From Capitulum mitella (lineage: Eukaryota; Arthropoda; Thecostraca; Pollicipedomorpha; Pollicipedidae): a DNA stretch of 64,000 nucleotides. The stretch's first letter is position 1. Every line of letters starts with the position of its first letter. A program made the translations under genes and the position numbers. The notes beneath the pieces were generated by a model. It searched no databases, was not told the DNA's origin, and worked only from the letters and a program-made list of their open reading frames with translations. Of the stretch, positions 1 through 64,000 are shown piece by piece. The stretch covers positions 22,568,596-22,632,595 of the forward strand of contig CP099844.1 of NCBI GenBank assembly GCA_030062745.1. Direction: 5' to 3'.

Positions 1-138
1 ACTGTCCTTGCTTTGTCCCAGTCCACCTCCCTGTTTTATTCCAATGCTGTCAACTTTCTTTAAGCTTCGAAGCTGCCATGTTTTAGTGAGTCTTTCAGTG
101 ACATCATGTTTCACAACACATTTGTGAACTGGCAACCC

Positions 139-1348
139 TTAACCTTATTCCCGGCGGGCTAGACGGTATGGTCGATTCCCGGCAGGGGGGCGGATTCGGC
201 CCCCCTGATATCTCGAGAAGTACTCGTCCGATTTCATCGCAACAAACGGCAATCAATTTGCCGTGACGTGAACTACATTTTTATAAAAAGAAATTTTCAA
301 AATTTTGAAATTTGTGGATACAGGGGGGCAAAAATGTCAAAATAGGCGATACTTTTGGACTTCTTATGGCTCCGTTGTTTATCAACCGATTTCGATGAAA
401 CTGGCATGAATCAAGAGAATATGCATAGGGCTTTTACCATGGGTCCACAGATCTGAAATTTTGAGAAAATTCATGGGCATTCACAGGGTTTCAAAAAAGG
501 AGGATTGGTTTTCTAACGACTGAATGAACAAAAGACGCAAACACCCTCTTTTGGCTTTTGCTGGTCATGTTATACTAAAGAAGTACAAATCGCATTACAT
601 TGTTTGTATAATGTTAGCATAGGCGGTGCCAGGGACATGAAAAAGGGGGAACTGTCATGGTCACACGTTTCTCAGATCAACTTGTGACCTTTGACCTTAA
701 ATGCCCTCCAGTGACCTTGGGATCGCTTGGAATGATGTCGTGTGCATTTAATATTATCTGTAAACGTCTTCAATCATTTGAATTCACCCCATTTCAAAAA
801 TGTCATTTCATGGCTATTGCGATATAGGGTGGCGCACTGACATTTTGGGTCATAGCTCCGTGACCCCACCTGATATCAAGCTGAAACTTGGTACACAAGT
901 AGAAGGCACCCTTCTACATCATATATATTCCGGGTTTGGCATTTGAAAAAAACGGTGCCGAAATTATTGCAAAAAAACAAATTTTGACTTTTGACCTTGA
1001 CCTGACCTTGTAAAATGACTTCAGGGGAACAAAATTACATCTGCACATTGCCCAACTATTTAGCTAGACATCCATATAAAGTTTTAAGTTCTATCTTCAA
1101 AACTCAGTTTTTGGCAGACATTTTTCTTTTACCCTCGACATGGCCAAAAATGGCATGAGGTGCCTCCCAAAAACGTTGTCTGGCTCCGCCCCTAAACAAA
1201 GAAGAACTTTGAAATTTTGTCACGGCACGTAAAAAGAATAGCTAGGAAAAGTCACCAAGTTTCGTGAAGCTACGTTAACAAGCCTGGAATTGGCAAGCAA
1301 AAAACCCGAGGGGGGCGGATTCAACCCCCCTGCCGGGAATAGGGTTAA
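139..1348 (-). mobile_element. piggyBac-like non-autonomous DNA transposon, copy 1
   Basis: A 1.2 kb element bounded by TTAA at 139-142 and 1345-1348. The outer termini are inverted repeats of CCCTATTCCCGG (one mismatch on the left). TTAA target duplication plus CCC-starting ends is the signature of the piggyBac superfamily. The same element recurs at 10918-12132 and 44510-45722; this copy is inverted relative to those two. No transposase reading frame is present, so it depends on a protein made elsewhere. The left end has a second CCGG-type internal repeat about 28 bases inward that the other end lacks. Superfamily is inferred from ends and target site only. Confidence 0.8.
685..697 (-). promoter_or_regulatory. 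DR1 nuclear-receptor motif inside piggyBac-like copy 1
   Basis: Perfect direct repeat of AGGTCA with a one-base spacer, read on the minus strand. DR1 is the classical binding arrangement for HNF4, RXR/USP and COUP-TF type receptors. A second cluster of half-sites lies at about 985-1009 in the same element. Binding is inferred from motif only. Confidence 0.4.
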
Positions 1349-2393
1349 AGGTAGTTTAGAGGTGCTGGGCAACCAGACCAATTCAGGAGACTATTTTGGG
1401 GATGTGGAAATGTTGAAAAGGTGAAAAATGCTTTCGATAAAACTATTTTACCATTTGATTCCAGTATGGCTTGACAACTATGTGGATTTCTGGAATTATG
1501 AGACATGGTAGACCTGCACCTAGAATACTGGAAGTTTTGGTCTCCCAAATGAGGAAACCCAATGGCTTTTCTATTCTTTATTAGCATTTGAATGCAGCAG
1601 ATGCAAATTGGAAAACAGGGTTGAATAATTGTGGTGTTGCTGGTCAACATGCAATGAAGCAACATTTCATTTAAGTTACTGAAGAGGTCATCATGGGCCA
1701 AAATGAATTCCTGTATTTCTTGTTTTTTTTTCTTTTTTTCTCAGAACTTTGCTGCCAACAGGTAATTGTGCATCATAACAAGATGTGTTTCATCATATAG
1801 CAATAATTTGAAATGTAAGGGATAAATGCAACAATTGCAAAGTTTTCTGTGCATTGTCATTGTCATTAGTGAGTCTGATCCCATTCTGGGTTTGGTGTTC
1901 TAGCTGAGTTTCCTGGTGTTTCGTGCTTTTACTGCATCTGGTGCAATGTTGTGCAACAATCTGGAGTGTTGCAAACATAATGTGCAGATTTTGGGCATAG
2001 CTACATGCATCATTGTGCCTTGTTTTATTACCTGGGTACCTGGGAAACATTTATTTTGTGAAGGTATTGACCACATGCCTTTTCATCAAGTCATTTATAG
2101 CCTTTGTCAAGCCAACATACTTGTCAGAGCATCTGTGGCATTATTTTGATAGACTTTATCAGTAATGGTTGTCAGAGAACTTCTCACATGATGTGCATTT
2201 TGCATTTTGCAAAAGTGTGCAAAACTCGGCTTCCAAAAATTTCAACGTCGTGAATTGTACAAGATGGAATTGGTGAGCAGAAAACCTCAGGCATTATTCT
2301 GCACTAAGCCCCACCCACACGGGGTGATGGTTAAAAATGAGACGCATGATATCATGCATTAAAGGGAATGTTTTATTTTGACTGACTTGTCAT
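1349..2393. other. AT-rich intergenic stretch, no gene seen
   Basis: Between the first piggyBac-like copy and the foldback element. Open frames on either strand are short, recognisable as no family, and have none of the strong G/C third-position bias of the two real genes nearby. No repeats of note. Confidence 0.6.
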
Positions 2394-2400
2394 AGATATA

Positions 2401-2670
2401 TGGGTACTAGGGTAAAATGGCAAAATTCAAAAATGGCGAAAGCCTTTTTGGCGAATGCTAGATGGCGAACGCTAAGTGGCGACACGTAAAAATGGCGACG
2501 TGCTTAAATGGTGAACGGCCAAGTGGCGCAGAACGCGGAGGCGAACTATTTGACCAGTCGCCATTTCAACGTGTCGCCGTTTTTTACATGACGTCCTTCA
2601 GCATTCGCCATCCGGCATTCGCCAAAAAGACATTCGCCATTTTTACACTTCACCATTTTGTCCGGACACC
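2401..2670. mobile_element. foldback (long terminal inverted repeat) transposon, 270 bp
   Basis: Two arms of roughly 110 bases are imperfect inverted complements, so a single strand could fold into one long hairpin. The arms consist of repeated ATGGCGAA-type modules (for example TTTTTGGCGAATGC on the left and its complement on the right). The element is flanked by the 7-base direct repeat AGATATA at 2394-2400 and 2671-2677, which looks like a target-site duplication. No coding capacity. Superfamily not assigned: 7-8 base duplications fit hAT or similar cut-and-paste elements, but the ends (GGGTA/GGTGT) are not diagnostic. Confidence 0.75.
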
Positions 2671-2677
2671 AGATATA

Positions 2678-3196
2678 CGTGCTTCATCTAAACAGTGTTG
2701 GTGATCATGTTTCCTATACTTTTCAGTACTCTTTTTTTTAATGTATAGAAGCCTCGGATAATGCAGTTGGTAAAAAAATTAATTCGTTAGTCATTTGGCG
2801 ATATGGTAAAGTATGGGCCCACTCAGCCAAAAGAATACAGACAGAATGCAACACAAGAAATGCAGTCTGCTGGTGCCTGCTGACTGTTGCAGTGCTGTAT
2901 TGTGCAGCAGATTTTGCATTATAGTCATTTGAAAGTTTTAGGAACTTGTTCTTTTTATCAGACATGTTGTAAATAATTAGATGATGCTGTCTAGTCATAT
3001 GGTTGTCATGAGTCTGCATTTGCATTATTGTTTGTTTGGTGTTTTTACTGTAGTACGCAGTTATAACACCTTATTCTTGTTCTCCTCAGTCACGTTGTTT
3101 CCATTTGAAGCAATCTGCCCATGCAAGATTTTGAACTGAAGACCCACTTCAGTGTTCTTCTGGCTGCCTTTCCAAGACAAGTATCTGCATCAGGCA
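2678..3196. other. 5' flank of the RNF168-like gene
   Basis: AT-rich stretch between the foldback element and the first coding exon. A splice-acceptor-like CTCCTCAG ends near 3090, so part of 3091-3302 could be a downstream 5' UTR exon of a longer transcript. No conserved coding sequence seen. Confidence 0.4.
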
Positions 3197-3232
3197 TATA
3201 AGGCAGGAGTCCCACCAGCATCACGTGCTCCC
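3197..3232 (+). promoter_or_regulatory. candidate core promoter of the RNF168-like gene
   Basis: TATAAGG lies at 3197-3203 and a palindromic E-box CACGTG at 3222-3227, about 75-105 bases before the first ATG, where GC-rich sequence begins. The spacing would put initiation near 3225-3235. This is motif inference only; a 5' UTR exon spliced near 3090 is the competing model. Confidence 0.25.
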
Positions 3233-3302
3233 TGGTCGTGGTCTAACCTCGCGGCTCGGACCGGGCCGACCGAGCCCGGCCGACGCGGCCCGACCGGGCG
3301 CC

Positions 3303-3603
3303 ATGGCGTCCGAGGAGCGTCTGACGGCCGCCACGGCTACCTGCCCGGTCTGCCTGAGCATCCTGGTGGAGCCGGTCACCATGCCGTGCCAGCACACGCT
3401 GTGCGGGCCCTGCTTCGACTCGACCGTGGAGCAGGCGAGCCTGGCGTGCCCGCTGTGCCGGACGCGCATCTCGGTGTGGCTGCGCCGGGCGCGTCGCTCC
3501 GGCTCGCTGGTCGACCAGGCGCTGTGGGCGCGGCTGCAGCGCGACTTCCCGGCCAAGGTGGAGGCGCGCCTCCAGGGCCGCGACGCCGACTTCTCGGAGG
3601 AGG
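3303..3603 (+). CDS. RNF168: RNF168-like exon 1: RING domain
   Basis: Codes residues 1-100 and ends in phase 1 at donor GTGAGC. It holds the complete C3HC4 RING (C14 to C52) and the following basic stretch (WLRRARRSGSLVDQALW), equivalent to the region with which RNF168 contacts the nucleosome acidic patch. It is the first ATG in its frame. Confidence 0.92.
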
Positions 3604-6600
3604 GTGAGCCGCGCGCACGGCGCCGCCTGCTCGCCCGGCGGCGGCGGGCGTCTTCCCCGCCTCTGGACGAGCTCGGCACGAGCTGGGAAGTGCATGTTTG
3701 CCACTTGAGGAATTGACTTGTTGCTTTGTCCTTTGCCAGTATACCGAGCATCTTAACCGGTAGATGCAGGAAACTGAAGGTAGGTTGTATTTCCGTCATT
3801 GTATGCTGCAACTTTGCGCCTCACTGGTAATTTACATTAGAGTGGCGGTCGCCTGATGGGTATAATACCAACCGCCTCGGCTCACTCGTCGATCTGCAGT
3901 CACTGTTTGACGGCCCGCGGGCCCAGTTCCCGTCAGAGCCCGCTGATGTTCCTGCAGACGTGGAGCTGACGTCCCTCCCTCCGCAGACCTGGAGCCGGTG
4001 CCGCTGCACCTGAGCGAGCCGGGCGAGATCCGGCAGGAGTTCGAGCAGCAGATGGCCTCGGTGATGGTCGAGGAGGAGGACCGGCGGGTGCGCAGCGAGC
4101 GGGCCAGCCGAGAGCTCATCGACCGGCTGCAGGACGAGGCGGCCGCCCGCGCCGAACAGGAGGCCCGCGACGAGGAGCTGGCGCGCGGAGTGATGCGCGA
4201 GGAGGAGCTGGTGAGAATGCAGGACCAGGGGCAGGGTCGGGCGGGAGGAGCTGGTGAGAATGCAGGACCAGGGACAGGGTCGGGCGGGAGGAGCTGGTGA
4301 GGATGCAGGACGGGGGCAGGGTCGGGCGGGAGGAGCTGGTGAGAATGCAGGACCAGGGGCAGGGTCGGGCGGGAGGAGCTGGTGAGGATGCAGGACGGGG
4401 TCGGGGCAGGGCGGGAGGAGCTGGTGAGAATGCAGGATAGGGGCGAGGCCGGGCGGGAGGAGGAGCTGGTGGGGATTCGGGACCAGGGGCGGGGCTGGGC
4501 GGGAGGAGGAGCTGGGGAGGATGCAGGATAGGGGTGGGCTGGGCGGGAGGAGGAGCTGGGGAGGATGCAGGATAGGGGTGGGCTGGGCGGGAGGAGGAGC
4601 TGGTGAGGATGCAGGGGCGGGGCCGGGGGGGAGGTGGAGCTGGTGAGGATGCAGGACCAGGGGCAGGGTTGGACGGAAAGAGTGAATGAAAATGCGAGTG
4701 TAGGGGAGAAGAGATAGTTCTTCATTTGGAAAGGTTCGGTGGGACTGGTGGCGGACGCAACATTTGGTTCCCGGAACTTCATCGTGTTTTGGTTAGTTCC
4801 GTTTTGATAGCGATGGGCCCCAGCCTGGTTCTGGATATGTCCTGTGGGATCATTTTTTTAGTTTATATGGGTTCATTTCAGACAAAGAAAATGTGGGTTT
4901 TCATCGGTTTGCCTGGATTATTGTCCGATCTTAGGCTTGTGGAAGAGCTGACATATTTGTGTTGTCACTAGATGTACCTTTTAATCCCGCAATGTCTCCT
5001 CAGTTTGTTTTGCCAAGTGTGCCTGGCGGTGGCGGGGACAGGAAGACTGGTACTGGTGGAGACAGAAAGACTGGAGCGAAGCAAAGGCCCTCGAGCACCC
5101 CTGTCAGGGGGCCGATGGACGTCTATATCGGTACGTCTCCAAGTCCTGCCTCCATCGGAATCTTCGAAACGGGCTCCAGCTGTGTGAAATCATTGAATCG
5201 TGCCATCAGTGGTGGGGCCATTATACTACCGTGCTTGCCGGTAAGTTGTTACGGACAGATGAATGACATCCCAGACAGTTCTACGCCGGCTCGAGGCTGT
5301 GCCGGTGGTTGGTGAATGTGCTATGCCGTCGCAGGCCAGCTGACTCCCCGCGTCGGTGGGAAGCGGCCCGTCTCGCCCATCCGGCCCCGGTCGGGCCTGG
5401 CCGGGACCGCCTCCGGGGCCTACGTCTCTCCAACCGGCAGCTGCAAGGAGAGTAAGTGACCTGCCCGGCGCTGCCGCCCGCAGCGGCGGCACAACTCACA
5501 GCAGTCTGCGTCTAGATAGATGCCTTGAATGCATGGTGTTCTTCGCCAGTGCTTTGCATTCTGTTTGAGTAAAACCATGTCCAGGAAAAAGAAAATGATT
5601 CTGAACACTTCAATTTGTCAAACTTATATCAGAGCAAACATCTACTATATGTTGTTACGTAATCACGGGCACATTTGTCCTCTTTGGAAATTGACCTTTT
5701 TTGCCTCAGATGAGGCTTTGTTTGTTACTACTGCCACTGCATTGATAGTGGCCCGATATCTGATCGCGCGATCACCTGCACTCAACGAGCTGACGGCTGA
5801 TCTGTTCTCTGATGCCCGCCGTGGGCGGTGCTGAGTGTCTGACACTGCGCAACCGCGCTGGCCTGCCCAGACAGCGACCCGGCCGTGGCGGCGGAGCGGA
5901 CCGCCAGCGGCATGTCCACAGCCAGCGCGGACAGCATTGGCGCCGAGTTCAGTCACTTCAAGCCCATCAGGACGGTGCCGAGGACGCCGCCCAAGCGCCG
6001 GCTCGGTCAGTGGCCCGCCTTCCCCTCACCGTCCGTCCTCTGACCCACAGCCTGGTCCGGCCTGGTTAGGGCTCTGTCCCGCCCCTGACCGTCCATCTCT
6101 GACCCACAGCCTGGTCCGACCTGGTTAGGGCTCTGTCCCACCCCTGACCGTCCGTCTCTGACCCACAGCCTGGTGCCCAGTCAGGGCTCCGTCCCTGACC
6201 CGCAGTCCGGTCTGGCCTGGCCAGGGCCTTGTCCCACCCCTGACCGTCCGTCTCTGACCCGCAGCCTGGTGCTCAGTCAGGGCTCCGTCCCTGACCCGCA
6301 GTCCGGTCTGGCCTGGCCAGGGCCTTGTCCCACCCCTGACCGTCCGTCTCTGAGCCGCAGCCTGGTCCGGCTCAGTTAGGGCTCTGTCCCGCCCCTGACC
6401 GTCCTTCCCTGACCCGCAGCCTGGTCCGGCTCAGTCAGGGCTCTGTCCCGCCCCTGACCGTCCGTCTCTGACCCGCAGCCTGGTCCGGCTCAGTTAGGGC
6501 TCTGTCCCACCCCTGACCGTCCGTCTCTGAGCCGCAGCCTGGTCCGGCTCAGTTAGGCTCTGCCGCAGCCTGGTCCGCTCTGTCCCGCCTGCCGGCGTCT

Positions 6601-8642
6601 CTGACCCTGCTGCCTCAGTTAGGGCTCTGTCCCGCCTCCGGCGTCTCGGTCCATCGCCTAGGCCGCGCACTGGCCACAGACGTGGAGTTGCGAATCCATG
6701 CCCGTGGAGCAGGTGCGGCGTTATGTTGCGCTGGAGCGGTATCTTTTGCCTACTTCTCTTGGTGTTTGTATGGGTGTTTTTTTTTCTGATCAACACTGGG
6801 TCAGTGCGGATTCGGTTTACCTCGGACTGATTGGTGTGTACCTGGGACTGACGGGCCCGGTGTACCTCCGACTGACTGGTGGTGTACGGGAGGGCCCGGT
6901 GTACAGCCGACTGACGGACCCTGTGCTCCTCAGACGGCGGCCTGGTGGAGCCGGCCCTGGTCCACACCGTACCACGCCACCTGAACCACCAGCCGGCCAG
7001 TTCCTCAGTCTCCGAGCGGCGCCCCCCGGCCACCAGGTGAGACGCCGCCCGAGGTCGTCCCTGCCCTCCGGCGCTGCGGCGAGGCGGGTAGCCGGCGCTC
7101 GGCGGCTGCCAGGCGGTCAGAACGGTGGGCGCTGGGGACTGTTGGAGACAGTGGCCTACGAGGAGTGTCAGGCTAAACGTTGTGCAGTGACTCTCCTTCC
7201 AGATTGGTGGCAGAATCCACCATCACACGGAAAGGCTGTGATTTTTTATGCTGCGCATGTTGTGTTTTGTGGCTTGTGATCTTCAGTTTTTTTTACTTCG
7301 CCCATAACAGTCGTTAAAGGGAGCCGATAATCGGCAACTGATCATCAGCATAGTCCATTAATTTTCCGTGTCGTCCAGTCATTGTCAGAGGGCGGCCAGC
7401 GTCCCTGGAGCCAGAATGTTTTGGGCCTATACCCCGCAGTGCGTGTGGGCTGGGTGGCCTCACTCTTTCCACGGATTCCGGAGTCTGACGTTAGCGGGAC
7501 CGTCTGCGATTAAGCTGGACTGTCTGGTTTCAGACGCGGCCTGAACTCTGAAGAGATACGGGCTCGTCTGACGGAGGAAGAGGAAGATCCCTTGATTACA
7601 GGTAGCTGACCCGCGGTTAGACGCAGCGGCGCCTGCGCCGTGTCGGTGGAATGCGCGGCACTCGCCGCCAGCGTAGTTCAGAACCATTCATCGGCTGTTG
7701 TGGGGTGTGATGCATGGATGTGCACGATCTTTTGAAACGTTAGGCAGGTGACGACCATAAGGAAATATGTCATTTCTAGGCCAGATTATCTGAACCGACA
7801 TGTCTACATGTCACGAAGTTGTTGAGGCTCTTATTCCCACGTTTTCTGCCGTAAGTGTACTGTTATCAGACGTTAATGGCAGGTCATCAGCCTGGTGTCT
7901 CTCGAGCGGCAGCTGTCGATCTGCCGTCCGTCGCTGTCAGCTCACCCTTGCCCTCCTGTCTGGCAGATGGCGCTGCGGCCGGCGGCACGAAGCGGCCGGC
8001 GGACGCGCCGCCGCCGGAGCGCCGGCCCAGGAAGCGGCCCGCCCCGTCCCCGGCCCCGGCGCCCGACGCCGAGATCGACCTCACCTCGGCCGAGCTGCTG
8101 GAGGAGCAGCGCCGCGCCGAGCGCCAGCTGCAGCTGGAGCTCGCCGACCGCCGGCTGGCCGAGCAGCTGCAGCGCGAGCTCAACAGGCAGCAGCCGGTGA
8201 GCCGCGCCAGGGGCCCTATTCGCCGTTTCGTTGCCCCAGCCGCCGCCGATGCTGTCTTATGGCTGCCACGGCGTAGACACTGTGCTGTCCGCGGTGCCTT
8301 TGAGAACGTGGCAGTGGTAGTACGGGCTTAGATTCAAAGGGAACTTGATAATACGTCGATGGTCTTGCCATGTACCCGGTTCTAAGGAATCTGAAAACTT
8401 GTTCTCCAACCGGTGGATGTCGAGCGAACGGCTCCGTCATTTAACACGAGTTATGACCAGGTGTGCGTGCGTGCTGCTGTACCACGCTGTGCCCTGTCCG
8501 CCAGGTGGACCGGAGCAAGGGCAGCGCGGACGCCTACAGCCTGCGGCGGCCGGCCGGCCAGCGGCGGCCGCAGCGCCGCGACCGCAGCCAGCTCTCCATC
8601 CAGGAGAGCCTGCGCCGCTCCCGGGGCCGCGCCGGCCGGTAG
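3303..8642 (+). CDS. RNF168: RNF168-like E3 ubiquitin ligase, nine exons, 480 aa
   Basis: Exons 3303-3603, 3987-4210, 5004-5130, 5335-5451, 5871-6005, 6934-7036, 7534-7601, 7967-8196 and 8505-8642 join in one frame (1443 nt); all eight introns are GT-AG. The C3HC4 RING uses C14, C17, C29, H31, C34, C37, C49 and C52. LRM1 (about 103-122), UMI (136-152) and MIU1 (DEELARGV core, 162-169) form the first ubiquitin module; MIU2 (RRLAEQLQREL, 420-430) and LRM2 (KGSADAYSLR, 440-449) form the second. Order and motif wording match vertebrate RNF168 (571 aa), which ubiquitinates H2A K13/K15 beside DNA breaks and binds that mark to recruit repair factors. A bipartite basic NLS is at 367-383. RNF169, the paralogue, relies mainly on the C-terminal module, so two intact modules favour RNF168. 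The start ATG sits in GCGCCATGG context. The low-similarity middle (residues 176-359) is the least certain part of the exon chain. Confidence 0.9.
3987..4210 (+). CDS. RNF168: RNF168-like exon 2: LRM1, UMI and MIU1
   Basis: Codes residues 101-175 after acceptor CCGCAG, ending in phase 0 at donor GTGAGA. LSEPGEIRQEF parallels the LSKPGELRREY segment of vertebrate RNF168; RASRELIDRL fits the UMI helix; DEELARGVM fits MIU1, with valine at the usual last leucine. The last ten bases of this exon start the minisatellite described at 4201. Confidence 0.9.
4201..4675 (+). repeat. minisatellite made of copies of the exon 2 splice-donor junction
   Basis: Eleven head-to-tail units of 40-46 bases, unit starts at 4201, 4244, 4287, 4329, 4372, 4414, 4456, 4502, 4546, 4590 and 4630. 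The first unit begins with the last ten coding bases of exon 2 and the true donor; each later unit repeats GGAGGAGCTG followed by GTGAGA or GTGAGG. Nine of eleven units keep GT at the donor position; the units at 4502 and 4546 have GGGGAGG instead. Reading through from exon 2 meets a stop at about 4300. Clearly an in situ amplification of a gene fragment. Confidence 0.95.
5004..5130 (+). CDS. RNF168: RNF168-like exon 3: glycine-rich linker
   Basis: Acceptor CTCCTCAG, donor GTACGT; phase 0 in, phase 1 out. Codes residues 176-217, a G/K/R-rich linker with a short internal duplication (GGDRKTG twice). Little family similarity is expected here; support comes from phase match on both sides and consensus splice sites. 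Confidence 0.7.
5335..5451 (+). CDS. RNF168: RNF168-like exon 4: linker with QLTPR motif
   Basis: Acceptor GTCGCAG, donor GTAAGT; phase 1 in and out. Codes residues 218-256. QLTPRVGGKRPVSP recalls the YLTPKSQ segment of vertebrate RNF168. Both splice sites are close to consensus. Confidence 0.75.
5871..6005 (+). CDS. RNF168: RNF168-like exon 5: conserved-looking FKPIRT segment
   Basis: Acceptor CTGCCCAG, donor GTCAGT; phase 1 in and out. Codes residues 257-301, with EFSHFKPIRTVPRTPPKRRL at the end, a dense non-repetitive basic/proline segment that reads as a short functional motif. The donor is followed at once by the intron 5 minisatellite. Confidence 0.8.
6041..6570 (+). repeat. intron 5 minisatellite carrying acceptor-like ends
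   Basis: About nine copies of a 59-60 base unit, with a 96-base higher-order block (about 6170-6270) itself repeated. Each unit has a pyrimidine-rich run followed by CTGACCCGCAG or CTGACCCACAG, which is what a 3' splice site looks like. Later copies decay toward 6640. All the sequence lies inside intron 5; the acceptor actually used by the inferred gene model is at 6933, in unique DNA. Confidence 0.9.
6934..7036 (+). CDS. RNF168: RNF168-like exon 6: linker
   Basis: Acceptor CTCCTCAG, donor GTGAGA; phase 1 in, phase 2 out. Codes residues 302-335 (LVEPALVHTVPRHLNHQ region). No known motif. Included because frame and splice sites chain correctly to both neighbours. Confidence 0.65.
7534..7601 (+). 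CDS. RNF168: RNF168-like exon 7: short acidic exon
   Basis: Acceptor GGTTTCAG, donor GTAGCT; phase 2 in, phase 1 out. Codes residues 336-358 (GLNSEEIRARLTEEEEDPLI). Small and acidic; the donor is the weakest of the eight. It is the only stretch found that bridges phase 2 to phase 1 between exons 6 and 8. Confidence 0.6.
7967..8196 (+). CDS. RNF168: RNF168-like exon 8: NLS and MIU2
   Basis: Acceptor CTGGCAG, donor GTGAGC; phase 1 in, phase 0 out. Codes residues 359-435: a bipartite basic NLS (KRPADAPPPERRPRKRP), then a long charged helix ending in RRLAEQLQREL, the MIU2 ubiquitin-binding helix (compare RLLALQLQKEV in vertebrate RNF168). Confidence 0.9.
8505..8642 (+). CDS. RNF168: RNF168-like exon 9: LRM2 and C-terminus
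   Basis: Acceptor TCCGCCAG; ends at TAG 8640-8642. Codes residues 436-480. KGSADAYSLR matches the LRM2 targeting motif of RNF168 (KGSPDEYHLR), which with MIU2 reads ubiquitinated H2A. The tail is very basic (RRPQRRDRSQLSIQESLRRS) and much shorter than in vertebrates. Confidence 0.9.
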   Translation: MDRSKGSADAYSLRRPAGQRRPQRRDRSQLSIQESLRRSRGRAGR

Positions 8643-9279
8643 GACCGCCCCGCGGCGGCGGCCGGCCCGCGCGCGTGCGTCGGGGCGGCGCCGCTATCTG
8701 AGAACCTGGCTGTGGCGCCGTCTTGCGAGTAGCCGCGGCCGCGCCGTGCTGGCTGGGAGGGCGGTGCAGTTTCCGATCGGACCTCGGGTCTTTAAACCTT
8801 GATACTTTTGTGTTGTAACGGTGGACGATACGTTGTTGCCGCCGCTGGCGTGACGGTGGCTTGTTTCACGGGAGGCGTTTCTCGGCGACGAGGTGGCCTC
8901 GGCGGGTGGCCTTTTTAACACTGGTTGCTTCCGGGTGCCATAATACACTGCCGTTTCGGCCGAACAGGTCTTTGTTAATCACCGGTTGAATGTGCCCGTG
9001 ATTTTAGCTTGCTCGTTCATTAGCTGTGCCGTTCCACGTTTGCCTTTCTCTTACGTGGGCCTGGTGGGATGAGGTCTTTCCACTTCATGTTCTGCCTTCC
9101 TGCGCCAACGTTTGTCGACAGGAATGCTCACAGTGGTGGTAGTTCCAAGCGTGGCAGTGACCCAGAAACACGCCGTTAGCGTGTCCTTAGGCCCCGGCTA
9201 TTTCATTATGTTGTTTTTGTATGTCGGTGGAGGCGCTGCATTGCTGAAGTATTATGCATTTAAACCTCACGACGTCAAA
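8643..9279 (+). other. 3' flank or 3' UTR of the RNF168-like gene
   Basis: GC-rich for about 150 bases after the stop, then mixed composition. No AATAAA is seen in the first kilobase, so the transcript end cannot be placed. Confidence 0.4.
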
Positions 9280-9427
9280 ACATTGCACATCGACAGGTAG
9301 TGCATTGAGGAAAGATTCGAAGGCTTAAACACTTCGACACAACTGCGAAGCAAACATTTCACACCGACAGGAAATGCATTCAGGAAAGATTCGAAGACTT
9401 AAACACTTCGACGCAACTGCGAAGCAT
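9280..9427. repeat. 74 bp tandem duplication
   Basis: Two adjacent copies (9280-9353 and 9354-9427) of a 74-base unit, about 90% identical by eye, sharing AGGAAAGATTCGAAG and TTAAACACTTCGAC. Recent local duplication, no coding content. Confidence 0.85.
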
Positions 9428-10917
9428 TGAGCGAGAAAGTGGCACGTAGGATATTCGGAAATGGTGGCAGAGCCGGCTAAAATCTAAAATTGGGGAGCCA
9501 ACGGTGCCAAATGGTGTCCACACCTTGGTGAAGGGGCGATAGCTTGACCAACTGCCACTTGCTCTGATACCTATGACAAATCCGTGTTTGTGTTGAAGGA
9601 ATCTATATTTTACGCAGCGTGTTTTTTTCTCAGATTGTGCACTCCTCCCCTTTAACGCTTACGTGGAGCACCTTTAACTCTGAACCGCTAGCGTAATGGT
9701 GTTGATAGCCTCCCCCTTCGCCTGCCACGTAATTTAATTTGATTGCTCAAGTCATCGTACAAGTCATGGACGATGCGTTCATCAGCCTCATCTGCGAACG
9801 TTCTGAGTCTTTCGATTCGAACTGCACTGCTTTAAATCTGCGTGTTCATATTATATTCCTGCACACTGAAACGAATAATCATAACAAAACGTGTGAGCTT
9901 CGATAGACTGTGTTTGTCATTGCCCATTTATTGTTTGCAACCACGACTGCAATGACGAGCGTGACCTCTTCAAAATTATGACGGTATGTAAGGGGCACCT
10001 ACTAGTGGGAATGGCATGCCCAGCTCGCTTCTCTAAAACAGTGAATGAGTAAGCGTCCAAGCTTCGAAAATTGCTTTTCAAGGCAATGAAAACACTCAGT
10101 TCATTTGTGGTATATCTGTAGTAGTCTGCAAGCACAAACGCCATCAGCCCTCTTAGAGCTTTTTATTTGTCTAACGGGGAAGTTTGAAGACAGCCATCGT
10201 CAGAGTTTAAGCTAAGCAAACCTTAGTACTAACTGGTTGGTCCTTTCCGTGAGATCTTTCGACCACTACGGATTATTTCAGAACGGTGAGATAAGGAGAG
10301 GGGCAAGCGTAGTACTTAACTACGCCAAATCTCACCGAAAAGCATTCGGAAAATATTTCTGAGTAAAACTTGCTAGATAATGCTGAGATGTATCTCAAAC
10401 CGAGGATGTCAGATATTCCTTTTTAGAGTGGGAAGGTACTATGAATCACTCGGTCAAGTGGCTTTCTGTCGAAAACCGCTATGTTTGTATCTTTTCTTTC
10501 GGTCTTTATGGTGGTTTCAATGGCGAGATCGACACGTTCAAGAGTTAATTTCACGGCGTCCTTAACGTTAATGGCGCTATCCGTGTTCTTGCTCAAATCC
10601 ATATTTTAGTCTTCAATGAGACTCATGCACGAGTCAAAGATACAGAGTTATTCACGAGTTTATATATTGTTTCGTAACAGGTCAAATCGTTTGAGCCGTA
10701 GACGTCAGAAAACATGTTCTTAACATACAATGACTGGGAAGGTTTCCGCGGCCAAACTTATCGGTAATCGTCATCCGAAGTGGTCGCGAGTGAAGACCGG
10801 TGTCAATATCTTGAGCCGGTCTCGGTGATCTGAATTGTGACTGTTGCCCATAAGGGCCAAATCCTGTTCCGAAATAAGGCGAACTCTGTTACAGCCTCAG
10901 TTACAAGTCGAAGTCAC
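9428..10917. other. intergenic, no gene seen
   Basis: Mixed-composition DNA with only short, unrecognised open frames. No repeats or RNA genes seen. Confidence 0.5.
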
Positions 10918-11256
10918 TTAACCCTATTCCCGGCAGGGGGGCGGAATCCGCCCCCCTCGGGTTTTTTGCTTGCCAATTCCAGGCTTTTTAACGCAGCTTC
11001 ACGAAACTTGGTGACTTTTCCTAGCTATTCCTTCTACGTGCTGTGACAAAATTTCAAAATTCTATTTTTCTCAGGGGCGGAGCCAGGCAACGTTTTTGGG
11101 AGGCACCTCATGCCATTTTTGGCCATGTTGAGGGTAAAAAATAAATGTCTGCCAAAAACAGAGTTTTAAAGATAGAACTTAAAATTTTATATGGATGTAT
11201 AGCTTAATAGTTGAGCAATGTGCATACAAAGTTTTGTTTATCTGAGGTCACTTTGC

Positions 11257-11281
11257 AAGGTCAGGTCAAGGTCAAAAGTCA
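11257..11281 (+). promoter_or_regulatory. cluster of AGGTCA half-sites in piggyBac-like copy 2
   Basis: Three overlapping or adjacent AGGTCA/GGTCA half-sites followed by AAAGTCA. TCAAGGTCA within it matches the extended monomer site of FTZ-F1/ERR-type receptors. Copy 1 keeps the cluster (985-1009); in copy 3 it has decayed. Confidence 0.35.
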
Positions 11282-11568
11282 AAATTTGTTTTTTTGCAAT
11301 AATTTCGGCGTCGTTTTTTCAAATGTCAAGCCTGGAATACATATGACGTAGAAAGGTGTCCTTTACTTGTAGACCAAGTTTCAGCTTGATATCAGGTGGG
11401 GTCACGGAGCTATGACCTAAAATGTCAGTGCGCGTACCCTATATCGCAATAGCCATAAAATGAAATTTTTGAAATAGAGTGAATTAAAATGATTGAAAAT
11501 GTTTACAGATAATATTAAATGCACACGAGATCATTCCAAGTGACCCCAAGGTCACTGGAAGTCATTTA

Positions 11569-11581
11569 AGGTCAAAGGTCA
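11569..11581 (+). promoter_or_regulatory. DR1 nuclear-receptor motif inside piggyBac-like copy 2
   Basis: AGGTCAAAGGTCA, a perfect DR1, at the same internal position as in the other two copies. Confidence 0.4.
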
Positions 11582-12132
11582 CAAGTTGGTCTGAGAAACG
11601 TGTGACCGTGACAGTTCCCCCTTTTTCATGTCCCTGGCACCGCCTATGCTAAAATCATACAAACATTGTAATGCGATTTGTACTTCTTTAGTATAACATG
11701 ACTAGCAGAAGCCAAAAAAGGGTGTTTGCCTCTTTTGTTCATTCAGTTGTTCCAAAACTAATCCTCCTATTTTTGAAACCCTGTGAACGCCCATGAATTT
11801 TCTCAAAATTTCAGATTTGCGGACCCATGGTAAAAGCCCTATCCATAATCTCTCGATTCATGCCAGTTTCATCGAAATTGGTCAATAAACAACGGAGTTA
11901 TAAGAAGTCCAAAAGTACCCCCCATTTTGACAATTTTGCCCCCCTGTATCCACGAATCTCAAAATTTTGAAAATTTCTTTTCATAAAAATGTAGTTCACG
12001 TCACGACAAATCGATTGCCGTTTGTTGCGATGAAATCGGACAAGTAGTTCTTGAGATCTCAGGGGGGGACCGAATCCGCCCCCCCCTGCCGGGAATCGAC
12101 CATACCGTCTAGCCCTCCGGGAATAGGGTTAA

Positions 12133-13904
12133 AGTGGTCTCATATGACAACCAGAATCAATATTTCGAGTTAAACTTGGTGGTCTGACTGGGGATCTCTC
12201 ATCTTAGGGGTGAGCTTTTGGGTCAAAATAAGGGAAGTGCTACTCTGGCCGTGCTTACAGGTACATGCCATCTAACGCGGTTCCGTATGAAAACCGATGT
12301 AAATATATTGATAAGTTAGGCCATGTCTTGCGGAGATAGCTTAATTTTTAGACCGGTAAACGCCATCCAAGATGGCCACGCAAAACTGGTAGACTCTCCC
12401 GGTGATGGCTGTGCGTTTACCTCAAACTAATCCAGTCTAGTTCCACCAGTTAAATCCATTACAGTAATCTAGTCGTCCAAATTTATCGTCTGGCGGTAAG
12501 TTTGGCTGCTTCAGCTTCCCGTGGATTCCGATTTCAAATTTGTAAAAAAATCAAGCCGTTGGAAATTAAAACCCATGGTCAAATTTCACAGGTCAGGTTA
12601 CCAAGACTGACTTCAAACGCTGTCACTGGCCTTTATAAGTAACTGATTTCGGTGACGCCTATAAAAGAGTCGGACTGCAGTCCGGCGTTCTCGAATTTTG
12701 ACCTCTGAATTTAACCACGAAAGCCAGGGGTGACGGCCAGTTTACCTAAATCAACTCTGACACTAGCTTTTCTGTAGATCATCTCTGTTCCCTAGCTTGG
12801 TCGCGGCAGTGTTCGTCATCATTACGCGCAAAGGACGATTATTGAAACCAGCTCTGGCCTCTAGATGTCAAATGGTTTGACCTAATGCAAAGTAGAGTCA
12901 TATTCGTGAATAGCCTGATCGGTCTGGCCTGTGGAACGTAGGTTTTGTGAACATCTGATCGCAATTATCAGTGTGAATGCGGAATATGAATACGTATGCA
13001 GTACCGAGCTTCACAGACATCAAGCCCTCTAATTTTATACCTACCAAGAGCCCACTGAGTTTTAGCATCCCTGGTACTAAAACTGCGGCCAAGGATCGAT
13101 TTCGGAAGCAGAATATTTCCCCTTCCGAGACTTTAACCTCAGTAGGAAACAGTACGGTGTTAAAATACTCTGAGCTGCCAATCTGCCTGCGACTCCCGCC
13201 CGGACTCCGTGCCAGAGAGTGTACCGCGCGCTCTGCCGAACGCCGTACTGGCCAAAATTGGGTTAATGTCTCATTTGGGTTGACGAAGAGTGGGCCGGTA
13301 GTGCGGTGCGGAGCGTCGGGGCGAGGGTGTGCGTCTGCTGTGTGCAGTGTTGCCGCTCTGTCACAGACGGGATCTATCTGGATATATTGGGATACACGAG
13401 GTGAGCCTAAGCCCGATACTGGACGGCGTGAGTTCATCAAGCAGCATCGTCCACGAAGTTGTCCGTGTAGCTGGGATGGCCATAGGGATTGACCTTTGTT
13501 TGCTTTTTTTGTTTGTTTTTTTCAACGTGGGGGAACCCCTCGACAAGTACTTCAGCCACCGAATTTCAGTGGCCTCGTGTCAGGCTGGTCGGGCGGCCTC
13601 GGGTCACCCAATGAGTGTGGAGTAATGGCCCATGTCCAAATGCTCCCTGGTGCACAATGCGTCAGATACGCTTAAGAAATTCGGGACCAGAAAGCTTTCG
13701 ATTCTTGTGCGGTCAACTTGCAGTTTGGGATAATTATTTCGTTCGGAGGTGCAGAACCCATGTCAGATTTAAACGTACTACACGTTTAAAGCCTGGAATA
13801 TCACAGCTTCCTTTAACATTTGTTGGGCTGGTAGCAAAAAGCCTCGCGTTTTCGAATCCCTGTTCTGCACAGAACTTTATTTTTACTCAGCTTCTCGATG
13901 CTGG
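12133..13904. other. intergenic, no gene seen
   Basis: Mixed composition, no recognised protein family in any frame. A 180-residue minus-strand frame at 12898-13440 and a 171-residue plus-strand frame at 12977-13492 overlap each other and neither looks like a real protein. Confidence 0.5.
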
Positions 13905-14264
13905 TTGCACGCGAGAGGCTTTACGTTGGGTATCCATCCTCGCTTTTGGAATTCACGATAAACACGAAGGATATGGTCGACATCAGTGGCCAATAAAATT
14001 AGTTCTAACGCGCTGTTTACGCGTTCATACACTGCATGATCTACTGCTGGCGAGCTTATTGATACTATTATTGGTTGAACTGCCGAGATTATTGATATCG
14101 GTTGAACGCGAGAACCTTCCCGTTGGGTATTCATCCTTGGGTTTGGATTTTTTCATCATAAACACACGAAGGATATAATCGACACCAAAGGTCAATAAAA
14201 TTTCCACCGACATGCTTTTTGTTCGCTCATACACAATATGGCACCTACTGCTGTCGAGAATGAC
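13905..14264. repeat. 197 bp tandem duplication
   Basis: Copy A about 13905-14062, copy B about 14102-14264, period 197 bases, roughly 75% identical. Shared landmarks are GTTGGGTAT(C/T)CATCCT, AAACAC(AC)GAAGGATAT, CAATAAAATT and ACTGCTG. A further partial repeat of the unit start lies at about 14058-14090. Older than the 74 bp duplication by divergence. Confidence 0.8.
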
Positions 14265-15015
14265 GGCTGAGACCAGAAAGAGTCACGTTCGTTTCAAACA
14301 CTAGAAGTTTATTTGTGGGCAATAACGGTTGTGATCATGGTTGGCGTTGTAGATTTAGACCGTCTCTCCACTGTTTTAATATTCATCATTACCGGGGTTA
14401 TCTTCAAGTTAAGTAGCTCCAGAAAAACCTCGTCCCGTCACTAATCTTTGAAGCGTCGCTTTATCGAAACTCCTCCCTTGACTACGATCGTGGGATGGAG
14501 AAAATTGCACATTAAATGTGGGCTTGTTCAATTCAGTTCAGTTCAGATCAAAAGGTTCTGCTTATTAGCATTAAAATTATATTCATGCCGAATGCAGAAT
14601 ATTAAACTGTTTGAAAACTACGGAAATAACGATTCCAAAGTGAGAAAGACGCACCCATCATAAGAGCAAAGTTATTCATTTACACTTATTCGCACATTAC
14701 CACTCCTACGCTACTAGGCAATACATCTTTTGATGGACACTATCATTGAAACCTGGCAGCGGCACACAATAAATAAAAGAAAACCTCCTTGCGGGACCCG
14801 GTCTTGTGTGGGGCGACAAGCTGGACCTTATAGCGGAAATGTTCAAAACAACTGTGATCCTCGGTGTAACCCAAAAGGCACGCAAGTGTTGTTCTCGTTC
14901 TCGTCAGAAAAATTGGGACTCCTTTCGGCTCTTGATTTATCCGATTAATTGGCTGTTGCTTTTATCTCGGCGCCCCTCATCGACGAAATAGTTCGGCATT
15001 CTTCCACATGTACGC
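14265..15015. other. AT-rich intergenic, no gene seen
   Basis: No coding or RNA signal. A short TTCAG microrepeat sits near 14530. Confidence 0.5.
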
Positions 15016-15470
15016 ACCATGCGGACTGTAAACGCATTCAGGTTAGTTCGTAAGCCCCAGGCGCTCCGAAGTATGGCCTGGCGGCGTCGCCGGCCGGGCG
15101 GCGGCTTCTGTGTGTGCGCGGTCGCGCGCCGACAGCCGGCCGCTGTGTTCGTGTCCCAGAAACGGCCGCCGGCGGCTGCGCGGCGTCCCACTGTCGGCGC
15201 GCGGCAGACGGCGTGGCAGAAGGCGCTGACGGACAGCTGACGGCGCCGCGCCGCCCTCGCCGCCGGCGCAGTAATGCCGCGCCGAAGACGTCGCGACAGA
15301 TGGCCGCCAGTTTGTCGTCGTTTGGGATACTTCGCCGTAATGACCCGCCGCCGACATTCCGACCGCCGGCTCGTTCCCGAGACGGAAATGGCTCGCGGCC
15401 TCGCCGGATCAGCTTGCTTGGGAGCGCGTCCAGCCTGCAGGCGCAAAGTCGCGGTTGTAAAGAGTGATAG
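15016..15470. other. orphan CpG-rich island
   Basis: Abrupt switch to GC-rich, CpG-dense sequence, open in several frames on both strands at once, which reflects the lack of AT-rich stop codons, not coding. No domain recognised. Confidence 0.55.
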
Positions 15471-16840
15471 GCACCCACGAACAACAGCTAACAGCCTAGC
15501 TGTTAGCTTTATCATCCTCCTCCACGGTATGTGTGTCAAACCTGGCTCCGGCCCGAAGACCATTGATCCGCGACTATTGTCCAATCACGCCGCTATTGAG
15601 ACGCGTTAACCAAGACTCACCGTTGGCCCCGGCCTCCGTAACGGTACCGAAACGTTTCGCCACGGCTGGAGACGGATCACAGGTGCTACTGTTTCGTGCG
15701 CCGTCGGAGTCGCTGGTGGTACCGTCCTGTGAACGTGAACGAATTGCAGTCGCCGGAAAACCGGGTGGCTTAGTTCTTCGTGCGGCGACCAGAACCGGGT
15801 CAGGTGCTAGCCGTCAGGATCATCGACGGATAAGAATGATGCCCGGTGTCACTGTGTCCAGGGAGTGCTACTTGGCTCACGGTGGAGGCCTTTCTGCAGC
15901 GAGGATGCACACCTTTTGATGCAGCAGCGACTCCTTTCCCGGTGGCCTCATCAGAGCGCGAGAAATATGTTTCCTAGTATTCTCTCATTTAGAGCATGGA
16001 AAGCTCTTGTTGATTTCCCGACCGTATGTGGGTTTGCACATATAGATCAGATTCCTTATGGCTTGTGCCAAAATACATCGCCGCGGGAGATAATCAAGTT
16101 TCGCAACTGGAAGCAACTTCCTGTTTTCCGATCAACCAGATAACTCCACAGAATAGGGCAACGAAACGGTAGTTGTTTTGATGCGAACTGATGCGTTGCA
16201 TCAGCATTGTTGAGCCCCTCTCCTGAAACGAAATATGCACTATCGCTAACAGTTTTGTCTTTCGCGCAGCACTTCGCTGTTGATTGCATCTATGATCGCC
16301 TGAGTAATTTTATTTCTCCTTCGCAAATACATCGTTGATGTCCAGAGGAGCAATACGGAGATGATTGCAGTATTTGACTCGGCCGGCATCGCATGACCCG
16401 CGCGCCATCTTACTTTGGCTCAGGCCTGACGCGCCAGTTCCGCTTCACTGACATCTGCGGTAAATTCCACAGGGGTACCGCACGGCATGCAGACCGCGGA
16501 TCTCCAGGTACATCGAAACCTCAAAAATCCACCGTTATCTCCCGAGCGGCTGCGTACCGGAACCCCCCTACTTTGAAACGTTCTACAAAGCCGTCCGATA
16601 CACTAAAGAGGGCGCAGCGATTTCTGCGAAGTAAGCTCTCCGTCTTTCGGGTCTCCTGTCCCTCTCTGGTTTTCCTAACCTGCCTGACGGTCTCCATCCT
16701 AAATCCACAGCAACTCCCGTCCTCTCGCTGTCTGATTCCATGAGTCTGGCGGTATCCTATCCCCCCCCCCACTCCCCAGATCGGCCGGTCAAGTTTGCCC
16801 AACGCGGTCTTGTCTGAATCTCGTGCCGTCCGCTCCACGT
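15471..16840. other. intergenic, no gene seen
   Basis: Mixed composition. A run of ten C's at 16761-16770 is the only low-complexity feature. Confidence 0.5.
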
Positions 16841-17600
16841 CCGTGCGGCACTCTCCTGTCCTGTCATGCCGCTGACTGAAGAGCCCGGATCTGTCTGGTC
16901 CGCGGCGAAGTCGGCCCAGAGTCGGTCCGTGCCCGGCTGGCCGTCAGCGGTCACGGTCACGCCTCGGTCGCCGTCCGCTGCACCATCCTGTTGGCCCGCT
17001 AACCGCACCGGCCGGCCAGCGGACCGCTGACGGCGACCTCCGCACGGCCCGCCGCCCGCCGCCCGCTGCAGCCAGCTGACCGCACCCGTGTGACGGGAGT
17101 CTGTGAATTACCAGAGACGTCTCAAGGCGTCCTGTCGTAGGCGCGCCGAAACCGTCAGACTCTCGGAGACATTCCAAAGCAGGGGGACTGTCGGAGATGT
17201 TCCAGGGCAGATGGACTGTTAAAATGGCACAGCTAGACAGAATCAGAGCTAACGCGGCCAGTCAGCGGACCTTGCGCAACAAACTCCGCCGCACAGGCCG
17301 AGCTTCCCTTACCCCTTCCCTTGCTGACTGCGCCTAACGACTCGCCACCGGCAGTTCTGACCGCCAGCGCCCGCAGTCAGTGCCGCGTTCGACAGGTCGC
17401 TGACTCCCGGCCGGCGCTGCCTTGGCCGACAACCGCCGAGGTCGGCCTAACTGGACCGGGCAGTTGCACCGTCCGGGCGGCCACGCAGCGTCACGTACCG
17501 GCCAAGAAACCGCCCCGTGCGGCCAGACAGACCGGCGCTGTCCGCCCGGGCGCCGCCAATTAGGGTCACGCGACCGGCTCCACCTGCGTCTCTCTGACGT
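16841..17600. other. orphan CpG-rich island
   Basis: GC-rich block dominated by GGCCGG/CCGGCC words, with many overlapping frames and no recognised family. Confidence 0.5.
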
Positions 17601-17741
17601 ATTGAGCCGGTGCAATGACCGGACCCGGCTGCGGATACGCTGTTGCTGGCCCTCCTCTCCGAGCTGTCCTGTTCACAGGCCTGAATTTGCAGGTTAAAAT
17701 TTTTGGTGGCCTTATTCATGCCAAGTGTTTTTGTTTTGTTT

Positions 17742-17774
17742 TGTCCTTGCGCAAAGTGTTTTTGCGCAAGGACA
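17742..17774. repeat. perfect 14 bp inverted repeat, 5-base loop
   Basis: TGTCCTTGCGCAAA at 17742-17755 and its exact complement at 17761-17774 with loop GTGTT. It is preceded by a T/G-rich run. Could be a recent foldback or a replication-slippage product. Confidence 0.9.
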
Positions 17775-18325
17775 TAGTTTCAGAACAAAGCCTAGACGGC
17801 TAGTTTGTCCCTGACGATGTAAACAGCGAGGACTCGAATCTGACTGAAGGGAGAATTTGGTGCATTAGCAGAAGAAGGTCTGAAGCTTAGGGTAAAGTAA
17901 CGTTATGATAAAAAGAGACAAACATGGAACTGCACGTCTACGTGCCCGCTTCAAGTCAGGCTCGTAGCGTAACCCTCAGGTCAAAAGTTAATCACCTGCA
18001 CAAGAGCAGCAAAAAGAAGAAAAATGCTGTTGCTAGTGTTCCGTGCAGTGCAGAGACTTCCTGTGGTGACAGAGCGGGTCTGCCGCCGTCTAGAGCCGCT
18101 CTTTCCGCGATGTGGCGGTACTCTCACCCGCAAAGGGTCTGCCGTGGCGCTGTACGGTGGTTTTGCGGCGCTCGTCTTCAGAAGTGATTTCCAGCCTTCT
18201 GTTCTGAAGTGGGTTTGTGGCGTTCTGCTCCTGCAACGGGCCCACAACGGGCCCAGCTCCGACAGGATGTGTACCTGTGTCCGACAGCCTCTGTCGCTAT
18301 ACCCTTGCGCGTGTGTAACCGCTAC

Positions 18326-18691
18326 TACCTCTGGGTGTGCAGCAGTCTGTCACCAGCCCTACCTCTGGATGTGTAGCGGTCTGTGTCCGGCCCTACCTCT
18401 GGATGTGTAGCGGTCTGTGTCCGGCCCTACCTCTGGATGTGCAGCGGTCTGTGTCCGGCCCTACCTCTGGATGTGTAGCGGTCTGTGTCCGGCCCTACCT
18501 CTGGGTGTGCAGCGGTCTGTGTCCGGCCCTATCTCTTGGTGTGTAGCGGTCTGTGTCCGGCCCTTCCTCTGGATGTGCAGCGGTCTGTGTCTGGCCCTAC
18601 CTCTGGGTGTGCAGCGGTCTCTGTCCGGCCCTTCCTCTTGATGTGCAGCGGTCTGTGTCTGGCCCTACCACTGGGTGTGCAGCGGTCTGAC
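18326..18691 (+). repeat. 34 bp minisatellite, about 11 copies
   Basis: Exact 34-base periodicity: ten full units from 18326 to 18665 and a partial eleventh. Unit pattern is TACCTCTGGATGTGTAGCGG followed by TCTGTGTCCGGCCC, with few substitutions. None of the three plus-strand frames contains a stop, so the same peptide pattern cycles through all three frames. No sign of translation. Confidence 0.95.
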
Positions 18692-18900
18692 GGCCGGCCC
18701 GGACCTGCCAGCCGGCGCGGCGGTCGGTGGCGGCGATGACGGGGCCGCGCTGCGGCAGCCTTGACCGAGTGGGCAGACCCGGCGCCGGGGCCAGAGGGCG
18801 CCGCACCCTGGCGGGAGGCCGGCAGGCGCCGCCGACTGGGGGATGTCGGCAGCGGACATGCGGGCAGCTTTCAAACAGCCGCACCGCTGTCCTAGGCTGG
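18692..18900. other. short CpG-rich island after the 34 bp array
   Basis: GC-rich block directly abutting the minisatellite; no gene recognised. Confidence 0.45.
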
Positions 18901-20750
18901 ACGTGACCGGTTTCCATGTGATCACCACGGAAAAGTGTCGTGGTTGTGCAGCGAGCCCAGCCTCTTCAGGACCGGATACATTTGCATGTGGGTCTCATGC
19001 ATGCTCGGGAGCGGCGAACCTGCTTAGTGTGCAAAACTCCACGACGGATGCAGGCAAGTTTCACTCTCGTATTGTGGGGTCAGTTTGAAACCGTCGAGGA
19101 AGCTTTGCTGTTCACAGTAAATACAGTAGACCTGTTCTTGGAATACACATTTACATCACATTACTAACGAAACCAGGAAGTGTGATCCCATTCACATCCG
19201 GAGACGAGAGCAGTACGGTGGACACTGAGGTCCGCCACCCCCAGCCCAATCATTCTTTTCAGCCGAAACCTATATGGTGAGCATCTCAAAGCAATCCACA
19301 GGAATTCAGCTCGTATCTTCCCCGCCTCACATTTGAACGGCGGCATTCGGAGACCACTTCCACCACAGCGTATTCCCGGCACCGTTTCATTGGGGTGCCT
19401 TGCCACTTTGTCAAACCAGCGATCCAAGTGATGACTCAGTGCCACGTCATGTCATGATGTGATGCTTATTTGCTGTGGTGGATCATGGCGGTGTTCAGTT
19501 ATTTTCCGGTTTCTTACGGTCGGTGTGCGTTAAGGCAGTTAAGTTACACCGAACTGTGTGGTACTGCCCACTTTCTCCTTCGCTGCTGGTAAATTTTCGG
19601 GAAGGAAAGAAATGATGACTTTAAGTCACATCAAGGAAAAATGGGCGGTACAGATGTCGGCATGACGTAATGATCTCTTGACTTAGCACATTACGGCGAT
19701 TAGACAAGGTTATTTGTGCTTAATATCTCACTCAGACACGACCCAAACATCTATGATAATGTGTCATGAAGACATGTATTCTGCCACTTAAGTATCCACG
19801 GCGTTCTATCATCTGAAAAAGAGTGCGCTTGGATCGAGCTGCAACGAGAAAATTTTCTTTTCCCTTACCACCCTGGCCATAAAAAGCGGGATAAGCCAGC
19901 AAGCAGAAGTGAACCTGTCCTTGCAAAACGTCTGGGAAGGATCGCGGATAACTACGCTACGTTGCAAACAAATCTCTCGCATCAAGAAATTCGTGGGCAA
20001 AAACCAACAAGTAGACAAGGACTTGTCACGTCCAGCAACGGTGTGTAACAAGGGCTCAGCGCTGGAGAGTGGAGTCATTGGAAGGGTTGAGGTTACGTAC
20101 CTTAAAATAGCCCAGATTCACGAAAAAACAACGATACAACTCTGTCCGATCAAGAGATACATGACTTCCCTGGCCAGCAGTGTTTGCAAGGGTAGCTGGC
20201 TATACAGTGCAAGCGTTTCTCGGTCGAAAAAATGTCAGACGCAAGATTGGACAGCTCGGTCCAGAGAAGTGGCAGTGGCTGAGAGCAGTAACGGAACCAC
20301 CTCCAAAATTGTCAGGGATGCACACGCCATTCTGAGCCCATTCAGACCACACAGAGCCTTAGGCGTAATATTATTATTTTTGCACAGCTTGGGATGCACA
20401 TGCATCCCCAGCTCACATTAAAGCTCCCCCATGGCTGACATGTATGCAGAGACACAGGTGAGGTCGTGGCAGAAATGGCTGCGAAATGCCTGAGCGGCCT
20501 TAGCAGCGGGAATGTGACGGATCAATGGACCACAGCGACGATTCCTTGAGACAGTTCTACCGTAATCGCTGAAAACTATAAGCATAAAATGGGATGCACT
20601 GTATGCAAAAAAAATGAAGCTGGAACCAGCACCCGCATCTGCCGCAAAACTTGAAGTAAGCAACTTTGAACGTACAAGGCCACGCACATGGCACTACGCA
20701 ATCTCTTTGTCCGCCCCTTTGAAGACGTCCCTTGTTCTCGCCGCCGTCAT
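18901..20750. other. intergenic, no gene seen
   Basis: Mixed composition. The 170-residue plus-strand frame at 19909-20421 has no recognisable domain and near-neutral codon use. Confidence 0.5.
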
Positions 20751-21230
20751 CCGGGGACCTGTTCCTCGCACCAAGGCGGCTGACGATCTCGCGAGCCACC
20801 GCCACCGGCCGGCTGACCCTGGTCGGCCGGCGCCGGTGCCGGCAGAGCCGCCCCGCCCGCGGCGCCCGGGCGCATTCCTCTCAACGAAAGCGCGCCGCGG
20901 CGCCGCGGGCGCCGGCGGCGCAGTCGTGGCGCGCCGCCGCGCCGTATCTGGGTCAGTAGAGAGTGATCCCGGTGTCCGGACGCCGTCTGGCGGCGCGCAC
21001 CCGGCAGCGGCTCCTCGCCGGCTGACACGCCACCGACCTTGCGAGTTCCGTCGTAAACGCGCGCTCGTGCTGGTGCGAGGGGCCGCCGCCGCTGCAGAGC
21101 CGGAGTCGAGTGGGACGAGCCGCCGGTGATCGGGGCGGGACTGCTGAACTGCGGCTGATGCGATTTTCGCTCGCCAGGTCAGTACGGGGTCGTAGCGTAC
21201 GGAGAACCGTGTGTAGCCACCGACTTGGCA
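20751..21230. other. orphan CpG-rich island
   Basis: Very GC-rich with GCGCCGCG-type words. Multi-frame open on both strands; no domain found. Confidence 0.5.
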
Positions 21231-21599
21231 TCGCGTGGCGGCTGGTTTTGTCGCTGCTCGACTGCCTGTTGGTTTTTGTTCCTGGCACAGTCGCTAGATT
21301 GGGCAATTAATGATTGAACTATGTCAGTGGGACAGCTATAAACTGGGTAGGTTTACAAGTCTGTGGTCTTGTTTGATGTTTACTGTGGTTGGCCAGGTGC
21401 TGGAACCATCGGACGTCGTTCCGATGCTTCCGGACTTCATGCCCAGCTCCCCGGCAAGAGCTTTGTTTGCGTTGTTCACCACAGCCGGGCCCAGTAATGA
21501 TCCAATTAAACCCAGGACGCCACAATGACCTAATTAGAACGAGGGCTTGATGATAATGCCGAGCCAGCCATTTTTATCCATGGGCCGCCGGGCCTGGTT

Positions 21600-22300
21600 G
21601 TCAGACAGCTTCTGAGGTGGCGGCCTCACAAGCTCTCGTCCTCCGCGTGGCTCCTGAGCTGACCGGCTTGGCTGGCGACAGTCAGCAGCGAGGAGCCCTG
21701 GCGCCGCCGGGCCGTACGGCGGCGGCCGCCCGGCCCGGCCGGTCGCTGTCCGCCGCTCGCCCCGCCGTCCGCCGTTCCGCCGGAGCCCGAACGGCGGACC
21801 GCGCGGCCGCGTAACGCCGCCGCCGCCGGCGAGGAAACCACGCTGTTACGAGCGGGCGCCATGTGGTAGAAACTGAGGCGGCCGGCCACGCCAGCCAGGC
21901 ACTAGCTGCTCTTGTTTTCACCCCGCGCCTTCGGCGCCGGCCGCGTGGCGGGCCGGACCGGTTTTCCGTGTGGCCGCCGGGCCGGCAGCGTGGATTGCAC
22001 GGACGCCGTGCTCGCCGTGCCCTGCTCGGCCGTCCTGTCGCGGCCCCGCGGCCGGCCGCCTGGCCCCGAGCGTGGCCCGCGAACCGCGCCGCAGCGCCGG
22101 GACGTCCCAGGCAGTCGGCGGGCAGTCAGTCTGGAAGCACAGAGAAGCCACAACAGGCCGATAAGCCGCTGAGCCGCGGGGTCAGGGTGTAGTGAGGCGG
22201 GCGGGAGGCCCTGCAGAGAGCTGGGAGGGGCGGATCGTCGCGGGTGGTCCCCGGCCCCTGTCACCGGGTTCCGAGGCCTGGCGGAGACAGCTGGCTTCAT
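21600..22300. other. orphan CpG-rich island
   Basis: GC-rich with GCCGCCGCCGCC and GGCCGGCC runs. At least five overlapping frames are open at once, so none can be favoured. Confidence 0.5.
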
Positions 22301-24830
22301 GTAATCCACCGGGCGGCCTCCAGCTCTCCGTCCGTGGTCCCTGTCGTGGACGTCGCCTCCAAGCTGGCTGTATGGAGTAGATTCAATCGGACATCCCTAA
22401 TGGCCAGTCACCTGGCATCCCTAATGCATCATGTATTCTGTTTTAAGGTCGCTGGCCACATTCCTGTAAATGGCATAGGGCCAAGGGTGTCGGATACCAC
22501 AAATCAGGTAGGACAGGGGGCCCTAACAACTTTGATAATTTTTAACATTGGCTCTATAGATGTGGCATGGAAAGAAACTGCTGCAGAACGGCTCTGCTAC
22601 TGCCAAGCTCAAAAGCTAAAGTCCTCCCTTCCGTACATGCACAGGGTGCTTCAAATGTCGGTACATTTGTGAATTTGGCCTGTGGAGCTGGGCGTTGCTC
22701 GGCGTGAGCCCGCTGGTGGCCGGGACCCGCCCCGGACCAGTTGGTGCGTTCGGTGGGCGGCACGGGGGCGACGTTTGTCGGTCAGACGTGCCGGGCATCG
22801 CAGAGAGAGGCGTCCAGCCGAGTCACGCGCACGCGGAACGGAACACCTCGAGTCGGCTTCAGGCTGCGGGCGGTAAACAGAGGCACGAGGTCGTGGCTTT
22901 TTAGCGCAGTGGAGTGGCGTTTGTAGTTGATTCTAGTTAACGTCTTCTGTGCTTTAAAAAAAAACGCTTTTTTGATCGCACTTCGAGGATTGTCACGTCA
23001 TCATTTTTCGTAATGTTTTACATAAAAATGGCTTAAAACGTTTACCAGCATGCTCTTATTTGCTTTACACTGAATGAGCTGGCTATGCAGCACTTTGAAA
23101 GCTGTCTTGGAGATGTCACTAGACACCAAAGTTAACTCCACACCTTCATAAACGTCTGGAATCAAAGCATCAGAGTTCTAGTACCATATTGCCACGGAGA
23201 TCGATTCCTTGCTGGAGCTGGGAATGCTATTATTGGCGTGAGATTCCTGGTAGACATTGCAACTTTTGCGTCTGATTTTTGGTACGTGCAAGTGTATCTA
23301 TATGTGAATTTTCCGTAGGAGTTATTAATGAGAACTCAGTTATCGAAAGACTCGTAAGGATCGGCCGCTTACCTCGAAAACTGCAACGGCGCACAAGGGC
23401 GCAAACCCGAGACTGCATTCCGTCGTCTGTCACAGGACGGGAACGCGGTGGATCGCCGCCGTGTCGGGGCAGCGGCGTCTGCCATCCCCGTCACGTGACG
23501 GCTCCGCGGTCTCCGGCCGTGCCGCCGCCGCCGCTCGGTCGCTACAACCGCCTCTGCTCCTGTTTCAGGATGACTCATGCTCCGGTGACGTCCAGCGGCT
23601 GACGGCGACACTCACGCAGGTAACGGTCCTCCTCGGCTCGCCGAGCCGCCGCCGGTCGCGTCCGCGGGACGAATCCCGGCCGGGCCTCGACTGAGGTCGC
23701 TGAAAACGTCCGCCAATTGGTGGAAGACGGGCCGAAAGCTGCCATGTGAGCTGAAACGTGTCTCCTCAGTCTTGAAGTGCGCTCATCTGACGGTATACCT
23801 CCACAGCATACAAACTGTTTTACGGAGAAGAAAAACATTGTGATGCACATGCTTAGGCATTGCCCAAGCCGTTGGGGGAATGTATGCAGAAGGTAATGGC
23901 GAAGATTCATGTCATAGACTGTTTAAGGAACGGCTGATATCTCTCCCTTTCATGGTAGTGGTCTTCTTCGATCACGTACACGTTTCCTTTAAAACTTATA
24001 ATTGTAGTCTTTGCTTTATAACGGACGTTTCTGTCTGTCATAACCTGCACTGCGCCGTTTCCTAGATACCCATGGTGCGTTTCCCGGTTCCTGTTCGAGG
24101 CAGGCTTCCTGTCCCAGTTTGGTGGAGTACGGGCCGTGTCGATTTTTATCGCCGCGACAGACGAGATCGGAGTCTGAACAATGGCGGCTCCGCCAGTTTC
24201 CTCCGTTTCCGGCCTCTGTGGCGACGGCTCCGGAACTGCGCGGGGTCAGCGATTGGCACCTGGGAACCGTCTTCCCCTGGGGTCACGGCCGGCGCGGATT
24301 GGCGACAGCAGCTGGGTCACATGGCAGCCACAGGAGTAGGAGCGGGTCGTATTTCGCACCGCCTTCGCCCGACAATGAGCAACGCTCTTGCTGCAACCAA
24401 ATGAAACAGCGAATGGGGTAAGGAAAGGATAATGTTTAGAGCATATTTTAAATTCTACCTGTTCACCACGTAGGTGTATGGGTCCATTGGGCTCTTAGGG
24501 CAGCGGCCCTATTAACTCTGCAAACATCTAACATAGTCTTCATGATTCCGCACGGCAAGAAATGTCCTCATAATTACTCTGGCCGTACCGATATAGAAAA
24601 CGCTCCTGCGCGTGTGCTGTCGTTCTTAAGCTCATGCACTGAAAAATGTAACCGGTTTAAACTGGTTTCAGGCATGTTGTTGTGATTCGAGGTGCCAGTG
24701 TTGTGAGCTCAGGCTTGAAATCCTTAACTGGGAGTTATTTGGAGCGGTCTGCAGGACGCTAAGCTACGTCAGGAAAGTCGCGGCGGGCCGGAAATAAGGG
24801 CAAGGAGGACTGGCGTCCTGCGGCACTCCG
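22301..24830. other. intergenic, no gene seen
   Basis: Mostly AT-richer DNA; a small GC-rich patch lies at about 23420-23700. No recognised gene or repeat. Confidence 0.5.
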
Positions 24831-25920
24831 TCTCACGGGTCAAGCCACATCCATCAGGCGGCGGTCGGCCCCCGACTGGCCGGCGACCTCAGCGTGACCT
24901 GACTTCCTGCGGCGGGCCGCCGCCGCCCGGCAGATCTCACCGGCCGTGCGGCCGTGCGTTTTACCACGTAATGGCGCGCGGCGGCGGCGGCGGAGCGAGC
25001 GTTGCCCCTGGTCGCTGGCCGGCGAGTTTCTCCGGCCGCGCAGTTTCGCCGCTGACCCTGATACGTTCTCAGCCGTGGCCGGCGCCGGCGGCGGCGCGCG
25101 CGCGCGCCAACTTTTTGCCGCGTGGCGGCCGACGCGCCGCGGAACGCCGCGTTTCGCTTTCGTCAATGGCGAACTGTTGTGCGGCGGTCTCGGCGCGGGC
25201 TGCCTCCGCGCCCTGTTTGCTGATCGGCGCCATTGTGACAAAAGTGGAGCGTCGCGCGACGGAGGCTCGGCAGCCGAGCGTCTCGGCCGCCGCCGCCGCA
25301 GCGGACAGTTAACCGATGTAAATGGCGCCCGGAACGGTCAAATCTGCGCTCGTCAGCCGTGATTTATTCATATCAGCGGGAGAAAGTTACGGCCGGTCTT
25401 CGCCCCGGCGACGGCGGCGGCTCGCGGCGGCGACGGTCCGCTGACCGGGCGGCGACCTCCAGCCGTGCCCGGCGGCCGCGGCCAGCTGCCAGCGGCCGCC
25501 CCAGCCGTCCCGGGTCCACCCCGGGCGGTGCAGGCGGGCGGCCACTCTCGGCCCACACGGGCCATGACCCGGCGCCGGGCGGGGCGCCGGCCCGAGGGCG
25601 GGGCGGCCAACACCCGGCCGCGCGGCCGACCCGACCCGGCGACCCGGCGGCCGGCGACCCGGCGGCTGGCACACATCGACCGCCGCCGTCGCGCCGACCG
25701 GTCCGGCTATCGGCGGCGGCGCGCGCTTTTTCGGGCGCGCGGAAACGCCGATCGGCCGATAGAGCGGCCGATTGCGACTGCATGGCGTCGATAAGGGTTT
25801 AACGAACCCGGCGCGGCCGAGGTTCTTCCAGGGCGGTGCCCGGTCGGTCCGGTGGAACGACCGCCGGCCGCCGGTTGACTGCCGAGTTTGACCCACTGCG
25901 GTCGCAGCGGGTGGCATGCC
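24831..25920. other. large orphan CpG-rich island (two lobes)
   Basis: Two adjoining lobes, about 24831-25320 and 25370-25920, among the most GC-rich of the window. The sequence between them (TTTATTCATATCAG) is AT-rich. Up to six frames open simultaneously; no family recognised. Confidence 0.55.
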
Positions 25921-26279
25921 CTGATATGCGTGGTCCGGTAACCCTCAACCGGAAAAACGCTCTTGGAGTATGCCCATAAAGGCAGTCCATTTGTTTTCCG
26001 CCAACAAAAGGAGTCTTCTCGCGTGCCGCGAGTGATTTCCGTTGTGGTTTTAGGGCTGATAGGATGTAGTGATATTCCACTTATTAGGACGTTTTTACTA
26101 CAACGTTGGGCCCGAAAATGTCCGTTTGGAAACTAGCATTCACGGGGAATGTTTTCGTCTACGTAGTTGAAGGAAAAAGAACAAACGGTAGCCTTCGATC
26201 GCCGTAACGCCCGTTGTGTGGCTTGATCTCGGATAGCTAATTACTTGTTTAGACCCAGTGAGACGCAGTGCGTCTAGGG

Positions 26280-26710
26280 CATCATACGTCCGACACCACG
26301 GACGTGATCCACGTTGAGCGGAAGACCGCAGACATAGCGTCTGACGAGCTCCGAGCGCAACAGAGGTGTGCGACCCTCGCCACCGGTCACTCTCCGCCGG
26401 CGGACGACTGTCTGACCCACATAGCAGGCCGTCAAGGCGGCGCCGACGTCGCCCGAGCCACCCCAGTCCGGACTCCGGTCTCCGGCGGGCGGGCGGCGGC
26501 ACTCAGGACGTCCGATGGACGGACAGCGGCGGACGTGGCTGGGCTCGGCACGTTCGGAACGCTGAGTCGGGATGCCGACGATGGGAGCGCCGCGGATGAC
26601 GCCGGGAGGCCGCAGCGACGGCCATCGCACGCGTCCGACGGCGCGCTCCTCCGGCCGGACGCCAGCCGAGTGCGCGGCGCCGACCGGCGACTGCCGGGTG
26701 TCTGAGGGCT
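26280..26710. other. orphan CpG-rich island
   Basis: GC-rich block with GGACGG/CGGACG words. No domain recognised in any frame. Confidence 0.5.
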
Positions 26711-28080
26711 GGTGTTGAGGTGCTGGTCTGATGTGCCCCGTGGGGGTCCGCGCTGGATTTCGACAGCGTGATTCGTGAAATGTCAGCTGGCTTTATCGCC
26801 GGTGAGACCTTGGCTTTGGACCGTCTTTGTTTCCGTACCGGAGTGTCTGAACAACTTGTGGTTGAGCAAATGAGGAAAACATGGCACAAAAAAGTAATTG
26901 ACGGTGACCGCAAAACGAAATGGGTGGCTTATTTACTCTACCAGGAGTATGCATGGGGCTATGGGGACCATGGGAACAATGCTTTCTGCTCCTGGAATGG
27001 TCTGAGAAACCATCGGGAGTGGAAAAACCTAAAAAAAAAACGCATGAAACTGGAATCAAGGCATCGCGTATATTGGGCAATATTGGGCCAATACATACGG
27101 ATCAAAGCGTACCAATATTGTATGGCTGACGAAGAAAAACCAAAAAGATGGCGGTGATATAATAAGAAATATGTGATCGGGATCATGGTTCAGAATGTTT
27201 CTTCACATACCAACGAAATGATAGCCCATCCAAATGAAAGATGTTCCGTGAACTCCAGAGTCCAGGACGAAAATGAACCCAAAACGGCATGGCCGTGTCT
27301 CCAAGTGACATGCAAATCCATGGACCGTCATGCGGCAGTACTAAGATCCGTAGGCTAGTGGAAAACCATGGCTCACACCCCCGTTTCTTCGTCTGTGGAG
27401 TCAGCCACCTGGTGTCCCGGAACGAAAGGGGCTCCGCAACCTGAGGTCCCGATGCGTGGCGTGTGCATGCATGCCGTGAGAGCGTCTCGGACGGCAGGAT
27501 CCACGCCCAGATTCACCGGAGGCTTGAGAGACTCGACGTCTGAAGGCCCCCGAAACAAGGACCGCCGTAAAGAGTGACAGATTTCAGAGCCTGTCTTCGT
27601 CGTAATGGCCCAGAACTGTGAGAGGGCCCCCAACCCACATCCCCCGTCGGTGAAAAATTTCGGATCGTGAATCGAGGAGCTACATGAGTCCCCAGAATCT
27701 CAGGACAGATTGGTATGGGGCCGTCAACCGTCAACCGAGATATGTGTCCATATAAGACTAGATAATGCAGGCTGCAGGTTCCCGAGCGCGATGGCGCAGT
27801 CAAATCGAACACAAAAATATTCCAAGAGTTTTCACTTGTCAACACCTAGTCGCCTGATATATGTTTCACGATACAGCATAGTCAGATTAAATTCTTCATA
27901 ACAACTAGTCTTCGGATATCCTCGATTCACAGAAACCTACTCGGAGTCAACAGTGTTATGCTGGAGGCAACCGAGAACAGCAGTCTGTTGTTGGCATCTG
28001 GTTCGGCAACGCCCGCGTGTTCGGCCTAAATTCCTACGTCGACCGATGAATAATAATTGATCCATCTGCAGCGGCATGTT
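26711..28080. other. intergenic, no gene seen
   Basis: A 129-residue plus-strand frame (26768-27157) of neutral codon use is the longest here; it matches no family known to me and is within chance expectation for 64 kb. Confidence 0.5.
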
Positions 28081-28089
28081 TTATGCATG

Positions 28090-28285
28090 GCCGTCGGCCG
28101 TCGTCAGGCCAGCACGTGGCGCGCGGCGCGGCCACGCCCGCCGCCGGCGTCGCAGACGTCCCGTTCAGGTCGGGCCGCCACTTTTACTTCTGAGTCAGTG
28201 TCGGCCGCCGGTAACGGTGCCGACACGGCCCGTGTTTCCTGGTACGGCCGCCGTGCCTACAGCCGGCGTGCGGGCGTGTCGCAAG

Positions 28286-28324
<39 letters not shown>

Positions 28325-28563
28325 GACTGCGCAGGTCGCGACGCCGCCCGCTGGGCCGGTCAACGTCCGGCCGGCAGGAGGAGGCCCGGGTTTCGACACC
28401 GGCCGCGCCGCCGCGTCACCAGTTCTGGGCATCGACTCTGGCGAAAGCGGCTGCATCTGCGGCCTTGCGGACATGCGCACAGGCTGACGTCACAAATACC
28501 CCGGAACACGCCCACGTCTAAGTGGGACAAGGCTGTTGCAATAACAGGAAAGGCTGCCTGAAA
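28090..28563 (+). promoter_or_regulatory. candidate promoter/first-exon CpG island of the zinc-finger gene
   Basis: CpG island containing about ten uninterrupted CGG repeats (28292-28322) and, at its downstream edge, the perfect CRE palindrome TGACGTCA at 28485-28492. It ends 260 bases before the acceptor that opens the zinc-finger exon. A plausible donor GTAAAT starts at 28564, so a non-coding first exon ending at 28563 is possible. No transcript evidence is available. Confidence 0.35.
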
Positions 28564-28827
28564 GTAAATGTTTTCCGCTAAATCCACACTCGGATTCCCC
28601 ATTTTAAGTAGTTATTTGTAAAATGTTCTTCGCGTAATTCAACTGAACCAGCTGATTGTGTCAGGAGACACTGATTAATTATCAGTCTATTTTTGCTCTT
28701 CCATTTTCCTTTTTCTCAAGGCTTCCCTTCCTGCCTCTCTTTTCCTATCCATTTTGCCATCTCCCGACAAAGCTCTTATGCTCAAAATGACGTGATACCT
28801 AAAACAATGTGTTCCTGTGCATTTCAG

Positions 28828-28901
28828 GCATCGAGCATGCACCGTCGTCGTCGAGTCCGCTGGAAGTCCTGCCGTGAGCTCTACGCTTTCAACACTGCAC
28901 C
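28828..28901 (+). other. 5' UTR part of the zinc-finger coding exon
   Basis: Pyrimidine-rich tract and CATTTCAG end at 28827, a good 3' splice site. An in-frame TGA at 28875-28877 lies before the ATG, so no upstream exon can extend the protein in frame; any upstream exon is non-coding. Confidence 0.6.
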
Positions 28902-29981
28902 ATGAAACTTTACCCCCAGACGTCCCCTGATTCCGTTCAGGCATGGACGCAGGAAGACTTCGGCTTCCCCGTCGACAGTAAGAGCGGACTCGAGTCGGCA
29001 CTGGACACCATCTTCCCGCCGCAGTCGCCGGCGCCCTCGTCGTCCACGACGCCCGCCTGCGCCGCGTCGTCCAGCTTCGCCGAGCTGAAGCCGGTGCCGC
29101 CGCTGAAGGCACTGACGCAGTGCGACTTCGTCGGCAGCTCGGGCGAGGCGGCCGGCTCGCCGGCCTACTACCCGGCGCCGGAGCCGGGCCCCGGCACGCA
29201 GGACATCGTCTCCACCACCACCGCCGGCATGGGCGAACTCGGCGACTCGGTCATGATGAAGCCCGCCGAGGCGGGCGGCATCGAGTCCTACCTGCCGGCC
29301 GACAGCGCCGACGACGACTTCGCCTCCATTATCGGCAACGCCATGGTCGACCCGCAGCTGGTCGTGCCCGAGAGCATGGAGCTGGGCAACTTCACCAGCT
29401 CGGACATGCACGACCTGGAGGCGTGGATCGAGGGCCAGTCGCAGGCGCAGCTGCAGCGGTACGGCGCCGCCAGCCAGTCGCACGCGGCCGCCGGCCACGC
29501 CAGCCTCCAGTACAGCTCCGCCAGCCCAATGCTGCAGACGCTGCTGTCCGGCAACGGCTGCGGCGTGCCGTACAGCGGCTGCTCGCGGCCGCCGCCGCCA
29601 CCCGGCTACGGCGGTATGCTGCACAACATGCAGCTGCAGCAGCGGTTGCAGCGGCCTCTGCTCACCTACAGTCCGCCCAGTTACTCGGGGCCGGACAGCC
29701 TGACGCGCGGCGCCGAGCCGGGCAGCTCCTCCAAGAAGCGCCGGCCGCTGGCTAGGCCGCTGGTCGCCATGCCCATCGCCACGGAGGGCACCAAGGACAA
29801 GCTGGTGCACCGTTGCACCATCTGCAACCGCGGCTTCCTCAACAAAAGCAACATCAAGGTGCACCTGCGCACGCACACCGGCGAGAAGCCCTTCAAGTGC
29901 GAGACGTGCGGCAAGGCGTTCCGCCAGAAGGCGCATCTGCTGAAGCACTACAACATCCACAAGCGCATCAGCAGAGACTGA
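28902..29981 (+). CDS. C2H2 zinc-finger transcription factor, two C-terminal fingers, 359 aa
   Basis: Complete coding sequence in one exon, stop TGA at 29979. Finger 1: C305, C308, H321, H325 (helix contacts N314, S316, N317, V320). Linker TGEKP. Finger 2: C333, C336, H349, H353 (Q342, A344, H345, K348). The protein ends six residues later with KRISRD. A basic NLS (KKRR) is at 278-281. The N-terminal 300 residues are low complexity (S, P, A, G) with acidic/hydrophobic patches around 134-144 and 159-177 (SMELGNF, DMHDLEAWIE) that could be activation segments. Third positions are overwhelmingly G or C, as in the RNF168-like exons. Two adjacent fingers with a canonical linker imply sequence-specific DNA binding. 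The finger pair is well formed, but I cannot name the orthologue with confidence. The opposite strand is also open (440 codons), a by-product of the base bias. Confidence 0.93.
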   Translation: MKLYPQTSPDSVQAWTQEDFGFPVDSKSGLESALDTIFPPQSPAPSSSTTPACAASSSFAELKPVPPLKALTQCDFVGSSGEAAGSPAYYPAPEPGPGTQDIVSTTTAGMGELGDSVMMKPAEAGGIESYLPADSADDDFASIIGNAMVDPQLVVPESMELGNFTSSDMHDLEAWIEGQSQAQLQRYGAASQSHAAAGHASLQYSSASPMLQTLLSGNGCGVPYSGCSRPPPPPGYGGMLHNMQLQQRLQRPLLTYSPPSYSGPDSLTRGAEPGSSSKKRRPLARPLVAMPIATEGTKDKLVHRCTICNRGFLNKSNIKVHLRTHTGEKPFKCETCGKAFRQKAHLLKHYNIHKRISRD

Positions 29982-31820
29982 TCCAGCGCCGGGTCGGCCC
30001 GGAGCGAACTCGAGCCAGGCTGGGCGGATACTGGCCAGTGTGCGTGCAGACGAGCGAGTGTGCGTGGTGCGCGTGCGAGTGCAGGTTCCGAGTGTCACCG
30101 GCGATGCGGCGCGGGGCTGACCGCGTGCTTGTCCGGCCGCCGCCGCCGCGCTGGGCCCTTTCAAGGCTGCCCACCGAGCCCTGGGTCGGCAGGTGGGCCT
30201 CACGATGCGAGAAGGAGAAAGCCCGGTCGTCGACCTACTGGCGGGTCAGCGCCGGCCGACGGCGGCGCCACCTGCGCCCGCCGGAGGGCGGAGGAGACGC
30301 CACCTTGTCCCCCGAGCCCCGCGGCTCCCGGCGCCGACGGCGGTGACCGCGCTGCTCTCCGCAGCGGCCGCCGGCCGCCGGCCGCGCCTTCGGCCGGCCA
30401 GGTAACACCAAAAGTGTTCTGGTTCCCAAGTGGGTCAGTCGGATCCGGCGCGGGCAAATCTGGGTCGACGGCCCGCCGCGCGGCCGGCGCGCATGCGCGC
30501 TGGCCGGCGGGCTCGTCCGGGCTTGACGTCACCTGGCGCGCCGGCCGGAGGCGGGAGAGAGAGGCGGAGGAGCGGCAGAGGGCCGTCCGCCGGAGGGAGG
30601 GAGCGCGCAGGACGGGATGCGGCACGCAACGCAGACGAGTGTCCGAGGCGTCCGCAGAGATGGAGGGGAGGAAAGAGCCGGGAGGAGGTGGAGGGCCGAC
30701 GCGGGAGAGCAGCCTCGTACCTGAATCAGACGACTTGAATGATGTTTTCTATGATGCTTCATTTACCAAGACACCGACTCAATTTCGACTGTTCTTGTAG
30801 GCTGAACGTCTTGAGCGAGTATGTACGTTTTAGGTACACATCTGGGGGTGGGGACCATTCAGTTCACTGAACTGCGCCGAAGGCCTTTTCCGTGTTTTTC
30901 TAAGCGTCCGACTCATTGCATCAGCTTTTGTCGCGTCGTGGTCGGTCGACCGGTCTCCGGCGGTGGCCAGCCGCGTCCGGAGACGTACCGCTGCCGCCGC
31001 CGCCGCCGCCACCGGCCCGGCCTGCCGCCGCCGCCGCCTCGGTGGAAAGCGGCTGGCCCACATTGCCGTGACACTTTTGCCCGGGGCGCGGTGGCGCGGC
31101 TTGCGAGCCGGCCCGGCCCGGCCAGTCCCAGACGGCCGGGGGCGGCGCCGACCCCCGGGGCAGGGTCGAGACCACTGCTCGGGACCCCGCGGCTCCCGAG
31201 AGGGAGGGGGAACACCCGCCGCCGCCGACGACCGCTTCCGAATCCGGGTCAGAGAACAAAGGGGAGGGCGAGCCGGAAGAGCGTCGTGCGTCCCTCGCCG
31301 GTCGGCGGCCGTCGACGACGGTGTCGGTTCGTCGCGCGGGACCCGGGGAGGGGCTGTCGGGCGTCGGCGGGGCGTCTGACTCTGGGCCTGTGATATGGGG
31401 CCGGTCCGTGGTCTGTGGGTGTGTTTATACTCCGTCCGTCCGAGACCGCATGCGCCGTACAAACGGGACCGCGGCCTTGCCGTCCCAGCGGCTCGCCCGC
31501 CGGAGCTCGGCGTGCTGTTTTGTCGTAAGCGTTTTGTCTATTTATTTCCTTGTTTTGACCGGCCCGTAATCGTGCGTTCGGATAGGCCTCGAGCGGGAAT
31601 GGGAATGGTGTGTCCGTTCAATGTGTACCTGGACGCCAATCTGTTGTTGATTTTTTACTTGTTGCAATTATTTGTGTTGTTTCGCTGCTCTCTGATCCAA
31701 AGGTAATGTTTGGATGTGTTGTCCTCAGTGTTACACTTACGAAAGTGTTTTATTTGTTGCAAATGCCCAGTTACCAGTAGTGGATAACGTCGTCACCTCA
31801 TGATGCTACAGCGACCCTGT
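29982..31820 (+). other. probable 3' UTR and GC-rich downstream region of the zinc-finger gene
   Basis: GC-rich to about 31400 (with a second lobe 30940-31400 of CCGCCG runs) and a second CRE palindrome at 30524-30531, then mixed. No additional coding exon is recognised. If the poly(A) signal at 31821 is used, this is a 1.8 kb 3' UTR; the alternative is that the second lobe belongs to another transcript. Confidence 0.4.
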
Positions 31821-31826
31821 AATAAA
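31821..31826 (+). terminator. candidate poly(A) signal for the zinc-finger gene
   Basis: First AATAAA downstream of the zinc-finger stop on the plus strand found by eye, 1.84 kb away. Motif only. Confidence 0.35.
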
Positions 31827-31849
31827 ACTGGAAACATGGTACACTCGAC

Positions 31850-33572
31850 TTGAGTTAGGTTAACCGCTCTGATCGTTACCGATTTGCTACCGTACCTGTT
31901 CTTCGTCCGCTGTCTGCGTCTCAAGGCGCTGCTTCCCTCCTAAGCATAGCTCAATGGTTTTGGGGACGCCTGCAATATGTAAATATAGTATTTGGTTTTC
32001 GTACGAATGCCTGTTTCTTCTCGGCAACCGCCAGTGCGGCCGTGCGGCTTCTTCTCTATTCTGTCTTTCTTCTCTGTCGTCTATCACTCCGACTGGAAGT
32101 CACCGGCGTTCAGCAGCGCCACACAAGTTGTGCGACGTTGCTCGGATGCTGTTTTGTGACATAACGGCCTCCGAGGACAGTCACACGCGGCTGCAAGGAC
32201 GACTGCAGCACCAGCGCTCAGAAGAACATGGCAACAGTCTTCATGTGACAATCAGCCTAGCCGACTCAAAATACTTGTTCAACTCCTTGTAGAATGTTTA
32301 TAACCGATGCTGCATGCATGATCGAATGTCCTTTTTCAAATGTCCACACTGCGATATAAAAGGACTGAAAATGTCTTTACGCGAAAGGTGCCAGTGCAGT
32401 GAATGAAAACGTATATGGCAGGTAAGGTGGTCAGAAGAACATCACAGACAGTTCTAAAATAGCAATACAGATTATTCAGTTATTATAGGCAAGAAGGAAT
32501 GGGCCGTGGCATTGCTTCCGCTCCCGATGTCGACTAGATAGATACCACACAAGCGTAGATTTTCCACTATCTTCCTCCTTCGCATTCAGTGGAAAACAAT
32601 CGCCTCACGAATATTTGCATGCATGGTTTCATTTGATATGATCCCTTTCGCTTGTAGTAATCTACGGTTAGAATGAGGTCCATCTTACGCACGGTTCGGT
32701 TTACACGTAACGCGGGCCCATGGTGCATGATCACATGCACGGGCAGGCATATCGTTTGCGCTATGTCAGCAGCAGAAGCGATAGATTCAGCAGTAGCAGC
32801 AGCAGCAGCGTGCAGATTCAAATACCGCAAAAATCATGGGATGTATAAATACATCTCTAGGACGGAAACGTACGAAAGACCATGGATGATATCAAGGGCA
32901 TTAAGCATGATACACGGATCACACTTTGAGCTGCTGTCTTTTGGAGTTTCGAAGTTATCTAAAAAAGGAGTGGGAAAAATTGTCCCCAGGAAGCTGCGGG
33001 CAAAGTTACGGACCTTGACATTGCATGCATCAGGTAATATGAAGGTTTGTTCCCGTTGTCATTGTCGTCCCGTAACACAGCGCAGCTTAGTTTCATGCGC
33101 CGATAATAGACATGCAAGAAAAAGGCAACGAACATAAACAGTGCACATGAAGTGAAATATTTCATCTATGACAAGGCTTGCACACAGTTCAACGCAATCC
33201 ATGCGCTCGCTGCTCTCAGCGTCGTCTGCGAAGGCGGCTGACACGAGCAGGCAGATGAAACTCAAGCCGACTTGGCATTGCGAGATGACTTGGATGAGAA
33301 TGGTTTGATTCGCTACAGGTTGGACGACAGTACCCTAGTCTGGAGTCTGGAGTGGCTCGAAATTGTCAGGATTCCGCTGCCTAGCATCACGCAATTAAAC
33401 AACATCACGATCGAAATCACAAAAACGATGGATTAAACGCCCATCAAAAACATTATCACCTGCTCATTCAGAGGAAAGGGAGCAAAAGGGCTACTAGTGT
33501 GACACTTCCTGTGCAAGTTTGCCATTTTGCTAATGAGTAATGACAAAGCCGCTTTTCCTTTATCAAGCATTC

Positions 33573-33609
<37 letters not shown>

Positions 33610-34474
33610 GTAAAAATAATAGCTGCATACAGGTATGAGATAAAACATGCACTCCGCCGATAAAAGATGTATTCCGCTGGTTTCAGAATACATCGTTCCC
33701 ATCGGTCAAAGACATTCATCCATAATTTTACGTCCGTATAAGACTCGGATGTAATAAGAAAAATAACTTTACAAAGAATAAACAAATATGCAAGAAGCCT
33801 TGCACACCACACACTGAACCTGCAATGATCTATACGCGATGTACCCATGAAACGAGGCTAAATCGAATGAACACAAAGAGCCCCCTTTAGGCTGCCTTCG
33901 ACAGACGGACAGACAAACTGACTGAAACATCGGCTCATGAGCAAAGGTGTTCCGCCTGGCAACGCACCGTACGTCCACATGGCTGTCTATGGTGTCTATG
34001 GATTGTGTATTTGTACACTCAAATCAAGCCTTCAAGATCATTTAGGGCCTAGTACTGTACCAACTACCAGCACCGGCTAGCATTGCACGCAGAATCATCC
34101 CCGTTGCTCTGACAAAGCTGCAAACTGCTCTCAAACAAACCCATGCACCGTTAATTGACGGCGTGGCAAAACATCAACACCCGGACACATATAATACCGA
34201 ACATGGATGACTCGGGGGCGCAGGCTTTCAAAAATCATAACGGAAACTCAACGAAGCCACAGTTCGAAAAGCTGAAGGCAAAACCACGATACATACTATA
34301 GTAATAACTTGCACACGCTGTTCCTTCGTGAAATTCGTGCAATCTTGAGCAACACAATAATGTTTGTGAGTGATGACTGCAACTCTTTGGGTACCCGGCC
34401 CACCGCAATCATACAAAAAACTTCTGTCGTTTTCAACAAAACGACAGAAACTTTGTCAAAAAAAACGCCCGCAA
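31850..34474. other. AT-rich intergenic, no gene seen
   Basis: No recognised coding sequence. A short CAG microrepeat lies near 32770-32812 and an AAT array at 33573. Confidence 0.5.
33573..33608. repeat. (AAT)12 microsatellite
   Basis: Twelve uninterrupted AAT units. Confidence 0.98.
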
Positions 34475-34960
34475 ATAGGCGATGATACACATCCTGACAC
34501 AGGCGGTGATACAATCTGGGAACAAACGGCGGAGCGTGTCCGGACACAGGCGATGATACACGTCTGGACACAGATGTAATGCATGTCGAGATACAGGCGA
34601 CGAGACACGTCCTGACACTGGCGGTGATACACATCCTGACACAGGCGGTGATACACATCCTGACACAGACGGTGGTACACATCCTGACACAGGCAGTGAT
34701 ACACGTCCGGACATAGGCGATGATGCACGTCTAGACTCAGGCATAATGCATGTCGAGATACAGGCGACGAGACACGTCCTGACACTGGCGGTGATACGCG
34801 TCCTGACACAGGCGGTGACACACATCCTGACACAGGCGGTGGTACACATCCTGACACAGACGTCGAGACACGTCCTGACACAGGCGGTGATGCACGCCCG
34901 GACGCAGACGGTGATGCTCGTCCGGACACAGGCGATGATGCACGCCCGAACATGGACAGC
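34475..34960 (-). repeat. 24 bp minisatellite with higher-order structure, about 20 copies
   Basis: Unit pattern ACACATCCTGACACAGGCGG plus TGAT, 24 bases, about 20 degenerate copies. Because the unit is three times eight, each minus-strand frame gives an eight-residue periodic peptide (VRMCITAC-like). A seven-unit block (about 167 bases) recurs: GCATGTCGAG begins at 34581 and again at 34748 with matching neighbours. Not judged coding. Confidence 0.93.
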
Positions 34961-37250
34961 AGAGCGAGTCAGAGCACGTCGGCCGGGGGGGGGGAGATTC
35001 CCTGGGAGGCCGGCAGTACATGTCCGGGTTCGTTCGGCGGTGCGGATGCGGACACAGTGGTACAGTGGTTCATGTTTGAACGCGCATGCAACAATGTCGG
35101 GGCATAGACAGTGGTCTTGATCCAATTATTCCGTGGCAGCGCACTTTCTGACTTACCGTTGGTAATTGTTTTGACAAATCGAGCCAGCGACGTACGAGCG
35201 TTTTCAAACCTGTAGAGCCAGAACCATTTTCTGACAGTTCCTTTCCGCGCAATATCATGAGCAGGGCTAACGTTAAAACTCTAACCAAATTTGGTAGGAT
35301 CGGAGGCATTGTGAAGCCTTTTCGTTGCATGGAACATAATAGGCTCAACGTTCAAATCATTCGAGGTTGACAGGACCGCTGCCCTTTACCTGACCTAGGG
35401 GCTGCTGCATCCACGCGTCTAGTAAGGCACATGCGGACGCTCTGACGGGGAATTTTCTGACACGCTTGTGAATCATGTAAGGACAGGCCGGCGATATATA
35501 TCTGCGCGCAGTTAGTAGCATGTATCTGAGCGCAGAACAGAAGTATCTGAACAGAAGTACAGTCACAGACGACGGCTCCTGGCCAGACGTCCGGCGGAAA
35601 CGTCCTGGCAGTCCGGTGGCACACATCCGGACCCGTCCGGCCTTGTGTTCCAATTAGCGGCTGCCGGACGGTGGCGGCCGCCCAGCTGGACCGGGTACCG
35701 GCTAACGGTCGCAGGTCCGCGTCCGAGCGCCGACTGCCGGACCTCTACCCGGCTCCGGCCGGCGGTGGCAGACCGCTGCCGGTGTCGGCCGGTTCAGGCC
35801 GCCGCTCCGCCGTCCAGCCAGTCAGCTGAAACCGTCTGCTGCCGAGCGGTTACTGATCAGAGACGAGGCACGAGAGAAGGAGCTGTGCAATGTTTTTGTT
35901 TTGTTTGCTGAGCAGAGTTAGTAAGATATCATTAGGAATGTTCTGTTGAACAGGCTCGTCGTCAGAATTTTACAGCACGAGAACTTATCGAGGTGGTGGT
36001 GGCTATCTCAAGACGTGTTTATAAATTCAGTACACATTTCGGCCACAAACTTCTCTCGGGAGTAAAAGCTTCTCCACGGCGGACAGGGAGAATATGCGCA
36101 ATGAGCCCGCAGAATCGCCATTGTTAGGCCGATTTTTTATCCCTTTTTACCCTGCCTAACCGGCGTCAAATATGTATCATTCAAACTTTTTAATCCCATA
36201 GCTCCAAAATGATCAGAACTGGTTGAACGGCCTCCAATCAACACAGCCATGCATCCAAAGACGTGAGGTTCGACGGCATGCTGCTTATGTGACATCACGT
36301 GTTCATGAGGCGCTAGAACCTGTTTCCATTACCGTTTCGTGTCACGCTTGTTTCGTCGCGATCTGAGTTTTAAACACCCACGGGATAGATGGACCGTGGT
36401 GTAAACATGGGCAGTGCTTTTGGATTGTCTAACGTTTTTTTCGGATTTCACACATTGGTTATGCAGAACAACCACTCTGCGGCCCTAAGCCACCGTTCCG
36501 ATAAACTCAACGGTAATCAATGCATCGATCAACTGAATCAAAGTGGTCTAGCCAAGACGCTCTGCAAATGCGGGCTAACAGGGAGAAGAATCGTTTCTGT
36601 AAACTTGCCTGTCGAGTAAGGACGCCAAAAGGACAACTTTTGGTACGTGTCTTATAAAGAATTCGTTGGTAACCATTACTCATCACGTGCAGGTAGAGAT
36701 GTTCGCTCAAACATGGGACGTGACTGCGGTCCAGAGACCTCAGATCGGCACTGCACCCAATGCAAATGCGAATTTAAGTTGGTAAGGCTCGTCTCCATAA
36801 GTGGACCAGTGGATCGATGCCATTCGATAGCCGGTGACGAAGACCGAGGCCGGTGACATATAACTGGGCCAGGCTCGATGCGTTCCGCGCCAAACGGGGC
36901 GGACAGTGATAGATCTATCCCGCTGGCTAGGCCCGACTGGGCGGGACTTTTCGACCGACGCTGATGAGAAGGAACGAGTTAATCCCACTGAGAGAAGCTA
37001 CGGGGAAATGACACGCTCCGCAGACAGTTAAAAATGAATGGATGAACAAGCTGAGCGTAACGCTGAGGGGTGGGGCATAATTGGGCCAGAAGGAAATAGA
37101 CAATAAACTGAGATGAAGGGAGCCGTTGGAAGTACATGAGAGATTATCTGCATACGCTTGACAAATCTCCGGGCTGGGAAGCTCCTTCAGTGCATCAGAA
37201 TGATACAATTTTCCCAGCGGTTACCAGTGAACATAACTAGTTCTGTTCCG
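34961..37250. other. intergenic, no gene seen
   Basis: Ten consecutive G's near 34986. A small CpG-rich patch lies at 35640-35830, and fragments reminiscent of the 24 bp unit vocabulary (CATCCGGAC) near 35580-35640. No gene recognised. Confidence 0.5.
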
Positions 37251-37450
37251 GACACATTATCCCGTTCCGGACACCATGGCTTTGTTCCGTCCACAGGGGC
37301 CCCGATCCGGACATAGTGACCTTGTTCCGGTCACAGCGGATTTCCCCCCAAATCAGTGGGATTTGTCCTGGACATAATGACCCTTTTCCGGACACAGTAA
37401 CCCTTTCCCAGACAAGTAGCTCTGCTCAGAATAACGTGGCCCTATTCCGG
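37251..37450 (+). repeat. degenerate tandem repeat of TTCCGGACA words
   Basis: About eight diverged copies of a 20-28 base unit with core CCTGTTCCGGACACAGTGA-like wording (variants GTCCTGGACAT, TTCCGGTCACAG). Too diverged for an exact period. It borders the promoter-like island. Confidence 0.65.
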
Positions 37451-37489
37451 ACGAAGCCTGGCCATGGTTTGACCGGTACGTCGGAGGAG

Positions 37490-38050
37490 GCGGGAGCGGG
37501 GGCGGGGGCGGGGGCGGAGGCGGCGGCGGCGGAGGCGCGTCCGCCAGAGGACCGCCCCTCCTTTTTGACATCATTAGAGACGGATGTGTGACCGGCCAGC
37601 GCACCGCCCCAGGTGATCTCCAGCGCTGCCGCCGGCCGGCAAAAAATGGGCTACAAGGTCGGTCACGTGGCCGGTGACGTCAGCACCGCCGGAGGGCAAC
37701 TGGAGCGGGACGCCGGTCAGCCGGCTGCCCTGCGGTCGTGTGGCCGGGGCCCGGCCGGGCCGGGGCCAAACAGAGCGCGTGGCGTGCAGCGGCGGCCGCC
37801 GCGCCGCGCGCCGCCGCCCGCCGGGAATGCGCCACTGCTCGCCGCGCATTGTCCGGCCGTGGGAGCCGACCGACTGGACGCGCCGCTCGCCAGGAACGAT
37901 GTCACGCGAGACGCGTCGGTGAGCGCCGCCGACGCGCGGCCGTCACCTGATGCGGCCCACGGCGTCCGTTGCTGAGGGCCCGTGCGGCGGCGGGAAGGTC
38001 CGCTGACGGCGGCGGCGGCAGCGTGGAGACTGGAGGAGCCGGGTTTCCGG
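37490..38050. promoter_or_regulatory. orphan promoter-like CpG island
   Basis: Starts with stacked GC boxes (repeated GGCGGGGGCGG, 37490-37535), then an E-box CACGTG at 37664-37669 and a perfect CRE TGACGTCA at 37675-37682 six bases further on. CpG-dense to about 38040. No gene is recognised within 5 kb on either side. The combination is typical of housekeeping-type promoters; direction is unknown. Confidence 0.35.
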
Positions 38051-39896
38051 GACAGGAAGACAGGCATAATGAAAGGCCGATACAGGTTTGCGGAAGGATC
38101 TAGATGACTGATAGCTTCGAGATGGCAGACATCAAACACAGCCACAAAAGAGATCGTTTTATCTGTGATTTTACAAACAGCCCTATGATGTGTGATCACA
38201 AAATGAAATAAAACTCCTGTGGATTTCAACGTTTTATTATCATACTGGCAGGCGCATCACAGTTTAATTGGAACCCATATGCCTTCTATGGCAGCCAGTT
38301 GCACGTGGACATGTTCAGTATCAACAAAAACATATCATAATACATTTGCTTCCGGATGATTTGCGTAAATGCACACTGAATAAGGCTCGTTGTAGTCGAT
38401 TCGGCCTGGCACGGATGTCTTCCTTAGTCGGCAGTGTGCCGAAATTCGTCCAGTCTGTTTCAAACAGCTCCCTATACGGTAGCGCGGTTCGTCCGGTCTG
38501 CCACACATAGTTTCCCGCACGGCAGTGCACTGTTATAACCAGTGCCGTCTGTTAGAGATATCTTCCTGTGCAGCAGCGTGGTGCCGCAGTCGCAGGTCCA
38601 CCTCGGATCCCGTTCAAGTCGCCGGAGAAACGACCTGGTTTATATTGGTTTTATTCAGCATTTGGCCGCAAACTGGTATGGCCCAGTTTCGGTTAAAACA
38701 GCCAGTTAAGTATTGCAGCATTGTGTACACAGATCCTCCTTAAACATAAGCACGATGTACTCTTGGTGTCTTTCTTGATTTAACATACCCATTTGCACAA
38801 ACCTACATACTTTTCTGGCAATATCTTTTGCTGTAAGCACAATATACTAGTTTGGCAAAAGTGAAGTACATCTTTAATTGATAACTGACAACTAATAACT
38901 GGTAACTCTGAAACTCGACCACTTCCTCGCACTGTTCGAATGACAGCCTGCAGAGCGCTGCGCGTGCCACGAGCCACCAGCCGCCGCTCAGCGAGCCGTC
39001 AGCGGCGGCTCTCCGTTACCGGCCGTCAGTGGCAGCTGTTCTGTTGCCAGGCGCCGACGGCCAGTCTCGCTCCACAGCGGAACTGGAGCAACGCACACGC
39101 GGCCGGCGGCGGAAACCGTCAGCGCCGTCAGCCGGCGGCGATCACCGTCCTGCGAGCAGACGCAGACGTTGACCGGCACCGGTCTGACGAAGAGACGCCG
39201 CACGGCAGCGACGGGGCACTGAACTCGTCCGGTCGTTTTCGTTGGAACACCGGCCGCGCTCTTCGTGCACCAAAGTGCCTCACGAAGCAGTCGTGCTCGT
39301 GCACGCACGCATTGATTCCGCACACGGGAGCGGCGTAGACAGCTGACTGATTCGGCTTAACTTACTGGGCGTGAGCCGGCGTTCCACCTCGCACGCATGG
39401 CTGCAGCCTATGAGGAGGACCCCAGTGTACTCGTTTGTTGAAACGGAACAAGCCTGGTCGTCTTTTTCCGGCTAGCTTGTGCCACCGTTGCACGGAAACC
39501 GGCTCCCATACAGATAAAAAAGCGGTCAGCGAACCCAACGTGGGAGCACATGAGGGAGGTCAATGCCCCGACGTGGTTGGCCAGGCGTCATGTGGAATGT
39601 GGAATGTGGAATGCGCTGGAGCGCTGCCTCATGAGATATATTTGTGTAGACATTTAAGCCTTCCCGACGCTTATCGTGGATTAGCAGCGATGTGGCGGTG
39701 CAAGTGCTTAATTAGACGCATTTTATACGTACTACTTGCCATACATGGCGGTATATATGATTTCCATTATAATGGAAAGAAATGACGGTATGCAGCATGC
39801 TGTGAAGTTTGCGGTACAGTCCTTTTGCAGCCGTTGAATGCATCCTTTAGCCGTGCCACTCGATTCTTCATAGCGCATATCAACAAGGGTATAACT
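38051..39896. other. intergenic with a small CpG island
   Basis: CpG-rich block at 38940-39260. Three TGGAATG heptamers in tandem at about 39593-39613. Otherwise no gene or repeat seen. Confidence 0.5.
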
Positions 39897-39988
39897 GGAG
39901 GCAGTGGTGTCGTTTTGTGTAAATGATTAGTAAGGCCGAGCCGAGTGCCTGACAGCCCAACCTCCCCAAAATGTGAGTTTCTCAACGG
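39897..39988 (-). mobile_element. fragment related to the hAT-like element at 42620
   Basis: The reverse complement shares TTGAGAAACTCACATTTTGG, the following GGAGGTTGGGCTGT and, further on, AATCATTTA and CGACACC with 42951-43050 of the complete element. About 90 bases remain; termini and target duplication are not visible. Confidence 0.6.
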
Positions 39989-40112
39989 TTTTGACTCATC
40001 TTATACTGGTCGACAACAATTGTTTATATTTAGTCATCATTTAACGAATAGCAAACTGTATATACTCATGGACAAGTAAACGTATGTATATTTGCATGGA
40101 CGTGTATATATT

Positions 40113-40114
<2 letters not shown>

Positions 40115-40149
<35 letters not shown>
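40115..40149. repeat. (TA)n microsatellite
   Basis: 35 bases of uninterrupted TA repeat. Confidence 0.97.
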
Positions 40150-40151
<2 letters not shown>

Positions 40152-42611
40152 TTCTAGATTATCCACAACAGATACAGATCAGGAAGCGAGAAGCAAAATT
40201 CAAGCTATGTGAGATGTACTGCATACTTTTCGACAACATGGTGTTTTGATCAGTGATCAAAATCACAATGATCAAGACTGTGCTGTCGAAACGTATGCAA
40301 TACATCCGACATAATTCGAATTTCGCTTGCCATCTTGATCCATATACAGTTCTGTTGTATGAAGCCGCTTATTTTTGCTTCCGTTTTTATTCCGTCTGCG
40401 TTTTTACACACATTTTTTTGTTTACGATTTTTTAGCAAAAAACATTGGCAGAGCCCAGAAGAACATTAGTAGGGCTTGAATCAATCTTGGTACGGCCTGG
40501 ATACTACAAAGCCTATGCAAAGCGACGTCTCTGACTGGAGACATGCATTATACATGTACTGACATGTCTGATCTATGAAAACAAATTTACGCATTTTGAG
40601 ACCTACGTGAATCGTGCATTGAAGCGGGATCATCTTACGAAGCACGCGGCGAATTTCGCAGTGCAGCATCTAGCGCACCTGACATCGCATAATATATTCT
40701 TCGTGCCACTCGATTCTTCTCGTGCAGATCAACGGGCGAAGGGGCATTCCATTACAATACCCTTGGGCAGGACAGTTTTATAGTTGGCCCCTTTTGTGGC
40801 AATGCGCTGATATGTTTTTATCACGCATTATACATTACATCCTTCCATGTACTGCTAGTTGTTTGCTTGTGTTCATGTGTTCACTTTGCTCTTTCTTGGA
40901 CATGAATAAACATACAGTAAAGTTTGGTAACGTCTTGTCTTGGTAATACTTGCCTCTTCTTACAAACGTCCGTTTTCGGCGAATCCTCTTGCATTCTGTA
41001 TTAGAAATCGATGTCCTGCTTTTAGAATAGGCCTTTATTTGACGCCGACGAAACTGACGTAACCTGAGTGACAAATGCAAAATTCGTTGTAGCATGATGC
41101 CGATGATGTAGCTTGCACAACTGAATTTCGTGGACTCAAAGGCAATGCATCTTTCGTTAGGGAATCGAGACAAAGACGTGCTCACAAATAAAACTATCCA
41201 GTCATAAAGAGTTCGTTTTTTCCGTGCTATATTTTTTGTCGTTGTGAAAAACAAGAATTGGAAAGTGCAGCGCACAAGCCAATACTTTTTGTAAAATGTA
41301 CTGCGTTTGAGAAGACCCTGTGACATTAAGCTGGTCGTTGACCTCTTTCCTGTCTCGGAGAAACCCGGCCTAAGTCCGCGAGTTGCTGCGGGCCACGGCC
41401 GGACACATTCTCTCGTTTTGTAGTACAGCCCGGCTCCCGCTCGGACCGCCGGTCCGGGATTTTTTATGTTCTCCGTACGTGCCGGCCAGGATATGGCCGT
41501 CCGGCCGGCCTCTGGCTCGTCCAGTCACGTCCGGTCCGGTCCGGTCCGGACCAGGCCAGGACCGTAACGTTCGCAGCGGCCGCGTGATCCGGGTGTTGTC
41601 CGTCACGTGGTCACGGGTGGGGCGCCCGACCAGTGTGTCGACAACTCACAGGGCAAGTGGGGTCATTACCCTACCGCCGCAAACAAGTACCTAGCAGCTT
41701 CGGAAATGGCCAATTTAAATATGGTTGCCCTCAACAAGAAGAAAATATCTAATTAGGTCAGAACGTTTGGTCACGGAAGTAAATGGTCCAAAGCGTGAGA
41801 ACAGCTGGTCCGGATTGGGATGGGATGTCTTCATCTTTGCAGTGGTCGGGCAGGCTTATGACTGCCCCAGTCAGCTTTGTTTGATTTTTCACGGGAGGGG
41901 GCACCTGGCTATTGTGACGGACGCATCATTTGACGATTGCCACGCACCGACGGATGGCGCCCGTTATGTGTTGACAAGTAATATCTGGTGATCTGGGTCG
42001 GGGGGTTCCATCTCCTAGACATTTTGGTTCGTGAAAACGTGCATGGCATTTATAATCTTATATTAGGGTAGTCTTCCCCAGCCAATTTGACGGCCCTCTT
42101 TTGCGTGAAATTTTGATTTGTTCTGTGTATTATATTGGAATCCCTTGCGCCATTTACCTTAGATGAAAACTGCGAACATGGCATAAAAGAGCTCACTACG
42201 CTTTAGCGTCTAAGCTGGTGGCTTGTGGTTTCATGGCTCACTTCCCTGATTGATACTTATTTCCCGCCCAGACAGCATTCCTATCTTCCCTATCTTCAAC
42301 CACATCCTATTCCGGACCCATAGAGGCAATGGCCATTGCAATATTACCCTTAAGTTCTGCTGATTGTTTTTCTTATTTGCCTGCACCACTTACCGCGTTA
42401 TCTATCTAAGCGTTCACTTGCTCAGCAACTGCGGCGCACGTCTAGGTTTAACAAGTGATTTTTTTTCTTCACGTGAACGTTTGAACCTCACCACTCTGCC
42501 CTAGGCCGTACATGGTTGAGTGGCTGTGCCCTGACGTATGTACTGGCGGACATATTCGCCTTGTGATGAGCTGCACGCTGGCTGACCTGGTGTCGGCGCT
42601 ATGGCCCGCTC
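40150..42611. other. intergenic with a small CpG island
   Basis: CpG-rich block at 41400-41660, which contains the pentamer repeat at 41529. An 18-base match (CGTGCCACTCGATTCTTC) links 40702-40719 with 39852-39869. No gene recognised. Confidence 0.5.
41529..41551. repeat. short (GTCCG)n pentamer repeat
   Basis: Four GTCCG units, the same pentamer class (ACCGG on the other strand) as the large tract at 61155-61490. Confidence 0.85.
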
Positions 42612-42619
42612 TTGGACAC

Positions 42620-43147
42620 CAGGTAGCGTAGCCAGGGAGGTCCTAGTGGTCTCGGGACCCTCAGAATTTTTCGACCCACGAAGGAGCCTCGTGGCATTGG
42701 CCTAAAGGGGCCCCTCTGGCCGGGCAAGACAAACCCATTCTTCTGCAAAGGGCCCTCAGGCCCCAGGCACGAACCCTTCTGGCAGATAGCGGGGTGCCCC
42801 TGACCGGGAAAAGTAAGTGAGTACTTCGGCATGCACTTACCAGAAAGCCGAATACCGAAAAGGATGCTCCTCTGCAAAGGAGCCGCCAGCCAGGAAAGGT
42901 CCCCTGGCATGGGATAGTGTCGGTCGGTCAATACAAAGTGCCCTAAATCCGTTGAGAAGTTGAGAAACTCACATTTTGGGAGGAGGTTAGGCTGTGAGAC
43001 CCCTTGATCTACCCCTCCCCCAAATCATTTATTTAAACCGACACCCTTGGCCATGAGGCCCCCGCAGTGTTTAAGGGGCCCCCTCAGCGTTGGGCATAAT
43101 CTCCTCATCCTCTAGGACCCCCGAAAAAATTATTGGCTTCGCCACTG
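42620..43147 (+). mobile_element. hAT-like non-autonomous DNA transposon, 528 bp
   Basis: Flanked by the perfect 8-base direct repeat TTGGACAC (42612-42619 and 43148-43155). Ends are imperfect inverted repeats: left CAGGTAGCGTAGCCAGG, right the complement of CAGTGGCGAAGCCAAT. An 8-base duplication and CAG-starting ends are characteristic of hAT elements. No transposase; the 110-residue minus-strand frame inside is not recognisable. The interior shows related blocks near each end (GGTCCTAG at 42640 and CTCTAGGACC at 43110), extending the inverted repeat. Confidence 0.82.
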
Positions 43148-43155
43148 TTGGACAC

Positions 43156-44509
43156 CGTATGACCACGACGCCGGTGCACCCTCAAGCTCCAATCAATCAA
43201 TCAATCAATCAACCATTCAATCTGTGACAGGAGTGTGTCGACCGTCGTGCTCTGACCGGTGCGTTGACAGCCGACCCGTCAGACCCGACACCACGTGGCG
43301 GCTGTCGGCACGTTCCTGACGCCCGGTGCCAGCGACCGTCACGGGTCGGACCGCCGCGGCTCGCCGCCCCAGCGCGGACGACCGGCCGCGGCCGGTCCGC
43401 GCTGGCCCTGAGCCACGCGGGTGGCGTCACGGTGTCTTCCGCAGGGGAGCGGCGCCAGTCTTCTCGCGCATCGACCAGGAAATAAATCCAGTTTGTCGCA
43501 GTCACGACCGGGCTTTCAGCGGCCGCCGTGGATCTGGGTCACGGAGCTACCGAGCTTGTGGCCACTGGTCGCTCGTAAACCGGTGTCGGCAGGGGCTGAC
43601 CCGTCCACACAGTGGCCGTCAATTCCCTCGGGATGATTGGATAGCGGGATCATCGTGAGTGGGTGAAAACAAGGAAGGTCTCTTGTACAAGAGCACGGAC
43701 GCAACCGGCGAAAGGTAGTCCGGACCCGTCCTCCTTTATTTTGCAGGTCACCAAAACTTGCAAACATTCCGAATAAATCGTACGATACCGTACGTTTCTT
43801 GAGTGGAGGTGCAAGGAAATGCGCTCCTCGACTTTTGTAGAAAACAGTCACACGTAGAAGACCTCCGGAAAAAGAAACGTCATTAACGTCTTATTTCCTG
43901 TCTCTGTTTGCCATCGGCTCATGGAACAACCCTTCCTGGCTGGAACAGTCGTTAAAACAGGTACGGTGGAGGCCCGACCAACTTGCTGATGCAAACCTCG
44001 CGAAATGATATGTGAAAAGGGAACGACTGCTTACTTTGAAGACTGGGTTTTGGACCTCCATTTAACGCTGTTACATCGTGCATACAATTTCTTACGTGGA
44101 ACCAATGCATTTATATTAGAGAAAGAAAAATTACGTTGAGCTATACTCTCAGTGTTATGTTATACCGAAAGCAGGTTCTACAGAAATACTCCAGATGGCG
44201 TTTCTGTCCCCCTGAGGCCAGAGGCGCCGATTTCTGCAAATCACTGGGGGCCGAGCCGAAGGCCCAACAACGTGACCCCCCTCCAAATCAGGGTTTTTTA
44301 ACGGATTTAGCCAATTTTATTGCGACCAAATAAATTTTTAGGTTCTCTTGTTACTATTCATTGACTAAAAAACTCATTTATCCCAGGTATATATAGACAG
44401 AAGACAGAAATGCAGATATATATATATCGCTTTAGACTTTATTCTTTGCTTTCTGCGTATTTATTGCCTGTTGCGGCCGCTCTCTTCGTTATTATGACAC
44501 ATTTACCTT
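43156..44509. other. intergenic, small CpG island and AATC microsatellite
   Basis: (AATC)n at about 43190-43211, then a CpG-rich patch at 43240-43460. No gene recognised. Confidence 0.5.
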
Positions 44510-45722
44510 TTAACCCTACTCCCGGCATGCGGCTGAATGCGCCCTCCCTCGGGTTTTCTGCCTGCCAATGCCAGGCTTTTTCACGCAGCCTCACGAAACT
44601 TGATCACTTTTCGTAGCTATTCTTTCTACGTACTGCGACAAAATTCTGAAATTCTCTTCTACTTAGGGGCGGAGCCAGGCAACGTTTTTGGGAGGCACCT
44701 CACGCCATTTTTGGCCCTGTTCAGCGTAAAAGGAAAATTACTGCCAAAACTAGCGTTTTTAAGATAGAACTTAAAACTTTACATGAATGTATAGCTGAAT
44801 ATCTGGGCAACGTGCGAATACAATTTTGTTTATCTGAGATCACTTTACAAGATCTGATCAAGGTCAAAAGTCAAAATTTGGTTTTATAGCAATAACTTCG
44901 GTGCTATTTTCTGAAACGCCAAACCCGGACAAGAAGTGACGTAGAAGGGTGCCCTCGACTTGTGTATCAAGTTTCAGCCTGATATCAGGCCAGGTCACGG
45001 AGCTATGACCTGAAATGTCAGTGCGCGTACCCCATATCACAATAGCCGTAAAATGGAATTCTTGAAATAGAGTGAATCCAAATGACTGAAAACGTTTACA
45101 GATAATACCAAATGTACACAAGATCATTCCAAGTAGCTTCAAGGTCACTGGAGGTCATTTAAGGTCAAAGGTCACAAGTTGATCTGAGGAGCACATGACC
45201 ATAACAGTTCCCCTTTTTCATGTCCCTGGCACCGCTTATGCTATCATTAAACAAACATTGTAATGCAGTTCGTACTTCTTTAGCATACCATGACTAGCAG
45301 GAGCCAAAAAGTGCTTTTGCCTTTTTTGTTCATTCAGTTGTTAAAAAATTAATGCTGCTATTTTTGAAACCCTGTGGACGCTTATGAGTTTTCTCAAAAT
45401 TTCAAACGTGTGTACCAATTTAAAAGGTCCCAGCTATAATCTCTCGATTCATGCCAACTTCATCGAAATGGGTTTATAAATAATGGAGTTATAAGAAGTC
45501 CAAAAGTATGCCCCATTTTGATATTTTTGCCCCCTATATCCACCCCTTTTAAAATTTAGGAAATCCATTTTTTCATTGTGTAGCTTACGTTTGGCAAATC
45601 CATTGCCGTTTGTTGCGATGAAATCAGATGTCTAGTTCTCGAGATTTCAGGGGGGGGCGAATTCGCCCTCCCCCTTTGCCGGGAATCGGCCATACCGTCT
45701 AGCCCTCCGGGAATAGGGTTAA
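44510..45722 (+). mobile_element. piggyBac-like non-autonomous DNA transposon, copy 3
   Basis: TTAA at 44510-44513 and 45719-45722, ends CCCTACTCCCGG and CCGGGAATAGGG. Same orientation and length as copy 2 but visibly more diverged (roughly 80-85% by eye), so probably an older insertion. The left G-rich palindrome has decayed. No transposase. Confidence 0.85.
45162..45174 (+). promoter_or_regulatory. DR1 nuclear-receptor motif inside piggyBac-like copy 3
   Basis: Perfect AGGTCAAAGGTCA retained although this copy is the most diverged and its neighbouring half-site cluster (about 44848-44876) is broken. Confidence 0.4.
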
Positions 45723-45782
45723 GCCGGCAGAAAACATTTCGTGGGCCCAATCCAGCATTGGGTGGGCCAGGGTGCTCTCAAA

Positions 45783-45840
45783 AGAATATAAATCGACACC
45801 CCTGCCTGAGCCTGTACTTCGGTTTACAACTGCGCCACTG
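45783..45840 (+). mobile_element. probable hAT-like terminal fragment
   Basis: AATCGACACCCCTGCC resembles AACCGACACCCTTGGCC inside the element at 42620, and the segment ends in GCGCCACTG, the complement of a CAGTGGCGC hAT-type end. Start and target duplication not identifiable. Lies just beyond the third piggyBac-like copy. Confidence 0.4.
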
Positions 45841-48755
45841 TAGGCAGAGCCACCTTACGGCTTAACGATAACGTGAAGAACACGAGCGCCGTCTATATCA
45901 ATACATTTGAAAGCCTTCCGAGCCCACGAGTCTTGTGTAGCTTGGAACCTTTGCTTACATTTTCGTCGGCAGATGTCGCGCTTATCTCGCCTCTCGTGCG
46001 GCGCGCCCTTGACCGATCCGCGTCGAGTTCGCCGCCCTGACCAGGCCGAGGCGGTGGCGTCGGCAGCCGAGACCGGCCGCCCACTTACGCAACCGACTGC
46101 GTCGATTGGCACTCGGGATTACCAAATCGGCGAGCCCCCGCAGCGGCAGCCGCCGCCGTCGTCCGGACGCGCGTCGGTCAGTCGACCTCGCTCTGTTTTC
46201 CAGCCGCGAATCGTCACAAAAAGACCGGCGTCCCGCCGCCCCCGCCGACTGGTGAACGCTGCTCGGCTTTAATCGCCGTCCATCATGCCGTGATGTGCCG
46301 GATAATGAAAAACTCGGCGTCTGATTGATTCGTCGTGCAACAAGGCGTTGCGTGTTCGCGGGGGAGCCGGAGACAGCGAAGGCAAGGAGGTCTTCAGGAT
46401 TTTATCTCGGAGAGGCTGTAGCAATGGCTGGTAACTAGATCGTTTGTTATTGCTACAAATATCCCCTCCCTAAAAAAAAACGTTTGGGCCGCAAATAAGT
46501 AGCAGCAGCAGCATTATCGAGACGTTTTATAATCAGTACTTTTGCCGAAAATTGTTTTATTGCTTTGCCAGTTGTTTTGTCGACCATTTTGTCCAAAATT
46601 CCGTTTTGAGTGACACTTGTTTGAACTGAGATTTAGCAGCTTGGCTGAACCAAAGTTCTGATTTGTCATCAAACACATTGGCAGGGCAATAAAAGGAAGC
46701 TGCATCGATAAGTTTCCCCATGTTTTACACAAGCGTGATGGTTTTGCATGGGAGAATCCACTGAAAGTATCACAGTGCTCCCAGACCCCACTTTTCCAGG
46801 TGCCATATCACGTCACGTCATGGGCTACCCAATGCAACCTCGAATCGAGACTCGGTAAAAGCAGCATTTGTGTGCGGCTACGTAAGTCATTCGGATACTA
46901 TCATACATAGATTTCCATTTAATATGGAGCATCACATCTTGTCATTCTGTCAAGTTAACGACGTGTAATGTTCCTTTGCAAAAAATGAAACATTCGTTAA
47001 GAAACACATATTTTTGGTCTGTTTGTCTTGCAGCTTATGCTTCTCTTGACTGACTTCTGGATTATTTTATCGGCATGGGATAAAATTGCTCACAATTTCG
47101 GCGATTTTTTAATGAACAGGAATGCACGGCTCACAAACGAGTCGTGTATTACAGTGCAAAAAATGATTCCAACGCAGACAGAACTTCAGTAGCGGCAAAA
47201 AGTGATGACCTAGGGAACAAGCCGGCCTTCTGTCCCCCTCATAGGATATGGAAACGCGGAAGAATCGAGAATCGCCATTCATTACCGTAATTACAGGGAA
47301 ATTACACACCGGTTTGGATGTGGTTACGCGTTCACCGTAGAGCACCACGCACGAAGGAAGGAAAGATTACTCATTCTTACAGTTATTTATTGGTCACCAC
47401 GTTACGTCACTCTCGGACAAATCGTGAAGCGATATAAACAGTTCTGATTCAACTGAAAAAATACGTGAAACACGACATATTCAAAACAGAGGCTCGCGGG
47501 AGAGACGTTAATTCACGGACACAAGTGCACGCTCGGACCCGGACACCTACACGGACACGGGAAAATCCCGCCTCTTCCATCGCCGGTCCGTCTTTTGCCC
47601 TACCCGGATGACGCCACGGTACGAAGTGCCCCGGTTTCCAGGCTGAAGCGACCTACATGTCGCACGTCTTGGTGCACGCATGCGCGGGAGACGGCTGTTT
47701 AGGTGCGAGCACCTGTTGCTGGCGGTCCCTGCGGCCGCGTCTCTCGCTCGCGCGCTCGCTGCCGGTCCCTCGCCCCTCCGCATGACACCATTCAGTGCTC
47801 CGCGCCGTGGCACTGTGGCCTTTAATATCTTACTCCATAGGTTCTTGTCTTCCACTAATGATGCAACGCCAAATAGCATGATAATGATGCTGTTTGCATG
47901 CCGTTTTTGTGGATGGAGTACAGCGACCTGTTTTGTAACAACCGAGGGGGTACCAGCTGAGCGTGACCGAGACGGGGGAGAGGGGCCAAAAATGGGGTTA
48001 CCTCCTTTCGTGCACCATCTGTTGCCACAGCCATGTCAGTGTTCCCCTTGAATATCTGCTTCAACAATGCTAATCAAAACTTGGAAAACGAGTTGACTGT
48101 TACCGGAAGCTTCCTTTCGGTAACTCTTTCCGGAATGACATCGAAATTTGTGGTCACATGGAGGAGGCAGTAAAAAAAGAATAACATATAAGAATTCGTT
48201 ACTTTAACTGCAGAACTAAATCACCAACAAAACATTCCCAGTTAGGATCATACGGGATTTTGTCAAATCCGTGATCGTTTCCTGACCTGGCGCTATATCT
48301 GCTGAGTTTTGTTCATGGTCGTGACCAGTTTGGGTTGCGTCATGAAACTCGGCGAAGTTGTTTTCCGGACACGATTGGTAGACGTTTCGGAGAAAACGAC
48401 GCCTTAGTGATTTAGACAAACGTCATCGCCTGATGTGGATGAAAAATGAGTGTCCAGAGTATTGACGTCAATGGTGGTCAAAGCTCAGCAGTCTGTTCAC
48501 GAGGATCATCATTTTTGCCGTCTTGTACACATCAGGTCCTGGAAAGGGTGATAAGACTGCCGACCCCCTGAGACGGAAAAGATCTCAATCCCGACGTGAA
48601 AAAGAACCGCAGACAGAAATTCGGTAGCGGCAATGGATGCAATGCTTGCAGAGAGCCATCCAGTCAATATGCACGTGTATAAGTACCTCGGTCTCCAGGC
48701 ACTGTGCTTTCGAGTCAGCCATTTTTTATCTACAGCGATGGACCTTTTTGCTCTT
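45841..48755. other. intergenic with a CpG-rich patch
   Basis: CpG-rich at 45960-46270; AT-rich afterwards with no recognised gene. Confidence 0.5.
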
Positions 48756-49180
48756 CTGCCGGGGCGCGTCACAGCGGACACGCAGCTGCAGAATTCTGCC
48801 GCGGCAGACTCGGCGGCGTCAGACTCCGACCCTGCGGGCCGGGGACTGGAACGGAATGGGGCGGGGCCGAGAACGGGCGGGGCGGCTCCGATCGAGCCGA
48901 TCCGTCCGATCGAGCCGAACGGACGTCGCACCTCTCCGCGTCAGCGGCGGCGGCGACGGCCACCACCCTCGGCAGCCGCCACCACCTGCGGTCCCAGTGC
49001 GTGACTGGAATGCCTGTTCCGCACCAGGGGTGAGGCGGCCGCTCGCCTCGCGGCGAGGCGGCGCCGCCGGACCGGAAATCGGAAGCGCCCGCAGCGGCGC
49101 TGCCGGGTACCGTAATATGGACCGCGTCTCCGGTCGCCGCGCTTCAACGGCCGCCGCTCGGGTGTGGATAAACGTGTGCT
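48756..49180. other. orphan CpG-rich island
   Basis: GC-rich with CCGATCGAGCCGA-type short direct repeats at 48890-48920. Multi-frame open; no family recognised. Confidence 0.5.
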
Positions 49181-49284
49181 GAGGAGAACAGCCCCGAGCC
49201 GGCAGAACCCAACGACAACTGTCCGTTGCCTGCTATTATGGAGGAGCGCACGACCAGCACCCGGAAGCACTCGATCCTCCTATC

Positions 49285-49360
49285 CTACATGCATACAAGC
49301 TCAAGACAGGCTTCCAGACAAACTACATGCATGCAAGCTCGAGACAGGCTTCGAAACAAA
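49285..49360. repeat. 38 bp tandem duplication
   Basis: Two adjacent copies starting CTACATGCAT at 49285 and 49323, period 38, with four or five substitutions. Confidence 0.85.
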
Positions 49361-49834
49361 GTAGACGCTGATTTTGCGCTTCCCTTTACGTCCATTCCTG
49401 GAACCGTTTAGCATGTGGTTACAGAAGACGAATGAATTACAGACCTTGGATCCATCGTTAACCTTGCGGTTTAGAACGGTGTAATCTGCGCACCAGCCTC
49501 AGCCGTGAGACTGAACATAACCATCTCCGCTAACATAGTTTAAACCCAGTTCGGGCACGATTCCATGGGGAGGGGGAGGGCAAGCTGCATCTTTTTAACG
49601 GTTTATTTTATGGACATCATTCCTGTAACCTTACTGGGTGCAGCTGCGCTGGACGTCTGAGACGGCTGGCGTTGGGGCGCAGATCTGGAAACGCTCTTTG
49701 CGTTTCACAAGGGGAACCTGACGGAGACAGAAGCAAAATGTTTGTGTACACGTCGTAATTTGTCAACACACAGGAATGGTAGCGTTTTCAAGGTCTTTTC
49801 CTGGCATATCGCCAACTGACCTAAATATGACATA

Positions 49835-49876
49835 AAAAATTTTAGCCGATGTTCTGAAACATCGGCTAAAATTTTT
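49835..49876. repeat. perfect 19 bp inverted repeat with CTGA loop
   Basis: AAAAATTTTAGCCGATGTT at 49835-49853, loop CTGA, exact complement at 49858-49876. Too short for a standard microRNA precursor. Followed by further A/T; no adjacent gene. Confidence 0.92.
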
Positions 49877-52800
49877 ATTGAGGCTGGTGAATAAACTATC
49901 TACTAAACGTGTCGAATATTAAATGCCGTTACAAGAAAACTGGTTTCCTGGCTTCCCAAATACGACAGCTAGAACCAACAGCATCAAGGGCAAGGAACTG
50001 AAAAGAGCCTCTTACGAGTAAAAATTATGAGACATGCGCGTGTAGTGTTGAATTTTTCTGGATGTAGACCACTAGCGTAGCCAGGCCTTCCGTATGCAGG
50101 TTGAACAGGCTAGAGAATACATTAAAACAAAGTTATCCGAGGAAGGGAAGACGCTGGCCGTTAAAATCCACTTGCTCGTAAAATAATGGAAAACATCGTT
50201 GATACGACCTCAGTGTCGACTCCTCTGATCCCCCACTCCCAACATCCGACAGCGCTGTTGATACAGGAATACTCTAGCGCGGACCAGGCCCTGCACGCCT
50301 GCCTTAGACAACCAACCACTTGCAACGTCCGAATTTGCAACGCCCATCTACGTATTCTGAATGGGGGCGCGGCCGGCGAACCGGAGCCCGCGTACGCAGG
50401 ACCCCGGCCGGTGCTAGCGGCTTGTGGCGCTGGCCGACACTGCAGTCTTCGTGCGGCGCGGCGTGGCGCGGGCGTGCGGGCCCGCCTGCGGCCGCTCGCG
50501 CGATGTTGTTGCCGTCGCCGAGCAGGGGTCAGCCGACAGATCGGGGCCTTGGCGGGCCGCCGGTAGCCTTGGTCTCCGGCCAGACTCCGGCGGCAGAGTC
50601 GGCAGGAGCGGCGCTCTGACGCCTCTCGGATGGCGCCGGGAGCTGCGCCGGGTTCCCGTGGGAAGGCTGGCGGACGGTTAACCGGCGTCTCACGAGTCGC
50701 CGGCGCGCTGATCCCACACGCCGAGTGCGCATGACGGGGCTATTAGGGGGCGGTTTTGTTGTGTTGGAAGCTGCGTTACGGTTGTGTAGTCCGGAGCATC
50801 GGGCGGCACGGCAGACAGCTCCACCGTTCAATAGCGCGTGGGCGACAGGGGCGTGTGGTGTTTGGACTTGACCGCGCAATTTTCATTTAACGAGATGATC
50901 ATTCTCTCGACTTCGCTCGGCCGGGTCAAGGTCTGGTCGCGGTGGAACAACGCAGCAGTCCAGATGATGGCCACAAAAACGGCAGATGCGTGCAGTTACG
51001 TTAACCACGTTGCAGTTTGAATGATAACAATGACACCGAGTCTTGATTGTCGATCTGTTATGGCCGCCGACATCGCTTTCTGGGGAGGGGATTACAAACT
51101 TGTCGGAAGGCAAAGCAGGACAGGAACGCTGTAAATGACGACTGAAATAGGTGTTCATTTCGAGCAAAAACATTTCAAACAGCGATTGAGCATATTTTCA
51201 CGTTACAGGTGACGGAGATAGGCACAGGTCAGATAAACCTGTACACAGATTGGCATCGCTGGGGCTCATTGACCACCAGGACCATCAGAGTTTTCTTACA
51301 ATCTGAACAGAGCAGAAAAGATAAGTTTTGCGGAAAGACCTTCACCCAACGAAACAAGACAACTGCATGAGTTGAAATATTTCAAGTGTGGCAAAACAAA
51401 TAAATCGCGTGCTAACAAAAGATGCTGAAGCAAATTGTCCTTGTTTAAAATGTATGCATACAGCCACGTTCGGTTCAAACCAAACCTATCATTATCGACA
51501 GAGCGATCAAGGACAAACACTCCCGCATCTCGAAGGTTTGCACGGACCGAACGCGGAGCATCCTTCACTGAAACGAGGCGCGGACAAACCCTCCAGCGAG
51601 CGCGCTTTGTCTGTGGCGCGCGGCCGGCCTTGCGGGCCGGAGTGACTCGCGGGACGCTGCCGGGCCACCGGCGAGCTCGTGGGAACCGAGCCCAGGGCTT
51701 CGCTCAGCTGCCGGCCGGGGGCGGAGGCCGCCGGCGCCACCGGCAGACCGGCAGCAAGCGCTCACAGCCGGCCAGAGCGCGCGGCCGCCGCGGAATGGGC
51801 GCCGGGGTGAACCCGCGCCGGCGGCGGCCGTTCCCCGGCAGCCGGGTTCCCACGACCCGCCGCCGCCGACGGTGACGGAGCACGAACACGCGCCAGCAGC
51901 TGCCGAAGAGGTGTCCTCAGCGCAGGTCGCGCAGGCCAGCCAGGCTGGGGACGGGACGGGCGACCGTTCCGGCGCCACGAGCCGTTTGATCGTGACCTAA
52001 CTGAGACCCCCGACCACGGTCCTGTCTGTGGACAGGGACACTGGGAAGTACGGGGCTCAGAACAATCCCCAGGGAACAGTCCAGCCAGGGATGGGAGAGG
52101 GGGAGAGTGTTACTGGGCCCTGCAGAGAAACTGTTGTGTTTTAGGGTAAATTGTCTTTCGACTTTAGCCCGCCTCGTGCTTTGCTTCTTTCATCGTGTTT
52201 CCTTTTTGTCCCTCCATCTCGCTTAAAGCGCTGGTACAGCAGTCCCGCTTCTGGTTGCAGGACTTTGTCGGCAGGTTTCGTTGACGGAGCTCGCAGCTCT
52301 GTTTCAAATCTGAGAGTGGTTCTGCAATGTCAGATCTTTTTCGACCCGCACGTGACGTTCTGTCGTACGTTGCTTTTCGGGTGATGCAGGGATTATGTCA
52401 CTCGGTAGCAGATTATCAAATATTTTAGATTATTTCGAACTGCACTGTGGAGCGTTGCGGAATACATCATATGAATCACTCAGAGAACAACGCTGAGAGA
52501 GCAGCTGCGTGAATTCTTGCGCGTCTGTGCTAAACGAGTAGCGGTTCGCCACCACTCCACAACATGACGTCCTTTGCGTAAAACAGATCTAAGCTAACTT
52601 CAGCCCGTGGCTTTTGTAGCATGTTGTGTAATCCACGAGCTGTTTTTTTTTCTTTGACGTCGCGCTTGCTGTGAAGAGCATCGTGTCTCGGGCTCCCAAT
52701 TCCATTTTCACACGACCTTGATGACCTTCGTGCAGCCTGTCGATGTTCCCAGGACGTGGACTGTTTGTGATGGTAACGGCTGCCCGGTTCGAAAACGACA

Positions 52801-53815
52801 TGTGATCACTACTAGGAAGTCTCTGAATGACAAGTACTGACAGGCTGCTGGAGACCCTTCGCCGCATTCTGGAAGCTACCCGTTCCTTACGGTGCTTGGT
52901 AACTCAAACACTAGTCGAACCTGCGCGTTCCTTTCTGTCAGAATTTTCGAGACGACCCTACAGAGGACAATGGTCTGTGAGCCATATTCCTCATAACGAA
53001 TTATAATGACTATAATAGGTTTCGGCAGCCCTTCACCAGGATCAAAGGCCGTCTCGCTGGTCCTGCGGTTTCATTTATGACTGGCATGTTCCAGAAGGGT
53101 TCAGGTACCCATGGTTTCGCAATGCGTCAACAGCCGCGGATATTGTTCGCTTTTGCGCAGCACGTCCAACCGGTGATTGCATTGGCAGTTGCCATGGTTA
53201 CGGAACAGTCTCGAGTCGCAGCGTACGTGCCAGGGTTGCTGAATACGCCTAAGATGTTCAGCGGGCCGAGCACGATCGATGCGATCCTTGAACACCTGGC
53301 GTGTGCAACATGTGCACGGCGGTCGGAAGAAGGCGGTTTTAAGGTCGAGGCGTCCTGCTGCATATGTGTGTTCAGCGTTCATCGTTAATGTCAAGCACCG
53401 AGATGCTTATTCCTTGTTCAGCGCGTACTTTCTCTGCAATAAAACTTGAGAAATAACCCGTGAAACCCAAGATTTCGTGGATTCCGGAGCTGTCTCTGAA
53501 TGGCAGCCTTGGGTAAAGAGTTGAATCACTATCCGCATGTTTTACTCACCTCAAACCAGGTGATAACTTGCACTTACGGTTCAGGGCTGGTGCAAGGGCA
53601 ACACATTGGCGACAAGGTATCCCAACCGCCGCCGACCGTTTTATTGATACTTCACCTGCAGCTGCGGCTCGTAACGGCAACCATGTGACAAACGACTGGT
53701 CACAAAGTCAATAAGAATTCAGAAATGGACGAGAATTACCTGCATGAGCAGGTCATATGCAGAAGGATAAAAGCGGACTGAATGACTCATTGGCACTCGC
53801 GGGATACGCTGGCCG
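49877..53815. other. intergenic with two CpG-rich islands
   Basis: Islands at about 50350-50740 and 51590-51990. A hAT-like end (CACTAGCGTAGCCAGG) appears at 50070-50086 without a visible partner. No gene recognised. Confidence 0.45.
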
Positions 53816-53819
53816 ACGC

Positions 53820-54223
53820 TGTTTCCTTCAATGCCGGCGCAGGCGGGGGCCGCCACACACGCCAGCCTACCACGGCTCGGACGGAGCCAGCCTGCGGAGA
53901 TGCGGTGCCGTTCCGGCGAACTGCCGGGCAGCTCCCCAGAGCCGATGTCGAGCGGAGCAGCTGCGCCCGTCACGGTCACGGCCTCGGCCAACGGACGGAG
54001 CCGCCTGGTTACCGGGCCGGCCGGCGACTCTCCAGACTCGGCCGGGCCCTCTGTGTGCCTGATCTGTAACGTACCGTCTTCAGAGGTCAGCACGATGTCA
54101 CGTGAGAACAGGCTGGGTCTTCCTACGCCTGAGATCTGCGGCGCCTCGCCTTCCCAGGTCAGCAACAGGGATTACAGTCCCAGTTCACCGTTGCCCTGTA
54201 ATTCCTGTTCAGGGGTTGCGTGA
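53820..54223 (+). other. CpG-rich patch with an unresolved 130-codon frame
   Basis: Plus frame 53831-54223 ends with an S/P-rich stretch containing CLICN and a balanced composition more protein-like than the other island frames, but the minus strand is also open (148 codons). No domain recognised and no clear splice context. Kept as a patch, not called as a gene. Confidence 0.2.
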
Positions 54224-56195
54224 TCAGTTGAAGACCCCTCTCATGTCTGTATAAGTTCGCTTTTCTTTAGGTCGTCGTGAGGAACTGGGGCGAAGTCCGA
54301 CAAACCTTGGGAGAGATGTACGAGAGTTATGTCTTATCAAAAGATAACACGAGCTTAGACAGGGGAAATTCCGTGACATGTAGCTTCAACTGCACGAATA
54401 GACAACTGACCTTTTGAGGAGCTATGCAGAATTTTTGACCCTGGAAGCAAACACTTCCAGCACAAAAGCAAAACACAACACAAAAGCACTTCCGACAGGC
54501 ATACCGGTAGCTTTTGTTTGAGAGAAATCCTAGACTCGAGCTGAATTACACAGGCGTAGGAAAGGGGGGGAAGTGGGATCCGTGCCCCCACTTTTTGAAA
54601 CTGAAGCATAAGCCCTACGGGAAAAAACGCCTTTACCCCCTCCCTCACACTTTTTTGATGCTCGTACGCTCCTCCTAAATTGTCCTACATTTGGAGAGCC
54701 ACACAACTGTTTTACAGTCGTGAGCCTTTATAGATCCCAACCTCCCGGGAATTCTGGCCACCTAAAGTAATACCTATGCTGTTCACTGTGAAAAGCCGAT
54801 GTTTTGAATTAAACGATGAGCTGCACAATGTGATTGCCGAAAATGTCGGGAGGGCTCTTGAAACATGACTGGAAATATACACCAAACAAAGCTGTCCATG
54901 TCAAAGATGCAGGGGTCATTTCTCCTCTATCACTGACCCGGTACATTTGCTAAATTGAGACCGTGTAAAGGCAGATGAAGCATCACAAACTCTTTTATTT
55001 GCTCATGCATCTCTTTAACATGGATTGGATACCGCCGTTCATCTTGCATTATCCACGAATGATATCTCCGACAAACAGCTGGACAAAGCCGTTCTGAATC
55101 GCAAATGCATATTCCAAGGAGTTAAACAAAACATGTCAGACTCCGATCAAGATATAGTCGGGCATGTCCATGACAGACGTCGCGGAACACGGTACAACTG
55201 CGCAGTTTGTGCTTAGCCCCCGCTTATGGATTAGACAAACAGTACGTGGTCTTACAGGCTCAGAAAACATGACACTGCCTCTTGACGGATGAGATGAAAA
55301 AGCCCCTTACCATTAAGCCCTCACGGCTCGGGCGGAGAGCGGGGTTTGTATGTACGCACCACCGCAGAGCAGACGGTGAAGATGAAGTCTTGTACAGGGC
55401 ATTAGGCATCGACAAATTAGAAAAGCAGTCGATATGAAAATACAAGCGTCTGTTGTCATCCAACAAGTTTTAAGCTGTTCACGTTTCGTCATGAGAATGC
55501 TGTCTTCATTATCACGACATCAGGAGACAACACGCCGTTTCATAACTCAGTTTCAGTAAGGTGGGATTTTGAATTTTTAAATGCTTCATTTAATTGAAAA
55601 CTTATGTATAAAGGCTGTATCTGAAATATGTCATCTTCTGCTCTCTCCCACCCAATCCATGCCGTGTGGACTTGTGGAAACCAGCCTTCCCAAAATCATT
55701 GCAGTTCCCGCCAATCACTTTGGTACGAAACCAGCCCTCAAAAGAGGTAGAATCATCTAGCCGCACCAGGAGTGGCCGTATCGCTGGGAAAGGAAAGGTA
55801 AACGGTTGGCGCGGCTATAACCAGACGGGTCTGAAGCACACTCCATTCCCAAGGCCTTGCCGCGCGACGTAGGGTCACTTGTTATCGGTTTATATCAGTA
55901 TGAAATGATAGGCGTCCCGCTCAAATATTGGCTTCAGGTAGCGGTAAGTAATTAAAAGGTGCGAGATTTGTCCAGACATGCCTCAAACAAATCCGCCCTG
56001 GAACTGCCACTGGGCCACCCGAAGCTTGCGTACTGATAGTGCATGCTATTATTGCAGGCATGATTACATGTGAAGTGCTTCCGGAAGTCTGGCAGCAGTA
56101 CTTTTTTTAACCATGGGACACGTCCGCATGGCGACGCACACGCAGACGAAAAAATGGAGTGCAAAAGTTAACAGAAAATTGCTTTCAACCCCTGA
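54224..56195. other. AT-rich intergenic, no gene seen
   Basis: No recognised coding, RNA or repeat feature. Confidence 0.5.
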
Positions 56196-56550
56196 ATGTC
56201 CCATACAAATTTGCATTAAATCTTTTGCCGGGGCATCATTACACTCCCAGTTCTCTGCAGTATCAGGGAGTAATGCGGCATTTTGTCTTGCATGCCCCAT
56301 TTTTGTGGTATTTCCATGCGTATAACAGAACGGTTTGAAACTTTGGCGACTGCGTTATTTTTGACACTGAAATGCCGCACCCAAAATTGCACCAAAACTA
56401 CTGCCAGAAGCATCATTCTTTGCGCAGTTCTTTGCAGCATCCAGAAGTCATGCGACGTTTTGTCATGCAAGTAACGTTTTGCGATATTTGCATGCCTATG
56501 ACAAACTGGTTCTAAACTTTTGGCGACTGCGATATGTTTGACTCTAAAAT
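56196..56550. repeat. 177 bp tandem duplication
   Basis: Two copies (about 56196-56372 and 56373-56550), roughly 70-75% identical, with shared CATCATT, GCAGT(A/T) and TTTGGCGACTGCG. A third partial start (AAAATGCC) follows at about 56545. Confidence 0.8.
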
Positions 56551-57250
56551 GCCCTTAGAACTTTGAGGTACGGATACGAATGGCATTAAGGCAATTTATG
56601 TTTATGCAGCGTTTCTAAAAACATTGCACCTGTTTCATGTAAACAGGATTAATTTTACGCATATCAGTAGTTTGCACGTTTTTTTCCGATAGGGGACGCT
56701 AGCAGCAAATGGCCGCTGCTGACACTCGACGCTGGAAGAATTTCAACCCCCCCCCCTGAAAGATTTATGGGTGTTGTTTATGCGCACTTCACCAATTCCA
56801 CATGTGGTACGAAACCCTCACGACCACTTTTCGGCGTCCCTCTCATCTGCTTTGACAGCCCTCCCTCTGAAAAATCATTGTGTGAAATCACGGTGTCGCC
56901 CTTGAACGATTGCCGTTGACTCTAACAAAGGTCATCAGACATGGATCAGGTTCTATGAAGACAAACGGATGTTATGATTTCGTTTTGTTTGTTTATGTGG
57001 ATATTGCTCTACAGAAATAATGAAAAGTGCCTGAAATGAAGGGCTTCAAGCCATGTCTTCCAAGTGCTTTCTTCTGCTTTCTTCCAAGGGAAAATTAACG
57101 TGAACTTATAAAGCAGCGTTCCGTGTCACTCCATGCCATTGTCACCTGGGCGGCCCGTACTGCAGATTAATCCTGGAGTAGAGATGAATGTGACTGTGTT
57201 TGAATTTCCGATTCACATGATGGCTAATGTGACAGATCTACCATATGGAT

Positions 57251-57534
57251 GTGACCTTTCAGTACAAAGAATTTTCCGAACGATTTCGAAATACTCGGGT
57301 GGCTAGGTCCCATGATATTTTAATCGCAGTCATGTACCATTGGTGAAGCCATAAGCAACTGGTCGTGACCACCTCACTTGGTGGTGACAGACGTGATCTT
57401 CCAGTGCAAACAAAATTTCCAGGGATTTCGAAATGCTCGGGTGACTAGATCCCATGATATTTTACTCCCAGCAATGCATCATCGATGACGTCATAAGCAG
57501 CTGGTCGTGCCCACCTCGCTAGGTGGTGACTCAT
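57251..57534. repeat. 142 bp tandem duplication with internal hairpins
   Basis: Copies 57251-57392 and 57393-57534, about 80% identical; TTTCGAAAT(A/G)CTCGGGTG starts at 57284 and 57426. Each copy ends with a small hairpin (CCACCTCACTTGGTGG in the first). The second copy contains TGACGTCA. Confidence 0.85.
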
Positions 57535-60500
57535 TCCATCTGTCACGCGGCTCCGTGCTCCACAATGAAGGGAGGGGCTGCTGGTGGCTGCGTTGTCGAG
57601 CGGCTGCCCAGTCGTGCACTCCGTCTCTGATACGCTGAATCACCTCTCAAACCGGACTCTGACAATGCCTTGTTGTAGCGCCTGCGCCGCGAAATCGTAC
57701 ACGGCTCAGTTTCTGAATCATCGCCATTCACTGAATCATCAAAGCCGACATTCGTTTTGCTTTCCTGGGCTGCAAGAACTGATAAGCACAGTGAAGATGC
57801 AGCGACAAGGCTAACAATGAATGTCAGGTTGCGCTTCACATGGAACGGATCCAACTTCGGAGCGGATTTGTTTTAAGGGTGCTGCGTACACCAAACCCCG
57901 GCGGGCCGCAGCCGGTCACCGCCAACCACAGTCTCGTGCTCACCTGGTCAAAAATGGCCGTCATCCAGTCGACAGGTAGTGCCCAATCAGCGCCGCCGTT
58001 ACGGAGCGCCGGCCTATCAGCGCCGCCGTAACAAATGGGGTCGTCGATAGTTCGGAGAAAGGTGGCCGCCGCGCCGGCCGGGGTCAGTCCATTCTGGCTG
58101 ATTTGAGTTGCTGCATAGAAGAAACGAGCTAGTTTCTTGTACGTTAGGCACCGAAACAAGACCAGCTGGCTCACGGGCGAGCTTAGGAGTTAAGACAGTG
58201 CTCCATCCGTGTGCTGCCTAGCAACACCTCACGACCGCGGACCAGACGGCATCCCAGGCAGACAGCCCTCAGGTAGGTCAGTTGGACGCGAGGTCTCGCG
58301 ACCTGTCAGCTCTGTCGTTCCGCAACGGCATGATGTATCCGTGGATGTACCTGCCAAGAGGCCTAGGGTGATGGCCGGCCGGTGACGGGGTAGAAAACCT
58401 GCCGGGCTCTTTGTGGGCCACCGTGCGCTGTCGGAAGTCGCGCGGAATCTCGCTCGCCGCCCGCGTCGCCGCGGCGGGCGGAGAACGAGGACAGCGGCCA
58501 GACAGCGCCCGCGGCTGTCTGCGCATTCCTGGCGGCCGCAGCTGCCGAGCCTCGCCCCTGTCTGTCTGGGGGCGAGGCAGACTGGCGCACAGACGACGGA
58601 CGGAGCCGGACTGTTGATTTAGTAGCCTTGTCTGGACTGGCGCGGAGACTGCGCGTCGCCAAAATGCGACCATAACGCCAACACCGCGGCGCGAACGGAA
58701 TGGCGACGCCAAGTTTTCGACGTCCGAGCTGGCGGGAGACGAACTAGCTTATGAGTTTGGTTTCGAAACGTATGGGTGCAGTTTCAGGGCACCGTAAAAG
58801 GCTAGATTCTGAACATTTACGCAACATTTTTATTTCATGCACACAAATCCGTGGTGAATCTGGGAAAAGTGTTGAGGTTGCAAACTTGTTTGTTGTGCTT
58901 CTTACCGGTAGTTTTCGGAATAGTGGTTTAGCAGTTCAGCCTTTAATACTCCTCGTTATATTACACAATAACCTCATAAGTGAATCTGCGGCATTACTTT
59001 ATATTTAAGCTCTGTCCATGCCGCAGTGCGTGTGATTGCATTCTTTCTACTTTGTGAAATGTAGTGTACTTACCGTTTGCAATACATGGTAACATGACGA
59101 ATTTCTTGCGAATAACGTTCGATATAGCGGCATGATTAGTACAACTAATGGCTGGTGGATACCGCGGATTTACTACTTCTAGACACATTTGGTTTGAGAC
59201 CTGGCACCAGGTATGGTATTTGACCTTGTTGATGTAGGAGTGCCACTTTGCATCAAGGGGAAAAACTTGAGGTACGTATATTCCATCATGTGCATAAGAA
59301 TGGCAAGTTCGGCAAAACCCTATGGGCTCCGTGTGACCCCGAAGTTGATGTGACGTTGGAGGGACCTTACTTTTGGAAAGTGAAAATTCCTTCGCGTATG
59401 GAGAGACACCTCATGTGCAGCACCCCTTTTAAGGTATTCGTTATAAGAACAAACAGCATAGAAAGACACTGTTTTGGCACATGATTGAATAGAGGCATAT
59501 TAAGTCACAGCCTCCGTTTCTGCGTACGTCATCGACTTGGCAATGTAAGATCATTGTGATTGCGCTATGGTTCCATGAGACGGCGACTACAGCAAAGCAA
59601 ATTTTGACGCGTTTGATGTTGTGTACTTTTACAAGTTGCCGTCACGCGTTGTGGTCATTTCTGTTTATTCATAAAACGATTTGGTTTCGTATTTCTCGTT
59701 GTGATCGTTATCAGTTTGTCATAATCTTACATAACCTTCGATTCAAACATTTCCATCGATGAGCTTGCAAAATGAGTGGGGCATCAGTAACATGCCATGA
59801 GAGGCTGCACGTGTAAGCTAGGAATGCCGTTTTGGTCTTTCGACCTTCCACCAAAACAGGCTCGTTTTCCACTGCTCAGATCCAGCCACTCACGTGACTT
59901 GCGTGGGCCACGTTCCTCCGGCCATTTGACGCGCCGGCCCGGTAGCGGACTCCCGCGTCCGCTCTCCGGGCAGCGTGCTGCGAGGCTGCTGCCTCGGCCA
60001 GCTCGGCGGTCATCGTTAAGCCCCGTCTGCTGGCTCCCGAGGGGTCAGCCGGCAGATGCTGCGGCCTCGGCAGGCAGCTCTGGCAGGCCGCGGTCCGGCC
60101 TGTGACCGCCGCGGCGCCGGCGCAGGCCGGCACGCCGGACACGCCATGGGCGGAGTTCACTCCGTTTTTGTGAGCACCGCCGCGTCCCGGGCAGCTGGAA
60201 ATTACGTAGCTCCCGCTGGATAGTTGTGGGCAGAGTACGGGATGGTTTAGCCCTTGCGCTTATCATCAAGCATGTGGGGCAAACTGCCTCGCCGGTCACG
60301 CGCTGGCCTAGAAAATCGCTAATTTTAGTGAAGCTCGTCGTCTTCAGATTTCCCTTCTACAGCATTTGTGACAGTCAAGGACTGCATCCGCGGTAACCGT
60401 CACGGTGGTGGACTGGTTCGAGGGGAATGTTTGCTTTCGCCGAGGCCTGGGTCGAGGATGACGCCTGCTTCTTCCGAGGACGTGTGCGTTTGCTTTGCGT

Positions 60501-61150
60501 ATTTGTCTAGTTTTGTTACATTACGCACACATCGAAGGCTGTCAGACCCTCCAAGGATACAATGCACCCCTCTACCTTTCTTCCGTGTAGCCGCAAAGTC
60601 GGCGCATGCTTAAGTCCCAATGCCCTTCGCTGATATAATATACCCTCAATACAAATAACTACCCTCCTCCGCTGGATCCAGCCCCTGGCCGAGGACTGGA
60701 CTCAGGACGATCTTCCCGGTCGGAGAGTGGGTCGAGGGTGGCCATCCGCTGCAGCTGGGCCGACCGCAGCCTTGGACGGCCGTGGAGGAGCCGACGCCAC
60801 GCCGCGCTGACCTGAATCGCTCGTGCCGGCCAGCTGGCGACGAGAGACCGTGAGAACGTCCGCCGCCGGCGGCCGCGCCCGGCGCGACGCGCCGACGCCC
60901 GGACGGCGGCCGTCGCCTCCGCGGCGCGGCCGGACCGAGACCGTCCGTCCGGCGTGGTGGACGACCGTCCACCGGAGGCGCCGCGGGCCGGCCGGACCGG
61001 ACCTGCCCGGGTCGCCGCTCGGCAGATGTGTGCCGCGGCCAGAGCCGCCGGCAGCGGCCGTGTCGACACCGGCCACTGTTGATCCAGCACTTTCTCCGGC
61101 GCGCGCCGGCCGCTGACCCGTCCCGGCCGCCGGTCAGACGGAGCGCCGGC
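57535..61150. other. intergenic with CpG-rich islands
   Basis: CpG-rich blocks at about 57890-58080, 58380-58620, 59890-60140 and 60680-61150, separated by AT-rich DNA. No recognised gene. Between 58700 and 59860 nothing of note is seen. Confidence 0.5.
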
Positions 61151-61154
61151 CGCC

Positions 61155-61490
61155 GCTGCACCGCGCCGGACCGGACTGCGCCGGACCGGACCGCACCGGA
61201 CCGGACCGGACCGGACCGGACCGGACAGCACCGGACCGCACCGGGCCGGACCGGACCAGACCGGGCCGCACCGGGCCGGACCGAACCGAATCGGACCGGA
61301 CTAGACCGGACCGGGCCGGAGGGAACCGAACCGAACTGAACCTGGCCGAAGGAGACCAGGCCGAGACGATCCGAACCTAGCCGGACCGAACCGAACCAAG
61401 TCGAACCAAACCGAACCGATCCGAACCCGGGCGGAGCGAACAGAACCGGACCGAACCGGACCAAAGTGGACCGAGCCGGAACGACAGACG
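61155..61490. repeat. degenerate (ACCGG)n pentamer tract
   Basis: About 65 pentamers of ACCGG/GGACC type, purest at 61190-61230 and increasingly mixed with ACCGA and ACCAA variants toward 61490. The long minus-strand frame with a GPVRSGPVR pattern across it is a consequence of the repeat. Confidence 0.95.
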
Positions 61491-62159
61491 ACGACCCATG
61501 GCAGGCAATCCCAAACAGTCACGCGAATAAATAGACGGAGATTGGCAGGATGATCGGTAACAGAACAGTGTGGTATTTATTACGCTGCGGACTGCCTGTG
61601 TCTAGCAGCCGGCTCAGTCGACTGAGTTGGCTGCAAGACTCTCCGACTGCAGTCCGGAGAGCTATGTAAGTTGAGCAGATTGTGGGAATGTGCAACTGGG
61701 TTCCGCTCGTCTGCAGCGTAGATTTGTTTGGTCTGCATTTGTTGTTGGTAACGTGTATTTCTGAGTCGAGACTTCTGTCTAGAAGTTACATGGCGCGCGC
61801 TCTTGTCTGATGGAGGGCGCTTGACTGCCGGGTGAGCTCCTGGCTTCATGGTTTGCATATTCATCCGGTGATTAAGCGAGGTTGATTTTTTGCTCCTTTC
61901 TCCGGCGTGTAAGAGAGTTTGATATTCCTTCCCTGCGTCCAGCAGTTAAGCGATACTAAGGGTCTGCTGCTTTCTTCACTAGAATAGTAAAATTGCTGGT
62001 CTTCCGGATTTTTTTTTTAGTTTTAATCTAACCTGTAAACCTGTTCAAGACAAATGAGATAACCTATCTTCAGTGGACTGAGAACAACGACAGTACTTCC
62101 ATACGTCGAATGACATTCGATACTTAGGGCTGGTGTGAAACCTTTTCGCGTGGATGATG
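61491..62159. other. intergenic, no gene seen
   Basis: Mixed composition; no features recognised. Confidence 0.5.
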
Positions 62160-62700
62160 TCAGAGACAATGGAAAAGTAGTCCGCGGCGCGCCATCGGCA
62201 TCGGAATCCATCCGCCGCGACGCCATTAGCCCGAGCATGTGTTAGGCAACGTTAACGCGCTTTCATCTGGTTTCTTTGACCTTTTTCGGCGGCGGAAGCG
62301 GCGCGGCGTGCCGTCCAGTCGGCCGGGGAGCGCGCCGACTGCGATTTGCCAGTCGGCGGGCGACTTTCACACGCGTGCTGTCGCGCAACTGGAGGCTGCC
62401 GTGCGTGGACGCCCGGTGACGCCGCACGCGCGGGCCGACGTCCGAGCGGCGGGGCGCCCGCCGCGGCCGGGCACGAACGACACGGCAGGCCCGCACTCTC
62501 CGCCTGCCGGCTGGGGCTGTTGTCTGTCGACCCAGAGCAGGCGGCTTCTGGTCGCTGAGGGCAGTCCTCGGGGCACTGCCACGCCCTCAGAACTGAGGAC
62601 TGTGACCGCACGGGGCCCGCTCGTCGAGGTCATGGCAGGCGCCGCGGTCAGCCAATGGCCGCCCCTGTACGTGACCTGCCTCCGCAACGTCTCCTCAACC
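62160..62700. other. orphan CpG-rich island
   Basis: GC-rich; a 169-codon plus frame (62239-62748) and several minus frames overlap. No family recognised. Confidence 0.45.
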
Positions 62701-63260
62701 GTCCTGCACCGACCATCAGCAGTGGTGGCGCAATGTTGGCCTGATTAAGCGGGGCAAGTGGAAATATTGGACAGATTTAAGTGCTGACCTATTTATTGGA
62801 ATTCATTGGGCATTTACCTCTGCGTTAATGGACGCTGCGGCCTGATAATAACGATAATGCCAGTCATTGGTGTCCATGACCAAAGGCTACCTTGTCGAGT
62901 GTTTAACGCACTGCGTTATTTTCCCGTTCTTATTATGCCAAAGCAAAGATAAAATTGTAGTTAGCCTTTCCGGGTTTAATGTGATCAAATGTATCGATAG
63001 TGTCGGGACAACTGTCCTGCTCAGGGCAACGTGATCGCCAAGGACGGCCTAAGCTACCTTTGTAAGACCGCGATTGCACAACGTTTGCAATGGGGATATA
63101 CACTGGATTGAACTCATTTCGCTCTTATCGCCTGTTTACGAGGATTGGCGACGACCACAGAAAGACATTTCTCTGCCGCTTATCCCAGGCCACCAGTTTC
63201 GAGACAGTTCGTGAACAAACCCCTCTCTTCGTGCCGCAAACGCGTCGTTTTCGCAAGAGC
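62701..63260. other. intergenic, no gene seen
   Basis: Mixed composition, no features recognised. Confidence 0.5.
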
Positions 63261-64000
63261 GTGACACGGTCCGGACCGTGAGGTCTAGACACCTCGGACC
63301 GCGTCCGCAGTCCCGCGCGGTCCAGGAACCCATCCAGGATGTCCGCGTGGCCGGCCGGTCGGTCCGCTGCTGGCGCCCGGCGCCTCCCCGCGGCCGCCGC
63401 CGGCTACCAATTCACGGCCGGCCGGAGCGGCGAGGGGAGCGGGCCGGTCGGAGATGGCCCGGCGGCGCCGGTCGCTCGGATCGCCGCGCTGACGAAACGG
63501 CGGCCGCGTTTCCAAACCGGTCGGCGCTTCTCCGCTCGGGTCGCCGGCCGCCGCCGCCGGCCGCGGCGGCCGAGCGTGCCGTCGCGATCGCGGCGCGGCG
63601 GCGCGTCGCCTTTGTCGCAGCCCCGGCGGATTCAGACCGTGGCTGGCGCGACGGCCGCCGCCCCTTTCGAAACAGGGCCGCCGGCCGGACGTTGCGTGCG
63701 GCCGCCGTCCCCGGCTGGGGGTCGGGCCAGCGCCGCGGCGCGGGGCTGGAGCCCCTGTTGCCGGGCCGGCGCCGCGCCAGACGCCGGCCGGCCAGGCTGC
63801 GGCGCAGTTGGCCCGTCGGTAATCGACTCTCCGAATGCGGCTCGGGCGCCGCGGCGCTAATAGAATGTGCAGGATGTGTGCCGGACGAGCTACGACGCGA
63901 ATAACGCCCGAGATACGGCCGGCCGCCGGCCAGATGGCCGAACTGACCTTACCCGGCCGCTGCCAAGCGGCTCGCGGGTTGACAGGCGGCGCTGGCGGTC
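63261..64000. other. orphan CpG-rich island running off the window end
   Basis: Begins with the perfect 16-base palindrome CACGGTCCGGACCGTG at 63265-63280 and continues as one of the most GC-rich blocks of the window. It may be the 5' end of something beyond 64000; frames of 208 and 173 codons overlap and neither is recognisable. Confidence 0.45.

Follow-up and report, generated by a model that had tools for sequence, protein, structure and literature searches.

In Capitulum mitella, the end of one coding exon and the splice donor that follows it stand at the head of a row of tandem copies. This raises the question of how a splice donor came to be multiplied in this way, what the extra donors would do to the mRNA, and whether the case is an isolated one. 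The gene lies on contig C6, in a stretch of 64 kb (C6:22568596-22632595, hereafter the window, whose positions are used throughout), and genome-wide searches covered 477 Mb in 16 contigs.

RNF168 and its repeated donor

We modelled the gene as nine exons on the forward strand, picking splice sites from consensus and reading frame. Exon 1 (3303..3603) carries the ATG and the RING and ends at the donor G|GTGAGC; it matches RNF168 in the PDB (E 3e-28 over 3303-3602) and has a coding score of 25. Exon 2 (3987..4210; coding score 27) is in-frame to exons 1 and 3, is covered by the PDB RNF168 alignment and ends in phase 0 at CTG|GTGAGA. The model continues with exons 3 (5004..5130), 4 (5335..5451), 5 (5871..6005) and 6 (6934..7036), a small exon 7 required by the frame (7534..7601), exon 8 (7967..8196), also within the PDB alignment and holding a stretch that we take to be like MIU2, and exon 9 (8505..8642), which ends at the stop codon. 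Joined, the nine exons form a single open frame of 480 amino acids, which depends on 4210 being the last base of exon 2. The 480-aa model aligns with PDB RNF168 8txv over residues 11-452 (E 6.2e-41); its N-terminal RING resembles that of the solved RNF168, and the similarity reaches the C-terminal region and takes in most of the chain. A Pfam scan of exon 2 and one late ORF gave no match. Judged by this protein similarity, the gene carrying the array, described as RNF168-like in the initial annotation, is RNF168.

The minisatellite occupies 4201..4676 (TRF: period 43, 11.0 copies, 84% matches), and its TRF score of 495 is far above chance level. Each unit comprises the last 10 bases of exon 2, the 5' splice site and about 33 intron bases, and alignment places the unit starts at 4201, 4244, 4287, 4329, 4372, 4414, 4459, 4505, 4549, 4593 and 4633. 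The opening ten bases of the units are GGAGGAGCTG, the final ten coding bases of exon 2, with one mismatch in unit 11. The donor GT is kept in nine of the 11 units (4211, 4254, 4297, 4339, 4382, 4424, 4469, 4603 and 4643), as GTGAGA four times, GTGAGG four times and GTGGGG once, with 40-46 bp from donor to donor. Pairwise identity between units ranges from 67 to 100%; units 1 and 4 are identical, as are units 8 and 9 (4505..4592), in which the GT has become GG (4515 and 4559). Because these two units do not differ, the GG is probably a single mutation that was duplicated afterwards. The initial annotation thus described the array well: the final exon-2 bases and the 5' splice site have been copied to 11 units, nine of which keep GT at the donor position, with AGA or AGG following in most. 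Its start for the array, 4201, stands as well, while TRF moves the end from 4675 to 4676.

The remainder of intron 2 (4677..5003), including the acceptor of exon 3, has no array reported by TRF. Searched as DNA against the genome, 3951-4800 recovered its own locus and, apart from that, one weak match (71%) on C10 to a 20-bp array that is C-rich as read, and an Rfam scan of 3000-9000 gave 0 matches. The gene holds a second minisatellite at 6022-6562 (59-bp unit, about nine copies). It begins 16 bp past the donor of exon 5, whose GT is at 6006, and its unit repeats an acceptor-like stretch ending CCGCAG or CCACAG.

Only the first of the nine donors, GTGAGA at 4211..4216, yields the 480-aa protein. 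All eight distal GT donors (4254..4648) lead to a premature stop, at codon 356 for the donor at 4254, at codon 249 for that at 4297 and at codon 205 for all six later ones. The last of these is a TGA at 4298..4300, which lies in the exon-2 frame within unit 3, overlaps the third donor and ends the isoforms of the fourth donor onward. The initial annotation had expected a distal donor usually to meet a stop; the stop is there, and "usually" understates it. By the usual rule, premature stops well before the last junction are targets of nonsense-mediated decay, and because these stops fall 280-1122 nt upstream of the last junction in the model, mRNAs from the eight distal donors would be such targets.

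The same annotation proposed that copy number tunes the amount of full-length ligase: the donors would compete for U1, and the number of copies would set the share of transcripts that end early and decay, and with it RNF168 dose. Nine GT donors are available for such a competition, eight of them GTGAG and with a similar match to consensus, and every distal choice ends in a stop well before the last junction. Distal donors would lower the full-length product, and a reduced RNF168 dose by this route is possible in principle. That part of the proposal survives, but the tuning does not fare as well. Across the unit, conservation is no higher in the nine donor columns than elsewhere (of 38 windows nine columns wide, 14 score as high or higher), two copies have lost their GT, and similar arrays stand at exons of functionally unrelated genes, which speaks against a dial specific to one gene. 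We consider a splicing rheostat at RNF168 unlikely.

Donor arrays across the genome

Genome-wide, we counted sites where a donor word occurs in triplicate with the spacing of an array, taking the reversed word, of the same base composition, as control; the resulting counts are of matches, not of arrays, and a long array counts many times. GGTGAG gave 5129 triplets against 1928 for its reverse (2668+2461 vs 1007+921), CAGGTGAG 1160 against 86 (641+519 vs 65+21), AGGTGAGT 168 against 20 (108+60 vs 10+10) and CAGGTGAGT 111 against 0 (64+47 vs 0+0). GGTAAG showed no excess, with 367 triplets against 347 (213+154 vs 179+168), counts that are inflated by telomere-like repeats; interstitial (TTAGG)-like repeats of telomere type are frequent among the GGTAAG matches listed on C1, C2 and C3. 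Single GGTGAG sites in the repeat-masked window were not in excess either (23, and 28 for the reversed word). Counted by hand as clusters on C1, GGTGAG arrays number 15 in the first 5.6 Mb (2.7/Mb) and reversed ones 30 in 38 Mb (0.8/Mb).

A codon score trained on eight kinase exons (L083-L090) was applied to the 30 codons preceding each array, with 3000 random positions of the window as the null, which includes the window's real exons and is conservative for that reason. At P<0.02, 0.03 and 0.07, coding-like sequence stood upstream of 13, 16 and 18 of 22 AGGTGAGT arrays (the first 100 of 168 matches form 23 clusters, of which one was dropped because it had the same matched sequence as another), and of 1, 2 and 2 of 11 arrays of the reversed control TGAGTGGA (11 of 12 clusters, the twelfth being a donor array). 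The corresponding figures were 9, 10 and 10 of 15 for GGTGAG (every cluster in the first 100 of 5129 matches) and 0, 1 and 2 of eight for reversed GAGTGG (from 30 clusters listed, the nine with loci cut, minus one that doubles as a donor array). At P<0.03, one-sided Fisher tests gave 0.004 for AGGTGAGT (16/22 vs 2/11) and 0.019 for GGTGAG (10/15 vs 1/8), the two donor sets having locus L065 in common. GGTAAG arrays were at exon ends in 2 of 15 cases at every cut-off, in short stretches (341-391 bases) in which some true array starts may have been missed; these 15 were picked by hand among the matches listed, leaving aside telomere-like, simple and some irregular arrays.

Pfam identified several of the adjoining exons. 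Two of 10 ORFs abutting arrays matched, one to Neur_chan_memb of a ligand-gated channel (1.5e-34) and one to ALMS (8.6e-8). Among 10 exon fragments abutting arrays, three had no match and seven did: F-box-like (4.4e-17), Dynein_heavy (2.2e-11), Sec1 (2.5e-10), MITF/TFEB (1.6e-8), Dor1 (9.5e-8), PDZ (3.2e-7) and, weakly and below the cut-off, ERM (0.0094). The exon with the MITF/TFEB match, at L104, had been overlooked by the codon-score test. At several arrays the unit visibly starts within the exon, as in the F-box gene at L063 (35-bp unit) and at L066 (45-bp unit).

Donor arrays occur on many contigs and at exons of unrelated genes, and the RNF168 array is one member of a large class in this genome. 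If the 5.6 Mb of one contig are typical, exon-end GGTGAG arrays, at about 1.8/Mb, would number some 850 genome-wide. To an order of magnitude, they are roughly 5- to 12-fold above the expectation from other GGTGAG sites, an estimate that takes as inputs 21,899 genes in C. mitella (PMC8416341), 7.48 exons per transcript as reported for Pollicipes (PMC8917513) and an assumed 20-50% of donors being GGTGAG.

Individual arrays differ in their apparent history. The CAGGTGAGT array at C14:21919433-21920467 has 36-bp units that are near-identical across about 1 kb and looks recently expanded. Identical matched donor-array sequence is present at C6:6607092 and 6633480, 26 kb apart, as if a piece of a gene had been duplicated together with its array. 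At L065 (C1:5574500-5575200), an ERM/merlin-like exon precedes a 39-bp donor array, with an apparent frame break near the exon end.

These counts bear on the reading that a G-rich minisatellite touches one exon end by chance. The unit is indeed G-rich, and tandem repeats are common in the window, where TRF reports 33 rows in 64 kb, some of them for one and the same array. Against this, triplicated full donor words exceed their reversed controls by as far as 111 to 0, and coding-like sequence adjoins 16 of 22 arrays in one tested set and 10 of 15 in the other, so that coincidence is very unlikely. Two other minisatellites of the window, at 18325-18689 (34 bp x 10.7) and 34477-34944 (24 bp x 19.6), have no obvious flanking exon by eye on either strand.

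If distal donors were used and the units translated, the arrays would instead be extensible exons that add repeats to the protein, and productive use of this sort would be expected to favour spacings divisible by three. Some arrays elsewhere are spaced by multiples of three and are open where read. One is L066 (C1:4796700-4797500), a 45-bp donor array 3' of a coding-looking exon with matches from C1:4794690 to 4796791, about 2.1 kb; the roughly 128 bp read stay open in the exon frame, and translation is possible in principle. Among AGGTGAGT arrays judged by eye to be at exon ends, 13 of 18 had hand-read spacings divisible by three (excluding L107, whose spacing is mixed, and L095-L097, which are not exonic), a pattern seen post hoc. 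The proportion was 15 of 28 for both donor sets with RNF168, and 2 of 10 in other donor sets and 1 of 6 in further CAGGTGAG clusters. With the prediction fixed beforehand, held-out clusters past C8:13.7 Mb gave 4 of 11 where chance gives one in three (or 5 of 11 with a mixed 32/33 array included), a small set from 100 of 111 matches listed, so that one final cluster may have escaped the count, and for which exon adjacency was not part of the selection. Pooling both AGGTGAGT halves gave 17 of 29 (P 0.005), which counts against a purely silent array because such an array would show no such lean; pooling everything gave 20 of 45 (P 0.08). The frame-keeping lean in AGGTGAGT arrays was not reproduced in the small held-out set, though it may hold for strong donors. 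At RNF168 itself the 43-bp unit is no multiple of three and, with the TGA at 4298, rules an extensible exon out; as an account of the arrays it is highly improbable.

Finally, long near-identical tandem repeats are prone to assembly error, but the RNF168 units diverge from one another and similar arrays lie on many contigs, and it is extremely unlikely that assembly made the array or distorted its copy number.

Arrays of acceptors are a natural counterpart. The acceptor word YYYYYNCAG gave 6799 triplets against 4616 reversed, a weaker excess than that of the donor words. A coding check downstream of 13 acceptor-like arrays, the clear ones chosen by eye from about 42 clusters among the C1 matches listed, found no convincing exon start at any of them; L126 reached P 0.029 but reads as a low-complexity repeat. 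The acceptor word is far less specific than the donor words, which makes this test weaker than the donor test, and the results for this reason support an asymmetry between donor and acceptor arrays without proving it.

A probable self-concealing duplication

The RNF168 array is probably an intronic minisatellite that arose by tandem duplication across the exon-2 donor and conceals itself, and the genome-wide class probably has the same nature. By this account, slippage or unequal exchange would have duplicated, repeatedly and in tandem, a segment of about 43 bp that runs from the last bases of exon 2 across its 5' splice site. The first copy would serve as the true exon end and donor and give the 480-aa RNF168, and copies 2-11 would fall within intron 2 and be removed by splicing. 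With the upstream donor still joined to the same acceptor, the mRNA would be as before, added copies would be nearly neutral and the array would be free to expand; rare use of a distal donor would produce mRNA prone to nonsense-mediated decay, a small leak. The same event over an acceptor would lengthen the exon in the mRNA and would be purged. Donor arrays would thus accumulate because their extra copies land in the intron, and exon-touching arrays would be found at donors because acceptor duplications alter the mRNA.

Several observations weigh on this account. The choice of the first donor in cells is a supposition of the model, and among equal donors in vitro the intron-proximal copy is often favoured, which counts against it. 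GGTAAG arrays, with no excess and few exon ends among the 15 chosen, may also count against it. A neutral filter accounts for donors as opposed to acceptors, but not alone for the roughly 5- to 12-fold excess over other sites, to which donors acting as mutational hot spots, or a mild benefit of extra donors, may add.

A more far-reaching version would have hundreds of donor-seeded minisatellites (about 850 for GGTGAG), with exon ends as hot spots, form ladders that shift splicing in many genes and yield non-productive or extended mRNA in amounts that depend on copy number and vary between individuals. We regard this version, taken as a whole, as rather unlikely.

Significance and known systems

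Under self-concealing duplication, these arrays would be a hidden form of mutation: duplication of a donor leaves the mRNA as it is and can grow unseen, as duplication of an acceptor cannot. The account predicts a donor/acceptor asymmetry among the minisatellites of intron-rich genomes. A genome rich in donor arrays would also be a natural experiment on splice-site choice, in which the spliceosome meets near-identical 5' splice sites some 20-50 bases apart while the exon context stays constant, and there is a practical bearing on gene prediction and the calling of splice variants in array-rich genomes. Repeated donors in single genes are known; their presence in very large number in one genome is the step beyond. 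In the literature searched, where coverage of subscription journals is thin, a genome-wide class of donor arrays was not found.

Other systems share parts of the arrangement. In the AGGT model of intron gain, an exonic AGGT segment is tandem-duplicated and the repeat supplies both splice sites (PMC4974935). The duplicated segment includes a donor GT there as here, but in RNF168 the acceptor of intron 2, before 5004, lies outside the repeat, and the array does not fit an AGGT-type intron gain. In duplicated human genes, internal tandem repeats have been described where exons meet introns, and in recent paralogs they were linked to new introns and alternative transcripts (PMC2812944); the expansion of a minisatellite at such a boundary is common to both cases, whereas here it is an existing donor that is multiplied, and across unrelated genes. 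Earthworm metallothionein genes likewise have minisatellite-length repeats in an intron, although, unlike for the RNF168 array, the available part of that account describes no repeated splice donor (PMC12783039).

The closest parallel is human IFI6. Two downstream repeat units of its minisatellite have been reported as used donors (PMC4526556), and in RNF168, too, tandem units carry donors derived from an exon end (nine of 11 with GT). The RNF168 array differs in its spacing of 40-46 bp and in that all eight distal donors would lead to a premature stop. The IFI6 unit measures 12 bp and hence keeps the frame, and the copy number of this minisatellite varies in the population. That the minisatellite of this gene (also 6-16 or G1P3) carries several splice donor sites was reportedly described by Turri in 1995. 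The RNF168 array therefore looks to be of a kind already known from human IFI6, and what looks new is the abundance of such arrays in this genome.
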